From: Cryomorphaceae bacterium
GTDB lineage: Bacteria; Bacteroidota; Bacteroidia; Flavobacteriales_D; Sanyastnellaceae
Direction of reading: 5' to 3'
DNA length: 64,000 nucleotides
Assembly: GCA_016124575.1 (NCBI GenBank)
Contig: WGNM01000004.1
Span: 1-64,000 of the forward strand
How positions within the stretch are numbered: position 1 is the first letter of the stretch; every line of letters starts with the position of its first letter. Shown here piece after piece: positions 1 to 64,000 of this stretch. The position numbers were made by a program, and so were the translations under genes. A model generated the notes under the pieces. It had not been told where the DNA came from. It made no database searches and was given only the letters and a program-made list of their open reading frames with translations.

Positions 1-2664
1 AACTGAAATACCCCAGTCGAGCAACACCTCTTCATTCAGCACATTGATTGCTGTTTTGGAGTTGTACACAGCTTTTTCGTCGTTTGATGGATCGCTGTCG
101 GCAAGCATCGACAAGTTTGTCAACACCCAGAAAGCTGATTCAGAATCCAGGTCAGCATTGTCTGGAGCCAAGCGAAGTTCAAAGTCTGCCGCAGGCACAC
201 GCAGCGGGTCAACCACCTTCACTGCCACCGGACCACGTCCGGCTTGATAGGTCAACGACTCACTGAAAGTATTTGCCAAAATAGCATCTTCAGAAGCTTT
301 TGTGATGGCAAGATCTAGCAAGCCATTTCCTTTTCCTTCCCAACGCGTAAGTTCCACACCGTCACCATATTGAGCAAGGGCAATGGTGCCACCAGCTTCA
401 GGAGATGGTTTGTGAGGGATGGCAGTGTATGCACGGATGGCGGTGCCACCAGCTGCAGAACGAGACGACTTGTATTGCTCATCTTGTCCGGTATTGTTCA
501 CCGGGTTATAAGTTTCATAGTTATTATAACCATATGCCAGCACCAGGTAATAGTATGTTTTGTGGTTGATGAGTGCATTGTCGCCAGTAGCAAACGCGTC
601 TTGCTTGATTTGGAAACTGTGTTGAATGCCCTCATTCGGTCCATTGGCCTTGAGGGTAGGGACAGGCAGGCCGATAGTAGGGTCGCGATCGTAGTTTACA
701 ATGGCGTCGATATCATCTCTAACGTCTGTTGTAAAAAGAAGTCGTGCTTTATCGATATCATCCAATTCAGAAACTGAGACACTTGCATCTTTCAATTGAT
801 ATACCTGGTAACCCTGAAACTTATATTTCCTTTGATCGTCTGAGATGGATTCACCAACTGTTGTAGTCGTAGGAATGGCAGGATCAAGCGCTTCGTAGGT
901 TTCATTGAAGTTATTCGACAACGAATTATCGTTCGTTAAATACAGAATAACCTCATTTTCAAGCTCTTGCACAGTAACATCAGGAGCATCTGGTCCGGCA
1001 ACAATTTCGAAGCAGTTATCAAAAAGAGCTTGTGCCTTATCGTCGGCAATACGCAAAAGTTCAACACTTTCGAAAGGGTTTCCGCCATTGGCGCGGGTCC
1101 ATAGCACCCCCACTGTAATGTTGTTGTAGTCGCCAGGTGCCAGTGTAAACGGACCTGCGGACTGTAAAAACAAACGGTCACCGCCAGGGTTCCCGGCCGT
1201 TTGCTCTGTCCATGGTTCTACTTGCACTCCACCAGTGCCCCATGAGAAAGGATCTGTATCACCAGGGAACATGTAATCAGCGGGGATATTCAGATCTGCC
1301 CCAGAGCCAGGTGTCAAACCGTCTCCGTAGTACACCATTCTTTGTCCGTTTCGCCAAAAACCCCGCATGTACTGATAATACTGCACCGCCGTTGTAGGCG
1401 GACCATTCGCCGCTCCCGAGAAATTGTAATACAGAAACTTCCGCATTCCGAAACGTTCGTTATCGATGACATCATCGCCATAACCGATACCGATACCACC
1501 ATAAGGAATACCTAGGGAGTCGATAGCATCTGTAAACACGCTTGTCAGCGGATTATCAAAACCATCTGCATCTTGATAAGGGCCTTCGAAGAAATCGACA
1601 CCCATGGCAGGTGGATTCTCCCCATACCCCAAAGAAATAGAACTTGGATCATCGAATGCATCTGCATTGTAGGCATAACCCAAACCGCGTTGGACATCAC
1701 ATCCGACGTAGTCGTCAGGAAAACCACCGATATCGCAATCTACCCATGCACCAAAATAAGTCTCCGTTAATGTCTGAGTACCTTGATTGATCAAAACATA
1801 GTTGTAAAACGTCATGTTATTGATTTCATCATTTGTCGAGAAAGCGAAAGCCTGTGCACGAATCTCCATCCCGATAGGTTCACCTTGCGTTTCAGAGTGA
1901 ATATTCCCTTTATCGTTGAAGATCCAAAACAAGTTGAAATCTCCAAAAAGGGGAACGCGATCTTCGCGACGACGTTCGGCACAATTGATCTCTTGAATGA
2001 AGTCATACCATGGATAATCGCCGGCTGAAGGGTCATAGTTCCCATCGGCATCGTAATCATAAAACGGCGCGAGGTAGTAGTCTTGGTTCAGCGCTGAATT
2101 TCCATGAGCGGGGTAATCGTAAAAATATGACGGGATTGTGTATCCTGCCAAACCATCACCTGACAAATCGCAATCGGGATCGGCAAGACATTCGAAATAC
2201 TGACGGTGTCTGATGGCATCCAATCGATACGTAGTCGTAAAGCGATCGTATTCATCGCAAACCGTTTCATCAATCTCGGCTGTACCGTTATTTGAAAGCG
2301 GACCAGGCCAAAAATCATTGCCATTGCCGTAGCGCATAGCGGCCATTTTCAGTTGCAGGTCGGGAGACAACCCACCCATCCAGAGGGCACCACCGTATAT
2401 GACGCCTACACCTTCGCTTTTAGGGACATCGTAAGCCCCTTGCGAGCTTGAGCGGTTGTGCCAAAGAGCGCCATTTGTAGAAATCAGAGCACGGACGTTG
2501 TTCCACTCCAAATCTCTTAACGCAGTGGCTGGCGCACATCCTACAGCGCGTGTTCCCTCAGAATTCTCCTGAGCGCGTTGCTGGGCGACGTATTCGTCTT
2601 TGGTTTGAGCACCAGAAGCTAAGGCTACAAAAAGGCCTAAGAGCAGTGTAATTAGCTTTCTCAT
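1..2664 (-). CDS. Large exported protein, probable T9SS-related, C-terminus outside the window
   Basis: An uninterrupted reading frame of 888 codons runs from an ATG at 2664 down to base 1 without a stop, so the gene is truncated by the window edge. It begins with a clear signal peptide (MRKLITLLLGLFVALASGAQ), so the product leaves the cytoplasm. Around residues 93-122 it carries a WMGGLSPDLQLKMAAMRYG stretch followed by GNDFWPGPL, an arrangement I associate with large secreted proteins of Flavobacteriia that often end in a T9SS sorting domain. The rest is rich in Asp, Gly, Tyr and Asn (for example DADGNYDPSAGDYPWYD), as in extracellular beta-rich proteins. No enzyme motif was recognised. The sorting domain, if present, lies beyond the edge, so the T9SS assignment is inference. 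A promoter-like sequence sits just upstream (2682-2713). Confidence 0.8.
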   Translation of the reverse strand, partial: MRKLITLLLGLFVALASGAQTKDEYVAQQRAQENSEGTRAVGCAPATALRDLEWNNVRALISTNGALWHNRSSSQGAYDVPKSEGVGVIYGGALWMGGLSPDLQLKMAAMRYGNGNDFWPGPLSNNGTAEIDETVCDEYDRFTTTYRLDAIRHRQYFECLADPDCDLSGDGLAGYTIPSYFYDYPAHGNSALNQDYYLAPFYDYDADGNYDPSAGDYPWYDFIQEINCAERRREDRVPLFGDFNLFWIFNDKGNIHSETQGEPIGMEIRAQAFAFSTNDEINNMTFYNYVLINQGTQTLTETYFGAWVDCDIGGFPDDYVGCDVQRGLGYAYNADAFDDPSSISLGYGENPPAMGVDFFEGPYQDADGFDNPLTSVFTDAIDSLGIPYGGIGIGYGDDVIDNERFGMRKFLYYNFSGAANGPPTTAVQYYQYMRGFWRNGQRMVYYGDGLTPGSGADLNIPADYMFPGDTDPFSWGTGGVQVEPWTEQTAGNPGGDRLFLQSAGPFTLAPGDYNNITVGVLWTRANGGNPFESVELLRIADDKAQALFDNCFEIVAGPDAPDVTVQELENEVILYLTNDNSLSNNFNETYEALDPAIPTTTTVGESISDDQRKYKFQGYQVYQLKDASVSVSELDDIDKARLLFTTDVRDDIDAIVNYDRDPTIGLPVPTLKANGPNEGIQHSFQIKQDAFATGDNALINHKTYYYLVLAYGYNNYETYNPVNNTGQDEQYKSSRSAAGGTAIRAYTAIPHKPSPEAGGTIALAQYGDGVELTRWEGKGNGLLDLAITKASEDAILANTFSESLTYQAGRGPVAVKVVDPLRVPAADFELRLAPDNADLDSESAFWVLTNLSMLADSDPSNDEKAVYNSKTAINVLNEEVLLDWGISV

Positions 2665-2681
2665 GAATAGGTTTTACATAA

Positions 2682-2713
2682 CGAAGGTAGAGCGACGAGT
2701 ATTCCAATCCAAA
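2682..2713 (-). promoter_or_regulatory. Candidate promoter of the left-edge exported protein
   Basis: Read on the minus strand: TTTG (2710-2713), a 20-base spacer, then TACCTTCG (2682-2689), one mismatch from the Bacteroidota -7 consensus TAnnTTTG. It ends 17 bases before the ATG at 2664. The spacing fits the known -33/-7 arrangement of the Bacteroidota housekeeping sigma factor. Confidence 0.45.
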
Positions 2714-2753
2714 TTACTTCAGAAAACGATTGACCAATTATCTCAATTCAGCA

Positions 2754-5700
2754 TCAAACTTCACGCAGTTCTCGGATATCTGTGTAATACACCCATGCTT
2801 TAACCATCTTATTTTCAAGTACTTGAAGTACATTGGCATATTCTCCCAATTGCTTTTTGTGTTTTTCTTCTGGGGTACCAGTTTTAAAATCCAATACATG
2901 TACCTCATCGGTTATCAAGACGCGGTCAGGGCGTTTAACTTTTCCGCTTGCCAAAACCAATTCACGTTCAATCATCACGACGTTGCTGGTGTCAAACCAT
3001 CCCATTTCTTTGAGATCGTCAACAATGTGATCGAGGTCGACGAGCAGTTTTTCCCATTCTTGTTTCGACATACGTTGCCATGGAATGGGTTGTGATTTGA
3101 TATTCTCGAGATCCGATATTGTCCGTATTGCCGCCACCAACCTGTGCAGCTCTGTCCCTCGCTGGCGTGCACTTAAGCATCCTTTCTCGGTAAACAATGC
3201 TTCTTTGTCGGCACTTACTTTTATTCGCCCCAACGGGTCGGATGAGCGAAAAGATTTGAGTTCAATTCCCTTGAATGGTTCAAAATCCCGATCCGATTTC
3301 AAGGGAGTTCCCTTTTCTATGACTACTCCAAAATCACCAATACCGCGCATTTCACTCAACCGTTCAGACAACCACCCTATAAGCGACTCCGGATCAGGCG
3401 CAGTTGTCTTTGCCTCGCCAGTTATTATGTGCAGATGATTTACCGCGCGGGTGCAAGCCACGTAACAAACATTCAAATCGTCGATGAACGACCTTGCCTG
3501 CTCAGCTCGGAATTGATCATGGGCCCAACTTTCTTTCACATCCGATTCGAGCACCATCGCCATTGGCAAGGTGAAAATCTCAGGGTCGAGGTCTACTTTC
3601 AAATAATTTGGAACCCCCGATGAGCGGGTAAAATAGGCTATTACGACAGGAAATTCTAGTCCTTTCGCCTTGTGCACCGTCATAAGCTTCACCCCTTCAA
3701 CGGTATCTGGAACTTTGATACTTCTCTTCTCTCCGGCCATGTCCCAGAACCTCAAAAAACCGCTCAAACCTTCACTTTCGGTGGATTGGTATTCAAGAGC
3801 CAGTTGCAGCATGGCTTCGCTGTATGCTTCAAAGCGGTTATAAAGTCCCAAACCTTTGCAAATACGATCTACCATATCGTACAATGGCATGCCTCCAATC
3901 TGTCGACGCTCAATGCTACTGAGCCTCTCGGCAAGAAAAAGATCGAGATTAAAATGACCTTTGTACACCTTATCATCTGGCAAGGTTGTGTACTTTACAA
4001 GGTCATCACCCAGGTTTACAATATCCGGCCGAATGGCCGCCAAATTTTGCATGAATTGAACGGCCGAACGTTCATCTTTCGTCCCCCCTTCAATCGATTT
4101 CATCAGGTAGATAACAGCCATCACCGCTGGATGTCCGCCAATCTGAAGACTTTCTTCAGTAATGGCAGGGATGCCCTTGCCAAGCAGGTATTCAGCAATT
4201 TCGACACCCTCCTTATTCCGCCTCACCAAAATTGCAATGTCGTTAAGTCGATAACCCAAAGCAAGGTTGGCCTCAATATGTTCAAGTATTTGACTGTGAA
4301 CTTGTTCTATCTCTGAGCTTGGTATTCTTACGTTTGTTACCCAGCCACCTGCTGTCCCTTTTGGATTTTGAGCGGCCCCATCATAGATGCCTTTCAAATC
4401 AGCAGGAATATAGTCGGGTAACTTCGTAAAGAGCTCATTGTTAAAGTCTACCACTTCCTTCGCTGATCGATAATTCTCTGTCAGTTGTGCCCGTTCAGCA
4501 GCGCGAATCAACGATTGCTCTCGTTCACGTTCAATTTCATTTAATTCACCAATGAGGTGCGGCAGTTTTTGCAACTGCAGCACATCGCCATTTCGCCATC
4601 TGTAGATTGCTTGTTTACCATCACCCACTACCAAATTGAATTTCCCGCGTGCCAAAGCATGGTCTATCAACGGCAAGAAATTTAGCCATTGCATGACCGA
4701 AGTATCTTGAAACTCGTCGATAAGAAAGTGGTGAAACCGCTCACCTATGCGCTCGAATATAAACGGTGCAGGATTGTCTTTCACCAGCACCTCTATCATC
4801 CGATTGAGCTCTGAAAACGAGCGAGATTTGCCTTCTTCTTGGATTTCCTTTATGTTCTCGTCGATAGCCGTCAGTACAGCCATTGGAAACATATTCTTAG
4901 CTATTCCCTTTTTGAGTTTGGCTATGGCCATTTCAGGACTTCCCAACACATCGCAAATTTCGGTATACAACTCGGTAAGCTCTGGCGCAATTTGGTTTAC
5001 GCGTGCTACAATATCGGGCGATTCCGTTTTTTTTGTGAAATTTCCATCGACAAAAGCGACCACCACCGTGGCCTTTGGTTCGATCATAAGACCATTGGCT
5101 ATGTCGTCAAAAAACTTCGGGACCGACCCGCGCGAAAATGCCTTATTCAAGTCGGCTAAATCGATAATCTCAGTAGCAGCTTCACCCAAGTCTGAAACGC
5201 GCTGCACGATTTGTGCAAATTCAGCAGAGAATTCACGGTAAAGTTCAAGAAATTCTTGGGCATTGAAATCCGACAAGTGCTCGGTAAGGATGTGGTAATT
5301 CTCTTGAAACCCGAGCTTTCCAAATGTAATGAGATGATCGCGCAACGACACATTGTGTTCGTCTTCAACGTGCTGTAAGACAAATGCTTCAACCACTTGA
5401 GTTAACGCTTTGTCGATTCCGATTTTAGAGAGCAGGCGATCAACGCCGGCTTCAACGATGCGATCAATTTTAAGCTCAATTCTGAAATCGGCATCTAAAT
5501 TCAGATCAAACGCAAAACTGCGCACCAAACGGTTGATGAATTTATCGATGGTGAGAATCGATATCGCACCGTAGCCCGTCATCATCGCTTCAAAAACCTT
5601 TGCTGCCCTTTCTTTGATTTGACTTTCAGACAGTTTAGTTTCCTCGACCAAAACAGGCATCATTCTACCTTCTCCAGCGCTTAGCTCTCTCAAAGCTGAA

Positions 5701-5885
5701 AGCACGCGGTGCTTCATTTCGTCGGCTGCCTTGTTGGTAAATGTTATGGCTAAGATGTGCTTGAAGTAGCTTGGGTCTTTTTCTCTTAGGCAGCACATCA
5801 AATAATGCTTCACCAGCGCAAACGTTTTTCCGGAGCCTGCTGACGCGCGTAAAATTTTAAATATCGGTTGTTCTTCTCTTTCCAC
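2754..5885 (-). CDS. addA: AddA-type UvrD/Rep helicase with C-terminal nuclease domain
   Basis: This 1043-residue protein is the helicase-nuclease subunit of an AddAB-type complex, which resects double-strand DNA ends for RecA-dependent repair. Superfamily 1 motifs appear in order: Walker A ASAGSGKT near residues 14-21, the Mg/ATP motif DEFQDT, VGDGKQAIYRWRNGD, LTENYRS, MTVHKAKGLEFP and YVACTRAVNHL. The C-terminus carries the RecB-family nuclease signature: RGTELHRLV, then RPDRVL, VLDFKTG and QLGEYANVL, so the nuclease looks intact. The start is GTG; an in-frame stop lies six codons upstream and no ATG fits before the Walker A motif. Its usual partner, the AddB-like gene at 19073, is about 13 kb away instead of adjacent. 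A TACATTCG element (5915-5922, minus) may be its promoter. Confidence 0.93.
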   Translation of the reverse strand: MEREEQPIFKILRASAGSGKTFALVKHYLMCCLREKDPSYFKHILAITFTNKAADEMKHRVLSALRELSAGEGRMMPVLVEETKLSESQIKERAAKVFEAMMTGYGAISILTIDKFINRLVRSFAFDLNLDADFRIELKIDRIVEAGVDRLLSKIGIDKALTQVVEAFVLQHVEDEHNVSLRDHLITFGKLGFQENYHILTEHLSDFNAQEFLELYREFSAEFAQIVQRVSDLGEAATEIIDLADLNKAFSRGSVPKFFDDIANGLMIEPKATVVVAFVDGNFTKKTESPDIVARVNQIAPELTELYTEICDVLGSPEMAIAKLKKGIAKNMFPMAVLTAIDENIKEIQEEGKSRSFSELNRMIEVLVKDNPAPFIFERIGERFHHFLIDEFQDTSVMQWLNFLPLIDHALARGKFNLVVGDGKQAIYRWRNGDVLQLQKLPHLIGELNEIEREREQSLIRAAERAQLTENYRSAKEVVDFNNELFTKLPDYIPADLKGIYDGAAQNPKGTAGGWVTNVRIPSSEIEQVHSQILEHIEANLALGYRLNDIAILVRRNKEGVEIAEYLLGKGIPAITEESLQIGGHPAVMAVIYLMKSIEGGTKDERSAVQFMQNLAAIRPDIVNLGDDLVKYTTLPDDKVYKGHFNLDLFLAERLSSIERRQIGGMPLYDMVDRICKGLGLYNRFEAYSEAMLQLALEYQSTESEGLSGFLRFWDMAGEKRSIKVPDTVEGVKLMTVHKAKGLEFPVVIAYFTRSSGVPNYLKVDLDPEIFTLPMAMVLESDVKESWAHDQFRAEQARSFIDDLNVCYVACTRAVNHLHIITGEAKTTAPDPESLIGWLSERLSEMRGIGDFGVVIEKGTPLKSDRDFEPFKGIELKSFRSSDPLGRIKVSADKEALFTEKGCLSARQRGTELHRLVAAIRTISDLENIKSQPIPWQRMSKQEWEKLLVDLDHIVDDLKEMGWFDTSNVVMIERELVLASGKVKRPDRVLITDEVHVLDFKTGTPEEKHKKQLGEYANVLQVLENKMVKAWVYYTDIRELREV

Positions 5886-5906
5886 GTTGGGTGATATAGC
5901 TCATGC

Positions 5907-5939
5907 TTGTTCAGCGAATGTACGCATTCACTATCTTTG
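5907..5939 (+). promoter_or_regulatory. Candidate promoter of the MbnP/MbnH operon
   Basis: TTG (5907-5909), a 22-base spacer and an exact TAnnTTTG match, TATCTTTG (5932-5939), lie in the 144-base gap between the divergent addA and mbnP-like genes. Transcription from here would give a leader of roughly 85 bases before the ATG at 6030. I saw no hairpin or riboswitch fold in the leader. Confidence 0.5.
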
Positions 5940-6029
5940 AAGTAAGGGTCAGAATATTTTTTCACGAATTGAGGGAGGAATTGACCCACATCTTTGTACT
6001 CGTTAGGTAATGAAGAAATACTTTGATTT

Positions 6030-6770
6030 ATGAAATACTTGTCACTCCTTCTTATTGCAGTAGTCTTTTTTGGCTGCAAAAAAGAAGAAAACAATGCCCC
6101 TTGCTCTGGCGATGTGAATATCGAAGTGCGTGCAACATGGTATGGATCTCCGCTTGTTGTTGGAGAAAAGTATAGCAATTCACTGGGCTTTCCAATGCGG
6201 ATAGAGCAGTTTAAGACCTATCTAACAGGCATCAAAGCTGTGCGTGCAGATGGTTCTACAGTAAAAATTTCTGATGTCGAGTTGCTGAATTTCGCAAACA
6301 CCAACAACCTATCGCTCACACTACCAGTTGGCGAATACACTGGTTTGCGCTTTGCGGTTGGCGTACCCGCAGAAATAAACATTGGCTCCGATCCTGCATC
6401 TTATCCAAGCAGCTCACCTTTGAGCATATCTGGGGCATTTGGAATGTTTTGGACGTGGAATTCAGGCTATATATTCGTGAAGTTTGAAGGGAAAACGGCT
6501 TTTGACGAAACAGCTGTTGTCTTGAACCAACCCTTTGCTTTTCATATCGGAACAGACAATTTTTATTCTGAGCATGACTTTGCGTTGAACTTTACGGTTG
6601 GAGAATCTCCTGTTAATTTAGACATCGTTTTTGAAGCAGATAAGTTTTTGGTTGGCGAGAACGACACCATAGATTTGGAGGTTGATTACATCACCCATAG
6701 CACCGATAATATGCCACTAGCTGAGCGGTTTATGAACCTTTATAACGACGCGATAACAGTAAGCAAATGA
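6030..6770 (+). CDS. MbnP-like periplasmic lipoprotein
   Basis: A 246-residue lipoprotein: the lipobox (VVFFGC, Cys16) follows a short hydrophobic segment. The body resembles the MbnP family: LGFPMRIEQFKTYLTGI near residues 52-68, a two-tryptophan motif GMFWTWNSGYIF at 138-149 and FHIGTDN at 171-177. Proteobacterial MbnP is a copper-binding partner of the di-haem enzyme MbnH, which oxidises a tryptophan in it to kynurenine. Here the gene overlaps an MbnH-like gene by ATGA, the same pairing, which strongly supports the call. Whether this protein binds copper or is modified is inference. First gene of a four-gene operon. Confidence 0.8.
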   Translation: MKYLSLLLIAVVFFGCKKEENNAPCSGDVNIEVRATWYGSPLVVGEKYSNSLGFPMRIEQFKTYLTGIKAVRADGSTVKISDVELLNFANTNNLSLTLPVGEYTGLRFAVGVPAEINIGSDPASYPSSSPLSISGAFGMFWTWNSGYIFVKFEGKTAFDETAVVLNQPFAFHIGTDNFYSEHDFALNFTVGESPVNLDIVFEADKFLVGENDTIDLEVDYITHSTDNMPLAERFMNLYNDAITVSK

Positions 6771-7777
6771 GAATTTTCTTGGGTATGTGTATAATTTTGT
6801 TCGCCTCATGCAAGGTTGACACCATTGTGCCTGCAGCTCAAGAAAAATTTGTTTTAGAATTACCAGAGGGATTTCCATCGATCAATATACCCAGCGACAA
6901 TGAACTGACGCAAGAACGCATTGATTTGGGGAAGAAACTCTTTTTTGACACACGGTTGTCTGGTGACAACTCCGTTTCTTGCGGCACTTGTCACGACCCA
7001 GAACTTTCTTTTGCTGATGATGTCCCCATTTCGCCTGGCATTGAGCAGCGACTTGGATTTCGGAACGCCCCGTCCTTGGCGAATGTTGGATACAAAAACC
7101 GTCTTTTCGCAGATGGAGGGGTGTCGACATTGGAGTTTCAAGTGCTTGCGCCCATGGACAGCCATGAAGAGATGGATGTATCAGTGTTAGACGTTGCTGA
7201 AATTCTTAAAGGCGACCCTACTATCAATGCCCTATCTCAGAAGGCATATGGAAGAGATGTTGATCCATTTGTGATTACCCGGTCTATCGCCGCTTTCGAG
7301 CGCACCTTGATTTCTGGAAATTCACCTTATGATCGCTATATCAATGGCGAGTTTACGGCATTGTCTGAGCCTGCTGTCGCAGGGATGAATCTCTTTTTTA
7401 GTCCACAACTCGCTTGCAGCACTTGCCATTCAACATTTTTGTTTTCAGATGGCAGCTATTACAACATCGGTTTGGAAGAAGTTTATGCCGACAATGGACG
7501 CGAGCGCATAACAGCAAACCCATCCGACAATGGGAAGTTCATGACGCCATCATTGAGGAACATTGCGCTTACAGCTCCGTATATGCACAATGGATCGATA
7601 CCTACGTTGGAAGCCGTGATTGAACATTTTAACACAGGTGGAGTTAACCATGATTTGAAAGATGAACGTATTCAACCATTGAATCTTACGTCTGAACAAA
7701 AAGAACAATTGGTATCTTTCCTGCACAGCTTGACGGATGTGGAATTCACTGAAAATGTAAACTTTAGGCCTGAATGA
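6767..7777 (+). CDS. MbnH-like di-haem cytochrome c peroxidase-family lipoprotein (first copy)
   Basis: 336 residues with a lipoprotein signal (IILFASC, Cys15) and two c-type haem sites, CGTCH at residues 72-76 and CSTCH at 217-221, the pattern of the MauG/CcpA/MbnH superfamily. Other family segments are DTRLSGDNSVSCGTCH, FADGGVSTLE, TRSIAAFERTLISG and the C-terminal APYMHNGSIPTLEAVIEH, which usually supplies haem-pocket residues. It starts inside the stop of the mbnP-like gene (ATGA) and ends inside the start of a second di-haem gene, so the three are translationally coupled. Adjacency to MbnP favours an MbnH-type protein oxidase over a hydrogen peroxide scavenger, but that cannot be settled from sequence. 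Cytochrome c maturation functions must be supplied from elsewhere in the genome. Confidence 0.87.
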   Translation: MRIFLGMCIILFASCKVDTIVPAAQEKFVLELPEGFPSINIPSDNELTQERIDLGKKLFFDTRLSGDNSVSCGTCHDPELSFADDVPISPGIEQRLGFRNAPSLANVGYKNRLFADGGVSTLEFQVLAPMDSHEEMDVSVLDVAEILKGDPTINALSQKAYGRDVDPFVITRSIAAFERTLISGNSPYDRYINGEFTALSEPAVAGMNLFFSPQLACSTCHSTFLFSDGSYYNIGLEEVYADNGRERITANPSDNGKFMTPSLRNIALTAPYMHNGSIPTLEAVIEHFNTGGVNHDLKDERIQPLNLTSEQKEQLVSFLHSLTDVEFTENVNFRPE

Positions 7778-8874
7778 TTGGCAGACAGACATATTTTTTT
7801 ATTTCATTGCTCACGGTAATTTCAATTTTTTCTTGTCGCAACAAAGAAGAAGAAGTTGAGTGCTTACCTGCAGACCCGACCCCATATACCGTTGTAATTC
7901 CACCTTTTTTTCCTCCTATGGACATCCCTGCAGACAACCCGATGACCGTGGAAGGCATTGACTTGGGAAGGTTTTTATTTTGGGACGTTCAGCTTTCTGC
8001 CGACAATTCAATTTCATGCGGTGCATGCCACTTGCCAGAAGCAGCCTTTTCCGACAACAGTCAGTTTTCAGTTGGAGTCAACGGAGCTGTAGGCACACGT
8101 CAATCAATGGCGCTTGTGAACATCGGCTGGGCGCGTGATTATTTCTGGGATAGTCGAGCAGCAACGCTCGAAGAACAGATTCATGACCCGGTTGTGAATC
8201 CGATCGAAATGGCAGAGACCTGGGAAGACGTAGTTTCAAAAATCGAAGCCGACCCCATTTACCCTCCGAAGTTTCTTGCAGCATTCGGAAGCACTGACGT
8301 AACTGAGTTGCGCATGCGAAAAGCCATTGCACAATTTTTAAGAACCCTGATAAGTGCCGACAGCAACTTTGATAAGTGGCGCAGAGGGGAGTACATTTTA
8401 TCAGAAAGTGAATTCCGCGGCTATGAACTTTTCTTAAAAGAAGGTGGCGACCCCGAAGTGGTGGTGGGTGGAGAATTCGGCGCCGATTGTTTCCATTGCC
8501 ACGTAGAAGCCGGCATGCAATTTTCAGATTATTTACCTCATAACAATGGCTTGGATGCTGTTTTCACAGATTTAGGAGTTGGGGGTTTTACTGGCGATCC
8601 GCTTCAAATGGGTAAATTCAAAACACCAACCCTGCGGAACATTGAGTTATCGGCTCCATACATGCACGATGGAAGGTTTTCGACACTTGAAGCAGTGGTT
8701 GAGCACTACAACAGCGGCGGACAGCCATCAGAAACCATCGACCCGTTTATGAAATATACCTCTGGTGGACTAACATTGTCTCCCCAGAGTAAAGCAGACA
8801 TCATAAACTTCTTGAAGACACTCACCGACACTAGTTTCGTGAACAACCCTGCTTTCCACAATCCACATGAGTGA
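7774..8874 (+). CDS. Di-haem cytochrome c peroxidase-family lipoprotein (second copy)
   Basis: A 366-residue paralogue of the preceding gene: lipoprotein signal (VISIFSC, Cys21), haem sites CGACH at 82-86 and CFHCH at 239-243, and the matching segments FWDSRAATLEEQ, AIAQFLRTLISADSNFD and APYMHDGRFSTLEAVVEHY. It differs from its neighbour by an insertion of about 16 residues just before the second haem site (around 222-237, KEGGDPEVVVGGEFGA). It overlaps the upstream gene by four bases and the downstream YkgJ gene by eight. Two non-identical di-haem enzymes beside one MbnP suggest either two modification steps or an electron relay. The substrate is unknown. Confidence 0.87.
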   Translation: MIGRQTYFFISLLTVISIFSCRNKEEEVECLPADPTPYTVVIPPFFPPMDIPADNPMTVEGIDLGRFLFWDVQLSADNSISCGACHLPEAAFSDNSQFSVGVNGAVGTRQSMALVNIGWARDYFWDSRAATLEEQIHDPVVNPIEMAETWEDVVSKIEADPIYPPKFLAAFGSTDVTELRMRKAIAQFLRTLISADSNFDKWRRGEYILSESEFRGYELFLKEGGDPEVVVGGEFGADCFHCHVEAGMQFSDYLPHNNGLDAVFTDLGVGGFTGDPLQMGKFKTPTLRNIELSAPYMHDGRFSTLEAVVEHYNSGGQPSETIDPFMKYTSGGLTLSPQSKADIINFLKTLTDTSFVNNPAFHNPHE

Positions 8875-9370
8875 GTTTCCTGGTGATTTCTTAAAGCGCG
8901 GCAAAGACAAACAAAAAGAGAACAAAAAGTTCATGTTGTCGCTGCAGAAAATGAATCCGCGCAAGCTCGACACCCTATTTCACGACACCCACGATGCTGT
9001 GTTTGAGAAAACCGATTGTCTGAAGTGCGCCAACTGCTGCAAAACAACAAGTCCGATCTTTAAAGACCGAGATATCGACCGCCTTTCGAAACGCTTGCGC
9101 ATGCGCCCTTCCGATTTCGTAACCAAATATCTCTATTTGGACAATGAAGGCGATTATGTATTGCATCAATCTCCTTGTGCTTTTCTTCTCGACGATAACA
9201 CCTGTGAGGTATACCCTGATCGACCTGCAGCATGTCGTGAGTACCCTCATACAGACCGGAAAAACGTCTACCAACTTATGCCCCTCACAGCAAAAAACAC
9301 GTTGGTTTGTCCGGCTGTTGAACAGATTGTGGACAAAATCAGAATCCTCCTACAATCGTCAACTTCCTGA
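8867..9370 (+). CDS. YkgJ-family cysteine-cluster protein
   Basis: 167 residues with the family's conserved cysteines: CLKCANCC at 51-58, then Cys104 (QSPCAFL), Cys113 (NTCEVY) and Cys123 (PAACREYP). YkgJ/UPF0153 proteins are annotated as zinc- or iron-chelating but have no firmly established role. There is no signal peptide, so unlike its three neighbours it is probably cytoplasmic. It overlaps the second di-haem gene by eight bases (ATGAGTGA) and is therefore co-expressed. A metal-related helper role for the operon is plausible inference only. Confidence 0.85.
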   Translation: MSEFPGDFLKRGKDKQKENKKFMLSLQKMNPRKLDTLFHDTHDAVFEKTDCLKCANCCKTTSPIFKDRDIDRLSKRLRMRPSDFVTKYLYLDNEGDYVLHQSPCAFLLDDNTCEVYPDRPAACREYPHTDRKNVYQLMPLTAKNTLVCPAVEQIVDKIRILLQSSTS

Positions 9371-9376
9371 TTACTC

Positions 9377-9384
9377 TACATTTG
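9377..9384 (+). promoter_or_regulatory. Candidate -7 promoter element before the PKD adhesin operon
   Basis: TACATTTG, an exact TAnnTTTG match, begins seven bases after the stop of the YkgJ gene and about 100 bases before the adhesin ATG at 9486. No good -33 element was found. The 115-base gap contains a run of nine T (around 9427) but no obvious hairpin. Confidence 0.35.
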
Positions 9385-9485
9385 GAAGGTGAACTACCGT
9401 CAGCAAAAGAGCGGGTATCTCACATTTTTTTTTCAAACACCCTATAAATCGTATCTATTACGTCTATTTCGACGTACACCTTATC

Positions 9486-12400
9486 ATGAGAAGAGCACGG
9501 AACATTCTTTTCCACCCTGCCTTTGTTGTGATGCTATTGCTGCCGTCTATGGCTTTCGGACAATGCCCGATAGTTTTCGACTTCTTCGGCAATACATCCG
9601 CGACTCCGGTGTGGTATAACTGCTCAGGCAATGCATATACACTGAATGTGCAATCGCCGAACAATTGGGGGCCATACGAAATCAACTGGGGTGATGGGAC
9701 ACCAAACACCACAGGTGCTTCATGGAACACGCCAGCAACCATCTCACACTCTTACGCAACAGCAGTAGACGTTTACACAGTTACCATCACAGAAACCTCA
9801 ACAGGATGTGTAGTAACCGGGAGCATGATAATGGAAGAATCCTCGAGTGCTTCCATTCAAATACCCGTCGGAGGGTTGACCCAGGCATGTGCTCCACAGC
9901 TTATGGAATTTATCAACTCATCGACAAACGTATCACAAAACACCATATTCATTTGGGACTTCGGCGATGGCAGTCCGACCGAAACATACGATTACACCAA
10001 CCTCGGACAAACCATCTCACACGTCTATGAACAAGGAACAGTAGATTGTGAAACTGAGGTATCGTTGACGGCGTCAAACGCCTGTAACACCATTCAAGGA
10101 GGTCCAAGTGAGGCCACATTCAACCCCATTCGCATTTGGGATATTGATGATGCAGCGATAACTGCATCGGCAACATTGCTGTGTTACCCCGATACTACTG
10201 TAACATTTACCAATACTACCCAGAGAAATTGTTTGTTTCAGGGTAACATATTCCAACGTTACGAATATTGGAATTTCGGCGACTACTGGGGACAGGGATA
10301 TGATTCCATCATCGATTGGACACCTTGGCCTCCCACATTCCCGCAGACTATTGCATACCCTGGTATTGGAACTTATGAAGTAATGATGCTCGATTCGAAC
10401 TTTTGCGGAATCGATACCGCCAACATCACCATTCAAATTGTACCCCCTCCAACAGCCGCTTTGAACGCTTCTACGGACACCATTTGTGTTGGTGAGCCCA
10501 TCTCATTCTTCCAACAATCAACGGGTGGAGGAAACTCCTTCCAATGGAATTTCGGAGACGGAGTTGGATGGCTTCCAACAGGCGGTGGGAACATAACTTA
10601 CGTATACAACAACCCAGGAACCTATCAAGTTTGCACACGTGTAAGTGTGCAAGGATCGAGCGCAGCATGTGCTGACACTGCTTGTTTGCCAGTGGTCGTA
10701 TTGCCCGCTCCAGTAGCCAATATTGGCTTCGACGATCTCGACGGATGCGACAGCATCACCGTTGATTTTTCGAACCTTTCAACCGGAGCTGTAGACTACC
10801 AATGGACATTTACAGTTCCTCCGTTCTCATTCAATGGCGAAGACCCTCCCCCGGTTGATTTCATTAGTCCAGGTAACTATGTCGTTACACTGCTAGCAGA
10901 AGGCATCAATGGCTGTTTGGATTCTGATCAAGAGGTCGTGCAAGTTTTTGCGTCTCCAGTCGTCGACTTTCTCGCCGACAACGTTTGTGAGGGCGAGGTC
11001 GCACAATTCACCGATTTTTCAACCACCTCACCTGGAAATCCAATCACCTCATGGCAGTGGCAGTTTGGAGATGGCGACCAAGCTTTTGGTCCATCACCTG
11101 AGCACGTCTACCAAACCACAGGTAGCTTCGACGTTACACTAACAGTGAATACAGCCAATTGCAGTGGGACTACAACCGAAACAATCGACGTAGAGCCAGC
11201 TCCAGACCCAGACATTGATTCAGACATAAACACTGGATGTTCGCCACTTACGGTTGAGTTCTTTAACAACTCCATGGGAGCTACAAACTATGCTTGGAAC
11301 TTTGGTGATGGCAGCGGCAGCAACCTTGAAGCACCTACGCATACATTTATCAATACCACTTCGGTCGACACAACATACATTGTCGTCATGACCGCATACA
11401 CAGCTTTTGGTTGTGGATCATCAGACACATTAGAGATTACAGTATTGCCAGGTGCTTTGGCTTCTTTTTTAGACAACACAACCCCGCCAAGTTGTGCCCC
11501 ATTCGACGCACAATTCATCAACACCTCAACAGGAGCTTCGAGCTATTTCTGGACATTTGGTGATGGAGCGACAAGCACACAGACCAGTCCGTCGCACCTG
11601 TATGTAAACACCACCAGTTTCGTCCAAAACTTCGACGTAACCCTTATCGCTTATGCATCCAACGGCTGCAACGATACCACATCTACAAATGTCATTGTAT
11701 ATCCAACAGCCGATTTCGATTTCACGATCATCCCCGATTCAGCCTGTTCGCCATTGATAGTGACCATGCCATTCATTCAAGGAATAAATCTATTTCAGTG
11801 GGATTTTGGCGATGGCACACCTGGAAGCACAGCGGCAACACCAACGCACATTTTCGAGAATTTCACTACCGATGTAGCCACCTACACTGTTGAACTCATA
11901 GGCACATCAGCTTTTGGATGTGTAGATACCGCCTACAGCTCTGTACAAGTGAATCCACAGCCCATCGCGCAGTTTTCTGCCGACATCACCAACGGATGTG
12001 GCCCCTTGACCGTAACGTTTGAGAACTTCTCGATACAAGCCGATAGCTATGCATGGATATATGCTGCTGGCGACACATCATTTACAAGTGCCGCTGTTCA
12101 TCAATACACCTTCGAGAACCTCACGGCATCGATCGTGACATACTATGTTGAACTCATCGCCATTTCAGACGATGGATGTACCGATAGCTTTGTCATCCCA
12201 ATTCAAGTATACCCGCAAACGATTGCTGACTTCCTGGATCCCGGTGAAGGTTGCCATCCCTACGCAGTGAACTTCGCGAACACCTCTACCAATGCCAATT
12301 CTTACCAATGGAATTTCGGAAATGGCATTGTTTCCGTTGCTCAAAATCCATCAACAACCTTCCTGAATCCGACCATGGTCGACAGCACTTACACCATTTC

Positions 12401-14540
12401 CCTGATTGCTGTTTCGCCAAACGGATGTAGCGATACAACCTCGCTTGATGTAATTGTACACCCAATGCCTGTAGCTCAATTCTCACTGAGCAACGAAGAA
12501 GGATGTCACCCAAGTCCAACCGAAATCACCAACAACTCTACGCTAGCAGTATCTTATGAATGGGATTACGGAGATGGATTCGCATCCCTCACCGATGAAC
12601 TATTGCACACACATATTTTCAGCAGCACCTCAGCGTCGCCCGTAACATATTTCGTGAGCCTTACTGCGATTACACAGTTCGGTTGCACCGATAGTTACGA
12701 GTTACCATACACCGTATATCCATTGATCTCAGCCGACTTTGATTTTGGCGACACCGGCTGTTCGCCAGTTAACCTTACATTCAGCAACCAATCGCTTGGT
12801 GGAAATGCAGGATTCCAATGGGATTTTGGGAACGGACTGACCTCATCGCAGACAAATCCATCCACCTTCTACGTCAACAACAGCGGACAAGACACCACGT
12901 ATCAAGTGACTTTGATAGCGTCGTCTATTTACGGTTGTACCGACACCATAATGCAACCGGTAGAAATTCTAGCCACTCCCATTGCGGATGCTTCTATCTT
13001 GGAATTCATGGGATGCTATCCGTTGGATGTAGTCTTCGCTAACAACTCCATCGGTGCCGATACCTATCAATGGGTTTATGGAACTGGCGAGACTAGCAAC
13101 ATTGATGCACAAACGCATCCTTACACCTATTACAACTTAGATACTGAGCCGGTAACATACAACATCACCCTCAATGCATATACACTCAGTGGTTGTACCT
13201 CACAAGATCAACTCACAGTGGAGGTATTGCCTTTGCTGATCGCAGATGCAGATGCCAACAACGAAGGCTGCTCACCTCTCAATGTCGAATTCCAAAACAA
13301 CACCCAAGGAGCATTGACCTACTACTGGGATTTCGGAGATGGAACCACACATACCATTGCCGAGCCAACGCATGTCTACACAAACGATACGAATTTCGAC
13401 GTCGTATACAACGCCTTCATGGTCGCTGAATCGTATTATGGATGCACCGATACCGTGTTCTTCGACATCACAGTGTACGCTACACCAGAAGCACATTTCA
13501 ACGCTAACCCTGCTTCACAGCAATTTCCAAATACCATCGTTTCTCTGGAGAATTTAAGCATTGTGGGAAGCAATGCCGTGTTTACATGGGAGATGGGAGA
13601 TGGCACCATTTTGAACGGACAATCACCACCAGCACATGATTACGGAACATGGGGTGAATACACCATAACACTGAATGTTACAAATGGATTCTGTGAGGAT
13701 GAAATCCAACACACCATAGAGATCATTCCACCATTGCCGATAGCTGATTTTGTAGGCCCAGCTTCAGGATGTGCCCCGCTTACAGTGAATTTCCAAGACC
13801 TGTCGGAATATGCTACAGGTTGGTTTTGGACTTTCGGAGATGGCGGAACAGCAACTGTTGCGAACCCTTCATACACCTACTTCCAACCAGGAACCTACAC
13901 TGTGTCGCTAGGTGTAAACGGCATCGTTCCCGGAACTACCGACCAAATCATTTACGAGGCAATAATCGAGGTTTATCCATCAGCTATCGCTGCTTTCACC
14001 GTCACCCCAGATGAAGTTAGCGTTCCAGGTGAACCGATTTATTGCATCAACCTTTCACAAAATGCGACGTCTTACGAATGGGATTTCGGGGATGGCGAAA
14101 CATCGACATTGGAAAACCCAGAACATTTCTACCAAGAAGTAGGGTTGTACATCATCACGCTAACCGCGAATAACGAGTTCGACTGTCCTACAACCTACAC
14201 CCTTCCTGAGCCATTAACAGCTAAAGCAGATGGAGACATTGTTTTCCCCAATGCGTTCACCCCGAACAACAGTGCGGCGAATGGTGGAGCATACGACAAC
14301 ATCAACTACTCAAACGATGTATTCTTCCCTATTCACAAGGGAGTCATCGAATACCAACTGCAGATCTTCAACAAGTGGGGAGAACTGCTCTTCGAAAGTG
14401 TCGATGTCAAAATCGGATGGGATGGTTATTACAAGGGCGAAGTCTGCAAGCAGGATGTCTACGCTTGGAAAGTAAAAGCTCGATTTGTAGATGGCGAAGA
14501 AGTAATTAAAGCAGGCGACGTAACCCTATTGCTAAAGTAA
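9486..14540 (+). CDS. Giant PKD-repeat surface adhesin with T9SS type B sorting domain
   Basis: 1684 residues beginning with a signal peptide that ends PSMAFGQ. Almost the whole body consists of PKD-like beta-sandwich repeats; I count about 18, recognised by cores such as FIWDFGDGSP, YAWNFGDGSG, YFWTFGDGAT, YYWDFGDGTT and YEWDFGDGET. In the middle third the repeats carry two cysteines each (GCSPLTVEF early, FGCGSSD or GCTD late), suggesting a disulfide per repeat. The C-terminus is a CHU_C-type (type B) sorting domain: FPNAFTPNN, LQIFNKWGELLFES, GWDGYYKGE and VYAWKVKARF. SprB of gliding flavobacteria is the model for such cargo. It is followed by a TPR/PD40 gene and a PorP/SprF gene in one operon, the usual type B cargo arrangement. 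Likely cell-surface adhesin; the ligand is unknown. Confidence 0.92.
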   Translation: MRRARNILFHPAFVVMLLLPSMAFGQCPIVFDFFGNTSATPVWYNCSGNAYTLNVQSPNNWGPYEINWGDGTPNTTGASWNTPATISHSYATAVDVYTVTITETSTGCVVTGSMIMEESSSASIQIPVGGLTQACAPQLMEFINSSTNVSQNTIFIWDFGDGSPTETYDYTNLGQTISHVYEQGTVDCETEVSLTASNACNTIQGGPSEATFNPIRIWDIDDAAITASATLLCYPDTTVTFTNTTQRNCLFQGNIFQRYEYWNFGDYWGQGYDSIIDWTPWPPTFPQTIAYPGIGTYEVMMLDSNFCGIDTANITIQIVPPPTAALNASTDTICVGEPISFFQQSTGGGNSFQWNFGDGVGWLPTGGGNITYVYNNPGTYQVCTRVSVQGSSAACADTACLPVVVLPAPVANIGFDDLDGCDSITVDFSNLSTGAVDYQWTFTVPPFSFNGEDPPPVDFISPGNYVVTLLAEGINGCLDSDQEVVQVFASPVVDFLADNVCEGEVAQFTDFSTTSPGNPITSWQWQFGDGDQAFGPSPEHVYQTTGSFDVTLTVNTANCSGTTTETIDVEPAPDPDIDSDINTGCSPLTVEFFNNSMGATNYAWNFGDGSGSNLEAPTHTFINTTSVDTTYIVVMTAYTAFGCGSSDTLEITVLPGALASFLDNTTPPSCAPFDAQFINTSTGASSYFWTFGDGATSTQTSPSHLYVNTTSFVQNFDVTLIAYASNGCNDTTSTNVIVYPTADFDFTIIPDSACSPLIVTMPFIQGINLFQWDFGDGTPGSTAATPTHIFENFTTDVATYTVELIGTSAFGCVDTAYSSVQVNPQPIAQFSADITNGCGPLTVTFENFSIQADSYAWIYAAGDTSFTSAAVHQYTFENLTASIVTYYVELIAISDDGCTDSFVIPIQVYPQTIADFLDPGEGCHPYAVNFANTSTNANSYQWNFGNGIVSVAQNPSTTFLNPTMVDSTYTISLIAVSPNGCSDTTSLDVIVHPMPVAQFSLSNEEGCHPSPTEITNNSTLAVSYEWDYGDGFASLTDELLHTHIFSSTSASPVTYFVSLTAITQFGCTDSYELPYTVYPLISADFDFGDTGCSPVNLTFSNQSLGGNAGFQWDFGNGLTSSQTNPSTFYVNNSGQDTTYQVTLIASSIYGCTDTIMQPVEILATPIADASILEFMGCYPLDVVFANNSIGADTYQWVYGTGETSNIDAQTHPYTYYNLDTEPVTYNITLNAYTLSGCTSQDQLTVEVLPLLIADADANNEGCSPLNVEFQNNTQGALTYYWDFGDGTTHTIAEPTHVYTNDTNFDVVYNAFMVAESYYGCTDTVFFDITVYATPEAHFNANPASQQFPNTIVSLENLSIVGSNAVFTWEMGDGTILNGQSPPAHDYGTWGEYTITLNVTNGFCEDEIQHTIEIIPPLPIADFVGPASGCAPLTVNFQDLSEYATGWFWTFGDGGTATVANPSYTYFQPGTYTVSLGVNGIVPGTTDQIIYEAIIEVYPSAIAAFTVTPDEVSVPGEPIYCINLSQNATSYEWDFGDGETSTLENPEHFYQEVGLYIITLTANNEFDCPTTYTLPEPLTAKADGDIVFPNAFTPNNSAANGGAYDNINYSNDVFFPIHKGVIEYQLQIFNKWGELLFESVDVKIGWDGYYKGEVCKQDVYAWKVKARFVDGEEVIKAGDVTLLLK

Positions 14541-16099
14541 TGCGCACAGTAATTATCATCATATTGGTTTTGAACACTGTTGGTGTTTTCGCGCAAGACA
14601 ACTGGTCGGTGGGTGATCGTCAACTGTTCAAAGATGCGTCGGAGTTTTTCGACCAAGGCGACCTCGCATTGGCCATAGCCCCTTTAAAAGATTTGCATAA
14701 GAAAGACAGTACGAGCGCCAAACTCAACTTCGAATTGGGAGTTTGTCTGTTGCAACTAGAGAACAAAAAAGCCGATGCTTTCAGGCTATTGAGTTATGCA
14801 GAGAAGAAAGGACATGCACCCGCTTCGCTCATGAAAGGACTTGCACTGCATCGCATGTATCGATTTGAAGAAGCCATTGATGCCTATGAAAACTACATGG
14901 CATCTGGCGACAAATACTACGATGTGGCCACTGCTGAATATTACATTCAATGTTCAACAAGAGCAATCGAAGCATTGTCGCATCCTGTTGACGTCGCCAT
15001 TTACAACCTTGGCCCCAACATCAACACTGAAGCTAAAGAATATGTACCCATAATTACGCCTGATAACACCAATTTATATTTCACCTCTAGAAGGGCAAAT
15101 AGCACTGCAAGATTGCGCGATCCCAACGGAGAATATTTCGAAGATGTATATCATTCAGTGAACGATTCAGGAATTTGGTCAGTGGCCAAAAACATTGGTC
15201 AACCAGTTAACTCAGAAACACACGATGCCACTGTTAGCATCTCTTCTGACGGCAAGACCATGATCATGTATCGCACCAATTCTAACCTTACTGGTGGCGA
15301 TCTATATATCACATCTCTAAAGGGTAGTTCGTGGAGCAAACCCGAGAAACTTTCTTCACGCATAAACAGCAACTATCAAGAAGCATCGGCGGCGTTGTCG
15401 CCCGACAAACAGACACTGTATTTTTCATCCAATCGTCCGGGTGGTTTCGGTGGCAAAGATATCTACCGCGTTAAGCGCTTACCGAATGGTGAGTGGAGTT
15501 TGCCGCGCAATCTTGGTCCAACAATCAATACCTCGTTTGATGAAGACGCACCTTTTATCGACACCGATGGTGCCTCAATGTATTTTGCCTCGAAAGGACA
15601 CTCAACCATTGGCGGGTACGACCTGTTTCGGTCGGTATGTCGTGAAGGAGAAGTGTGGTCGGCACCTGAAAACTTGGGCTACCCTGCCAACACCGTCGAC
15701 GACGACATTTTTCTTGCTGTAAACAAAGGCGGCAAGCGCGGGTATTTTTCATCTGAACGTCCGGGGGGTTTCGGTGCACAAGACATTTACAGCATCGACT
15801 TCATTTACCGTCAAAACGAAATAATGATCATTCATGGTGAAGTGCGCACGGCAAGTGACGTTGCTTTGGCAGCTGAGATAACATTGATTGATGAAGACAC
15901 CCACAAAGTTCAAGGAGTATATCGCTCGAATCCGAACAATGGGAAATTCATACTCGACATCCACCCGATGACACGCTATAAAGTGCTCATCGAAGCAAAA
16001 GGATACAAAACAGCTGTTGACACATTCGAATTTACATTCCCGACTACCATCGATGAAAGTGAAGTAATTCTTACCCCTTATATGCTGCGCAACGAATGA
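14540..16099 (+). CDS. TPR / PD40 beta-propeller protein, PorE-like but without OmpA domain
   Basis: 519 residues: signal peptide to about residue 19 (VGVFAQ), TPR-like helices to about 140, then PD40 propeller blades with the motifs ITPDNTNLYFTSRR, LSPDKQTLYFSSNRPGG, IDTDGASMYFASKG and KRGYFSSERPGGFGAQDIY, and finally a carboxypeptidase-regulatory-like beta domain (about 425-515). This is the order found in the T9SS periplasmic protein PorE, but the peptidoglycan-binding OmpA domain that normally ends PorE is absent. Its start codon overlaps the adhesin stop (TAATG) and its stop overlaps the PorP start (ATGA). Probably an accessory dedicated to secreting or anchoring the upstream adhesin. 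Confidence 0.85.
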   Translation: MRTVIIIILVLNTVGVFAQDNWSVGDRQLFKDASEFFDQGDLALAIAPLKDLHKKDSTSAKLNFELGVCLLQLENKKADAFRLLSYAEKKGHAPASLMKGLALHRMYRFEEAIDAYENYMASGDKYYDVATAEYYIQCSTRAIEALSHPVDVAIYNLGPNINTEAKEYVPIITPDNTNLYFTSRRANSTARLRDPNGEYFEDVYHSVNDSGIWSVAKNIGQPVNSETHDATVSISSDGKTMIMYRTNSNLTGGDLYITSLKGSSWSKPEKLSSRINSNYQEASAALSPDKQTLYFSSNRPGGFGGKDIYRVKRLPNGEWSLPRNLGPTINTSFDEDAPFIDTDGASMYFASKGHSTIGGYDLFRSVCREGEVWSAPENLGYPANTVDDDIFLAVNKGGKRGYFSSERPGGFGAQDIYSIDFIYRQNEIMIIHGEVRTASDVALAAEITLIDEDTHKVQGVYRSNPNNGKFILDIHPMTRYKVLIEAKGYKTAVDTFEFTFPTTIDESEVILTPYMLRNE

Positions 16100-17085
16100 A
16101 AAAGGGCATCGTCATATTGCTATTGTTGATGGCCGGCGCAGCCATTGGTCAGGATACGCAGTTCACGCAGTTTTATGCTGCGCCTACGTACCTAAATCCC
16201 GCTTTTGTGGGCACGTCTATTCAACATCGGATTAGTGCCAACTACCGAAAGCAGTGGCCCTCAATTCCTGGAGGTTGGGTTGGGTACAACGCCGCATTCG
16301 ACACTTACATTAGCAGTATCAAAAGTGGAATTGGTTTTTTAGCAACGCATGAAAAAGCAGGTACTGGCGGATTGCGAGCTACATCTGTATCGGCCCAATA
16401 TGCTTACGAAGTAGGCATTACCAGGGGTTTATTTTTCAGACCTGCTTTGCAGTTTACATACAGCAATCGCAACATCAATTTCAACGACCTCACTTTTGGT
16501 GATCAGTTACTGAGAAACAACGATCCAACAACGCTGGAGGCAAACGTATATCAACCAATCAATTTCTTTGACTTTGCCACAGGAGCCGTGCTTGCTTCCG
16601 ATCATTTTTGGTTTGGCGCTGCTGTGCATCACCTGAATCAACCGAATGAAAGCTTGTACCCGGATAGAGTTGGGGTACTCCCAAGAAAATACTCTGCTCA
16701 TGGTGGTTACAAATTCCATTTCAACGGCAGAAACCGCAATTCAAACAACCTTATCGCTGCTTTCAACTACAAAGCGCAAGGCAATTTCGACCAGTTGGAC
16801 ATTGGCGCATACTACGAAGTAAAGCCAGTAACTTTTGGACTATGGTACCGCGGGCTGCCTGTAAAATCAAACAACTACGGGTATTTAAACCACGACTCAT
16901 TTGCGATGATTCTTGGGTTCGATAATGGATCCTTGAAGTTCGGTTACAGCTATGACTTCACCGTTTCTCAACTTACCATGGGAGCATCAGGCGGAAGCCA
17001 TGAATTGAGCTATGTGTACGAGTGGGGTAATCGGAAAAACCTCCGTGCCGCGCGCCGACGTGTCGTTCCTTGTGCGAAATTCTGA
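16096..17085 (+). CDS. PorP/SprF-family T9SS outer-membrane protein
   Basis: 329 residues with signal peptide (AAIGQ) and the PorP/SprF hallmarks: TQFTQFYAAPTYLNPAFVGT at residues 22-41, RKQWPSIPGGWVGYNAAFDTY, GIGFLATHEKAGTGGL and the C-terminal LGFDNGSLKFGYSYDFTVS followed by GGSHELSYVYEW. Members form outer-membrane beta-barrels; SprF is needed to export the type B adhesin SprB, and such genes usually sit immediately downstream of their cargo, as here. It overlaps the upstream gene by ATGA. Its stop is immediately followed, base to base, by the stop of murB on the other strand. Confidence 0.93.
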   Translation: MKKGIVILLLLMAGAAIGQDTQFTQFYAAPTYLNPAFVGTSIQHRISANYRKQWPSIPGGWVGYNAAFDTYISSIKSGIGFLATHEKAGTGGLRATSVSAQYAYEVGITRGLFFRPALQFTYSNRNINFNDLTFGDQLLRNNDPTTLEANVYQPINFFDFATGAVLASDHFWFGAAVHHLNQPNESLYPDRVGVLPRKYSAHGGYKFHFNGRNRNSNNLIAAFNYKAQGNFDQLDIGAYYEVKPVTFGLWYRGLPVKSNNYGYLNHDSFAMILGFDNGSLKFGYSYDFTVSQLTMGASGGSHELSYVYEWGNRKNLRAARRRVVPCAKF

Positions 17086-18102
17086 TTATATAATGTTCAC
17101 TTCCCTTTCGAGGTAAACCCCAAATTTATCGGCAACATCGTCCATAATATGCTGCGATAAAGCATAGATCTCCTCTCCTGTAGCCCCGCCGTAGTTAACC
17201 AGCACCAAGGCTTGTTTTTCGTGCACCCCACAAGCCCCAATGCGCTTGCCTTTCCAACCACATTGTTCAATCAACCACCCTGCCGCCAACTTCTTCTGAT
17301 CGGTTCCTGCGGGATAGGTTGGGATGTCTGGAAATTCAGACACAAGATTTAAAAACTGTAAACCATTCACAACAGGGTTTTTGAAGAAGCTACCCGCATT
17401 GCCCAACACCTTCGGATCTGGCAATTTGCTCTGACGAATGCGAATCACAGCATCAGCTACACTGCGAATGCTTTTCTCCACACCCATCGATTCAAGCTCC
17501 AATTCTATGGCTCCATAGGTTGTATTAAAGTTTGGCTGCAACTGCAAAGCAAACGTAACATGAGTAATCAAATATTGTCCGCGGAATTTGCCCTTAAAAA
17601 CACTTTCCCGATACCCAAAACTACAATCCGACTTCGAGAACGAGTGCATCTCACCTGTTGGTATGTGCAGGGCTTCCAACGAATCAAAAACAGATTCCAG
17701 TTCAACACCATAGGCGCCAATGTTTTGCATCGGACTAGCGCCAACGTTTCCTGGTATGAGGGCGAGATTCTCTACCCCGCCCCAATTGTTTCGGATGCAA
17801 TACTCAACAAACTGGTGCCAATTCTCACCTGCTCCCACTCGCACCTTGATGGTCGTATCATCGCGGTCGGCCTCTCCAATTCCCTTGATCCGGTTCAACA
17901 ATACCAATCCGTCGAGATCGTGGGAGAAAAGCACATTGCTACCCCCGCCTAAAATGGTGAGAGGAAGGTTACTCGTTTGAGAATATGCAATGATTTCCTG
18001 CGCCTCAGCGGCGGATGCAGCCTCAGCCAGCATTTCAGCAGAAACCGATGTCCCGAAAGTATGAAAGGGTTTTAGTGATACCCCCGTGCGGATTTTTGTC
18101 AT
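17086..18102 (-). CDS. murB: UDP-N-acetylenolpyruvoylglucosamine reductase
   Basis: 338 residues, the usual size. MurB uses FAD and NADPH to reduce UDP-GlcNAc-enolpyruvate to UDP-MurNAc, the second committed step of peptidoglycan synthesis in the cytoplasm. Visible signatures: the FAD-binding LTILGGGSNVLFS near residue 50, LALIPGNVGASPMQNIGAYGVE, FGYRESVFK (catalytic region), NAGSFFKNPVV with the catalytic serine, and the C-terminal AAGWLIEQCGWKGKRIG. Monocistronic: tail to tail with porP and divergent from nothing close. A TACATTTG element lies only four bases upstream of the ATG. Confidence 0.96.
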   Translation of the reverse strand: MTKIRTGVSLKPFHTFGTSVSAEMLAEAASAAEAQEIIAYSQTSNLPLTILGGGSNVLFSHDLDGLVLLNRIKGIGEADRDDTTIKVRVGAGENWHQFVEYCIRNNWGGVENLALIPGNVGASPMQNIGAYGVELESVFDSLEALHIPTGEMHSFSKSDCSFGYRESVFKGKFRGQYLITHVTFALQLQPNFNTTYGAIELELESMGVEKSIRSVADAVIRIRQSKLPDPKVLGNAGSFFKNPVVNGLQFLNLVSEFPDIPTYPAGTDQKKLAAGWLIEQCGWKGKRIGACGVHEKQALVLVNYGGATGEEIYALSQHIMDDVADKFGVYLEREVNII

Positions 18103-18106
18103 GCTT

Positions 18107-18139
18107 CAAATGTAAATCCACAAAGTAAACAGAAGTCAA
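18107..18139 (-). promoter_or_regulatory. Candidate murB promoter
   Basis: On the minus strand TTG (18137-18139), 22-base spacer, then exact TAnnTTTG as TACATTTG (18107-18114). The element ends four bases before the ATG, so the transcript would be nearly leaderless unless a nearby alternative (TTTACTTTG, 18118-18126) is used instead. Confidence 0.4.
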
Positions 18140-18181
18140 GATTGCACAACATCATCCGAACATTCGGGTGTTGATGGGTGT

Positions 18182-18439
18182 TTATCCCATACATTGGAGT
18201 GTGGTCAGACATTCTTCCTGTCGGTGTTTAAAAGCAGCTTCAGTTATTTCATCATAACGATCATCTTGATCATTTAAAATATCATGAATCAGCATTCGTT
18301 CAGGCAGTATCTTCGCTGTGATGTTATGAACCAAATACTTTTTTCCGATAATTTGATACTCCAGATAATGATCAGGCGGGGTGATGGCATAAAACGACCG
18401 GCCTCCTTTCATTTCAAAATACCGTGTTTCTTCGTTCAT
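18182..18439 (-). CDS. Small conserved-looking hypothetical protein
   Basis: 85 residues, no signal peptide or membrane segment. The sequence has a mixed alpha/beta look: a Tyr-rich first half (FYAITPPDHYLEYQIIGKKY), then an acidic helical stretch (DILNDQDDRYDEITEAAFK) and two cysteines near the end. I do not recognise the family. It is divergent from the TPR gene with only about 13-16 bases between the starts, and fills the space between murB and that gene. The codon pattern and the absence of a competing reading frame support it as real; function unknown. Confidence 0.6.
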   Translation of the reverse strand: MNEETRYFEMKGGRSFYAITPPDHYLEYQIIGKKYLVHNITAKILPERMLIHDILNDQDDRYDEITEAAFKHRQEECLTTLQCMG

Positions 18440-18442
18440 TCG

Positions 18443-18450
18443 TAAATTTG
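18443..18450 (+). promoter_or_regulatory. Candidate -7 promoter element for the TPR-addB operon
   Basis: TAAATTTG matches TAnnTTTG exactly and ends five bases before the ATG at 18456. No convincing -33 element. If used, the mRNA would be leaderless or nearly so, and the element overlaps the start region of the divergent small gene. Confidence 0.35.
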
Positions 18451-18455
18451 TTGTG

Positions 18456-19067
18456 ATGGAAAATTCAAATTGGCTTCAAGGACAAGCATTCGCAAAAGAA
18501 GGGAAATTCGAACTTGCTTTGGAAAGTTACGACAAAGCCCTACAAGAGGAACATGAAAACCCTGATTTGTTGAATGATCGCGGGGTTTGTTTGCTGCATC
18601 TCGGGCGGACATTCGAGGCAGAGGTCGATATGACCCGTGCCATTGAATTACAGCCCGATTATGGCTATCGCTATGCCGCAAGAGCATATGTGCGAACAGC
18701 ACTGAAAAATCTTCAAGGCGCTATCGCCGACTACGAATACGCCATTCAGCTCGATCCAGAAGATGCCATTTCAATGAATAACCTCGGTATGATTGAAGAA
18801 CAGATGGGGTATGTGAAAGAGGCCAACGATCGGTACAAAGTGGCTGATGAGCTGATGGGCATTCTAAAAGATACAGGCATCAACCTCCCTGAAGAACCTG
18901 CTGCCCCTGTTCAAAAGCCTGAATCCATTGAAATTCCTCAGCACGCTAGCAGCGTGGATGAATCACCATCGTACTCAGCCGTCTTTAAAAGCGTTTTCAC
19001 TTCAAAAAAAGTATTCACCGAATTCGTGTCGTTTATTCGCAATGGGTTTAAATTAGGCGATAAATAA
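18456..19067 (+). CDS. Tetratricopeptide-repeat protein
   Basis: 203 residues from the ATG at 18456; a GTG one codon earlier is possible but less likely. The first two-thirds contain three to four TPR motifs (QGQAFAKEGKFELALESYDK, NDRGVCLLHLGRTFEAEVDM, YAARAYVRTALKNLQGAIAD, NNLGMIEEQMGYVKEANDRY). The rest is a Pro/Ser linker and a basic, aromatic tail (FKSVFTSKKVFTEFVSFI) that may be a short amphipathic helix. No signal peptide, so probably cytoplasmic. It ends five bases before the addB-like gene, implying co-transcription, but a link to DNA repair is not otherwise indicated. TPRs mediate protein binding; the partner is unknown. Confidence 0.88.
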   Translation: MENSNWLQGQAFAKEGKFELALESYDKALQEEHENPDLLNDRGVCLLHLGRTFEAEVDMTRAIELQPDYGYRYAARAYVRTALKNLQGAIADYEYAIQLDPEDAISMNNLGMIEEQMGYVKEANDRYKVADELMGILKDTGINLPEEPAAPVQKPESIEIPQHASSVDESPSYSAVFKSVFTSKKVFTEFVSFIRNGFKLGDK

Positions 19068-19072
19068 TTGCA

Positions 19073-21844
19073 TTGAACTCATTTGTAGAAGACTTAGCAG
19101 AAACCATTTTGAACAGCCCTCATGGCATGAGGGACATAGCCGTTGTATTGCCTGGAAAACGCTCTGCAACATTTCTCAAAAGGGCCATTGGAAATAAAAC
19201 CGAAACTGCTACGTGGCTGCCAGAGCTGCTAACTTTGCCCGACCTGATTGGAAGGATGGTTGGAAAAAATCGCGGCGACCGTCTCGATTTGGTATTTGAA
19301 CTCTACGAAACGCATTGCAAGCTGAGTGGTAAAAATGAAAGCCTTGAAAGCTTCTTGGCTTGGGGGCCAACCGTGCTTTCAGATTTCAATGAAATCGATC
19401 ACCACCTGCTCGAAGCGCGGGTAGTATTTAAAAATCTCCGCGATTATAAGGAGATCGATCAATGGAGTTTTGGTGAGGATGAATTGAGTAGTACGCAAGA
19501 GAAATTTCTTGGCTTTTGGGAAACCCTCCTCCCGCTCTACAACGCTTTCCATGCTTCGATGAAATTGAAAAATAGCTACTACGGCGGCGCTTTGGCGAAA
19601 AAAGCAGCCCATGACGCCGTTGAAAAGTTCGATGCATTGGGCATTCGACATGTATATGTCGCCGGACTAAACGCCCTAACACCCGCAGAAGAACGCATAC
19701 TTCGCAAGCTAGAAGAAGTAGGAAAAGCAACCGTAATATGGGATGCTGATAATTACTATGTCCACAACAAAGTATTGGAGGCTGGTCATTTCATTCGGAA
19801 ATACGGCACCTTGGGCAACGGACAATCATTACCGAGCAAGGTAAAAGATATTGAACGCCACATTACCATTACGGGCTGCAGTTCATCTATCACACAAGCC
19901 CAACAAATGGCGGCCATTCTCGATGGCATAAGCGAGCAAGAAGCCATGGAAACGGCCATCGTTTTGCCAGACAATGGATTGCTTTCTGCTGTTTTACCTG
20001 CAATTCCTGAAAAATTCAGTGCCCTCAACGTCACCATGGGATTGTCTGTAAATGATAGTCCACTCCGAAGTCTAATATTCCAGTTTTTCCGCCTTTTTGA
20101 CACCCGCACCAATCCGCGTTACCAGCCATTCCTCGGATTGATTCGCCACCCGCTTTTCAGAAATAGAGACCGCCAAATGGAAAAGGCTGTAGAGCGAATT
20201 GAAGATGTTGTGGTCGGACAAAACATGGTATTCATCGATAGCCGACTCTTGCTCGAAAAGATCCAAACCTTCGGAAACGTCAGTTTAACAGCTTTGTTCG
20301 AGGCACTTTTCGAAGCGACTAAAAACCGCACCACAGCTAAGATATTTGAAGCACTCGAATGCCTGCTAGAAGCAATAGAACCTGATGATACAGGAGAGCA
20401 AAAAGACGAAATCTTGTATCAAAGCTGGATACTCTTGCGCAGTAACATTCAACGCTTAGAGCGACTAACGCATCAATACCCCGTATTTTCTGAGCCTCGG
20501 GAGTTGGAGCGCATCCTTTTTAAATTGCTCTCACAGGCGCAGGTTGACTTGTTAGGTGAACCGTTGATCGGATTGCAAGTCATGGGACTGCTTGAATCGC
20601 GCGCACTCGATTTCAAACGTGTCATCATATTCTCGTGCAATGAAGGCATCATACCGAAAAGCAATTTCGCAGAATCCATGCTGCCAGCCGATTTGCGATA
20701 CGGGTTCGGACTGCCCTCAAGACATGAACGCGAAGCAATATTCGCCTATTACTTCTACCGTCTACTCCACCGCTCACAAGATGTCCACCTACTTTATGTA
20801 GCCGGCGATTCAGACTATAAATCGGGAGAGAAGAGCAGGTACCTGCAGCAAATCGAAAGTTGCGCACTGCTGCCAAAATACAAGACAACCGTTTCAAGCA
20901 ACAGTGTGGTCTCCAAGTCTCCTGGCCCCGCCATTCCTATTCCGGAATTTACCAACATCGATTGGATCGTGCAGCGGACAATCTTAATGTTGGAAAAAGG
21001 ACTTTATCCATCGGCCATACAAAAATGGAGTGCATGCAAAGCCGACTTCTTCTATCGCTACCTACTAGGATTGCGAGAACAAGATGAACTTGAAGAATCG
21101 ATGGAAGACAACACCCTCGGAACGATTGTCCATTTTGTACTCGAAGAAGGACTAAAAGAACAACAGGGCAAGCAGCTCACCGTAGAAACAATCGATCAGC
21201 TAGAACAGCGAATGGAAGCGCTCATCGACGAAGGACTGTCGAAGCACTACAACCCAAAATTGATGGATTCTGGCGAGAATTACCTCAAGCGTTCCATCGT
21301 GCGCAAGTACCTTGAAAAAATTCTTCAACGCGAACGCCGAGAATTGTCATCGTCAAATACTGTCGTGCTTCAGAAACTCGAATACCCCTTCAAACATACC
21401 ATCAGCGTAGAAGTAGGCGACAAAAAAGTAGACGTTCAGATGGGAGGTAAGGCCGATAGGGTTGATGATTTCAATGGCGTACCTCGCATCATCGACTACA
21501 AGTCGGGCCGTGTTAAAGCCGACGACCTCGAAATCAAATACGACAGTTGGGAGAAAGATCTCTTGCGACCAGACCATGCGAAAGCCCTGCAAATGTTGTT
21601 GTACATGTACCTTGCGCAACGTGATATGAAAACCCCTGTTATGGGAGGAATCGTATCTGCTAAATCACACAGTGCAGGGTTCATCCCACTTAAAAATGCA
21701 AACTACAACTCCGTGCTGCATGTAGACCAAGTTCTGGGAGACAGAGTTGAAGATTGGGTAAAAAAGTTAGTTGTAGAAATGTTAGACTCAAATCAGCAAG
21801 TAGCGCACAAACACAGCGCGAAATATTGCGAATATTGCACCTGA
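19073..21844 (+). CDS. addB: AddB-like PD-(D/E)XK nuclease of the AddAB repair complex
   Basis: 923 residues. The N-terminus has a degenerate nucleotide-binding motif (VVLPGKRSATFLKR, about 23-36), the middle a superfamily 1-like inactivated helicase fold (DFKRVIIFSCNEGIIPKS), and the C-terminus a RecB-type nuclease: CKADFFYRYLLGL (Cys655), GGKADRVDD, IIDYKSG (Asp808, Lys810) and KALQMLLYMYL. AddB partners AddA in end resection. The start is TTG at 19073; the next Met would remove the start of the protein close to the nucleotide-binding strand, so TTG is preferred. Odd: AddB proteins bind an iron-sulfur cluster through one cysteine upstream and a terminal C-x2-C-x5-C; here the protein stops one residue after C-x2-C (Cys919, Cys922), so the fourth ligand is missing. 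Confidence 0.88.
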   Translation: MNSFVEDLAETILNSPHGMRDIAVVLPGKRSATFLKRAIGNKTETATWLPELLTLPDLIGRMVGKNRGDRLDLVFELYETHCKLSGKNESLESFLAWGPTVLSDFNEIDHHLLEARVVFKNLRDYKEIDQWSFGEDELSSTQEKFLGFWETLLPLYNAFHASMKLKNSYYGGALAKKAAHDAVEKFDALGIRHVYVAGLNALTPAEERILRKLEEVGKATVIWDADNYYVHNKVLEAGHFIRKYGTLGNGQSLPSKVKDIERHITITGCSSSITQAQQMAAILDGISEQEAMETAIVLPDNGLLSAVLPAIPEKFSALNVTMGLSVNDSPLRSLIFQFFRLFDTRTNPRYQPFLGLIRHPLFRNRDRQMEKAVERIEDVVVGQNMVFIDSRLLLEKIQTFGNVSLTALFEALFEATKNRTTAKIFEALECLLEAIEPDDTGEQKDEILYQSWILLRSNIQRLERLTHQYPVFSEPRELERILFKLLSQAQVDLLGEPLIGLQVMGLLESRALDFKRVIIFSCNEGIIPKSNFAESMLPADLRYGFGLPSRHEREAIFAYYFYRLLHRSQDVHLLYVAGDSDYKSGEKSRYLQQIESCALLPKYKTTVSSNSVVSKSPGPAIPIPEFTNIDWIVQRTILMLEKGLYPSAIQKWSACKADFFYRYLLGLREQDELEESMEDNTLGTIVHFVLEEGLKEQQGKQLTVETIDQLEQRMEALIDEGLSKHYNPKLMDSGENYLKRSIVRKYLEKILQRERRELSSSNTVVLQKLEYPFKHTISVEVGDKKVDVQMGGKADRVDDFNGVPRIIDYKSGRVKADDLEIKYDSWEKDLLRPDHAKALQMLLYMYLAQRDMKTPVMGGIVSAKSHSAGFIPLKNANYNSVLHVDQVLGDRVEDWVKKLVVEMLDSNQQVAHKHSAKYCEYCT

Positions 21845-21857
21845 GAAGCTGGAGAAC

Positions 21858-23183
21858 ATGAGTGAACAACAAAAACGCGTATTGATCATCACCTATTACT
21901 GGCCGCCATCAGGAGGTTCAGGCGTTCAGCGCTGGTTAAAATTCGCGAAGTATTTGCCATCAAACGGCTGGCAACCTGTTGTTTACACACCCGAAAACCC
22001 AGAATTTCCAAGCATTGACCCTTCGTTGGAAAAAGATGTCCCTGCCTCTGCCATCGTCATCAAACGCCAAATTCTCGAACCTTATAACATCTACAAAAAG
22101 TTTGTAGGCTTAAAGAAGAACGACCGCATCAATACCGGATTTTTATCTGAGAAAGAAAAGCCAGGGAAACTAGAGATGCTTTCGAGGTGGATACGAGGCA
22201 ACTTCTTCATTCCCGACGCCCGTCGTTTTTGGGTAAGCCCCTCGGTGCGATTTCTCAAAAAACACCTCCGTCAGCATCCCGTCGACCTCATCATATCCAC
22301 CGGGCCGCCGCACAGCTTGCACCTCATTGCTCAAAAACTTCAAAAGAGCACGGGCACGCCGTGGATAGCCGATTTCCGTGATCCGTGGACCAACATCGAC
22401 TTCTATGAGGACCTCATGTTGACGCGCTTGGCCGACAAGAAGCATCACAAATTGGAAAAGCTCGTTTTGGAAGATGCACAGCACATTTTGGTTGTTGGGA
22501 AAACCATGAAAGACGAGTTCAGCGACATTGTTGAAGCCAAGAAGATCACAGTTTTGCCAAACGGTTATGACGATGATGATCAGCACCTCGCTAAAGCGGA
22601 TGTTGATGACAAGTTCAGCATTGCTCATATCGGTTCTTTCAGTCCGGCCCGCAACCCACAAACCCTTTGGAAGGTACTTTCTGAACTGGTAGAAGAAGAT
22701 TCAAACTTTGCTACCGACCTCATCATCCGTGCCGTTGGCACGATAGACCATAGCGTGCAAAAAGCCATATCAGACAACGCCTTAGACCCATTTGTGGAGC
22801 GCATTCAATACCTGCCACACGACCTTGTGATGAGCGAGCAACAGCGTGCTGCAGTATTGATGCTTGTTGTAAACCGGTCAAAAAATGCCAAAGGAATTCT
22901 TACAGGAAAAGTATTTGAATACCTATTATCGGGCCGACCCATACTCGCCATCGGGCCTGTGGACGGTGATTTGGCGGCACTCATGGAAGAAGTTGGCGCA
23001 CCTTCCCTTGTAGATTACGACGATGAAGCAGCATTGAAGAAACGCGTGAAAGAACTTTACGCCGACTTTAAGCAGCGAAAAGAACCTGAAGCACCTGATG
23101 TTACAGCCTATAGCCGATCGGCACTTACAAAAAAACTAAGCCATTTGATGGAAACAGTAAGTCGTTCTAGCGACGAGCGCTGA
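21858..23183 (+). CDS. Glycosyltransferase family 4-type protein
   Basis: 441 residues with a GT-B fold: the N-terminal domain begins RVLIITYYWPPSGGSGVQRW (acceptor side) and includes STGPPHSLHLIA and PWIADFRDPW. The C-terminal donor domain has AHIGSFSPARNP, LTGKVFEYLLSGRPILAIGP and a closing GAPSLVDYDDE. Such enzymes transfer sugars from nucleotide donors to surface polysaccharides or lipids. A purine-rich GGAG at 21851-21854 sits just before the ATG, an unusually good ribosome site for this window. It is 14 bases after addB. Its 3' end overlaps the convergent methyltransferase gene by 17 bases. The nearby flippase suggests a role in exopolysaccharide or O-antigen-like synthesis; donor and acceptor are unknown. 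Confidence 0.9.
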   Translation: MSEQQKRVLIITYYWPPSGGSGVQRWLKFAKYLPSNGWQPVVYTPENPEFPSIDPSLEKDVPASAIVIKRQILEPYNIYKKFVGLKKNDRINTGFLSEKEKPGKLEMLSRWIRGNFFIPDARRFWVSPSVRFLKKHLRQHPVDLIISTGPPHSLHLIAQKLQKSTGTPWIADFRDPWTNIDFYEDLMLTRLADKKHHKLEKLVLEDAQHILVVGKTMKDEFSDIVEAKKITVLPNGYDDDDQHLAKADVDDKFSIAHIGSFSPARNPQTLWKVLSELVEEDSNFATDLIIRAVGTIDHSVQKAISDNALDPFVERIQYLPHDLVMSEQQRAAVLMLVVNRSKNAKGILTGKVFEYLLSGRPILAIGPVDGDLAALMEEVGAPSLVDYDDEAALKKRVKELYADFKQRKEPEAPDVTAYSRSALTKKLSHLMETVSRSSDER

Positions 23184-23685
23184 TGCCGTAGTAACGCGGT
23201 GTAAAGTACCGTAAAATTGGACGAATACCATTTGGAAACGCCGGTGGAGAGGTCCATTTCGTGCGCCCTTCGATCTTCCAACCCGCTTTTTCCACCAACC
23301 AATCGAACTGCCAATCTTCGAATTCATGGTAATGTTGATCACGGATATCGTTTTTGTTGCGGTAGGCCGATGCAAACCATAGTCGCATAGGGATCGTTGC
23401 TATCAAGCGAGGAGCCTTGATGGCCGCCAACAAAGGCATTGGGTTGACCAAATGCTCAATTATCTCGAATGCTGTAACCGCGTCAAAACCATCTTTCACA
23501 ACCCCAGTAACGTCAAAATCAACATCTTCGCCATTGGTGTTGACAACTTCATATCCAGCCTTTTCCATCCACTCCGAGAAAGAGTTTCTCACACCCAGAT
23601 CCAATATTCTAGCCGGTGGTGGCAATTCCTGTTTAAGGAATTCAAGCGTGATCTCAAATCGACGTATTTGGTGGTTATTATTCAT
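23167..23685 (-). CDS. Class I SAM-dependent methyltransferase
   Basis: 172 residues, short for the class. The cofactor motif ARILDLGVRNSFSEW (about 26-40) keeps the acidic strand start but lacks the usual GxGxG glycines. Asp and Glu follow in motif II/III (DFDVTGVVKDGFDAVTAFEIIEHL), and the EIIEHL sequence is typical of methyltransferases of this type. The C-terminal part (HEFEDWQFDWLVEKAGW) matches the FxxxELxxLLexaGF region. It is divergent from the flippase gene and convergent with the glycosyltransferase gene. The setting suggests methylation of a surface sugar or lipid, which is inference. Confidence 0.82.
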   Translation of the reverse strand: MNNNHQIRRFEITLEFLKQELPPPARILDLGVRNSFSEWMEKAGYEVVNTNGEDVDFDVTGVVKDGFDAVTAFEIIEHLVNPMPLLAAIKAPRLIATIPMRLWFASAYRNKNDIRDQHYHEFEDWQFDWLVEKAGWKIEGRTKWTSPPAFPNGIRPILRYFTPRYYGISARR

Positions 23686-23749
23686 ATCAAAGTCCTCTGC
23701 TGTTTATACAATTCTTAACTTCCGCCAGAATTCCAGAAATCTACTAGAC

Positions 23750-25228
23750 TTGGGCGTCGTTATAAATCAAGCCTCAAAGAACGCTATTTCCATTTTAATT
23801 GGCACCATTCTCGGAGCCGTTAATACCATTCTCATTTTACCAAAAGCCTTTGAGGGATTCGAAGAAGGATGGGGACTGTTGAAAGTCATGACAGCGTATG
23901 CATTGATATTTTCGCAGTTTTTTCACGGAGGCATACCAAACACGGTGATACGCTACTTTCCCCAGCTCACCATTCAAACACGTCCGGCCTTTCTCCGCTG
24001 GGCATTCACCATTCCCGTTTTGGGAAGTGTTATTTTCCTGCTTCTTTTTTTACTCTTGGGCAACGACACCCTGCGACTTGTCCAAGAAGGAGACGCCGCT
24101 TTGCTCCAGCCCCACCGTTGGGAGCTCATCATTTTGACCATTTCTCTTATTGTCTTTTACGCATTGAACGGTTATCTCAGTGCCGTTTTGAAGACAACCG
24201 TGTATCAATTTCTGAATGAAACCTTTTTGAAGGCCTGGTTCATGATCGTTGCCCTGCTTTTTTGGTTCGACATGTGTTCGTTTGAAACCTTGTTGTTTAT
24301 ATACGTAGGCGGGTACGTGCTGGCGAGCGTTGTTTTGTTGATCCATTCGCTACAAGCAGGACTTTCGTTTTCACGCGGAGAATTTCCCCTTCAGAAAAAA
24401 GAGCTTTACAACTACAGCTTCTACTCCATTCTCGATCGTGGAGCTGCCATATTGGTGAACAACCTCGACATCATCATGGTAGGCATGCTCATCGGGTTGA
24501 ACGAAGTAGCATATTACACCCTCGCTTTCTACATCGGATCGGTTTCATTGCTACCTCAGAAATCGCTATTGTCTATTGCCAACCCAATCACCTCGAAAGC
24601 CATTGCTGAAAAAAACGATACTGCCTTGCACGACATCTATCGCCAAAGTTCGCAGGTTCAATTGCTTTTTGGCGGTTACATATTCGTGAGTATTTGGGTG
24701 TGCATCACCGAAATTTTGCACTTGCTGCCAAATCAGTATCAGGAAGGAATGTGGGTTGTCTTCTTCATCGGAATGGCTAAAATGTTTTACATGGCCACCG
24801 GTGTCTCGGGCGGAATACTTGTCTACAGCCAGCACTACCGATTGAATTTCAGACTCAATCTCATATTGATTTTCCTGACCATTGGCACCAATTATCTGTT
24901 CATCTCGCCAAGCCTATTCGACATGGGAATAACGGGTGCGGCGCTGGCAACGGCACTGTCGTTTATGCTGTACAACTCGATGAAAGTGTATTATGTCAGG
25001 AAATACTTTAAGATCACACCATTTACCAGCACCTACTACATAACCATCCTTTTGTTGGTGGCCATGAGTGCATTGTTTTATTGGCAGCCGTTTCTCAACT
25101 ATCCGTTCGTAGCTATATTGGTAAAAGGGATGTTGACGACTGCATTGACTTTTGGAGTGGCGTATTATTTCAAATTGGCTCCAGAAGCATTTGGCATGCT
25201 GGCGCGGATGAAAACGCGGAACAAATAG
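23750..25228 (+). CDS. Polysaccharide flippase (Wzx-like, MOP superfamily), TTG start
   Basis: 492 residues with about 12-14 hydrophobic segments, from NAISILIGTILGAVNTILIL at the N-terminus to GMLTTALTFGVAYYFKLAP. Members translocate lipid-linked oligosaccharides across the inner membrane. The open frame extends upstream into the divergent methyltransferase gene, but that part has no membrane segments and is antisense to a real gene. The family's start, MGVVxxQxxKNxIS, is matched exactly from the TTG at 23750 (then GVVINQASKNAIS), so I take that as the true start. The stop is two bases from the convergent DUF2147 gene. Together with the nearby glycosyltransferase it suggests surface-glycan export. 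Confidence 0.9.
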   Translation: MGVVINQASKNAISILIGTILGAVNTILILPKAFEGFEEGWGLLKVMTAYALIFSQFFHGGIPNTVIRYFPQLTIQTRPAFLRWAFTIPVLGSVIFLLLFLLLGNDTLRLVQEGDAALLQPHRWELIILTISLIVFYALNGYLSAVLKTTVYQFLNETFLKAWFMIVALLFWFDMCSFETLLFIYVGGYVLASVVLLIHSLQAGLSFSRGEFPLQKKELYNYSFYSILDRGAAILVNNLDIIMVGMLIGLNEVAYYTLAFYIGSVSLLPQKSLLSIANPITSKAIAEKNDTALHDIYRQSSQVQLLFGGYIFVSIWVCITEILHLLPNQYQEGMWVVFFIGMAKMFYMATGVSGGILVYSQHYRLNFRLNLILIFLTIGTNYLFISPSLFDMGITGAALATALSFMLYNSMKVYYVRKYFKITPFTSTYYITILLLVAMSALFYWQPFLNYPFVAILVKGMLTTALTFGVAYYFKLAPEAFGMLARMKTRNK

Positions 25229-25230
25229 GC

Positions 25231-25659
25231 TTACTTTACGCGCACCCAGTATTGGGTTCGGTAGATGAAATATAGGTAACCACGGACATTCAATTTATCC
25301 GGATTTTTCTCATCGACCCACAATTTGCAATCGTAAACACTGCCTTTGGCAGGATCGAGAATGGTTCCATCTTCGAATTCCTTTCCATCTTGCACCAAGT
25401 CGCGAATGATCTCCATACCCAAGATTTCTTGGTTTTTGCGATCATCGTCACACTCTTTGCAAATTGGGTCTTGATCTTCATTCGGTTCACGAAACAATTT
25501 TACCACCTTTCCGAAATAGGCATCTCCTTTTTTATAGATCTCTACGATCGATTTCGGCTTCCCAGTTTCATCATCGATGGTCTTCCATTGCCCGACGATA
25601 CCTTGTGCACTAGCGACTACGCTAGCAAAGCATAAAAAGAAAGTAATAGCTGTTTTCAT
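25231..25659 (-). CDS. DUF2147 family secreted protein
   Basis: 142 residues with a signal peptide (FASVVASAQ) and the DUF2147 pattern: GIVGQWKTIDDETGKPKSIV, EIYKKGDAYFGKVVKL, CKECDDDRKNQEILGMEII and the closing YLYFIYRTQYWVRV. The family is a small periplasmic or outer-membrane-associated beta-barrel-like fold of unknown function, common in Bacteroidota and Proteobacteria. Its ATG overlaps the stop of the yihY-like gene (ATGA), so it belongs to the nadC-yihY transcription unit. Confidence 0.92.
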   Translation of the reverse strand: MKTAITFFLCFASVVASAQGIVGQWKTIDDETGKPKSIVEIYKKGDAYFGKVVKLFREPNEDQDPICKECDDDRKNQEILGMEIIRDLVQDGKEFEDGTILDPAKGSVYDCKLWVDEKNPDKLNVRGYLYFIYRTQYWVRVK

Positions 25660-26600
25660 TCGTTCAATTCTTTCATCAGTTTGGCATCCAACTTTGCCTT
25701 TGAGATGCTCGTATTTAATTCAAAGCCAATTAACAAAATTACGCTGTTCAAGTTCACCCATATCATCAACAACAAGATGGTTCCAAGTGAGCCATAAAGC
25801 TTGTTATACGTCGCAAAGTTATTTACAAACCAAGCGAATAAAAGGGAAGTTAAAATATACAGCACTGTAGTAACGATGGCACCTGCCGAAAAAGTCTTCC
25901 ACTTCGTATTTTTAAAATCACCCATGTTGTACAAAATCGTTATCGATCCATACATCAAGAACACCGTGATCAGCCATTTCGCGATGCTGAGCAAAAACAC
26001 GAGGTCTTCAGAGAGAATATTCAGTTCAATCAACTTATCGAACACCATTCCTGAGAAGATGATCAAAGCTACAGAGATGATCATGAACAGACTGAGGACA
26101 ATCATCAACACCACCGAAACCAGGCGAAGTACCATTGGGTTTCCTTTATCTCCCAAATTGTATGAAGCATTGAAACCTTGCATGATTGCATTTACGCTGT
26201 TGGAAGCATAGAACAGACTCAGCACAAAACCGATTGAGAAAACGGTGCTGTGGCTTTTGGTCAGCAAGTCAGCAATGGTTTCTTCTACCAATGAGAACGT
26301 ATCACCCGGAAAAAAACCACGAATTGAATCGAATAAGTTTGATTGAAAATCGCTGATGGGAATCATAGGCAGCAGCGAAAGCAGCATGATCAAAAAAGGA
26401 AAAATCGCCATTAAAATCTGAAAAGAAATGGCCGCGGCACGTGTGCTAACGGCCCCTTTTTGCATCCCCTCGAAGAAGAAACGCGCCACCGCAAACAGGC
26501 TTAGTCCTTCAAACCCCCACGGCTTTATATTCTTCGCAAAAGCGATTGGCAACTTCACCAAGCGCGACTCGAGCAATCGGTTCAACCACTTCTTCAGCAT
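25656..26600 (-). CDS. YihY/BrkB family inner-membrane protein
   Basis: 314 residues with six predicted membrane helices, including ISFQILMAIFPFLIMLLSLL, TVFSIGFVLSLFYASNSVNA, VSVVLMIVLSLFMIISVALI and SLGTILLLMIWVNLNSVILL. The ISFQILMAIFPFL and FYASNSVNAIMQGFNASY segments are the family signature. The family was once mis-annotated as ribonuclease BN and its function is not established. It starts one base after the nadC stop and overlaps the DUF2147 start, so it is in the same operon. Confidence 0.94.
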   Translation of the reverse strand: MLKKWLNRLLESRLVKLPIAFAKNIKPWGFEGLSLFAVARFFFEGMQKGAVSTRAAAISFQILMAIFPFLIMLLSLLPMIPISDFQSNLFDSIRGFFPGDTFSLVEETIADLLTKSHSTVFSIGFVLSLFYASNSVNAIMQGFNASYNLGDKGNPMVLRLVSVVLMIVLSLFMIISVALIIFSGMVFDKLIELNILSEDLVFLLSIAKWLITVFLMYGSITILYNMGDFKNTKWKTFSAGAIVTTVLYILTSLLFAWFVNNFATYNKLYGSLGTILLLMIWVNLNSVILLIGFELNTSISKAKLDAKLMKELNE

Positions 26601-26601
26601 T

Positions 26602-27447
26602 CTACAGCGCCTTTAAGCTAAGGTCCAAACTTTTCACACTGTGGGTCAATGCCCCCATAGAGACAAAATCAACACCTGTTTCGGCGTAATCAACGATGGT
26701 ATCTTCCGTTATTCCACCAGAAGCTTCGGTTTCAATTTTTCCACCCACAATGCCTACCGCCTTTTTAACTTGTTCAGGACTAAAATTATCGAACATCACG
26801 CGAGTCACACCAACTTCAGCAAGCACCTGATCAAGTTCTTCGAAATTTCGGACTTCAATCTCCACTGGCAAAAAGATACCACGTTGTTCTTGATAAGTCC
26901 GCACTTGGTGCATCGCTGCATGAATTCCCCCAGCGTAATCAACATGATTGTCTTTGAGCATAATCATATCAAAAAGCCCAAACCGATGATTTTGTCCTCC
27001 ACCAATGCGCACAGCCCACTTCTCAAAAAACCGCAAACCGGGCGTTGTTTTTCTTGTATCGAGTACACGTGTTTCGGTATGTGAAATCCTGGAAACAATG
27101 CGATTTGTCTGCGTTGCAATGCCACTCATTCGCTGCATCATATTGAGCACCAGACGTTCAGCCTTCAAAATAGAGTGCGTTTTACCTCGAACAATGAAAG
27201 CAACATCACCATATTTCACTTGCTCGCCATCGGCGAGGATGACTTCTAAGATCAACTCTGGGTCAACCAAATTGAAGATTTGTTTAGCGACCTCCATTCC
27301 GGCTAGTACGCCACTTTCTTTAACGAGAAGACGGGCTGCACCGGTGGTATCGGCAGGAATGCTTGCAAGAGAAGAATGGTCGCCATCGCCAATATCTTCA
27401 TTCAGTGCATTTAGAATGAACTGTTTTGAATCAATTTCTTGTGTCAT
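26602..27447 (-). CDS. nadC: Nicotinate-nucleotide pyrophosphorylase (carboxylating), quinolinate phosphoribosyltransferase
   Basis: 281 residues, typical size. NadC converts quinolinate and PRPP to nicotinate mononucleotide, CO2 and pyrophosphate in de novo NAD synthesis. Signatures in order: EDIGDGDHSS (residues about 15-24), LNMMQRMSGIATQT, LDTRKTTPGLR, RIGGGQNHRFGLFDMIMLKDNH (catalytic lysine/histidine region), VEIEVRNFEEL, MFDNFSPE and EASGGITEDTI with GVDFVSMGALTHS. A TACCTTTG element four bases upstream of the ATG is a likely promoter and abuts the terminator of the preceding gene. The NR-salvage genes pnuC and nadR-like lie about 6 kb away. Confidence 0.97.
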   Translation of the reverse strand: MTQEIDSKQFILNALNEDIGDGDHSSLASIPADTTGAARLLVKESGVLAGMEVAKQIFNLVDPELILEVILADGEQVKYGDVAFIVRGKTHSILKAERLVLNMMQRMSGIATQTNRIVSRISHTETRVLDTRKTTPGLRFFEKWAVRIGGGQNHRFGLFDMIMLKDNHVDYAGGIHAAMHQVRTYQEQRGIFLPVEIEVRNFEELDQVLAEVGVTRVMFDNFSPEQVKKAVGIVGGKIETEASGGITEDTIVDYAETGVDFVSMGALTHSVKSLDLSLKAL

Positions 27448-27451
27448 GGGG

Positions 27452-27459
27452 CAAAGGTA
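27452..27459 (-). promoter_or_regulatory. Candidate nadC -7 promoter element
   Basis: TACCTTTG (minus strand), exact TAnnTTTG. A TTTG at 27476-27479 is 16 bases further upstream and lies in the loop of the terminator hairpin of the preceding gene, so terminator and promoter share sequence. Confidence 0.45.
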
Positions 27460-27466
27460 AAATGAA

Positions 27467-27490
27467 AAACCCGGCCAAATGACCGGGTTT
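27467..27490 (-). terminator. Terminator of the DUF4783 gene
   Basis: Perfect 8-bp stem AAACCCGG (27467-27474) / CCGGGTTT (27483-27490) with an 8-base loop, three bases past the DUF4783 stop. The minus-strand RNA would end in a T-rich stretch (GGGTTTTTC). Confidence 0.75.
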
Positions 27491-27493
27491 CGC

Positions 27494-27886
27494 TTATTCT
27501 CCGTTGTAGTCTTCTATTCTCAACTGTTTAATCTTCATTCCGTCTTGGCCTTTCTTCATGAAAAAGGTAACGCGGTATTTCCCTGTTTTAGTAACGAGGT
27601 CACCGATGCGGTAGTGATCATCGAGTTTAGAGGTGCCTTTGTGTTTGATATCAAAAGAAATTGGTGGGTTTTTGGCAAAAAACGATTCCAATTTGCGAAC
27701 CACTTGATCTTTTGGATACATATCTTCATCATCAAGTATGGTAAGATCAACACTAGGAACCAGGTAAGAGCCAATCAAGGCTGCATTTCCTTTGCTGAGC
27801 GCGCCTGCAACTTTGGCTGAAATGTCTTCTTGTCCAATCATTACAGTCGCCAAAAGCGCAAATCCCAATGTGAGTAGAGTTTTCAT
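27494..27886 (-). CDS. DUF4783 family exported protein
   Basis: 130 residues: signal peptide (LLATVMIGQ), then ISAKVAGALSKGNAALIGSYL, SVDLTILDDEDMYPKDQVVRK, LESFFAKNPPISFDIKHKG and a final KIKQLRIEDYNGE. These match DUF4783, a Bacteroidota-specific family with an NTF2/SnoaL-like fold and unknown function. In this phylum it commonly lies between rlmH and nadC, as here. Monocistronic: own promoter element and a strong terminator follow. Confidence 0.92.
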   Translation of the reverse strand: MKTLLTLGFALLATVMIGQEDISAKVAGALSKGNAALIGSYLVPSVDLTILDDEDMYPKDQVVRKLESFFAKNPPISFDIKHKGTSKLDDHYRIGDLVTKTGKYRVTFFMKKGQDGMKIKQLRIEDYNGE

Positions 27887-27934
27887 GTGAAAAATTATTT
27901 ACCCGTTTCTTGCAATTACCCTGCCAAAGAAAGG

Positions 27935-27942
27935 CAAAGTTA
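27935..27942 (-). promoter_or_regulatory. Candidate -7 promoter element of the DUF4783 gene
   Basis: TAACTTTG on the minus strand, exact TAnnTTTG, 48 bases upstream of the ATG. It faces away from the rlmH element 48 bases further along the gap. Confidence 0.45.
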
Positions 27943-27966
27943 AAGTGAAATATACGACATTGTAGG

Positions 27967-27998
27967 TTTCTATAATTGGCATAGCGCACCTACTTTTG
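27967..27998 (+). promoter_or_regulatory. Candidate rlmH promoter
   Basis: TTTC (27967-27970), 20-base spacer and an exact TAnnTTTG element, TACTTTTG (27991-27998). It is about 46 bases ahead of the rlmH start. Confidence 0.5.
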
Positions 27999-28044
27999 CA
28001 CATATCGAATATCTGCATTTTTTGCAATTTACAAACCAGTCTTG

Positions 28045-28521
28045 ATGAAAACGACACTAGTAGCCGTAGGAAAAACGAATGATGCTTGGATCAAGCAGGG
28101 CATATTGGTGTACATGGATCGATTGAAGCATTATCTGAAGTTCGAGTATCACGAGCTTGAAGACGTGAAAATCAAGTCTGGAAAGCCTGATTTCGCGCGT
28201 GTCTCATTCACAGAAGGAGAAAAGATCTTAAAGTTCATAGAGCCTGGCGACCACGTTGTTTTATTCGATGAGAACGGCAAAGAATTCACGTCTGAAGGAT
28301 TTGCTGACTGGTTTGTCAAGCGTCAAAATGCTTCACCTCGGCAGCTAATATTTTTAATTGGCGGCGCTTATGGCTTCTCGCCTGAAGTCCGCTCAAGAGC
28401 CAATGAAATAATCTCATTGTCGCAAATGACATTTTCACATCAAATGGTGCGCGTGTTTGCCATCGAACAGATATATCGTGCGCAGAGCATCATCAAAGGA
28501 GAACCATACCATCATCGCTGA
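28045..28521 (+). CDS. rlmH: 23S rRNA pseudouridine-1915 N3-methyltransferase
   Basis: 158 residues from the ATG at 28045; a TTG one codon earlier is less likely. RlmH is a SPOUT-class enzyme that methylates pseudouridine 1915 of 23S rRNA on the assembled ribosome. Family motifs: VAVGKTNDAWIKQGILVYM, FDENGKEFTSEGFADW, LIFLIGGAYGFSPEVRSRA (the SAM-binding trefoil knot), SLSQMTFSHQMVRVFAIEQIYRA split over two helices, and the C-terminal GEPYHHR. Its stop overlaps the start of a membrane protein gene (TGATG). Confidence 0.97.
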   Translation: MKTTLVAVGKTNDAWIKQGILVYMDRLKHYLKFEYHELEDVKIKSGKPDFARVSFTEGEKILKFIEPGDHVVLFDENGKEFTSEGFADWFVKRQNASPRQLIFLIGGAYGFSPEVRSRANEIISLSQMTFSHQMVRVFAIEQIYRAQSIIKGEPYHHR

Positions 28522-29900
28522 TGCACATCCCGACCTTTACATTTGGCAAACTGCCCGTGCAACCTTGGGAATACCCCTCTGTGGCGTTGTTCTTCATTTT
28601 GGCATTTGCCATTGGGTTGCATTTGCGTCGTCAGCATCGCCACGACCCAAGTTGGCGATTTTTCATACCAGGGTTATTCGTTAAGCTTGGTGGCGGAGTG
28701 TTTTTTGGCTTAATCTACACATTGTATTATCCTGGTGGCGACACAACTTCTTACTTTGAAAGTGCACTGGCCTTTACAAATCTCCTATTCGATAGTCCAC
28801 TTCGATTCACTGAAGCCCTTGCTGGCGGCGGAACACTTGAAATAAAGAGTTTATTTGATTCATCAACCGGTTCACCATTGGGCTATATGTTTTTCGACCC
28901 CAAGGCAAGAACGGTAATCAAACTGCTCATTCCGTTTGTCGTTTTAGGAGGCAAAAGTTACTTTCTGACCACTATGTGGCTGTCGTTGGTTACTTATGGT
29001 GGCCTGTGGCGCTTGTACCGTGTATTCGTTGAACATTTCCCTCATCTGTACAGATACTTGGCATTGGGAATTTTATTTATGCCTTCCGTCGCTTTTTGGG
29101 GTTCGGGCATTTTAAAAGACTCTTTTACTTTGGCAGCGACATGTTATTTCATTGTTGGAACGAACAACTTCGTTAAAAGTCGTGGTCGAAACCTTTGGAG
29201 CATAGTGCTTATGGTTATAAGTGGCTGGATTGTAATATCGATTAAGCCATACATCCTTTTGATATTGTTACCAGGAACCCTTGTGTGGTATTTCTACCAG
29301 CGCATTCGAAACATTCGAAACGCCTACTTCAGATACATAATGGTACCCTTTATATATGCCATTGTCTTGATTGGAAGCTTTGCACTGCTCACTCAATTGG
29401 GGGCCTCACTTGGTCGTTTTGCGCCCAATCGCGCCTTAGAAACAGCCGTCATTATCCAAAACGACCTAAAGCAGGAATATTATAAAGGGAATAGTTTTGA
29501 TATTGGGGAATTTGATGCAACGTTAAATGGCATCGCTTCCAAATTTTTTCCCGCTGTGAGTGCCGGACTATTCAGACCATTTATTTGGGAGAGCAAGAAT
29601 ATAGTGATGATATTATCCGGAATGGAAAACCTATTCATTCTAGTTATCACACTAATTGTTGTTTTTACCTTGAGGCCAAAAATGATTCGAAAGATTGTAG
29701 GAGCAAACCCCATACTCTTGTACAGCTTGCTGTTTACCGTATTGTTTGCATTCATGATTGGCCTTACAACATCAAATTTCGGCGCCCTGGTGCGGTTCAA
29801 AATACCATTGATACCGCTGTTTATGGCTACTTTAATGGTATTGTATGGACATGTAGACACCGAGCGAAGAAGCCGCAAAAAGTTCAAACCACAGACATAA
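28521..29900 (+). CDS. Polytopic membrane protein of unknown function
   Basis: 459 residues with 9-11 hydrophobic helices, for example YPSVALFFILAFAIGLHLR, LFVKLGGGVFFGLIYTLYYP, SIVLMVISGWIVISIKPYIL and FIYAIVLIGSFALLTQLG. Between helices 2 and 3 is GGDTTSYFESALAF, and the middle contains PSVAFWGSGILKDSFTLAA. The layout, with Asp/Ser-rich loops after early helices, recalls membrane glycosyltransferases or polysaccharide polymerases (EpsG/GT-C-like), but I see no diagnostic motif. It is translationally coupled to rlmH (TGATG) and followed by a strong terminator. Function unknown. Confidence 0.75.
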   Translation: MHIPTFTFGKLPVQPWEYPSVALFFILAFAIGLHLRRQHRHDPSWRFFIPGLFVKLGGGVFFGLIYTLYYPGGDTTSYFESALAFTNLLFDSPLRFTEALAGGGTLEIKSLFDSSTGSPLGYMFFDPKARTVIKLLIPFVVLGGKSYFLTTMWLSLVTYGGLWRLYRVFVEHFPHLYRYLALGILFMPSVAFWGSGILKDSFTLAATCYFIVGTNNFVKSRGRNLWSIVLMVISGWIVISIKPYILLILLPGTLVWYFYQRIRNIRNAYFRYIMVPFIYAIVLIGSFALLTQLGASLGRFAPNRALETAVIIQNDLKQEYYKGNSFDIGEFDATLNGIASKFFPAVSAGLFRPFIWESKNIVMILSGMENLFILVITLIVVFTLRPKMIRKIVGANPILLYSLLFTVLFAFMIGLTTSNFGALVRFKIPLIPLFMATLMVLYGHVDTERRSRKKFKPQT

Positions 29901-29927
29901 AAAAAGGGGCTAGAAGCCCCTTTTTTT
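29899..29927. terminator. Bidirectional terminator between the membrane protein gene and atpC
   Basis: A7 then GGGGCT (29906-29911), loop AGA, AGCCCC (29915-29920) then T7. A symmetric hairpin with A and T tracts that can end transcripts from both converging genes. Confidence 0.9.
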
Positions 29928-29941
29928 GAATTATATCTCTA

Positions 29942-30178
29942 TTACTCAGCGAGTATAGTCACCTTGTTGTTAAGCACTTCTACGGTGCCTCCATTTACTT
30001 GAAATTCCTGTTCAGAGCCTTTTTCGACACGAATTTTAACCACACCTGCTTTGAGGGTAGTGATCATTGGTGCGTGATTGTTTAAGATACCCAAACTACC
30101 GTCAGCACCTGGGAGATAAACATAATCGGCCTCACCTACGAATAGGCTCTTTTCAGGAGAAAGGATTTCTACTTTCAT
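29942..30178 (-). CDS. atpC: ATP synthase F1 epsilon subunit (short form)
   Basis: 78 residues, only the N-terminal beta-sandwich: MKVEILSPEKSLFVGEADYV, LPGADGSLGILNNHAPMIT and the closing VNGGTVEVLNNKVTILAE. The regulatory C-terminal helical hairpin of longer epsilon subunits is absent, as is usual in Bacteroidota. Located 10 bases after atpD on the same strand; the other ATP synthase genes are elsewhere, the usual split in this phylum. Confidence 0.96.
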   Translation of the reverse strand: MKVEILSPEKSLFVGEADYVYLPGADGSLGILNNHAPMITTLKAGVVKIRVEKGSEQEFQVNGGTVEVLNNKVTILAE

Positions 30179-30188
30179 GGTATATCAA

Positions 30189-32777
<2,589 letters not shown>

Positions 32778-32781
<4 letters not shown>

Positions 32782-33398
32782 TCAGGATCATTCTTTTTGC
32801 GCTATCTATCTTCGTCTCTGCGGGAGCGCTGTCTCAAACGCTCACCGATACCATTCCCTATGCGGAACTCCGCACAGCCAAAATGTTTAGGTCAGCAGAA
32901 GAAGCGCTAGAAACTCCTGAACCCGTATACCGTCTCGACTTATCGGGCAAACGATTGAAAGAAATTCCGCCTGAAGTTTTCGAATTGAAATATCTGCAAG
33001 AGTTGATTCTAGACAAGAACAAGCTTCACGAACTGCCAGCAGAGCTCTTGCAACTTAAAAATCTACAGCGACTTTCGGTATCGCACAATCACCTCGAAGA
33101 GTTCCCTGCCTTTGTATGCAATTTGAAAAATCTGCGATACATTGATTTTTCCGACAACGAAATATCGAAACTACCTGATGAGATTCATCGACTTCAAAAA
33201 TTAGAAGAGTTGATCCTCTGGAGCAATATAATTGGCTACTATCCGGGCACCATGATGCGCCTTACCAATCTAAAATTGCTTGATCTCATGCACAATGAGA
33301 TGTCGATCAACGAACAAGAGCGCATATTCAACATGTTCCCCGACACGGAGGTGAAAGTCTCTCCGCCTTGCAATTGCACGTTCGACGATGAAGAGTGA
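32778..33398 (+). CDS. Exported leucine-rich-repeat protein
   Basis: 206 residues with a signal peptide (FVSAGALSQ). Residues about 50-190 hold six LRRs of about 23 residues with the LxxLxLxxNxLxxLPxEL pattern, for example YRLDLSGKRLKEIPPEVF, LQELILDKNKLHELPAEL, LQRLSVSHNHLEEFPAFV and LRYIDFSDNEISKLPDEI. The C-terminus ends in a small cysteine motif (SPPCNCTFDDEE). LRRs bind proteins; the partner is unknown. Odd: it is wedged between ribF (ATGA overlap) and pnuC (11-base overlap), so it must be co-translated with cofactor genes although it is exported. Confidence 0.9.
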
Positions 33399-33960
33399 GG
33401 ACTTGAAATCTAAACCATCGTTATTCACTCTTTCTGAAATCTTGGCCATGGGGCTAAGTGCCTTGTATACATTCCTTTACCTCAAAGGAGTTGTACCTGA
33501 GTGCTTCATTCCTGCCTTTGTGGGTTCTCTTATTTATGTAGTGCTCTGTTGGAAGAGGAAAATCTATGCGGAAAGTTTTCTTTATCTGTTCTATACGGCC
33601 ATGGCTGTCATCGGGTATTTCAGCCTGATGCCCGATGTATTAACCTCTACATGGTCCATATCCGCGCACTTCTGGGTTATCTCAATTGGTACCATATCAA
33701 CATTTATTTCCGGATTTCTTCTTCGAAAATATTCAGATGCCGCCACTCCGTATCTCGATTCTTTCACCACAATCTTTAGTCTGATAGCTACGTGGATGAT
33801 GATAGCGTTCATACACGAAAACTGGGTGTATTGGATTGTGATCGATACCCTTGCTATTCTTCTTTACGCCAAAAGGCGGATGTGGATCACAGTGTTATTG
33901 TTTGTGCTTTACTTGCTTATGGCGATCGACGGTTATTTCGAAGCACTATCTTTGTTTTGA
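33388..33960 (+). CDS. pnuC: PnuC-family nicotinamide riboside transporter
   Basis: 190 residues with about seven membrane helices. Matches PnuC: LYTFLYLKGVVPECFIPAF near the N-terminus, LDSFTTIFSLIATWMMI, ENWVYWIVIDTLAILLYA and LLFVLYLLMAIDGYFEAL. PnuC proteins import nicotinamide riboside by facilitated diffusion; phosphorylation inside the cell traps it. The next gene, one base after its stop, is a NadR-like kinase, the expected partner. Overlaps the LRR gene by 11 bases. Confidence 0.9.
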   Translation: MKSEDLKSKPSLFTLSEILAMGLSALYTFLYLKGVVPECFIPAFVGSLIYVVLCWKRKIYAESFLYLFYTAMAVIGYFSLMPDVLTSTWSISAHFWVISIGTISTFISGFLLRKYSDAATPYLDSFTTIFSLIATWMMIAFIHENWVYWIVIDTLAILLYAKRRMWITVLLFVLYLLMAIDGYFEALSLF

Positions 33961-33961
33961 G

Positions 33962-34483
33962 ATGCGAATAGCCATTACAGGTCCTGAATCTTCCGGAAAA
34001 ACAGCGCTTGCCATTCAATTGGCGGAATGGCTGTCGGTTCCCTATTGTCCGGAAGCTGCACGAACCTACTTCCAAAACCGCTCACCTAAATACACCCTTC
34101 AAGACATTGAAAACATTGCATTGATGCAGGCTTCATGGTGGGAGAAGACAGAAAAATTTAGTCCTTCATGGGTGGCCGACTCCGACTATTGGGTCTTACA
34201 TATTTGGCAAATCGAAAAGTTTGGAAAATGTTCAAGCGTTGTAGAACAGTCGCTGCGCAGCGTGCCTTTCGACATTGTGCTGGTATGCTCGCCCGACATC
34301 CCTTGGGAATACGACCCACTGCGTGAGAACCGCGACGACCGTGATCGTTTATTCGACGCGTACAACGCTGTGCTATCAGCAAATAAAATAAACAGCCATG
34401 TCGTTAGAGGTTTAGGAAAAGACCGACTCGCGAACGCCTTGGAATTGATCAAAGAAAAAGGGCGCCTTATTAGCGCCCCTTGA
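33962..34483 (+). CDS. NadR-like nicotinamide ribonucleoside kinase (AAA_28 ATPase)
   Basis: 173 residues from the ATG at 33962. The Walker A motif is GPESSGKT at residues 7-14, followed by PEAARTYF, the Walker B-like WVADSDYWVLHIW and a lid region DPLRENRDDRDRLFD. This is the kinase domain of NadR without the adenylyltransferase or repressor domains. The likely reaction is phosphorylation of nicotinamide riboside to NMN, trapping substrate imported by PnuC. Last gene of the ribF operon; its 3' end contains a hairpin that acts as terminator for the converging tonB gene. Confidence 0.88.
   Translation: MRIAITGPESSGKTALAIQLAEWLSVPYCPEAARTYFQNRSPKYTLQDIENIALMQASWWEKTEKFSPSWVADSDYWVLHIWQIEKFGKCSSVVEQSLRSVPFDIVLVCSPDIPWEYDPLRENRDDRDRLFDAYNAVLSANKINSHVVRGLGKDRLANALELIKEKGRLISAP
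34459..34480 (-). terminator. Terminator of tonB, lying inside the 3' end of the NadR-like gene
   Basis: Stem GGGCGC (34460-34465) / GCGCCC (34473-34478) with a 7-base loop. On the minus strand it is followed by TTTTTCTTT, a good terminator for tonB, whose stop is at 34505. On the plus strand it encodes the last residues of the kinase and has no T tract. Confidence 0.7.
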
Positions 34484-34504
34484 TATAATTCCTTTCGGCA
34501 GTTC

Positions 34505-35209
34505 TTATTTGATAATGAACTTAACCGGAATGGTGTACTGAACAGAAACTGGTTTCCCACGTTGCTTTCCTGGTTCAAACTTAGGAAGAGTTTGAATCAC
34601 GCGCAAAGCTTCTTTATCTAAACGTGGATCTACTTCACGAAGCACTTTGGCATCTTTCACATCCCCGTTTTTATCAACTACGAAGTAAACGAAAACAGTA
34701 CCCTGAATACCAGCGTCTTTTGCGATTGGTGGGTATTTTGTGTTCTTAGTAACGTACTTGATAATCTCCATCTGTGTGCACTGATGGCGTTCGTCACCGC
34801 GCATATCCTTACACGGACCTAAAGCAGGCATGTGTTCAACAATCATGAAAGGAGTGTCGTCTTCAACCACCTCTTCGATCACTTCGATGGTTTCAATTTC
34901 GGTGTTCTCATCAAGATCCAAATCTTCAACTTGAAGTTCATCCTCGATCACCTCATCATCATCTACGATCTCGATCATAGAAGTTTGTGGCGGTGGGGGC
35001 GGTGGGGGCGGTGGTTGGATGATATTCACCGGAATATCTTCCTCTTCCAGCAGTGACGTATCAAAATCCAGTTTTGAAGTCACGCTGATCGCATAAGACG
35101 TCCATGTAAACGCAGCCAACAATAGCGCCAACGACGCTACGAAGCCGAGCGCTCTCCACGACATCCTGCTTTTCTCTATATCAGCATTTTCATTTTTTCT
35201 CTTTTCCAT
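34505..35209 (-). CDS. tonB: Energy transducer TonB
   Basis: 234 residues: a cytoplasmic N-terminus, one membrane helix (LGFVASLALLLAAFTW, about 25-42), a proline run of nine residues, a long acidic linker (EVIEDELQVEDLDLDENTE) and the TonB C-terminal domain (GIQGTVFVYFVVDKNGDVKD, EALRVIQTLPKFEPGKQRG, VQYTIPVKFII). TonB transmits proton-motive force to outer-membrane receptors. Two cysteines (GPCKDM and HQCTQ) precede the C-terminal domain, common in Bacteroidota TonB. Probably expressed alone; a TATTTTCG element (35230-35237, minus) precedes it. Confidence 0.96.
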   Translation of the reverse strand: MEKRKNENADIEKSRMSWRALGFVASLALLLAAFTWTSYAISVTSKLDFDTSLLEEEDIPVNIIQPPPPPPPPPQTSMIEIVDDDEVIEDELQVEDLDLDENTEIETIEVIEEVVEDDTPFMIVEHMPALGPCKDMRGDERHQCTQMEIIKYVTKNTKYPPIAKDAGIQGTVFVYFVVDKNGDVKDAKVLREVDPRLDKEALRVIQTLPKFEPGKQRGKPVSVQYTIPVKFIIK

Positions 35210-35258
35210 GGGAAATAAGATTAAGAGTCCGAAAATAAGAAACTCTGACGGAATTGAA

Positions 35259-35636
35259 TTATTGTTTTCCGTAAATAAGTCTAAAAATCACAATTCCAAC
35301 CAGCACTCCGACCGTATTGGCAATAAAATCCCAAATATCGGAGGTTCTATCTTGTATCAATCGTCCTTGAAAGAACTCTAGCACTCCACCGTAAGACACA
35401 GCAATATAGATCGTCCACCTTGCTGCTTTCTGTCGGATCTGTCGGAATCGAATCTGCCTAGAAAGTCCTGTTTTGAGGACGATGGCAAAAATACAGAACA
35501 CCGTGAAATGTCCAATTTTATCGAATTTCAACAAATCCCAAACATCGACCATCGGCAGGTCTCTGCCCGGAACGAAGTACATGAAGGCAATCATCGCGGC
35601 CCATGCGAAGGACCAGATCAAATGCCTAGCAAACAT
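35259..35636 (-). CDS. VanZ family membrane protein
   Basis: 125 residues with four membrane helices (LIWSFAWAAMIAFMYFVPG, KIGHFTVFCIFAIVLK, WTIYIAVSYGGVLEFFQG, DFIANTVGVLVGIVIF). The motifs FDKIGHF, EFFQGRLIQDRTSDIWDFIANTVG (split across helices 3 and 4) are typical of VanZ-like proteins. VanZ itself gives low-level teicoplanin resistance, but the function of the wider family is unknown. It starts two bases after the gcvH stop, so it is co-transcribed with it. Confidence 0.9.
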   Translation of the reverse strand: MFARHLIWSFAWAAMIAFMYFVPGRDLPMVDVWDLLKFDKIGHFTVFCIFAIVLKTGLSRQIRFRQIRQKAARWTIYIAVSYGGVLEFFQGRLIQDRTSDIWDFIANTVGVLVGIVIFRLIYGKQ

Positions 35637-35638
35637 AA

Positions 35639-36016
35639 TTAGTGAATAACTCCGCTGTAAGCTTCAGCATCAAGCAACGCTGCCACATCGGCTGGGTCGT
35701 TCACTTTCATTTTGATCATCCAACCTTCACCGTATGGATCATCATTTACTGCAGCTGGGTTATCGGCCAATGCCGCGTTGACTTCCATGATGGTTCCAGC
35801 AACAGGTAAAAACAAGTCACTAACCGTTTTCACCGCTTCAATGGTTCCAAAAATCTCTTCAGCATCAAGGCTTTCACCTTCCGTTTCAATTTCTACAAAC
35901 ACGATGTCACCAAGTTCGCTTTGCGCAAACTCTGTAATTCCAACAGTCGCGATATCACCTTCTAGGCGAATCCATTCATGGTCTTTCGTATAACGAAGCT
36001 CTTTAGGGATGTTCAT
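35639..36016 (-). CDS. gcvH: Glycine cleavage system H protein
   Basis: 125 residues. GcvH carries the lipoyl group that shuttles the aminomethyl moiety between the P, T and L proteins of glycine cleavage. Signatures: RYTKDHEWIRLEGDIATVGI at the start, SELGDIVFVEIETEGE, and the lipoylation site GTIEAVKTVSDL with Lys63; NDDPYGEGWMIKMKV follows. Placement immediately downstream of sprA is a common order in Bacteroidota. It has its own promoter element inside the gap. Confidence 0.97.
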   Translation of the reverse strand: MNIPKELRYTKDHEWIRLEGDIATVGITEFAQSELGDIVFVEIETEGESLDAEEIFGTIEAVKTVSDLFLPVAGTIMEVNAALADNPAAVNDDPYGEGWMIKMKVNDPADVAALLDAEAYSGVIH

Positions 36017-36033
36017 TGCATCAATATTTTGGG

Positions 36034-36041
36034 CAAAAATA
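36034..36041 (-). promoter_or_regulatory. Candidate gcvH -7 promoter element
   Basis: TATTTTTG on the minus strand, exact TAnnTTTG, 17 bases before the gcvH ATG and within the 49-base gap after sprA. It suggests that gcvH-vanZ can be transcribed independently of sprA. Confidence 0.45.
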
Positions 36042-36065
36042 ACCTTTTTGTGTTCTGTTTCGCAT

Positions 36066-39000
36066 CTACGACAACTGGAAGCGCAAAGTCAATCCTGAAC
36101 TTATGTTCGACGTAGGGAATGCGGTAGAAATTTTAGGTCTGGTTAACTGGTGATCGAAGAAGAAACGAAGAGTCAGTTTCTTCGAAACCTCTAGGTCAGC
36201 AGTAGTTTTCAAGCTAAAGATTCTCTGACCTGCAGTTGGTTGATTCTGCAGCTCTTGCATTTTTCTGATAATCGTCACATTGTCTCTAATCGTCAAATCT
36301 GCACGAAGCGAAAGCTGGGTATCTTTCAACATTTCCACTGGCAATTTTCCACGTTTGCGATAGAACGGGTTTGGCACTTCGGTAAAGCGATATCCCAATC
36401 CAAGGATGATAGAGTTGCCTTTGGTCTCGGTAATTTGATAGTTGGCAAGTCCTAAGCTAATCATGCGGTCACGAGCAAATTCAACTCGGATTTGCGGGTC
36501 ATTTTTCCCTTTGGTTTTCAGTGTCATGTCGAATCCTACCAACGGCGCCATTTGCTCGCTGATGCTTACAGTATTGATCTGACGTTGAGGAATAAAGTTG
36601 GCAAACTCACTAGCATCTGTTGCTGTTGGACGACCGGCCGCATCTTCTTCGTAGTTCAAATTGGTCACATAGCTTGTGTTCATGGTTGAACGGTATGTAT
36701 GGTTGACATTGAACTGCTTGAAGTACTTCTTAATTGACTGAATCTTCGTCATCCCGTCGTAAGTGATTCTCCAGTTAGGAGCCATTGTTGTTTTAAATGG
36801 ATCAAGTTTCACTTTCGAAGCATCAGTGCCTGTATAAGCGGCTAGGAATGCGGCTATGGTTACATCTTGAGAAGTAGGACCCCATCCATCGTAATACCCG
36901 TTCGGGTTCGGCGCATCGAGGCGATACGTTTCTGCATTCAACCGTTCAGAAACGGCCAATCTGTTCAACAAGAACGCATCAAAAACATCCGAATTGAAGT
37001 CTTTGTCATCTTTTGTAAAAGCAGTTCTCCACGTAATAATCGACGCAGAGAAATTACCCGTTTCCACTGGCGATTGGAACTCGTAATCATTCACGAGTGG
37101 GTCGTCATTGAAACGGAAGAAGCTCTGCAAATTCCGTGATTCTTGCCGAGTTGCTGTAAGCTCAATCTTCAAGTACTTAATCGGTTCTAAATTCGCACGT
37201 AAGTTCCACGTTTCAGAGAACGTTTCGGAATACGGATTGTTCAGATAAGGCGATTGAATCAGCCAGCCTTTCTGCGAAGCCATGACTGCAAAATTGTCGA
37301 CTTCATTTCCAAAGACATCCGTGTTCTGTTGTCCAAGAATAAACGGTAAACCAGGTGCATTGAATTGCGGATCCATTCCCACAAGTTGTGTTTTCTGGGC
37401 ATATCCTGGCAGCATTAAGCCTTCATTCTTGGTGTATGAACCAGAAACATTGCGCACCATCATCAAGAACCTTAGAGCTTCATGAAGCGGGTTTATTTTT
37501 TCCTTGTCCTTTTTTTCTTTTTCCTCAACATCCCCGAAACCATCACGATCTTGGTTATTTGTTTTACCACCCTTTCCCTTCTGAGAAGTACTGTTGATCT
37601 CCTTCAAAATTGGAACCTTGTTGTACAGGTTCGTCATATTCGCTTGAGCGCTTAGCGACAAGTTGCGGGAGTTCTGAATGGTATGACCTAGTGAATCTTG
37701 GCTAAACGGCGCGCGATCCCAACGATACGAAGCCGCGTAGGTTGCATCAGAAGACAAGAAATCCAAGATTGGAATTTTGTCGAATGGCACCTTATACGAA
37801 AGCGACGTATTGTGGTTGTAGTTCGTAGTCTCACCAAAATTTCTGATGTTGTTCCAAACGGTATCTTTATATGCAGTATACCAGTCGACATCCTCCTTAT
37901 TAATTACACCGGCAGGTTCACCAATCAATGCCAAGTTATTTGCGCTGTAGTTGAATTTCAATCCTTTCGTAATATCATAAGCCACGTTGTATGTCCGCGT
38001 CCAGTTCCATGTTTTCATGGCCTGTGTTTGGATCAGCACATTGGTTTCAACCCCAAACAATTCAGCGGTGTTGTTGCGCACCCTGCTTGTTTCATATGAC
38101 CTATTCATTGTAGAATTAAATCCAAACGATTTTATTCCAGTGTAGAAATTGAAATCTTTGAGCCATTTCATATACGCCGCCTTCGACACAAAACCAATGT
38201 TTGCGAATGGCTTCACCTCTTTGGGTTTGTTATTGAACGTATAGTTCAAACCACCTGTATAGTTCTTTTGCATTTGGAACTCCAGGTTGATATCGCGTCT
38301 ATATGTCTCATTGTAACCGTACGACACCGAGAAATTCCCGATATCATAAAAGTGTGGCTTATCTGACTTTTGTTTTTCTTTCTTACCGCCTTTCTCCCCT
38401 TCTTCGGTCAAATCACCACCTTCCTTTTCTTTACCCGGTTTTGGTTTTTTCGGTCCGCCGCCTTTTGGATCAATTTTAACGTTTGTAAAGTTTATGCTCC
38501 TTCGTCGGATGTACGACTGCGACTTCTTTCTGCGCTCAGGCGTGAGGTCGCGGTCAGCCATTTCAATATCAGGAGCCAGCGGATCAAACTGTGGCGTGCT
38601 AACGGTTTCCGAATATCCCAAATACATTGGAAGCTGTACACCGAGGTTTTCAGGGAAGAACTTACCAAGCTGAAGGGTCGTATTGGCATCTACTCCACGC
38701 TTAGTTTCGCGCTGACGTTCAAGCACCGATTGCTCCAAAGTTCCCCAACCTGGTGTCGACATGTTTGCCGCCACAGAAAGATTTCCAAAATCAGCCAAGT
38801 TAGCATTCATGCGCGCCACAGCAGCCCATCCACCCTTTTCATTGAAATCAGTCAAACGCAACTCGTTCACCCAGATATTGGCACATTTTGCTAAACCGTC
38901 ATCGCTACTGAACAGGTTGTTGTCTTTATCAGGGTTTCTGACACCAATCATTACTACAATAACATTCGCAAGGTTCGGATTACCTTTAACTCGTAGAACA

Positions 39001-42000
39001 GATTTACCATCTTCTTTGACAAATTCCTGGAAGGTTGGATAACCAACAGGGCGGGAGATTTTGAGGTTTTGCAACTTCTCAAACTCAATTTCCACGTCGT
39101 TTTCTTCTGGCCAAATCAGATCTTCATTCCCCGTATACCACGGAGTAGTTTTCAGCGGAATCTCGTATTCGTAGTAGTTCTCATTGAAATCACTACCCAG
39201 GCGAACAAACACCGTCAGATCTTTGTCGTTCAGCGTAGTACCATCAGGACCTGCTTCAGCGTGCGCGTACATTTTCAACTTTTTGTACATCCGCATATCG
39301 TAACTGATATTTCGATATGCAGCACGTGCGTCACCATCTTGAAGATTGCAAATCTCAAGAGACAACGATTGCTCATTCAAACGGCGTTGGTTGGCAGTTC
39401 CCACGTCAATTTCACGAATGATACCTGGCGGGATAACATAAGGCACAGGTTCTCTGTTACCATTTTCTTCGATGTTAACTGCAGAGATTGTAAATGTGGT
39501 CGGACTCGGGTCATTCTGTTCAATTTCCTGAGGACCTTCTAGCGAACCAATGTATTTCCACCACTCCCCACGAATCAATTCTAAACGTGCAAAGCGCAAT
39601 GTGGCCTCTTCAGACCAACCCTTCATGAACATACGTATGAATCGAATAGAGCGGAAATCGGTGATTCCCCCTACCTTCTTTTCAAACTCACGAATTGGAA
39701 TTTTGAATTGATACCAGCGGACAGTTTTTTGCTCTCCATTGGCTACTTCTACTGTTTTCTCGAAGCTATCAGTGATGTAGTTATTACCGATATTCCCCTC
39801 ACCGAGGTTTTGTGGTCGCAGAGAAACCTTGTATTGATAGTAGCTTTCTATTGTGCTCAGAGTAATATCCTGGTTAATATCTTCCGTATTCGGAATGGTA
39901 GTGGCCGCAATTGGATAACCGTCCGGAGTGCGGGTATCTGAGTTACCTTCGTATCCGTTGAAGTTTTTGTATCGACGTAAAACACTCCAATCTTCATTTT
40001 GGGCTGTAGGATTGCGGAAAAATTGGAAATCATCTGCTGATGGGTCACTCGAGTAAGCATTGTAGGCTGCAGGATCCAAGAACCCCTCTACTTGAGTGAG
40101 CCAATTTTGGAAATAATCTCTTTCATCGGCACTATTCAATCCGTCTAACCCAATATCTTGCGTGATGTAATTGCCACTCGAGTTATCGAAAGCATTAACC
40201 ACGTTAAAGATGGCTGGATCGGGTGTAACACCCCATGTTGTTTGCAGCGTATCATTGTCTTGGTTCGGACTTGGCAAACCATTTTCGTATGACAATTGAG
40301 AATCGTTCAAGACATCCTCAGAAACATTACCGAGGTTGAAATACAACTCTCCTCCATTGATGTTTTCAGAATCACTATTGAAAGGATCCATCAACCAAAA
40401 CTGGATAAATTGGATGTTTGAAGCTTCGAAATCGGTTGTTACTAGCGAACGTTGAATTCCGCCCCAGCGCGAGTCTGGCTCCACAAGAGTACCATCCGTA
40501 TTTAACCCAGAAGAAATTCCAGGTGTCCCATCGGGCAATTCATAGTTGTATTGTCCGCGTTCATTCGGATAGAAAGTCAAATCCAAAGTCGGAATTAGAG
40601 GAGGAGTACCTGTAGCCAATTCGCGTTTAGGAAACACTTCACCTTCAAGCACTTCACGCATCCGATGATCACTCCTCAAATCAACTGGAACCTGACCGTC
40701 TGTCAATCCATTCCCCTGGAAAAATTGCGGATCGATGTTGTACCACGACAATTTCGCTCGGTTGTAGTTATAAACGAGAGAATCTTCCAAATTCCCTTCA
40801 GGGAAGAGGTCGGTCTGTAATTTCGGAGTACTGGCAAGAAACCATTGGCTGATGTTGCGAATATCGATAACCGATTGGCTACCTTCAAAATCGTCAAGAT
40901 AAGAGTTCCCAGTTTTACCTATAGCCTTCGCGTGGCCTGGAATCATATATGCTGCTTCAGCCGAAAGATCAACATTTGAAACCGCCTTGGTATCGATAAA
41001 CGGAATTCTATCGACCATGCGCGTAATGAACGGACTTTCCTTTTGGTAAGCCATATCGATACCCAGGAGCGTATTGTTCACCGGTTCATCGCCGATGTTT
41101 ACCTTTTGAGTGAGCGGACGTTCGCGCAGGTTCAAGATCGTCGCACCAAGGTTCAAGTTGTCGCTAACCTCATAATCGAACCTACTTCCCAGCATCGTTC
41201 GCATCTGAATATTGAACAGAGAATTACTTTCGAGTGAGATATTGATAGGTTGACCAGAGTCTAGCAATCCTTGGTTAAGGATCTTCACCCTACCCAAGTT
41301 ATAGTCGACCGTATAATCTTGGTTTTCAACCAACTTAACACCACCTGCGGTAACAGTGACCGAACCTTGCGGCACGTTCAAAGCGTTTAGTGAGATATCT
41401 GACGAAGACGAAGATTGATACTGTCCGCGAAGTTTGAACCTATTCAGTGCAGGTATTTGCTGAGCAGCTGTTTTGGTTGAGTCGTATAACGGTTGGAAGA
41501 CAATTGTATTGATGAGCGATTGTGCCAGGTTTGGGTCAGACACTTGCGACTCAATAACAGACTTTAGATGTTCTCCAAAAGGTTCAACCACAGGGAAGAA
41601 TACCCGCCCCGTTTGCGCTTGGATGGTACCCCCTTGTGTGGCAGCATTGTCGATGAAATCGAAGAAGCCATCTTTATTCGGGAAATTATTGACATCCAGT
41701 CGGTCGAGGTTTATCAATTGAAGCAGTAGCTGACCTTCCAGAGGTTGTCGAGGAATATAGTTTAGGTCGATACCTGTTGACGGGTCATTGTACCATACAT
41801 CAAACCTAAAATTATCCTTATTGACACCAAACGCACCGATGTTGTATACGTTCTTCATCATCAAATCCCATAGCGGAGAAGGGTCACCATTGTCGAGGTT
41901 CACACGTGTTATTGATGCTTTCAGCATTTTGAGCACCAGTGCGCTTGGCGCCGTGAAACCATCCTGAGACAACGTACCCACTTGGTATGTTTGTCCGTTC

Positions 42001-43439
42001 AGCGTATATTCATAAGACACCGCCAACACCTCAGCATTGTTCAACGCTTGGCGCAACGAGATGAATCCCAATCGGCTATTGTAGGTGTATTCTGACGTAG
42101 TAAGTTTTCTAGCGTTACCTACCCTTTCATAGTGAATACCTTGTTGGTAACCCATGTTCATGGCGGCAATGGCGGCATTGGCCCCCGTGTAGTTCATGAC
42201 ATTTGGGTTCGTAGTGAAATCGGTGAAGATATCGTTGTTCAGGTTGGAAGGGTTACGTGACGCATTGATTTCAAGGTCAGGACCATCGGAAAGCAAACCG
42301 ACAGGGAGGTCGGAAGATATATAGTTCGGGTGTTCCCCGAGATCGGTAACCGCGATAACGTTTCTAACATCTTGCGTGTTTGCTTGCAGATTCACCGCCC
42401 ACACCTCGATACGCGTGATGTTTACTCCAGAGTTAACAACCGGTAAACTCCGCATAGCGTTATCGTATTGATCGCGGAAATAAGTCGACAGGAAGTAGTG
42501 TTTATTTGCTTCGTAGTTATCAGCGCGGATATCGAACAATTGCGTTTGCGCCCCACCCTGCACTTGAATGTCTTTACGTTCACCTTGTTGCTGAGAGAAA
42601 ACCGTAGTATTTCGCAGACGTCCGAACTGCGTTTCCATTTTCAGACCGAATAGACTTTGGCTACCCGTAATCAACGTCCCGCGGAGCGGCAGGCTTACGT
42701 TACCTGCTTCAATTTTCTTGATTATTTCATCTTCATCGCCCGTGTATTCCAGCTTCATTTGGTTTTCGAAGTTGAAAGTCGCCTCGGTATTAAACTGCGT
42801 GGTAAGCTGCATTTTGGTACCGATGTTACCTACCAGATTCAACTGAATACGTTGATCAAAATCGAACGTTGTTATTCTGCGTTGACGTTCAGGGATACGT
42901 GGGTTTTCTGTTTTTGACGTATTGAAACCGAAAGTAAGTTCAGCTGAACCTTGCGGACGGATTTCAATTTCATTGCTACCGAAGATGTTCTTGAAACCTT
43001 CACCACCCACGTCTAGTTTTGGTGCCCAGGCGCGATCTGCTTCATCTTCTTCTTCCTGGCGTTTGTTCCAATATTCGCTTAAGTTCGAACGGATATCGTA
43101 GTTCAGGTATTCATCAAGAGTGTAGGAAGTAGCGCTTCGGAAAACGATGGAATCGCCAATCATTTGCACCACCACATACCCACCAGTTTCTTCGTCGTAT
43201 TGAACGTCGTAATGAATGTTTTCGGGCCAATCAAGGCTCACTCCTCCCGTGTTCTCAACCGGATTGAAAGGATCTTCACCATGCGGCATGGGCAAGTCGA
43301 CCTTGCCTGTATCAGCCACAATGGGTTTATAGACATGGCGATTTTCTTTCCACCCGGCCGGCAGTTCAACTGCAGATCCAGCGAAGATGATCGCTAATAA
43401 CGAACCTATAAAGAAGTACTTGACCGCTCTCCCCAACAT
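36066..43439 (-). CDS. sprA: T9SS outer-membrane translocon SprA (Sov)
   Basis: 2457 residues, the normal very large size. SprA is the 36-strand outer-membrane channel of the type IX secretion system, through which folded cargo with C-terminal sorting domains is exported. Seen here: an N-terminal signal (LLAIIFAGSAVELPAGW), the SprA N-terminal region with KLDVGGEGFKNIFGSNEIEI and IRPQGSAELTFGFNT, MKLEYTGDEDEIIKKIEAGN, EVLAVSYEYTLNGQTYQVG and VDYNLGRVKILNQGLLDSG. The C-terminal half is Asn/Tyr/Thr-rich strand sequence ending in a terminal strand (SSGLTLRFQLS). The Lys/Gly-rich insertion around PKGGGPKKPKPGKEKEGG is an extracellular or periplasmic loop. It begins three bases after ruvA, inside the maeB-ruvA-sprA operon. 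Confidence 0.97.
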   Translation of the reverse strand: MLGRAVKYFFIGSLLAIIFAGSAVELPAGWKENRHVYKPIVADTGKVDLPMPHGEDPFNPVENTGGVSLDWPENIHYDVQYDEETGGYVVVQMIGDSIVFRSATSYTLDEYLNYDIRSNLSEYWNKRQEEEDEADRAWAPKLDVGGEGFKNIFGSNEIEIRPQGSAELTFGFNTSKTENPRIPERQRRITTFDFDQRIQLNLVGNIGTKMQLTTQFNTEATFNFENQMKLEYTGDEDEIIKKIEAGNVSLPLRGTLITGSQSLFGLKMETQFGRLRNTTVFSQQQGERKDIQVQGGAQTQLFDIRADNYEANKHYFLSTYFRDQYDNAMRSLPVVNSGVNITRIEVWAVNLQANTQDVRNVIAVTDLGEHPNYISSDLPVGLLSDGPDLEINASRNPSNLNNDIFTDFTTNPNVMNYTGANAAIAAMNMGYQQGIHYERVGNARKLTTSEYTYNSRLGFISLRQALNNAEVLAVSYEYTLNGQTYQVGTLSQDGFTAPSALVLKMLKASITRVNLDNGDPSPLWDLMMKNVYNIGAFGVNKDNFRFDVWYNDPSTGIDLNYIPRQPLEGQLLLQLINLDRLDVNNFPNKDGFFDFIDNAATQGGTIQAQTGRVFFPVVEPFGEHLKSVIESQVSDPNLAQSLINTIVFQPLYDSTKTAAQQIPALNRFKLRGQYQSSSSSDISLNALNVPQGSVTVTAGGVKLVENQDYTVDYNLGRVKILNQGLLDSGQPINISLESNSLFNIQMRTMLGSRFDYEVSDNLNLGATILNLRERPLTQKVNIGDEPVNNTLLGIDMAYQKESPFITRMVDRIPFIDTKAVSNVDLSAEAAYMIPGHAKAIGKTGNSYLDDFEGSQSVIDIRNISQWFLASTPKLQTDLFPEGNLEDSLVYNYNRAKLSWYNIDPQFFQGNGLTDGQVPVDLRSDHRMREVLEGEVFPKRELATGTPPLIPTLDLTFYPNERGQYNYELPDGTPGISSGLNTDGTLVEPDSRWGGIQRSLVTTDFEASNIQFIQFWLMDPFNSDSENINGGELYFNLGNVSEDVLNDSQLSYENGLPSPNQDNDTLQTTWGVTPDPAIFNVVNAFDNSSGNYITQDIGLDGLNSADERDYFQNWLTQVEGFLDPAAYNAYSSDPSADDFQFFRNPTAQNEDWSVLRRYKNFNGYEGNSDTRTPDGYPIAATTIPNTEDINQDITLSTIESYYQYKVSLRPQNLGEGNIGNNYITDSFEKTVEVANGEQKTVRWYQFKIPIREFEKKVGGITDFRSIRFIRMFMKGWSEEATLRFARLELIRGEWWKYIGSLEGPQEIEQNDPSPTTFTISAVNIEENGNREPVPYVIPPGIIREIDVGTANQRRLNEQSLSLEICNLQDGDARAAYRNISYDMRMYKKLKMYAHAEAGPDGTTLNDKDLTVFVRLGSDFNENYYEYEIPLKTTPWYTGNEDLIWPEENDVEIEFEKLQNLKISRPVGYPTFQEFVKEDGKSVLRVKGNPNLANVIVVMIGVRNPDKDNNLFSSDDGLAKCANIWVNELRLTDFNEKGGWAAVARMNANLADFGNLSVAANMSTPGWGTLEQSVLERQRETKRGVDANTTLQLGKFFPENLGVQLPMYLGYSETVSTPQFDPLAPDIEMADRDLTPERRKKSQSYIRRRSINFTNVKIDPKGGGPKKPKPGKEKEGGDLTEEGEKGGKKEKQKSDKPHFYDIGNFSVSYGYNETYRRDINLEFQMQKNYTGGLNYTFNNKPKEVKPFANIGFVSKAAYMKWLKDFNFYTGIKSFGFNSTMNRSYETSRVRNNTAELFGVETNVLIQTQAMKTWNWTRTYNVAYDITKGLKFNYSANNLALIGEPAGVINKEDVDWYTAYKDTVWNNIRNFGETTNYNHNTSLSYKVPFDKIPILDFLSSDATYAASYRWDRAPFSQDSLGHTIQNSRNLSLSAQANMTNLYNKVPILKEINSTSQKGKGGKTNNQDRDGFGDVEEKEKKDKEKINPLHEALRFLMMVRNVSGSYTKNEGLMLPGYAQKTQLVGMDPQFNAPGLPFILGQQNTDVFGNEVDNFAVMASQKGWLIQSPYLNNPYSETFSETWNLRANLEPIKYLKIELTATRQESRNLQSFFRFNDDPLVNDYEFQSPVETGNFSASIITWRTAFTKDDKDFNSDVFDAFLLNRLAVSERLNAETYRLDAPNPNGYYDGWGPTSQDVTIAAFLAAYTGTDASKVKLDPFKTTMAPNWRITYDGMTKIQSIKKYFKQFNVNHTYRSTMNTSYVTNLNYEEDAAGRPTATDASEFANFIPQRQINTVSISEQMAPLVGFDMTLKTKGKNDPQIRVEFARDRMISLGLANYQITETKGNSIILGLGYRFTEVPNPFYRKRGKLPVEMLKDTQLSLRADLTIRDNVTIIRKMQELQNQPTAGQRIFSLKTTADLEVSKKLTLRFFFDHQLTRPKISTAFPTSNISSGLTLRFQLS

Positions 43440-43442
43440 TGC

Positions 43443-44027
43443 TTACAGTTGTTTGAGCGCTTTTTTGATCAAATCTTCAACAGAAATATCAGTCCCTTCG
43501 GTTTTCACAATCGAATCGAGTGTTTTTTGTGCTTTGGTTTTGTCGAAGCCGAGCGACGACAAAGCACTTAACGCTTCACCTATCGCAGTATTGCCTCCGA
43601 CGTAAATTTTTTCGGTTATATCGCTATCTCCTGAAAATTTATCGTGCAAATCTACAATTATTCTTTGGGCTGTTTTAGCACCAATGCCTTTCACATTTTG
43701 GAGAGCCGAAACATCTCCTGAAAGAATTGCTGCAACGAGCTCAGAGGCAGACAGCGACGAAAGAATCATGCGCGCAGTATTTGCACCCACACCAGAAACG
43801 GAAATTAATTTTCGAAACATCTGACGTTCGCCCTCATCTGCGAAGCCATACAATTCATGGGCGTCTTCGCGAATTACTTCGTGAATGAGGATCATGCCTG
43901 ATTCGTCTGAAGAAAGGCGAGATGTAGTATTGAGAGAGACATGAACAAAATATCCCACGCCAGCACATTCAATCACGACATGCGTCAGTGATCTGTCGGT
44001 AATTCTTCCTCGTAAGTGGTTAATCAT
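43443..44027 (-). CDS. ruvA: Holliday junction DNA helicase subunit RuvA
   Basis: 194 residues, normal size. RuvA binds Holliday junctions as a tetramer and loads RuvB for branch migration. The N-terminal OB fold starts MINHLRGRITDRSLTHVVIE and GVGYFVHVS; two helix-hairpin-helix motifs follow (LISVSGVGANTARMILS and LQNVKGIGAKTAQRIIVDL); the small C-terminal domain (ALSALSSLGFDKTKAQKTLD) contacts RuvB. Two bases after maeB and three bases before sprA on the same strand. Confidence 0.97.
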   Translation of the reverse strand: MINHLRGRITDRSLTHVVIECAGVGYFVHVSLNTTSRLSSDESGMILIHEVIREDAHELYGFADEGERQMFRKLISVSGVGANTARMILSSLSASELVAAILSGDVSALQNVKGIGAKTAQRIIVDLHDKFSGDSDITEKIYVGGNTAIGEALSALSSLGFDKTKAQKTLDSIVKTEGTDISVEDLIKKALKQL

Positions 44028-44029
44028 TC

Positions 44030-46294
44030 CTATTTATATTGTGCATCCACCACGGCAATTCTGACCATGTTCACTATTTCGCGGACAGAAGAACCCATTT
44101 GGACAATGTGCACGGGTTTTTTCATTCCCAGCAAAATTGGCCCAATAATTTCCTTTTCGCCAAGTTCTTGCATTAACTTATATGCAATATTTCCAGAAGA
44201 AAGGTTGGGAAAGATAAGTGTATTTGTTTTCTTCCCCTTCAACGAGCTGAAAGGAAAATTTTCAGCGATCATATCGCCATTCAGCGCAAAGTTGGCTTGA
44301 ATTTCACCGTCGACAATCAAGTCTGGATGATCACGGTGCAGGATTGCCGCTGCTTTGCTCATTTTTTCGACATCTTTACCAGAAGAAGATCCAAAATTTG
44401 AATAGCTCAGCATTGCAATTCTTGGCGTAATTTTCATTCTCTTCACCGCTTTTGCGACCAGCAAAGTAATGTCGACAAGCTCTTCAGCCGTTGGATCCAC
44501 GTTCACCGTTGTATCAGCAAAGAATATTGGGCCATCCGACGACTGAATGATGTACATACCAGCCACGCGACCAGCATGTTCCTCCATACCAATGATATGA
44601 AGAGCAGGGCGAATCACATTTCTATAGTTCCGAGTTAAGCCAGAAATCAGCGCATCAGCGTAACCAGTTTCAACCAGCATAGCGCCGAAGTAATTCCGCT
44701 CTCGAAGGATACGTGTTGCCTCGAGCAACGTCATTCCCTTGCGTTGGCGACGCTCATAGAGCACCTCACCAAAAACATCTCTTCTTTCTTTTTCTTTTGG
44801 ATCGCGAGGATCGATGATCTCCACGTTCGGAAGTTCGATTTTATGTGCTTTTATCAATTCCTTGATGACTGGCACGCTGCCTAGAAGCACTGGAATGGCT
44901 ACCCCTTCATCGAATGCCTGTTCTGCAGCCTTGAGAATCTTATAATTATCCGCTTCAGCGAAAACGACTCTTTTCGGACGTTTTCTTGCTCTTTCGGCAA
45001 TTCCACGTAGCAGCTTATTATCGCGACCGAGACGATTTCCCAGTTCTTGTTCGTAGGCATCCCAATCGGTGATCATTACACGAGCCACCCCAGAGTCGAT
45101 TGCTGCTTTTGCAACAGCAGAAGCCACAGCCGTAATCAAACGAGGGTCTAACGGTTTTGGAATTATCAGTTCACGACCGAAGGAAATATTTCGTGCATCA
45201 TAGGCCTCATTCACTTCATCGGGCACAGGTTCTTTGGCAAGTTCAGCGATGGCTCTTACGGCTGCCAGTTTCATTTCCGTATTGATACGTCGTGCTCTGA
45301 CATCTAGCGCACCGCGGAAAATGTATGGAAATCCGAGAACATTGTTCACTTGGTTAGGATGGTCTGAACGCCCCGTAGCCATGATAATGTCTTTTCGTGT
45401 TTTCAGCGCCACCTCGTACGGAATCTCTGGTTCGGGATTCGCTAGGGCAAAAACTATAGGGTTAGGCGCCATCGCCTTGATCATTTCAGGCTTCAGCAAA
45501 CCACCTTTGCTTAAACCGAGGAACACATCAGCATTCTTCATTGCTTTTAGCAGATCAATCGACTCATCTTCGATAGCGAACACGGCCTTTTTTTCATCCA
45601 GGTTTGTCCGCCCCTTATGCACCAACCCCTTCGAATCAAAAATGATGATATTCTCTAGTTTCGCACCAAGTCGGAGGTACAAATCGAGGCACGACATTGC
45701 CGCGGCGCCTGCGCCACTTACAACGATTCGGGCATTTTCTATCTTCTTCTCTGCCAATTCAAGCGCATTGAGAAGCGCCGCAGAAGAGATGATTGCCGTT
45801 CCGTGTTGATCATCGTGCATCACCGGGATATCGAGAGCTTCGACCAAGCGGCGTTCAATTTCAAACGCTTCTGGCGCTTTGATATCTTCCAGATTTATCC
45901 CACCGAAAGTAGGCGAGATCGCAATAACTGTTTCAACGAATTTATCGACATCAGCAGCATCGATTTCTATGTCGAAAACATCAATGTCTGCAAAGATTTT
46001 GAAAAGGATGCCCTTTCCTTCCATCACCGGCTTGCTGGCTTCTGGTCCGATATCGCCAAGTCCGAGAACAGCAGTTCCATTTGTTATAACGGCAACAAGA
46101 TTTCCTTTTGCTGTGTATTGGTAGACATCGTCTTTTTTCCTGGCAATTGCCAAACAAGGTTCGGCAACACCGGGAGAGTATGCAAGCGAGAGGTCACGTT
46201 GAGAGCTCGTTGGTTTGGTAGGTACTACCTCGATTTTACCTTTTCTCCCGGAAGAGTGATAATCGAGCGCCTCCTGTTTTCGTATTTTACTCAT
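44030..46294 (-). CDS. maeB: NADP-dependent malic enzyme with C-terminal phosphotransacetylase-like domain
   Basis: 754 residues from the ATG at 46294 (MSKIRKQEALDYHSSG); the frame is open for 17 more codons, but the TAnnTTTG element lies there, so the shorter start is preferred. Malic enzyme domain (about 1-430): LSLAYSPGVAEPC, GLGDIGPEASKPVMEGKG, MHDDQHGTAI and VSGAGAAAMSCLDLY (NADP site). C-terminal PTA-like domain: LISGLTRNYRNVIRPALHI, RIAMLSYSNFGSSSG and DGEIQANFAL. The enzyme decarboxylates malate to pyruvate, making NADPH; the PTA-like part is usually regulatory (acetyl-CoA). First gene of the maeB-ruvA-sprA unit. Confidence 0.96.
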   Translation of the reverse strand: MSKIRKQEALDYHSSGRKGKIEVVPTKPTSSQRDLSLAYSPGVAEPCLAIARKKDDVYQYTAKGNLVAVITNGTAVLGLGDIGPEASKPVMEGKGILFKIFADIDVFDIEIDAADVDKFVETVIAISPTFGGINLEDIKAPEAFEIERRLVEALDIPVMHDDQHGTAIISSAALLNALELAEKKIENARIVVSGAGAAAMSCLDLYLRLGAKLENIIIFDSKGLVHKGRTNLDEKKAVFAIEDESIDLLKAMKNADVFLGLSKGGLLKPEMIKAMAPNPIVFALANPEPEIPYEVALKTRKDIIMATGRSDHPNQVNNVLGFPYIFRGALDVRARRINTEMKLAAVRAIAELAKEPVPDEVNEAYDARNISFGRELIIPKPLDPRLITAVASAVAKAAIDSGVARVMITDWDAYEQELGNRLGRDNKLLRGIAERARKRPKRVVFAEADNYKILKAAEQAFDEGVAIPVLLGSVPVIKELIKAHKIELPNVEIIDPRDPKEKERRDVFGEVLYERRQRKGMTLLEATRILRERNYFGAMLVETGYADALISGLTRNYRNVIRPALHIIGMEEHAGRVAGMYIIQSSDGPIFFADTTVNVDPTAEELVDITLLVAKAVKRMKITPRIAMLSYSNFGSSSGKDVEKMSKAAAILHRDHPDLIVDGEIQANFALNGDMIAENFPFSSLKGKKTNTLIFPNLSSGNIAYKLMQELGEKEIIGPILLGMKKPVHIVQMGSSVREIVNMVRIAVVDAQYK

Positions 46295-46303
46295 AGCAGG
46301 GGG

Positions 46304-46311
46304 CAAAATTA
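46304..46311 (-). promoter_or_regulatory. Candidate -7 promoter element of the maeB-ruvA-sprA operon
   Basis: TAATTTTG on the minus strand, exact TAnnTTTG, nine bases before the maeB ATG at 46294. No clear -33. It would place the transcription start almost at the start codon. Confidence 0.45.
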
Positions 46312-46349
46312 GGGTCTTTTTGTTGAACAGAGAATCAGAATGCAAAAGA

Positions 46350-46373
46350 AAAGGGTTACCGAAGTAACCCTTT
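46350..46373 (-). terminator. Terminator of the T9SS cargo gene at 46396
   Basis: Perfect 10-bp stem AAAGGGTTAC (46350-46359) / GTAACCCTTT (46364-46373) with loop CGAA, 22 bases after the stop at 46396. On the minus strand it runs into TTCTTTTGC. Confidence 0.85.
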
Positions 46374-46395
46374 AAAAATAGCTCATCGAGACGAA

Positions 46396-47160
46396 CTATT
46401 TCGAAACAACAAATTTACGTGTAGCATGTACACCTGAGTTATCGACTAACGTGTAGAAGTACACTCCAGCTCCAAACTCATCGGCATTGATAAACACCAA
46501 ACCGGAAGGATTGTTCAAAGCGATTTCCTTCACTTTCGCGCCAACCATGTTATAAACAACCACTTGGCGGCCTTGAGCATTATTTGGAAAGCTGTAAGAG
46601 AACGACGCTACCCCTTGAATTGGGTTTGGAGCGATGTCTCCGAGAGAAAATTCTGTTTTCTCTTCAACACCTACAGTGCAAGCTGCATCGATACAAAATA
46701 TCACCTCTTGACAAGTCTCATTGTCGGGGTTATCATTATCGAAGAAGCAGTAACGAATGCGGGCTGCACCTGGCACACCGTGATGTTCGTAATATCCATG
46801 GAAAGATTCATTGGTCTCTCCTGGTTGCATGGTTACAATAAGTGATGCGTTGGTTCCAGATTGAGCCGTACCGTATCCATAACAAATAGGACCCCAGCAG
46901 AAACGCTCAATAAATCCATCAGCGCCGAACGTGTACGGGTTGTTCCACGGGGTTGGGTGTTCGAAAACTTCGCGGTAAACGCGGACATTTATTTCAGAAG
47001 AAGAGCTATTTGTAACACCCCAATGGGCATCTAGTTCGTCGTCGGCTTGGTTTGTAGAAACCCCAGAAACCTCAGTTACAGTATCTACGAGGGTTAAAGA
47101 TTGCGCGGAAGCAGTGGTAACGGCAGCGGCAAACAAAGAAAGGAATAGAACTCTTTTCAT
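46396..47160 (-). CDS. Secreted protein with T9SS type A sorting domain
   Basis: 254 residues from the ATG at 47160 (MKRVLFLSLFAAAV, signal peptide ending TASAQ); an earlier in-frame Met gives no signal peptide at the right distance. The N-terminal ~150 residues look like an immunoglobulin-like or cupredoxin-like beta domain (HWGVTNSSSSEINVRVYREV, MQPGETNESFHGYYEHHG) with paired cysteines (CWGPIC, CFFD, CQEVIFC, ACT). The C-terminal ~85 residues are a type A sorting domain: LGDIAPNPIQGVASFSYSF, VVVYNMVGAKVKEIAL, FGAGVYFYTLV and ATRKFVVSK. SprA would export it to the surface or medium. No function recognised. It is divergent from another sorting-domain gene at 47584. Confidence 0.88.
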   Translation of the reverse strand: MKRVLFLSLFAAAVTTASAQSLTLVDTVTEVSGVSTNQADDELDAHWGVTNSSSSEINVRVYREVFEHPTPWNNPYTFGADGFIERFCWGPICYGYGTAQSGTNASLIVTMQPGETNESFHGYYEHHGVPGAARIRYCFFDNDNPDNETCQEVIFCIDAACTVGVEEKTEFSLGDIAPNPIQGVASFSYSFPNNAQGRQVVVYNMVGAKVKEIALNNPSGLVFINADEFGAGVYFYTLVDNSGVHATRKFVVSK

Positions 47161-47583
47161 AAACATCGATTTAAAGTCTAAATATACACCATACAACGAT
47201 GTAAACAGACACCCCACCCAATATCGTCAAATTGGGTGAGATTTAGGAATCCAAGAAACAATAGCTTTCAAAATTTCAAAATAGTTCGTTTTTGGCAGAA
47301 ACAGGGCATGCCACCGCATCAGCATATTGATTACAAATGCTTGAGATACCAACATTTGCCTTTCGTGAAACAAGAATCAAAGAATGCAAACCCACCCCCC
47401 TAATTACATACAGATCTGTTTTTCAACACTTTAAATAATTTATACCAATAGCAGTTCCGCACCTTCAGCACCAAGAAGTTACCATTTGGAATACGATATT
47501 CAGGCAAACAGAAATAAGATCTTCGGATAAATTAATCTAAGTTCGTGCTTCCCAAAAGTTAAAGAACAATTAATTCAATTCTT
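47161..47583. other. 423-base intergenic region between two divergent T9SS cargo genes
   Basis: No coding sequence, tRNA or recognisable ncRNA. It is AT-rich and contains an 8-bp inverted repeat, CACCCAAT (47215-47222) / ATTGGGTG (47231-47238) with an 8-base loop and no T tract. A C7 tract lies at about 47394-47400. A TAAGTTCG element (47538-47545), one mismatch from TAnnTTTG, lies 38 bases before the ATG at 47584. It is the longest gene-free stretch in the window and probably carries the regulation of both genes. Confidence 0.6.
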
Positions 47584-49050
47584 ATGAAGAAGATTTTACA
47601 AAACATGCTTGTTGCATCAGCTATGCTTACCAGCGTTGCTGCTTTTGCTCAGCTTCCTGACGGGTCTGTAGCACCTGATTTTACTGGTACCGATATCAAC
47701 GGTAACACATTTACATTGTCTGAAGCTTTAGCTGCTGGCAAAACAGTTATTATGGACGTATCAGCAACTTGGTGTGGACCATGTTGGAACTACCACAACA
47801 CTCACGCCTTGAGCGACGTTTATGAGTGTTTAGGACCAGACGCGGCAGATAAAGTGGTTGTTTTGTTCATTGAAGGTGACGGACAAACTACCAACGCAGA
47901 TTTGAATGGAACAGGTGGTAACACTCAGGGTGACTGGGTTTCAGGAACACCTTACCCAATCATTGACGATGCATCTATCGCTGATTTGTACCAGATTGCT
48001 TACTTCCCAACCATCTACAAAATTTGTCCGGATGGAATCGTGACTGAAGTAGGTCAGCAGAGCGGAACAGCTTTATTCACTGAATCACTTTCAGGATGTA
48101 GCAACGAAATCGACGGTGGTTTCCCATGTTTCGGTGGGTTTGCTGGATCTCAAGTTGCATGTGGAGAAGCTACAGTTGCTATTGATCTAGTGAACGTAGG
48201 TAACTTGACCATTTCAACTGCTACTTTTGACGTTTACTACAACGGAGCTTTCTCTTTTAGCTACGATTACTCTGGCACCATTGCTGGTGGAGCAACTTCA
48301 ACTGCAGTTGAAATAGGAACAGTTCCAGGTCCGGGTGATGTTGAAATCATGATTACTTCTGTAAACGGAGAAACCATCAACAACCAACTTGAAACAACAA
48401 TTTACGCTGCTGAGGCAGGAACAACACACATTCGTTTTGATATCAAAACAGACTGTTGGGGTGAAGAGCTTTCATGGCGTTTGATCAACGGTTCAGGAAC
48501 TGTTGTTGAGCAAGCAGGCATCAATACTTATGATGACTTAACAGTTTTCCAAGAAAACTACTACGTACCAGTAGGATGTTACACTTTGGAGATTAGTGAT
48601 TCTTACGGCGACGGACTTCAGGGTTCTTTGTACCCCGCATGTGGTCAAAATGGTTACTTCATTGCAACCACTGTTAACGGTGGCGGAGCTCAAGCTTCTT
48701 CAATTGTGAACTACAACGGTTCATACTCGTACACTGAACTAATTGGTGGAGCTGATGCTGCAACAGTAGTAGGAGTTGAAGAGAGCGAATTGATCAACTC
48801 ATTCGTTGCCTATCCAAACCCATTCAACACATTCACCAACCTTTCATTCAATGTTGCTGAAGCTAGTGATGTAACTATTGAAGTAGTTAACCTACTAGGA
48901 GCTCGTGTAATGAACATGGATCTTGGTACTGTTGTAGCTGGTGAGCACCGTCAGGTTCTTGATTTCAGTGAACTATCAAGCGGACTTTACTTGATCAACA
49001 TCACAGCTAATGGCCAGATGGCTACAATGCGTGTGACTTTGAACAACTAA
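47584..49050 (+). CDS. Secreted redoxin-fold protein with T9SS type A sorting domain
   Basis: 488 residues. Signal peptide to about 22 (SVAAFAQ), then a thioredoxin/AhpC-like domain (PDFTGTDINGNTFTLSEAL, MDVSATWCGPCWNYH with the CGPC pair, and AYFPTIYKICPDG). Two beta domains follow: a CARDB-like one (AIDLVNVGNLTISTATFDVY) and an adhesin-like one with CYTLEISDSYGDGLQG. The C-terminus is a sorting domain (FVAYPNPFNTFTNLSF, IEVVNLLGARVMNMDL, SGLYLINITANGQMATMRV). Extracellular disulfide or thiol chemistry is plausible from the CGPC site; the substrate is unknown. Repetitive use of a few codons (GGT/GGA, GCT, AAC) hints at high expression. Followed by a strong hairpin. Confidence 0.92.
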   Translation: MKKILQNMLVASAMLTSVAAFAQLPDGSVAPDFTGTDINGNTFTLSEALAAGKTVIMDVSATWCGPCWNYHNTHALSDVYECLGPDAADKVVVLFIEGDGQTTNADLNGTGGNTQGDWVSGTPYPIIDDASIADLYQIAYFPTIYKICPDGIVTEVGQQSGTALFTESLSGCSNEIDGGFPCFGGFAGSQVACGEATVAIDLVNVGNLTISTATFDVYYNGAFSFSYDYSGTIAGGATSTAVEIGTVPGPGDVEIMITSVNGETINNQLETTIYAAEAGTTHIRFDIKTDCWGEELSWRLINGSGTVVEQAGINTYDDLTVFQENYYVPVGCYTLEISDSYGDGLQGSLYPACGQNGYFIATTVNGGGAQASSIVNYNGSYSYTELIGGADAATVVGVEESELINSFVAYPNPFNTFTNLSFNVAEASDVTIEVVNLLGARVMNMDLGTVVAGEHRQVLDFSELSSGLYLINITANGQMATMRVTLNN

Positions 49051-49067
49051 GATTCTTTGAATAAGAG

Positions 49068-49126
49068 AAGAGATCAACCGTTTGGTATACCTTTTGTTAT
49101 GCCGCACGTGTTGATCTCTTTTTTCT
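49068..49126 (+). terminator. Long-loop terminator after the redoxin-sorting-domain gene
   Basis: Perfect 11-bp stem AAGAGATCAAC (49068-49078) / GTTGATCTCTT (49110-49120) followed by TTTTTTC, 18 bases after the stop at 49050. The 31-base loop is longer than usual. Confidence 0.7.
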
Positions 49127-49140
49127 TAAAAATACCAAAC

Positions 49141-49629
49141 ATGAAAAAGCACTTTATTCTTACCCTTTCTTTGGCCATTGCTTCATTGACTCTTGTTGCA
49201 CAAGGTGTGCCGAGCGTTAAATTAAAAAGCACCGATGGAAAAACTGTAGACACCGCAACCCTCGTGGGCAAAGGAAAACCAGTTATTATTTCTTTCTGGG
49301 CAACTTGGTGCAGTCCGTGCAAACGCGAACTGAACAATTACCTCGAGCATGCTGAAGACTGGAAAGAGGAATTTGGTGCAGAAATTATAGCTGTAAGCAT
49401 TGATGATCAGCGCACGGTTACGCGCGTTGCTCCTTATGTGAACAGTGTTGAATGGGATTATTTGGTTCTACTTGATTCAAATAAAGACTTAGCCCGCGCA
49501 ATGCAGGTAATCAATGTCCCCCACACCTTCTTAGTTGATGCCTCAGGAAAAATCGTTTGGCAGAACAACAACTATTCAGACGGAGACGAAGAAGAGTTGT
49601 ACGACCAACTAAAGAAACTTAAGAAATAA
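49141..49629 (+). CDS. TlpA-like thiol:disulfide oxidoreductase
   Basis: 162 residues from the ATG at 49141, which gives a proper signal peptide (LAIASLTLVAQ); upstream in-frame codons lie in the terminator hairpin. TlpA/ResA-type thioredoxin domain: VPSVKLKSTDGKTVDTATL, ISFWATWCSPCKREL with the CSPC redox pair, VSIDDQRTV and the cis-proline NVPHTFLVDASGKIVW. Such periplasmic proteins reduce disulfides, often for cytochrome c maturation. Isolated by terminators on both sides, so probably monocistronic. Confidence 0.94.
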   Translation: MKKHFILTLSLAIASLTLVAQGVPSVKLKSTDGKTVDTATLVGKGKPVIISFWATWCSPCKRELNNYLEHAEDWKEEFGAEIIAVSIDDQRTVTRVAPYVNSVEWDYLVLLDSNKDLARAMQVINVPHTFLVDASGKIVWQNNNYSDGDEEELYDQLKKLKK

Positions 49630-49634
49630 GTTTG

Positions 49635-49657
49635 AGCCGGTAGTACCGGCTTTTTTT
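49635..49657 (+). terminator. Terminator of the TlpA-like gene
   Basis: Stem AGCCGG (49635-49640) / CCGGCT (49646-49651) with loop TAGTA, followed by a run of T (49651-49657), six bases after the stop. Confidence 0.9.
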
Positions 49658-49692
49658 GTTACTTCAGAGATCAACCAACCAATCGCAGTATC

Positions 49693-51369
49693 TTGAAACG
49701 CCTTGTATTCTTTCTAGGAATTGTTATCCCTTTGTTTTCCTTTGGCCAACAAACGGATTCAACAAAAACAGACATCGGTTCAATTACCGGTAACTTTTCA
49801 ATAATCTGGCAAAGTTACAGCGAAGATTCGCTTATAGGCGCTCAGGTGCCACCAGAGAAAACAGGCTTTAATGCTTGGGGTAACCTTATCTATACGAAGG
49901 GTAAGTTTTCCGCAGGCATGCGCTATGAATCCTATTTGAATCCACTTCTAGGATATCCCGGTCGCTTTAAGGGAACAGGCATTGGATATCGGTTTGCGCG
50001 ATATTCCGACAAGCAATTCGACATCACAATCGGTAATTTTTACGATCAATTTGGAAGCGGTTTAATTTTTCGATCATTCGAAGAAAGGTATCTCGGTATC
50101 GACAATGCAATAGATGGATTTAGGGTTGTATTAACCCCTATCGATGCCGTGCGCATCAAAGGAATTTATGGAAAACAACGTTTGGATTTCGATGACAGAT
50201 TGATAAATGGCGAAGGTATTTTACGTGCTGTTGACGCAGAAATCAACCTGAATGGATTGAAAGAAAAATGGGGTGAGAAGGACCTGCAAATTACACTTGG
50301 AGGTTCGTTCGTTAGTCGTTTCCAGGCCGCAAGTCAGATAGAAAAAGATACGCTGGTATTGGAAGTTCCAAACAATGTGGCCTCTTATGCCGCTCGTTTG
50401 AACGTCTTCTACAAAGGGTGGACATTCCTTGGGGAATATGTAGGGAAGATAAACGACCCCAATGCCGACAACGGATATATTTACAAGCCTGGACAGGGAT
50501 TCATTGCCAATATAGCATACACCCAAAAAGGTTTCGGTTTCAACCTTCAAGGAAAATTGGTCGACAACTTAAGTTTTAGAAGCGACCGCAACCTACTGTT
50601 ATTTGACGCCCCAGTCAATTTCATGCCGTCGATTACAAAGGTTCACACATACAACCTTGCGGCTACCTTGTACCCCTATGCTACTGTAATAGACGGTGAA
50701 GTTGGTATCAATGCAGAGGTGTTTTACAAATTTGCTAAAGACACTCCAATTGGCGGAAAATATGGTACAAACCTTACAGTAAACTTCGCAGCAGCGAACA
50801 ACATAGACACTACAGGATTGTCGGGCATTGACCGCATTATAGATGGATATCAACGCAATGGCTTTGGCTTTGGAGATTCAAAATTCGTTCGCGACTTCAA
50901 TGTGGAAGTGAGCAAAAAAATCTCGAAGAATTTTAAAGCAAAGTATACCTACTATTATTTGGAATTCAATACGCTGACCACTCCTGTAACAACTGATTTC
51001 AAGGGCATTGTATATGCAGACATACACGTTTTGGAGTTTGCAAATAAACTATCGACACACCATTCGCTGCGGACAGAGATTCAAGCTTTGACGACAAAAC
51101 AAGACAAAGGTGATTGGGCTACAGTGCTTGTTGAATATTCGTATTCACCGCATTGGTTTGTGAGTGTTATGGATCAGTACAACTATGGAAATCCAATAAA
51201 CGACAGAAGAGTGCATTATTTATTTGGCACTCTTGGTTATATTAACGGTGCGAATCGCATCGCCGTAGGATATGGAAAGCGCCGTGAAGGAATTTTCTGT
51301 GTAGGTGGTGTCTGTCGCGCTGTGCCGGCTTCGAACGGATTTGAAATAACCATTACAAGCAGTTTTTAA
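49693..51369 (+). CDS. DUF6029-type outer-membrane barrel protein, TTG start
   Basis: 558 residues beginning at TTG 49693 (then KRLVFFLGIVIPLFSFGQ, a signal peptide), the only start that keeps the signal intact. The body is strand-rich with alternating aromatics (GNFSIIWQSYSEDSLIGAQ, FDITIGNFYDQFGSGLIFR, IDNAIDGFRVVLTPIDAVR) and ends in an aromatic C-terminal strand (FEITITSSF), typical of Bacteroidota outer-membrane barrels of the DUF6029 group. Function unknown. It is one base ahead of the Omp28-like gene and heads a three-gene unit. Confidence 0.8.
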   Translation: MKRLVFFLGIVIPLFSFGQQTDSTKTDIGSITGNFSIIWQSYSEDSLIGAQVPPEKTGFNAWGNLIYTKGKFSAGMRYESYLNPLLGYPGRFKGTGIGYRFARYSDKQFDITIGNFYDQFGSGLIFRSFEERYLGIDNAIDGFRVVLTPIDAVRIKGIYGKQRLDFDDRLINGEGILRAVDAEINLNGLKEKWGEKDLQITLGGSFVSRFQAASQIEKDTLVLEVPNNVASYAARLNVFYKGWTFLGEYVGKINDPNADNGYIYKPGQGFIANIAYTQKGFGFNLQGKLVDNLSFRSDRNLLLFDAPVNFMPSITKVHTYNLAATLYPYATVIDGEVGINAEVFYKFAKDTPIGGKYGTNLTVNFAAANNIDTTGLSGIDRIIDGYQRNGFGFGDSKFVRDFNVEVSKKISKNFKAKYTYYYLEFNTLTTPVTTDFKGIVYADIHVLEFANKLSTHHSLRTEIQALTTKQDKGDWATVLVEYSYSPHWFVSVMDQYNYGNPINDRRVHYLFGTLGYINGANRIAVGYGKRREGIFCVGGVCRAVPASNGFEITITSSF

Positions 51370-51370
51370 C

Positions 51371-52219
51371 ATGAAACAAGCACTTATTATCTCCCTTGTC
51401 ATTCTGGCAGCTTCTTGCGATTGTATTGAAGATCCAGTATTGCCATTCTCAATCTCCTACAGAGAAGATTTGTACGGTCCAGCCCCAACCTTTGACGCAG
51501 CAACTGATTTTAATCAGAATGTATTGATTGAAGACTTTACTGCACATAAATGCGGTAATTGTCCGGATGCCGCCGTTATTGCCGACGAGATTCTCGAAGC
51601 GCACCCAGGGGATGTTGTTCTTGTTGCAATTCATGCAGGCCCTCTTGCTGATGCATCATTAGAACCTTTTGTAACCGACTGGACGAATGCGGAAAGCAAC
51701 TATTTCTGGGATCAACTCGATTTTCAGGCCAACCCACTCGGACGAGTTAATCGCATGGGTGGTGTCGGGAATTTCTTTGCACCTACCGTTTGGGTTGCTG
51801 AAACGAATGCATTGTTAGCCAATAGCTCACCGCTTGCACTCCAAATGTCTGTTAACTTCAATGCGGAGAACAACCATTTAAACATACACGTCAATGGACA
51901 GTTCAATGCGAATTTCCCAGGGTCATCGCATTTGGCATTGCTTATTACAGAATCAAATTTGGTAGATTATCAATTGTGGTATGGCAACGAACCGGAGGTA
52001 GTACCAAATTATGATTTCAAGCATGTGTTGCGCGGCAGTGTGAGTGGTCCGGAAGGATTGAATTTCTCAGACAACGCCCTATCAGGTGATGAAATTCAAA
52101 AAGACTACACCTACGCATGGAACAACGAGTGGGTTCCGCAGAATTCACATGTTGTTGCAATCGTTTACAACGATGCTAACGGTGAAATCATGAATGTTAT
52201 GGAAGCCCATGTGGAATAA
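51371..52219 (+). CDS. Omp28-related thioredoxin-fold lipoprotein
   Basis: 282 residues with a lipobox (LVILAASC, Cys16). The Omp28 signature is VLIEDFTAHKCGNCPDAAVI (about residues 50-69) with a CGNC pair, then LEAHPGDVVLVAIHAGPLA. Omp28-like proteins of Bacteroidota are outer-membrane-associated thioredoxin-fold lipoproteins; the original Omp28 of Porphyromonas gingivalis is a surface adhesin candidate. The C-terminal half (HLNIHVNGQFNANFPGSSHL) is beta-rich. One base after the DUF6029 gene and overlapping the next barrel gene by 11 bases. Confidence 0.9.
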   Translation: MKQALIISLVILAASCDCIEDPVLPFSISYREDLYGPAPTFDAATDFNQNVLIEDFTAHKCGNCPDAAVIADEILEAHPGDVVLVAIHAGPLADASLEPFVTDWTNAESNYFWDQLDFQANPLGRVNRMGGVGNFFAPTVWVAETNALLANSSPLALQMSVNFNAENNHLNIHVNGQFNANFPGSSHLALLITESNLVDYQLWYGNEPEVVPNYDFKHVLRGSVSGPEGLNFSDNALSGDEIQKDYTYAWNNEWVPQNSHVVAIVYNDANGEIMNVMEAHVE

Positions 52220-52817
52220 ATTCATTGTTTTCGTTCTCTTACTCTGCTCTCCTGCCTTGAACGCTCAAGTCAAGTTCGATGGAGGAGTTTTCGCAGGCGG
52301 TTCAATCACACAGGTTGACGGCGACAACGCGCAAGGATTTAACAAGCTTGGGCTCTCGGTAGGTGCTTTTGTTCAGGTAAATCCTTCAGAAAAATTTGGC
52401 GTTCGCCTCGAAATGGGATACATCGGCAAAGGAAGTCGACGTCCGGCCAACCCCGACAACAACGATTTCCAAACGTGGGGTTACAATTTTCGTTATATCA
52501 ACGTACCTGTTCTGGCAGATTTCAGTTTCGAGAAATTCGATATCATAGTAGGTCCTTATATGGGTTACCTCATTTCAGATTCTCAGATGTTCAACAACGA
52601 AACGTTCGACATCGTTAATCCTGAGATGTCGAAAACCGATTTTGGCGGCGTGGTAGGAGCAGAGATGGATTTTGGGGACAATATTTTCTTTGCTTCACGC
52701 TATTCCATGAGCCTTATACCTATTCGTCCTTCACCCGATTCTGGCAATCAGGTGCGATGGTATGACGGCGGCATGAGCAATATCGCTGTAGAGGTCCTTG
52801 TTGGATATAAATTTTAA
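52209..52817 (+). CDS. Small outer-membrane beta-barrel protein (PorT-like)
   Basis: 202 residues from the ATG at 52209 (MWNKFIVFVLLLCSPALNAQ, signal peptide); an ATG five codons earlier is less fitting. It has the eight-strand barrel look of the OMP_b-brl_2/PorT family: VKFDGGVFAGGSITQVDGDN, LGLSVGAFVQVNPSEKFGVR, RLEMGYIGKGSRR and the closing MSNIAVEVLVGYKF. Some relatives are T9SS assembly proteins (PorT), but this cannot be told apart from generic porins. Third gene of the DUF6029-Omp28 unit. Its stop shares TTAA with the stop of the convergent gene. Confidence 0.85.
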   Translation: MWNKFIVFVLLLCSPALNAQVKFDGGVFAGGSITQVDGDNAQGFNKLGLSVGAFVQVNPSEKFGVRLEMGYIGKGSRRPANPDNNDFQTWGYNFRYINVPVLADFSFEKFDIIVGPYMGYLISDSQMFNNETFDIVNPEMSKTDFGGVVGAEMDFGDNIFFASRYSMSLIPIRPSPDSGNQVRWYDGGMSNIAVEVLVGYKF

Positions 52818-55800
52818 TCCACCTTCGGGAACGACTTTACCGCATTCCATTCCAATTCATCGTATAAAGTCTTCCACGTTTTCCATTCAACATCAAAGAA
52901 GCTGTTGACTTTTGACACGACAGCTTCAACTTCAGACTGGGCTATTTCTAGGGCGCGATCTGCATTTTTTGAGGGAACCCCATCTTCGTAAGACATGGCA
53001 TCCCAGAGGTAATCGTTGAGGTGTTTGGTGACATGGTCATATCCTACAAAGTCTTCAGGCAGCATAAACTCATTCTCGAGCTTTGTTATGGATTTTGAAA
53101 GCGAGTCGGCCATCATCGTTACCGGTTTGTAAGTTGAATCACCTGCCATCGTCACCTGTTTCTTGACAAGATCGATTACTTCCTTTGCCTCCATCAATTG
53201 TTTGAACGACTTTCCAGCTCTTTCGGCCTCTTTGAGCACAGCAGAATGGTATGCAGCACGAGCCGCGAAGACACCTGCTTCCATTGGTGTGCGTGGATCA
53301 GCGAACACATTGACTTCGGTTGTAGACTTCATTTTTTCATACTCGATCTCTACTTTATACGTCCCTGGAGCCACTTGAAAGCCGCCGCCAACCTCATCTT
53401 TTCCATCTCTTTTCCGTCTCGACGGCCATTCCACACCCTTCGTGTCGAAGTACCAAACCATGCGATTGACACCAGAGTCAGGAGACATTGTTAGCGTTCG
53501 CAATGTATCGCCTGAGTTTGAGAATATACGTGCTGTTACCTTCTTTTTACCTGTTGTATCAACCATTTCAGGGTCCAAGAAAAACTGTATCACCGCACCC
53601 GAAGGTTTGTTGTCGCCTTCCCATACATGATCGGCTAAAAACCTGCTCCCTGCCGGTCGGATGTAGCTGGCTTGGTAGCTAGGAGGTGATTTATAGGCAA
53701 CCAGCTTTTCATCCAGTTTCGTTGCTTTTCTCAAAGGCTCGATGGCATCGAGGATGTAACAGCCCCGTCCAAAAGTAGCGATCACCAGATCATCTTCCAC
53801 AGGTTGTATTTTCATATCGATGGTACAAACAGAAGGATAATCGTGCTTCCATTGCTGCCATGTTTTACCCTTGTTGAACGACAAAAACAGTCCACCCTCA
53901 GTACCCAAGAACAGCAAATTTGGTTCGATGTTATCTTGTAAAATCGTATGTGCATGTCCGTGCACACTGTCATCACCCGCCAACCTCGTCCATTTCAACC
54001 CACCATCGGTAGTATGATAAACATAGGTTTCCCAATCGTTCAAGCGGTAGTTGTTCGCAGATACAAAAGCCTCTTTATCGTTGAAAGCAGAAGCATGAAT
54101 CTGTGTTACATAGCACTCTTTCGGGAACCCTTTGATGTTATCAGACACCCGTTTCCAGTTTTTACCACCATCGAAAGTAACATGAATGTAACCATCGTCA
54201 GAGCCCACCCAAATCGTGTTTTGGCTAATCACTCCTGGGGCGATGCACGTGATTGTTGTATGGTTCTCAGCCTGCGTAGCATCAATCGTTAGTCCACCAG
54301 ATTTCGCCTGTTTTTGCTTTTCCGGATTGTTCGTAGTCAGATCAGGAGAGATTACATCCCAAGAAGCCCCTTTGTCGTTGGATTTATGGAGAAACTGGCT
54401 ACCAAAGTAAATGCTTTTCGGATTGTGCGGATTCGCAGCTATGGCAGCATTCCAATTGAAGCGCAGCGGCACATCATCTGGAGAAACCGGCTGAATAAAG
54501 CGCATAGCACCCGTTTTCATATTGATGTGGTTCACATTTCCGCCCTGGTACATTGCATAGGCGTAGTCGGAATTGTCGGCATCGGGAACAACATCAAAGC
54601 CATCTCCAAAGGAGATTTCTAGCCAATTCTCATTTCGAATACCATCGTTTTGCCAAACGAATCCAGGTCCTTTCCACGAGCCATTGTCTTGCAAGCCACC
54701 GTAGACATTGTAAGGCGTTTGAAGATCGACATTCACATGGTAGAATTGACCCACAGGCAAGTTCGAGACGAACTCCCAATTATCGCCTCCATCGCGCGAA
54801 ATGTTTAGTCCACCATCGTTTCCATTCACAATAAAATCAGGATTATCGGGGTGAATATAGAATGCATGGTGGTCGGGGTGAACCCCGTAATAGGGCAAGA
54901 TTACCTCAAAGTTTTTTCCACCATCGATGCTTTTTGTAACAACCGAGTAGAGGTTAAAGAGCGTATTTTCATCGCTAGGATCAACGAAGATATCGGCGTA
55001 GTAGAACGGACGATTACCAATGTTTTTCGTCGCCACCGATTTCCAGTATTTCCCACCATCATCAGAACGATACAAAGCAGTTTTTTTACTTTCCACCAGT
55101 GCGTACACCACATCTGGATTGGAGTGAGCGATTGCCAATCCTATTCTTCCCAGCTCTGAATCAGGAAGGCCAGCGTCTTCATCCAATTCTTTCCACGTTT
55201 CACCACCGTTGTAAGTCACATACAAACCGCTGCTGAATCCACCCGAATTAAACGTCCATGGCTTGCGACCATACTCCCACATAGCAGCGAACATCTTGTT
55301 TGGATTCCGCGGATCCACCACCAAATCAGCGCATCCAGTTTGGTCATTGACATATAGAGATTTCGTCCATGTCTTACCCCCATCTTTCGAAGCATACACA
55401 CCCCGTTCAGCATTCTTTCCCCAAACACTGCCCATGGCAGCAGCCCAGACCATATCAGGATTGTCTTTGTGAACCACAATGCGGTGAATCGTTTTCGTTT
55501 CAGCCAATCCCATGAACGACCAAGTTTCGCCACCATCGATACTTTTGAACACCCCAGCCCCACTCGAATGCGAGTTGCGAGGATTTCCCTCACCAGTGCC
55601 CACGTATATTACATCAGGGTTGGACGGCGCGATTGTTAAAGCACCTATCGACTGCGTTGGCATATCATCGAAAACAGGCTTCCACGAGATGCCCCCCGAC
55701 ACACTCTTCCACACCCCACCGCTTGCTGTACCTGCAAAAATAGTTTCAGGATTATCGCGCACCACATCGATAGCCGTAACCCTGCCCGACATTGTTCCCG

Positions 55801-55906
55801 GACCGATATAGCGCATGTTCATGCCCTTAAAGAGAGATAGATCAACATCCTGCGCAGCAGCGAAGAAACAGATAAAGAACAAAACCGACGAAAAGAGAAG
55901 CTTCAT
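52814..55906 (-). CDS. Exported BNR-repeat (sortilin/VPS10-like) protein
   Basis: 1030 residues with signal peptide (FICFFAAAQ). The first ~700 residues contain repeated BNR/Asp-box blades of beta-propellers, with cores such as SVSGGISWKPVF, SIDGGETWSFMG, SKDGGKTWTKSL, SRDGGDNWEFVS and TFDGGKNWKRVS. The motifs VYVGTGEGNPRNSHSSGAG and GALTIAPSNPDVIY are typical of the glycosyl hydrolase/VPS10-like proteins widespread in Bacteroidota. The C-terminal ~250 residues form a FlgD-like beta domain (FSNSGDTLRTLTMSPDSGVN) and a helical tail. No sorting domain at the end. Substrate unknown; catalytic residues of a glycosidase cannot be assigned. A TTTG-N18-TAATTTCG promoter lies upstream. Confidence 0.9.
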   Translation of the reverse strand: MKLLFSSVLFFICFFAAAQDVDLSLFKGMNMRYIGPGTMSGRVTAIDVVRDNPETIFAGTASGGVWKSVSGGISWKPVFDDMPTQSIGALTIAPSNPDVIYVGTGEGNPRNSHSSGAGVFKSIDGGETWSFMGLAETKTIHRIVVHKDNPDMVWAAAMGSVWGKNAERGVYASKDGGKTWTKSLYVNDQTGCADLVVDPRNPNKMFAAMWEYGRKPWTFNSGGFSSGLYVTYNGGETWKELDEDAGLPDSELGRIGLAIAHSNPDVVYALVESKKTALYRSDDGGKYWKSVATKNIGNRPFYYADIFVDPSDENTLFNLYSVVTKSIDGGKNFEVILPYYGVHPDHHAFYIHPDNPDFIVNGNDGGLNISRDGGDNWEFVSNLPVGQFYHVNVDLQTPYNVYGGLQDNGSWKGPGFVWQNDGIRNENWLEISFGDGFDVVPDADNSDYAYAMYQGGNVNHINMKTGAMRFIQPVSPDDVPLRFNWNAAIAANPHNPKSIYFGSQFLHKSNDKGASWDVISPDLTTNNPEKQKQAKSGGLTIDATQAENHTTITCIAPGVISQNTIWVGSDDGYIHVTFDGGKNWKRVSDNIKGFPKECYVTQIHASAFNDKEAFVSANNYRLNDWETYVYHTTDGGLKWTRLAGDDSVHGHAHTILQDNIEPNLLFLGTEGGLFLSFNKGKTWQQWKHDYPSVCTIDMKIQPVEDDLVIATFGRGCYILDAIEPLRKATKLDEKLVAYKSPPSYQASYIRPAGSRFLADHVWEGDNKPSGAVIQFFLDPEMVDTTGKKKVTARIFSNSGDTLRTLTMSPDSGVNRMVWYFDTKGVEWPSRRKRDGKDEVGGGFQVAPGTYKVEIEYEKMKSTTEVNVFADPRTPMEAGVFAARAAYHSAVLKEAERAGKSFKQLMEAKEVIDLVKKQVTMAGDSTYKPVTMMADSLSKSITKLENEFMLPEDFVGYDHVTKHLNDYLWDAMSYEDGVPSKNADRALEIAQSEVEAVVSKVNSFFDVEWKTWKTLYDELEWNAVKSFPKVD

Positions 55907-55910
55907 AACT

Positions 55911-55940
55911 CGAAATTAGGAACCTAAAGTACTCATCAAA
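55911..55940 (-). promoter_or_regulatory. Candidate promoter of the BNR-repeat gene
   Basis: TTTG (55937-55940), 18-base spacer and TAATTTCG (55911-55918) on the minus strand, four bases before the ATG. One mismatch from TAnnTTTG at the sixth position, with good spacing. Confidence 0.45.
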
Positions 55941-55994
55941 CATGAGAAAAGAGAAAGCAAGACCAAAATGCGACGAGAGAAAAGTAAAAAGCAC

Positions 55995-56002
55995 TAAGTT
56001 CG
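55995..56002 (+). promoter_or_regulatory. Candidate -7 element of the glycan gene cluster
   Basis: TAAGTTCG, one mismatch from TAnnTTTG, seven bases before the ATG at 56010. The -33 is not clear. Confidence 0.35.
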
Positions 56003-56009
56003 AAGGCAA

Positions 56010-57092
56010 ATGAAGTTCGAGAACCTTACCATCTGGATCATTTCGCCCGAAGCATGGGGGACGCAAAAAGTTTCGAAGCACCATTATGCCTTGGAGCTCG
56101 CTCGTCGTGACAACGAAATCGTATTTATAGAACCGCAAAATGCAAAAAATCCCCTGCGTGAAGTTTCACAAGGCATCACTGCATTCTCGTTCATCAGTTT
56201 TCCTGGACTCCGCTTTTTTCCGCGATTTCTGCGCAGATATCTCATCGAACGCGATTTTCGTCGCATTCAGAAGAAGACAGGCACCCGACCCGACGTGATA
56301 TGGTCGTTCGACAACAGCAGGCTCTTTGAGCTCGACGTATGGAAGACCTATGTCACATCGCTGCACCACGTTGTTGACCTCACCATGGATTTCAACCTTT
56401 GTACGGCCGCAAGCACATCACAATTGTGTTTAGGCACTACCAAGTTCATCGCTGCCAAATTGAGCAATTGCAACCCCAACAGTCACAACATCGGACATGG
56501 AGTGCAACTTTGGGAACGCAAACCGACGCATGGCAAAACCAGACGACCACGCGTTACATATACCGGGAATTTACTCATCAGATATCTCAATAGAGAATTG
56601 GTGTTGAGCGCTGTGGATCGCTATCCCAACGCCGATTTTATTTTTGTTGGCAGCTACAGCATCGACAACATGAACAATCAAGTAGATGCTGACAGTGTGG
56701 CTTTTATTGACGAGTTGAAACAGCGATCGAACTGTTTTTTGCTTGGCGCCTTAGAGAAAGCTGCTTACCATAAAGTTTTAGACGAAGCCGACATCTTCAT
56801 CGTCGCCTATCGCAGGCAATACTATGAGCAAGTGGCCAATCCGCATAAAATGCTTGAATTGTTGCTCACAGGCAGACCCATTGTCGCCAACGTATTGGAT
56901 GAATACATCGATTTGAAGTTGTTTGACATGAGCGACAGCACCACAGATTGGCTTGCTCTGTTGGGAGAAAAGCTCGAAACCTACCACAGCGAGCCACAAC
57001 ACCAAATTGAAAAACGCATTTCACACGCCCTTCGACAATCGTACACCCAGCAGGTAAACCACATAGAAGAACTACTGAATGACCAAAGTTAG
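56010..57092 (+). CDS. GT-B-fold glycosyltransferase
   Basis: 360 residues with no signal peptide. The N-terminal acceptor domain begins LTIWIISPEAWGTQKVSKHH and includes KTGTRPDVIWSFDNSRLFEL. The C-terminal donor domain has VTYTGNLLIRYLNRELV, PNADFIFVGSYSIDN and the typical ANPHKMLELLLTGRPIVANV. The pattern is close to teichuronic-acid-type (TuaH-like) glycosyltransferases, which I cannot confirm. First gene of a four-gene coupled cluster (GT, GT2, unknown, double GT). It overlaps the GT2 gene by 14 bases. Presumably builds a surface polysaccharide. Confidence 0.85.
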   Translation: MKFENLTIWIISPEAWGTQKVSKHHYALELARRDNEIVFIEPQNAKNPLREVSQGITAFSFISFPGLRFFPRFLRRYLIERDFRRIQKKTGTRPDVIWSFDNSRLFELDVWKTYVTSLHHVVDLTMDFNLCTAASTSQLCLGTTKFIAAKLSNCNPNSHNIGHGVQLWERKPTHGKTRRPRVTYTGNLLIRYLNRELVLSAVDRYPNADFIFVGSYSIDNMNNQVDADSVAFIDELKQRSNCFLLGALEKAAYHKVLDEADIFIVAYRRQYYEQVANPHKMLELLLTGRPIVANVLDEYIDLKLFDMSDSTTDWLALLGEKLETYHSEPQHQIEKRISHALRQSYTQQVNHIEELLNDQS

Positions 57093-57891
57093 CATCATCA
57101 TGGCCGTATTAAACGGAGAAGCCTGGATACAGGAAGCCATAGACAGTGTGCTCAACCAAACAATGGCAGATTGGGAGCTCATAGTGGTAGACAATGGCAG
57201 CAGTGATAGCACACAAGACATCGCGCGTGCGCCGGGTGACCCGCGAATAATTGTAGTGACAGAACCGCAACGCGGCGTAAGTTATGCGCGAAACCGCGGA
57301 CTAGAGATGGCGCGAGGGGCATACATCTGCTTTTTGGACAGCGACGATCGCTTGCCGAGAAACAGCTTGCAAGTGCGACTTGACGTTTTTGAAAATCGGC
57401 CACATTGCACCGTAGTTGACGGACGCGTAGACACCTACCACAGCACCTTTCAAACCATCGTTTCTCATTGGGAACCTAAACATAATGGACAGCCATTGTC
57501 TAGCATGCTCGCCTTGAGTAGCGATTATTTCCGCGGCATCACATGGATGATTGATCGCCGAGCCCTTGGGAGCATTCGGTTTCGAGAAGACATGGCCCAT
57601 GGTGAAGACTTCATTTTTATCATCGACATATTGAGCAGTGGCGGACAGCACAGCGCAACCACCCAGACCATTTACGATATTCGCAAGCGAGAAGGTTCAG
57701 CCATGTCGGACCTTGACGGCATTTCACTCGGCTACGATCAGATGTTAGAGCATCATGAACAGCACCCACTGTTTCAGCCAGTACGCAGCTTATACATCCG
57801 CCGCGTGAGGCGCATACTTTTTAGAAGTTATCTAAAAAAAATGAACCTTTACCAAGCCCTAAGGCACTGGTTGAAATGGACCTTGAAATGA
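57079..57891 (+). CDS. Family 2 glycosyltransferase
   Basis: 270 residues, GT-A fold: KVSIIMAVLNGEAWIQEAI at the N-terminus, DSVLNQTMADWELIVVDNGS, GVSYARNRGLEMARGAYICF and the metal-binding DSDDR (FLDSDDRLPRNSLQ). EDFIFIIDILSSGG lies near the acceptor site. GT2 enzymes are inverting transferases of polysaccharide assembly. The preceding and following genes overlap it, so all four are co-translated. Confidence 0.93.
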   Translation: MTKVSIIMAVLNGEAWIQEAIDSVLNQTMADWELIVVDNGSSDSTQDIARAPGDPRIIVVTEPQRGVSYARNRGLEMARGAYICFLDSDDRLPRNSLQVRLDVFENRPHCTVVDGRVDTYHSTFQTIVSHWEPKHNGQPLSSMLALSSDYFRGITWMIDRRALGSIRFREDMAHGEDFIFIIDILSSGGQHSATTQTIYDIRKREGSAMSDLDGISLGYDQMLEHHEQHPLFQPVRSLYIRRVRRILFRSYLKKMNLYQALRHWLKWTLK

Positions 57892-58424
57892 ACATCGTAA
57901 TCGCCATAGAAAATGTAGAACAATTGCTTGCAGGCGGCATAGTAGCGCACGCATTGCGAGGGGTGGCAATAAAAAATGTCTCATTCCTATTCTTAAACAA
58001 CCAAGAGACATTAACGCAAATGTCTGCCCACTGCGGACTAAATGATTTTGCACCTACCACGCAAGACAGCCAGCCCGATTTGATGTTTACCTTTTCAGAC
58101 TCAACCGCCGCGGCAACCACCAGAGCCAAACGAAAGTCCATTTATTTTAGCAAGTCCACAGACGGCGAAATCGAATTGAGCCAAGACGACATCTGCTTCG
58201 TGACAGACACCACCAGTGCGCGTATGTTGAAAGACAACAAACGCACCCACATCCACCTAACGGGAGCAATTGAGCTTGAGATCCCCGCATTTTATGAAGG
58301 TAAAGCAGAGATAGAAGAGCACATAAAAAGATTGCAACAAAACACTTATATAGGCGACGGACTTGCAGCAGTGCGGATTGCAGAGATACTAAAACACACC
58401 CTTTCACCAGAGCCCGGCACATGA
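57888..58424 (+). CDS. Unknown protein coupled to glycosyltransferases, possibly a reduced GT-B/epimerase-like domain
   Basis: 178 residues from the ATG at 57888, which gives the ATGA overlap with the GT2 stop; an in-frame ATG 12 bases upstream is possible. No signal or membrane segment. An N-terminal beta-strand (MNIVIAIENVEQLLAGGIVA) and the C-terminal GDGLAAVRIAEIL (residues 156-168) recall the closing GDGKAxERIxEIL of UDP-GlcNAc 2-epimerases (WecB type), and the middle FVTDTTSARMLKDNKRTHI could match their SGG-loop/donor region. The protein is far too short for a full GT-B fold. It may be a degenerate or accessory domain. It also overlaps the next gene by ATGA. Function unknown. Confidence 0.7.
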   Translation: MNIVIAIENVEQLLAGGIVAHALRGVAIKNVSFLFLNNQETLTQMSAHCGLNDFAPTTQDSQPDLMFTFSDSTAAATTRAKRKSIYFSKSTDGEIELSQDDICFVTDTTSARMLKDNKRTHIHLTGAIELEIPAFYEGKAEIEEHIKRLQQNTYIGDGLAAVRIAEILKHTLSPEPGT

Positions 58425-60856
58425 ACATACTCGTGCTAACATATTGGAGTTATAAGGAACCCCTGGTTCATGCAGCCACCATTGGGTACATCAAAGAAAT
58501 ACGCAAATACATTGGCGTTGAGGGGCAGATATACCTCTTAACCATGGAGAAAGAAGCCCTGCAATTATCGTCCACAGAGCGCCAAACAGCCGATAAAATG
58601 CTCGCCGAACACGGAATAGAACTGATAACTAAGAAATACCACTATTTCGGATTTCAAGCAGCACTTGCATGGATTAAGAACCTGCTTTGGCTAACAATCT
58701 TTTGCCGAAAAAAGAAAATCGACATCATACATGCACGGGGCAGCACAGCCGGACTGACGGCACACATCTTATCGCGATTGACAAAGAAAAAATTCGTTGT
58801 CGACGGATTTGAGCCCCATGCAGATTCCATGGTAGAAAACGGCACATGGAAAAAAGGGTCGCTATCATTCCGCATTTTGCATTGGTCAGAAAAGCAACAA
58901 GCGCGAAATGCTGCAGCCGTATTAGCGATGACCGAAAACATGGCCGATTACTCAGCAGAGGCCTATGGATACATTCCAGGGAATTTTTTCGTCAGGCCCG
59001 GATGTGTTGATTTAAGTGTTTTCAACGAGCACGTATCCGACATACGCGCGTCACTCGGGTTAACAGGAAAGCTCGTCTGCGTGTATGCCGGCAAGCTTGG
59101 CGGCATCTACTTAAAAGAAGAAGTCTTCGCCTTTTATTCAGCCTGTTACGAGCGATTTGGCGATCAATTCAGAGCCTTGCTTTTGAGTGACCACTCAGAT
59201 AGCGAAGTGGAGCTACTTGCCAAAAACCACCACTTACCAGCTGGCCTCGTGATACATAAGCACGTGTTGCACTCAGACGTTCCGAAATATCTTGCATCAG
59301 CCGATTTTGCCTTAAACCCAGTGAAGCCCGTTCCTTCAAAAAAATACTGCACATCTATTAAAGATGGGGAATATTGGGCGATGGGACTACCTGTGGTAAT
59401 AACACCGAACATTTCAAGCGATTCAGACCTCATAGAACGAGAGGAAATAGGGGTTATTTGGGACGGGTATGATCGCGATACGATGCAATCCGTTTTAGAC
59501 AGACTTGAAACTGTTTTATCGAAAGACCGCAGCGCCTTGCAGGCCAAGATTCGGAGAATCGCATTGGAGCGTCGAGATTTAAAAATAGCCTCAGAGAATT
59601 ACCGCCTCTTGTATGGCGAAAACGGACTGCTTCAGAAAGAGAGCAAACAATTTTTAGCCCTCATCTACAACAGTTTGCGAGACCCCCTATTTCAAAACCT
59701 CGTTTATTCGTACCTCGACAAGCAATTGGAAGAGCATCCCAACTACCGATTGAACCTCGTGACCTTTGAGCAAGATAAATATGCATTTACTCCTGAAGAG
59801 CAACAAAGGCACAAAATCCATTTGACCAGCAAGCGCATATATTGGCGACCAGTGAAGTACCACAGCGGCAATTTCAAACTCATTAAAAAAGTGCTTGATT
59901 TGACGAACGCCTTTTTAACAGCGACCAAAATCATACTTAGAAAACGACAAAATCTTGTTGTTTCCTTTGCGAATACCTCAGCAGTAATATCGCATTTTGT
60001 AGCACAATTCTTCCGAACACCACTATTGATATATTCATACGAGCCACACAGCGATTTTCTAAAAGAGTTTGGAATTTGGTCAACAAACAGCATTACATAC
60101 CAAATCATGCATCGCTTGGAGTGGAGAGTTGGTCGGAAAGCAGCATATGTCCTTACAGGAACCCGACACATGGTAGAAGCCTTAAAGGGAAAGACAAAAG
60201 GGCTCGTTTTCCGAGCGCCATCCAGCGCTGATGATCGTGTTTTTTACTTCGACAACCTTGCACGGCAGGAAATACGGGAGAAATACAATCTAAAGAACCG
60301 AAAAGTCATCGTTTACGTCGGCAAGTTCGGAGGCATCTATTACCGATCTGAAATCATTGGCTTTTTCGCTGCATTGCGTGCCCTCGACCCTGCTTACTTC
60401 TTATTTATCGTCAGTCCACAAGACCACCAAGAACTCACTACCATGTGTGGCGAAGGCGGCTTGAATACCGAAGACTACTGCATCACAGAAACGGCATCAC
60501 AAGCCGAAATACGAGGCTTTAATTCTGCTGCCGACATAGGTTTAACCGCAGTACCCCCCTATCCCAGTCAGCGTTTTCGTTCACCGGTAAAAGTTGGTGA
60601 ATACTTGATGTGTGGATTGCCATACATCACCATGCGTGGCGTTTCAGAAGACGACGAAGTTGCCGAGAAAAACAACGTCGGCATTGTTTTGTCTGCTTTG
60701 GATGCAGCACAAGCCGACGAAGCACATGATAAAATGCGAGAATTGTTTCAAGAAGACACCCATGCCTTGAGGAAACGATGCAGAGATGTTGGGATAGAGT
60801 ACCGCGGAAAACACCACGTAGATCAACTTTTTGATCGCTTACTGAGTGAAGTATAG
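58421..60856 (+). CDS. Double glycosyltransferase: two GT4-like enzymes in one chain
   Basis: 811 residues made of two homologous GT-B units, about 1-405 and 406-811, with landmarks about 410 residues apart. Unit 1: GFEPHADSMVENGTW (~128), YAGKLGGIYLKEEVFAFY (~222), SADFALNPVKPVPSKKYCTS, DGEYWAMGLPVVIT. Unit 2: SYEPHSDFLKEFGIW (~537), YVGKFGGIYYRSEIIGFF (~631), AADIGLTAVPPYPSQRF, VGEYLMCGLPYITM. The units diverge substantially, so the duplication is old. The chain starts directly in unit 1 with no signal or anchor. It overlaps the small unknown gene by ATGA and its stop is one base from the convergent LEA2 gene. It may add two sugars in sequence or act on alternating linkages; specificity is unknown. 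Confidence 0.88.
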   Translation: MNILVLTYWSYKEPLVHAATIGYIKEIRKYIGVEGQIYLLTMEKEALQLSSTERQTADKMLAEHGIELITKKYHYFGFQAALAWIKNLLWLTIFCRKKKIDIIHARGSTAGLTAHILSRLTKKKFVVDGFEPHADSMVENGTWKKGSLSFRILHWSEKQQARNAAAVLAMTENMADYSAEAYGYIPGNFFVRPGCVDLSVFNEHVSDIRASLGLTGKLVCVYAGKLGGIYLKEEVFAFYSACYERFGDQFRALLLSDHSDSEVELLAKNHHLPAGLVIHKHVLHSDVPKYLASADFALNPVKPVPSKKYCTSIKDGEYWAMGLPVVITPNISSDSDLIEREEIGVIWDGYDRDTMQSVLDRLETVLSKDRSALQAKIRRIALERRDLKIASENYRLLYGENGLLQKESKQFLALIYNSLRDPLFQNLVYSYLDKQLEEHPNYRLNLVTFEQDKYAFTPEEQQRHKIHLTSKRIYWRPVKYHSGNFKLIKKVLDLTNAFLTATKIILRKRQNLVVSFANTSAVISHFVAQFFRTPLLIYSYEPHSDFLKEFGIWSTNSITYQIMHRLEWRVGRKAAYVLTGTRHMVEALKGKTKGLVFRAPSSADDRVFYFDNLARQEIREKYNLKNRKVIVYVGKFGGIYYRSEIIGFFAALRALDPAYFLFIVSPQDHQELTTMCGEGGLNTEDYCITETASQAEIRGFNSAADIGLTAVPPYPSQRFRSPVKVGEYLMCGLPYITMRGVSEDDEVAEKNNVGIVLSALDAAQADEAHDKMRELFQEDTHALRKRCRDVGIEYRGKHHVDQLFDRLLSEV

Positions 60857-60857
60857 C

Positions 60858-61343
60858 CTACTTATTCATCCCTTTCAGGTCGATAGATTCAGAAAAGTCA
60901 ACCGGCACTTTTCGCTTCACCAAAAGCGCCTTACCAGTCACAAAGCCCTTTGCTTGAAAGTCGGCTTTGTTTGCAAACAGCAGCGATAACAGGTTATCAA
61001 GGAAACTTCCCTTCATGTCTTCGTAGTTGCCGCGCAACACCAATTTACGCGAGTTCACTGATTTTGAAGGGAGCTTCACCTTTTCTGTGAGCATGACCTT
61101 TCCCATTTCCTTTTGGTTCACGAACACATCAATATCTGATTGAGTTAGCGTAACAGCGTACCAGTTTGGATTTTTGATGCGCAGCGTTATCTCAGCTTCA
61201 ACAAGGTCTTTGTTAAATTTCGTAATGTTAACATCCTCTACATCGAGCACTTCGACATCCTTGTAGAATTTACAAGACACCATTGTCGACATCACCAAGA
61301 AGAGCATTGCCAAGCGGCTGATGCGTGTAACTAAAGATTTCAT
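60858..61343 (-). CDS. LEA type 2 family lipoprotein
   Basis: 161 residues with a lipobox (LVMSTMVSC, Cys24). The remainder is one LEA14/WHy-type beta-sandwich: VLDVEDVNITKFNKDLVEAE, ITLRIKNPNWYAVTLTQSDI, DVFVNQKEMGKVMLTEKVKL and KRKVPVDFSESIDLKG. These domains occur in water-stress and outer-membrane-associated proteins of unknown precise function. Probably monocistronic between a convergent glycosyltransferase and the M20 gene. Confidence 0.9.
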   Translation of the reverse strand: MKSLVTRISRLAMLFLVMSTMVSCKFYKDVEVLDVEDVNITKFNKDLVEAEITLRIKNPNWYAVTLTQSDIDVFVNQKEMGKVMLTEKVKLPSKSVNSRKLVLRGNYEDMKGSFLDNLLSLLFANKADFQAKGFVTGKALLVKRKVPVDFSESIDLKGMNK

Positions 61344-61386
61344 GACATTTGAATTTAAGGTCAGCAGACAAATACCTTGCCGTTGG

Positions 61387-62763
61387 TTATTCTGAAAAAT
61401 GCTTGAAGAACCCAGGGATGGTTTCGATTCCTTTTAAGTAATTGAAAACCCCATAATGTTCATTTGGTGAATGAATCGCGTCTGAATCGAGACCGAAACC
61501 CATCAGTACTGTTTTCAAACCCAGAATAGCTTCAAAAGCAGCAACAATTGGGATAGAACCACCGCTGCGAACAGGAATTGGTTTCTTGCCATACGTTTCC
61601 TCCATTGCTTTTGACGCTGCCAAATAAGCCAGGCTATCGGTAGGCGTTACAGCAGCTTCACCGCCATGATGAGGGGTTACTTTTACCTTAACACTTGGCG
61701 GTGCGATGCGTGTGAAGTGATCTACAAACAACTTCGTGATGGTTTCTGATTTTTGATTTGGCACCAAGCGCATGCTAATTTTCGCAAAAGCTTTCGATGC
61801 GACAACCGTTTTGGCGCCCTCACCAATGTATCCACCCCAAATTCCGTTTACATCGAGCGTTGGCCGAATCGACACCCTTTCAGGCGGGGTGTATCCACGT
61901 TCACCTTCTACCGCCCCAATACCTATGCTCTGTTTGAAACGCTCTTCACTGAAAGGAGCCTTCGCCATTTCAGCGCGTTCTTCGGCAGAGAGTTCAGTCA
62001 CATCATCGTAGAAGCCAGGAATTGTAATGTGCTGATTTTCATCTTTCAAAGAAGCAATCATTTCACATAAAATATTGATCGGGTTCGGCGCTGAGCCACC
62101 GTATAACCCACTGTGAAGGTCGCGGTTCGGCCCCATCACTTCAACTTCCAAATAGCTTAACCCACGCAATCCCGACGTTATTGAAGGCGTATCATTGGCC
62201 AAAATACCCGTGTCAGACACCAAAACAACATCCGCTGAAAGCTTCGACTTGTATTTTTCTAAAAATCCTTCAAGATTTACCGACCCAACCTCTTCTTCAC
62301 CTTCAATGATAAACTTCACATTGCACGGCAGCGAGTTGGTTTTCATCATGTATTCGAACGCCTTTACATGCATAAAAAACTGTCCCTTATCATCGCACGC
62401 GCCGCGGGCAAAAATGGCACCCTCCGGGTGGATGGTAGTCGATTTTATCACCGGTTCAAACGGCGGACTGTCCCACAAATCGATGGGGTCAGCAGGTTGG
62501 ACATCATAATGTCCGTAAACTAAAATTGTCTTTTTATTGGGATCAATGATTTTCTCTCCAAATACGATCGGAAAACCGTCTGTTTCTATCAATTCAGTAT
62601 TATCAGCGCCAGCTTTCTCGAGAGCCTCGCGCGTAACTTCCGCCATGCGGCGTACATCTTTTGCATACGCAGGATCAGCACTTACAGATGGAATGCGCAG
62701 AATGTCAAGCAATTCGTTTAAAAGCGTGTCTTTATTTTCGGTGATATAAGCCTTAATATTCAT
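61387..62763 (-). CDS. M20-family dipeptidase (cytosolic non-specific dipeptidase-like)
   Basis: 458 residues from the ATG at 62763 (MNIKAYITENKDTLLNELL); a second ATG lies immediately upstream. A di-zinc M20 metallopeptidase: VYGHYDVQPAD (first His and Asp), RGACDDKGQ (bridging Asp), IEGEEEVGS (Glu pair), VSDTG (Asp) and DAIHSPNEHYG (last His). The inserted lid/dimerisation domain spans about 190-310 (GLRGLSYLEVEVMGPNRDL, SGLYGGSAPNPI). It likely cleaves cytoplasmic dipeptides. A TACCTTTC stretch at 62782-62789 (minus) is a weak promoter candidate. Confidence 0.95.
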   Translation of the reverse strand: MNIKAYITENKDTLLNELLDILRIPSVSADPAYAKDVRRMAEVTREALEKAGADNTELIETDGFPIVFGEKIIDPNKKTILVYGHYDVQPADPIDLWDSPPFEPVIKSTTIHPEGAIFARGACDDKGQFFMHVKAFEYMMKTNSLPCNVKFIIEGEEEVGSVNLEGFLEKYKSKLSADVVLVSDTGILANDTPSITSGLRGLSYLEVEVMGPNRDLHSGLYGGSAPNPINILCEMIASLKDENQHITIPGFYDDVTELSAEERAEMAKAPFSEERFKQSIGIGAVEGERGYTPPERVSIRPTLDVNGIWGGYIGEGAKTVVASKAFAKISMRLVPNQKSETITKLFVDHFTRIAPPSVKVKVTPHHGGEAAVTPTDSLAYLAASKAMEETYGKKPIPVRSGGSIPIVAAFEAILGLKTVLMGFGLDSDAIHSPNEHYGVFNYLKGIETIPGFFKHFSE

Positions 62764-62883
62764 CATAAAACATTTAAGTCCGAAAGGTACAGAAATGCAC
62801 TGAGAGCAACCCATTCAACGCAACTATTCGGAGAACCAATAATTTAACTTCAAATAAAGGGTGGTGAAACCGCAGAAGAAACG

Positions 62884-62891
62884 TACTTTTG
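62884..62891 (+). promoter_or_regulatory. Candidate typA -7 promoter element
   Basis: TACTTTTG, exact TAnnTTTG, 19 bases before the typA ATG. No clear -33 element upstream. Confidence 0.5.
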
Positions 62892-62910
62892 CGCCCGATT
62901 TTCAGAACAA

Positions 62911-64000
62911 ATGACATCAATAAGAAACATCGCGATTATCGCGCACGTTGACCACGGCAAGACTACCTTGGTAGATAAGATCATTCAGGAATGTAAAGTT
63001 TTTGATGACCGCAAAGACAAAACCGAGTTGATACTAGACAACAACGACTTGGAGCGTGAGCGCGGAATCACCATTCTTTCAAAGAACGTTTCGGTATCTT
63101 ACAAAGACGTTAAGATCAACATTCTCGACACCCCTGGTCACGCCGACTTTGGTGGAGAAGTAGAACGCGTATTGAAAATGGCCGACGGCGTATTGTTGCT
63201 TGTTGATGCCTTTGAAGGACCAATGCCACAGACCCGTTTCGTATTGTCGAAAGCGCTAGAACTGGGCTTGAAGCCAATTGTTGTCGTTAACAAAGTAGAC
63301 AAAGAAAACTGCCGTCCGGACGAAGTTCAGGAAGCCGTTTTTGAATTGATGTTCAACCTCGACGCTACAGAAGACCAGCTTGATTTCACGACCCTTTACG
63401 GTTCGAGTAAGCACGGATGGATGAGCACTGACTGGCGCAATCAAACCGACACAGTAACGCCACTTTTGGACGCTGTAATCGAGCACATCCCGGAAGCACC
63501 TTTTCGTGAAGGAGCTTTGCAGATGCAAATCACATCACTCGACCACTCTCCATTTACAGGAAGGATAGCAATTGGACGCGTTTACCGCGGAACAATAAAC
63601 GAAGGAGATCAAATTGCCCTGATTCGCAAAGATGGCGCCCCTCTTAAACCACGGGTCAAAGAACTATATGTTTTTGAAGGTTTAGGTCGTGCGAAAGTAA
63701 AAAGCGTGCGCAGTGGTGACTTGTGTGCTGTTGTAGGCCTTGAAGGATTCGACATTGGCGACACCATCACCGACTTGGTAGAGCAAGAAGCATTGCCACG
63801 CATTTCAGTTGATGAGCCAACAATGAGTATGTTGTTCACCATCAACACCTCTCCTTTCTTCGGTAAAGAAGGAAAGTACGTTACCTCACGTCAGTTGCGT
63901 GATCGTTTGTACAAAGAGATCGAGAAAAACCTTGCCTTGCGCATAGAAGACACAAACAGTGAAGATACCTTTAACGTTTACGGACGGGGCATTCTTCACT
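62911..64000 (+). CDS. typA: Ribosome-associated GTPase TypA/BipA, C-terminus outside the window
   Basis: 363 codons are visible from the ATG at 62911 to the right edge with no stop, so about 60% of the usual ~600 residues. Translational GTPase motifs: G1 HVDHGKTT (12-19), G2 [11 protein letters not shown]3 [17 protein letters not shown]4 [12 protein letters not shown] and G5 [12 protein letters not shown]. Domain II begins at [20 protein letters not shown], and domain III at [19 protein letters not shown] with TSRQLRDRL, which is the TypA signature. TypA helps ribosome assembly and stress adaptation. Monocistronic as far as can be seen. Confidence 0.96.

Follow-up and report, generated by a model that had tools for sequence, protein, structure and literature searches.

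How do two homologous glycosyltransferase-like halves come to lie in one polypeptide, and what would such a protein make? The question is raised by a 64,000-nucleotide stretch of a Cryomorphaceae bacterium genome (positions 1 to 64,000 of contig WGNM01000004.1; hereafter, the window), in which a single 811-amino-acid open reading frame (ORF) with an ATG start spans positions 58421-60856 on the forward strand. On the basis of Pfam and BLAST searches and an AlphaFold2 prediction, the product is described here as a two-headed GT4-type glycosyltransferase.

Architecture and genomic setting of the two-headed protein

Head A (residues 1-400; 58421-59620, forward strand), a member of family A, carries EPHAD at residue 131, YAGKLGGIY at 222, and GEYWAMGLP at 316. 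Head B (approx. residues 411-811; 59651-60853, forward strand), a member of family B, carries EPHSD at 541, YVGKFGGIY at 632, and GEYLMCGLP at 726. The heads are joined by a short linker with approximate boundaries (residues 401-410; 59621-59650, forward strand), the sequence of which is alike in most doubles of f1, the genome family that includes the window's genome, but unlike in the double at locus L078. When residues 1-400 are compared with residues 401-811, BLASTP returns a single alignment covering almost the full length (140 bits, E 4e-42, 96/392 identities, 24%), and phmmer matches the halves to each other at 8.6e-41. A sequence-only reading of the locus had pointed to two homologous halves in one ORF, with three shared motifs at an offset of about 410 residues and differences elsewhere, and it holds on all these points: the offset is exactly 410 for EPHxD (131 and 541), YxGKxGGIY (222 and 632), and GEYxxxGLP (316 and 726), and many of the residues that differ between the halves are conserved within the family of each half.

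Five GT4-type Pfam models match the whole protein above their cut-offs, three of them over two stretches each. Head A alone exceeds the cut-offs of PF13579 (37.2 bits against 29.7), PF13439 (34.2 against 28.5), and PF13692 (29.5 against 27). Head B alone reaches the cut-off of no Pfam GT4 model, its sole match being to PF00534 (E 2.6e-4; 21.0 against 26.4 bits); it is named GT4-like because it is homologous to head A and because its fold matches those of GT4 enzymes. Twelve NCBIfam models matched the 811-amino-acid protein, none at its own cut-off, and the best PDB match was found at E 2.5e-3 by plain sequence and at 2.5e-5 and 3.2e-6 by profiles.

Structure prediction, which the same reading had named as a check, yielded two successive GT-B folds (mean pLDDT 90.8, pTM 0.84), so that the fold of GT4-type glycosyltransferases is predicted for both halves. 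The input for AlphaFold2 was an alignment of 12 full-length doubles, including that of the window and one (L078) from another genome family; an alignment in which stand-alone B proteins fell on the N half was kept out of folding, and its profile served for the PDB search. In comparisons with solved structures, in a list made up mostly of C-half matches, the C half resembles sucrose-phosphate synthase, MshA, and BshA at Z 32-35 (maximum 35.2), and the N half resembles PglA at Z 31 (maximum 31.0). PglA, BshA, MshA, PimA, and WaaG share the GT-B fold of a head (Z 27-35); however, these proteins are single-headed, and identity among the matches listed is 9-16%.

Three ORFs precede the two-headed gene on the same strand. 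The first (56010-57092) encodes a glycosyltransferase-like protein of 360 amino acids, matched by Pfam GT models at E 0.03-0.04 and by NCBIfam TuaH at 8.9e-6, all below cut-off; the second (57079-57891) encodes a GT2 glycosyltransferase of 270 amino acids (PF00535, 2.5e-32) and overlaps the ORFs on both sides. The third, a 182-amino-acid ORF (57876-58424), has a stop codon that shares bases with the start codon of the two-headed gene (ATGA) and occupies the slot in which a UDP-GlcNAc 2-epimerase-type gene lies directly upstream of the double in 6 of 11 f1 double loci (the call is based on PF02350 at 5e-106 in L109 and on BLAST clusters at the other loci). Its likeness to the epimerase is clear only in a C-terminal GDGLAxxRIAEI stretch (64% over 22 amino acids to L035), and a profile match has E 5.7e-7 in a two-sequence search. 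The reading frame is also preserved in the sister genome (approx. 74% identity, dN/dS 0.23). The ORF is possibly a shrunken relative of the epimerase.

A glycosyltransferase-like gene is found upstream in 10 of the 11 f1 double loci (one locus is cut by a contig end) and a GT2 gene in 8; downstream, a LEA_2 protein comes next in 8 and an M20 peptidase is encoded nearby in 10. To judge from these neighbour groups, which are single-linkage BLAST clusters that may lump paralogues, the glycan operon around the A-B double is largely conserved in f1. Elsewhere in the window, positions 23417-25228 (forward strand), approx. 31 kb from the operon, encode a polysaccharide-export-like membrane protein (PF01943, 1.3e-7; PF01554, 2.8e-6). 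Positions 36066-43439 (reverse strand) encode a very large protein of the SprA type (PF14349, 1e-183; 2457 amino acids), a type that belongs to type IX secretion.

Conserved residues and constraint in the two heads

The residues of both heads were compared across 86 domains, namely the N and C halves of 10 doubles, 60 further A-type domains, and 6 further B-type domains. Invariant in all of them are E-P-H (131-133/541-543), which includes what we assume to be the usual GT4 histidine (H133), E157/E567, Y230/Y640, K314/K724, G322/G732, P324/P734, D334/D744, G344/G754, and R385/R795. A second set, consisting of P193, Y222, G224, K225, G228, E317, and their partners, is invariant in 20/20 halves and varies in 0 to 3 of the other domains; in particular, K225, which in a HMMER alignment lies opposite the Arg of the GR of GlgM, is kept in 57/60 other A-type domains, and the position of E317 is occupied by Glu in 5/6 other B-type domains. 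Twelve distant A-like rows were excluded from the A group in these counts. Five distant B-like proteins of genome family f21 were counted apart; in these, the E317 position is Glu in 0/5 and the P193 position is Pro in 0/5, and the rest of the counted residues are kept.

GT4 enzymes commonly carry the Glu pair of the EX7E motif, a feature that is common rather than defining. Both heads keep the second Glu (E317, E727). In place of the first, head A has Tyr309 and head B Phe719, and Glu occurs at this position in 0 of the 91 domains counted. Because the first Glu is absent from all of these domains, its loss is a trait of the subfamily and not the decay of one half. Both heads differ from single-headed GT4-type enzymes in having GGxY together with Tyr/Phe in place of the first EX7E Glu. 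GT4 enzymes also have a second donor-phosphate Lys, which is not evident in the GlgM alignment. The heads thus depart jointly from the textbook GT4 enzyme, and neither appears decayed relative to the other.

Alongside these shared traits, the heads have patterns of their own. Next to the common motif, N halves carry CTSIKDGEYW and C halves RSPVKVGEYL, and W9 versus N417 and D128 versus Y538 separate N from C halves in 10/10 cases each; such head-specific patterns are in line with two specificities. With dN/dS values of 0.08 (N half) and 0.11 (C half) in the comparison with the sister genome (L031), both halves are under purifying selection.

The sequence-only reading had further regarded both modules as complete. 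The predicted GT-B folds, the retained residues, and the constraint bear this out, with the exception that head B by itself remains below the Pfam GT4 cut-offs. A loss of donor-site residues was sought and none was found: K225/K635, E317/E727, H133/H543, and K314/K724 are present in 10/10 N halves and 10/10 C halves. Fused transferases with one inactive half do exist, and bi-domain exostosins are on record; together with the sub-threshold score of head B, this raises the alternative that only one head is catalytic and the other binds the acceptor, the membrane, or a partner. We regard this as quite unlikely, given that every one of the 10 aligned f1 doubles carries the same conserved residues in its two heads, that constraint is similar on the two heads, and that each head is also found as a stand-alone protein. 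As far as can be judged from these patterns, it is probable that both heads are catalytically active.

Distribution and origin of the A-B fusion

An order-wide search (399 genomes, E <= 1e-60) matched 23 genomes, 11 with A-B doubles and 12 with single-headed proteins. All 11 doubles belong to f1, the window's own genome included, and the full-length A-B orthologues in the 10 other f1 genomes are 44-88% identical. In f1, 16 genomes matched: these 11, three with A only (G007, G019, G026), and two with B only (G008, G021). Completeness is 98-99% for G008 and G019 but only 78-87% for the remaining single-headed genomes (G007, G021, G026), from the assemblies of which a head could be missing. In a class-wide search with the C half as the query (395 genomes, E <= 1e-25), 74 genomes matched, and two heads in frame were found in G000 and G012 (A-B, f1), G204 (A-B, f18), and G231 and G508 (A-A, f45). 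A phylum-wide search (395 genomes, 1e-60) matched three genomes, the sole double being that of the window.

Family A consists of stand-alone enzymes that are common in Bacteroidota, and family B also occurs alone; on these occurrences, neither head depends on its partner to exist. Most stand-alone A proteins share 37-46% identity with head A, those of L020 and L022 33-34%. Head B is 33-40% identical to the stand-alone B proteins of L015, L018, L019, L076, and L077, and 28-29% to the B-like proteins of f21. Two f21 loci, L118 (6291-8858, reverse strand) and L119 (6642-9482, reverse strand), encode a B-like domain that follows approx. 440-530 residues, and their proteins have no Pfam match at 0.001. 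In L122 (2980-4995, forward strand), a 672-amino-acid protein combines a GT2 domain with a family-A-like GT4-type domain.

The sequence-only reading had explained the double by an ancient tandem duplication, in which one gene was duplicated in place and its copies then diverged. The halves are indeed homologous over almost their full length, and both neighbouring family-A genes (L049, L053, L056) and fused A-A doubles (L116, L117) exist, so duplication with fusion may occur in family A. However, separate phylogenies put the halves of the A-B double in different families, each with stand-alone members: in a quick 99-row tree, the N half groups with stand-alone members of family A, and a 21-row clade (99*) unites the C half with stand-alone B proteins. 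Forcing the 20 halves of 10 f1 doubles into a single clade lowers lnL by 201 and is rejected (p-AU 5.3e-5); by the trees and the AU test alike, the halves are not each other's closest relatives. For these trees, domains shorter than 300 amino acids were dropped, and 7 of 106 rows (near-copies or distant) were removed to give the 99-row tree; smaller trees contained 16 B rows (the five f21 B-like rows being set aside) and 9 A rows, or 39 A plus 4 B rows. When a distant GT4 outgroup is included, families A (9 rows, 100/100) and B (7 rows, 99/99) both come out as monophyletic, and the tree does not resolve how they relate to two other groups.

Because the halves join separate stand-alone families and one clade is rejected, the A-B double is best described as a fusion of diverged families. 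Read from these trees, families A and B descend from a remote common ancestor and the fusion came after their divergence, and duplication in place is very improbable as the origin of the double. A second, separate A-B fusion is likely in f18: the C half of its double (G204, L078/L115) lies outside the f1 C halves (p-AU 0.005, smaller B-row tree), and grouping of its N half with the f1 N halves gives p-AU 0.586 in the 99-row quick tree versus 0.048 in a 43-row careful tree. The interpretation of the A-only genes of f1 as broken-off N heads is not rejected (p-AU 0.255, 43-row careful tree), and the B-only genes of f1 cluster weakly (51/77) with the f1 C halves. Nor is monophyly rejected for the four A-A halves from f45 (p-AU 0.206).

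Several other arrangements of these domains were encountered. The A-A double-headed proteins of L116 (6067-8523, reverse strand) and L117 (6114-8576, reverse strand), 819 and 821 amino acids long, come from two non-f1 genomes. Paired but separate family-A genes occur in L049 (7992-10432, with a four-base overlap, stop included), in L056 (7376-9980, coding parts separated by 173 bases), and in L053 (2-4348, approx. 2 kb apart). A candidate pair of unfused A-B neighbours in G132 (L105) was rejected, as the protein encoded just upstream of the B gene is an ordinary GT4-like one that has an ordinary EX7E sequence, lacks GGIY, and gives a weak family-A match (43.9 bits). A profile scan around six single-headed loci revealed no unfused A-B pair at the loci inspected, and the stretches scanned in L104, L106, L111, L112, and L113 gave no second hit (E up to 0.1) that could be left over from the missing head.

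Proposed function and relation to known enzymes

The loci with a single head bear directly on the function of the double. In a comparison of four loci from the five single-headed f1 genomes, neighbours shared with the doubles were found upstream in L104 (B), L106 (B), and L112 (A) and downstream in L106 and L111 (A). Since single-headed loci share flanking genes with the doubles, related loci hold A-B, A, or B; and because A or B stands alone at such loci, each head is taken to make a linkage of its own, and the two steps look separable. The reading that we favour, and hold to be reasonably probable, is that the protein is a bifunctional GT4-type enzyme, the heads of which would add two successive, different sugars to one glycan. 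Each head would have its own donor and acceptor specificity, and the sugars would be added to one lipid-linked (or similar) glycan produced by this operon, probably a surface glycan. The side-by-side arrangement of the heads would spare the intermediate from travelling and, to judge from the fold relatives, the anomeric configuration would be retained.

Alternating or processive synthesis by two heads, as proposed from the sequence alone, is possible. On this view, the protein would be a polymerase whose alternating heads build a repeating polymer. In having two GT modules in one chain, the protein is like WbdA, the O-antigen mannosyl polymerase of E. coli O9/O9a and K. pneumoniae O3, both modules of which are GT4; the likeness is one of module layout. 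WbdA is described as a single polymerase chain with two GT modules, one for each linkage (PMC11231755). Unlike the WbdA system, however, the window's genome has no match to Wzt_C (an exporter without that domain would escape the search), and the A and B heads occur singly in relatives. Its two ABC2_membrane matches both lie on other contigs (C4, C32), and because Wzy_C matches are found on four further contigs (C7, C31, C33, C46), a Wzy-type route is present. Moreover, the single-headed relatives share the flanking genes of the double, which obligate alternation would hardly permit. By analogy with WbdA, a polymerase may be considered, but it is an unlikely reading of this locus.

The preferred two-step enzyme can be extended to the operon as a whole. 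A speculative suggestion, rather doubtful at present, is that one slot of the f1 operon is a plug-in site for heads, which may receive A, B, or A-B, and that in the last case an A-B disaccharide would be built as a unit by direct hand-over, possibly repeatedly. If so, the number and kind of heads would set the count and identity of the sugars added to the surface glycan.

Enzymes with two GT modules are already known in general; no description of this A-B family was met in the searches of open-licence papers. It illustrates that two halves of a single chain may be homologous without having arisen by duplication in place. The related loci with A, B, or both form a natural series, and the glycans of these bacteria could reveal what each head adds and what effect the fusion has.
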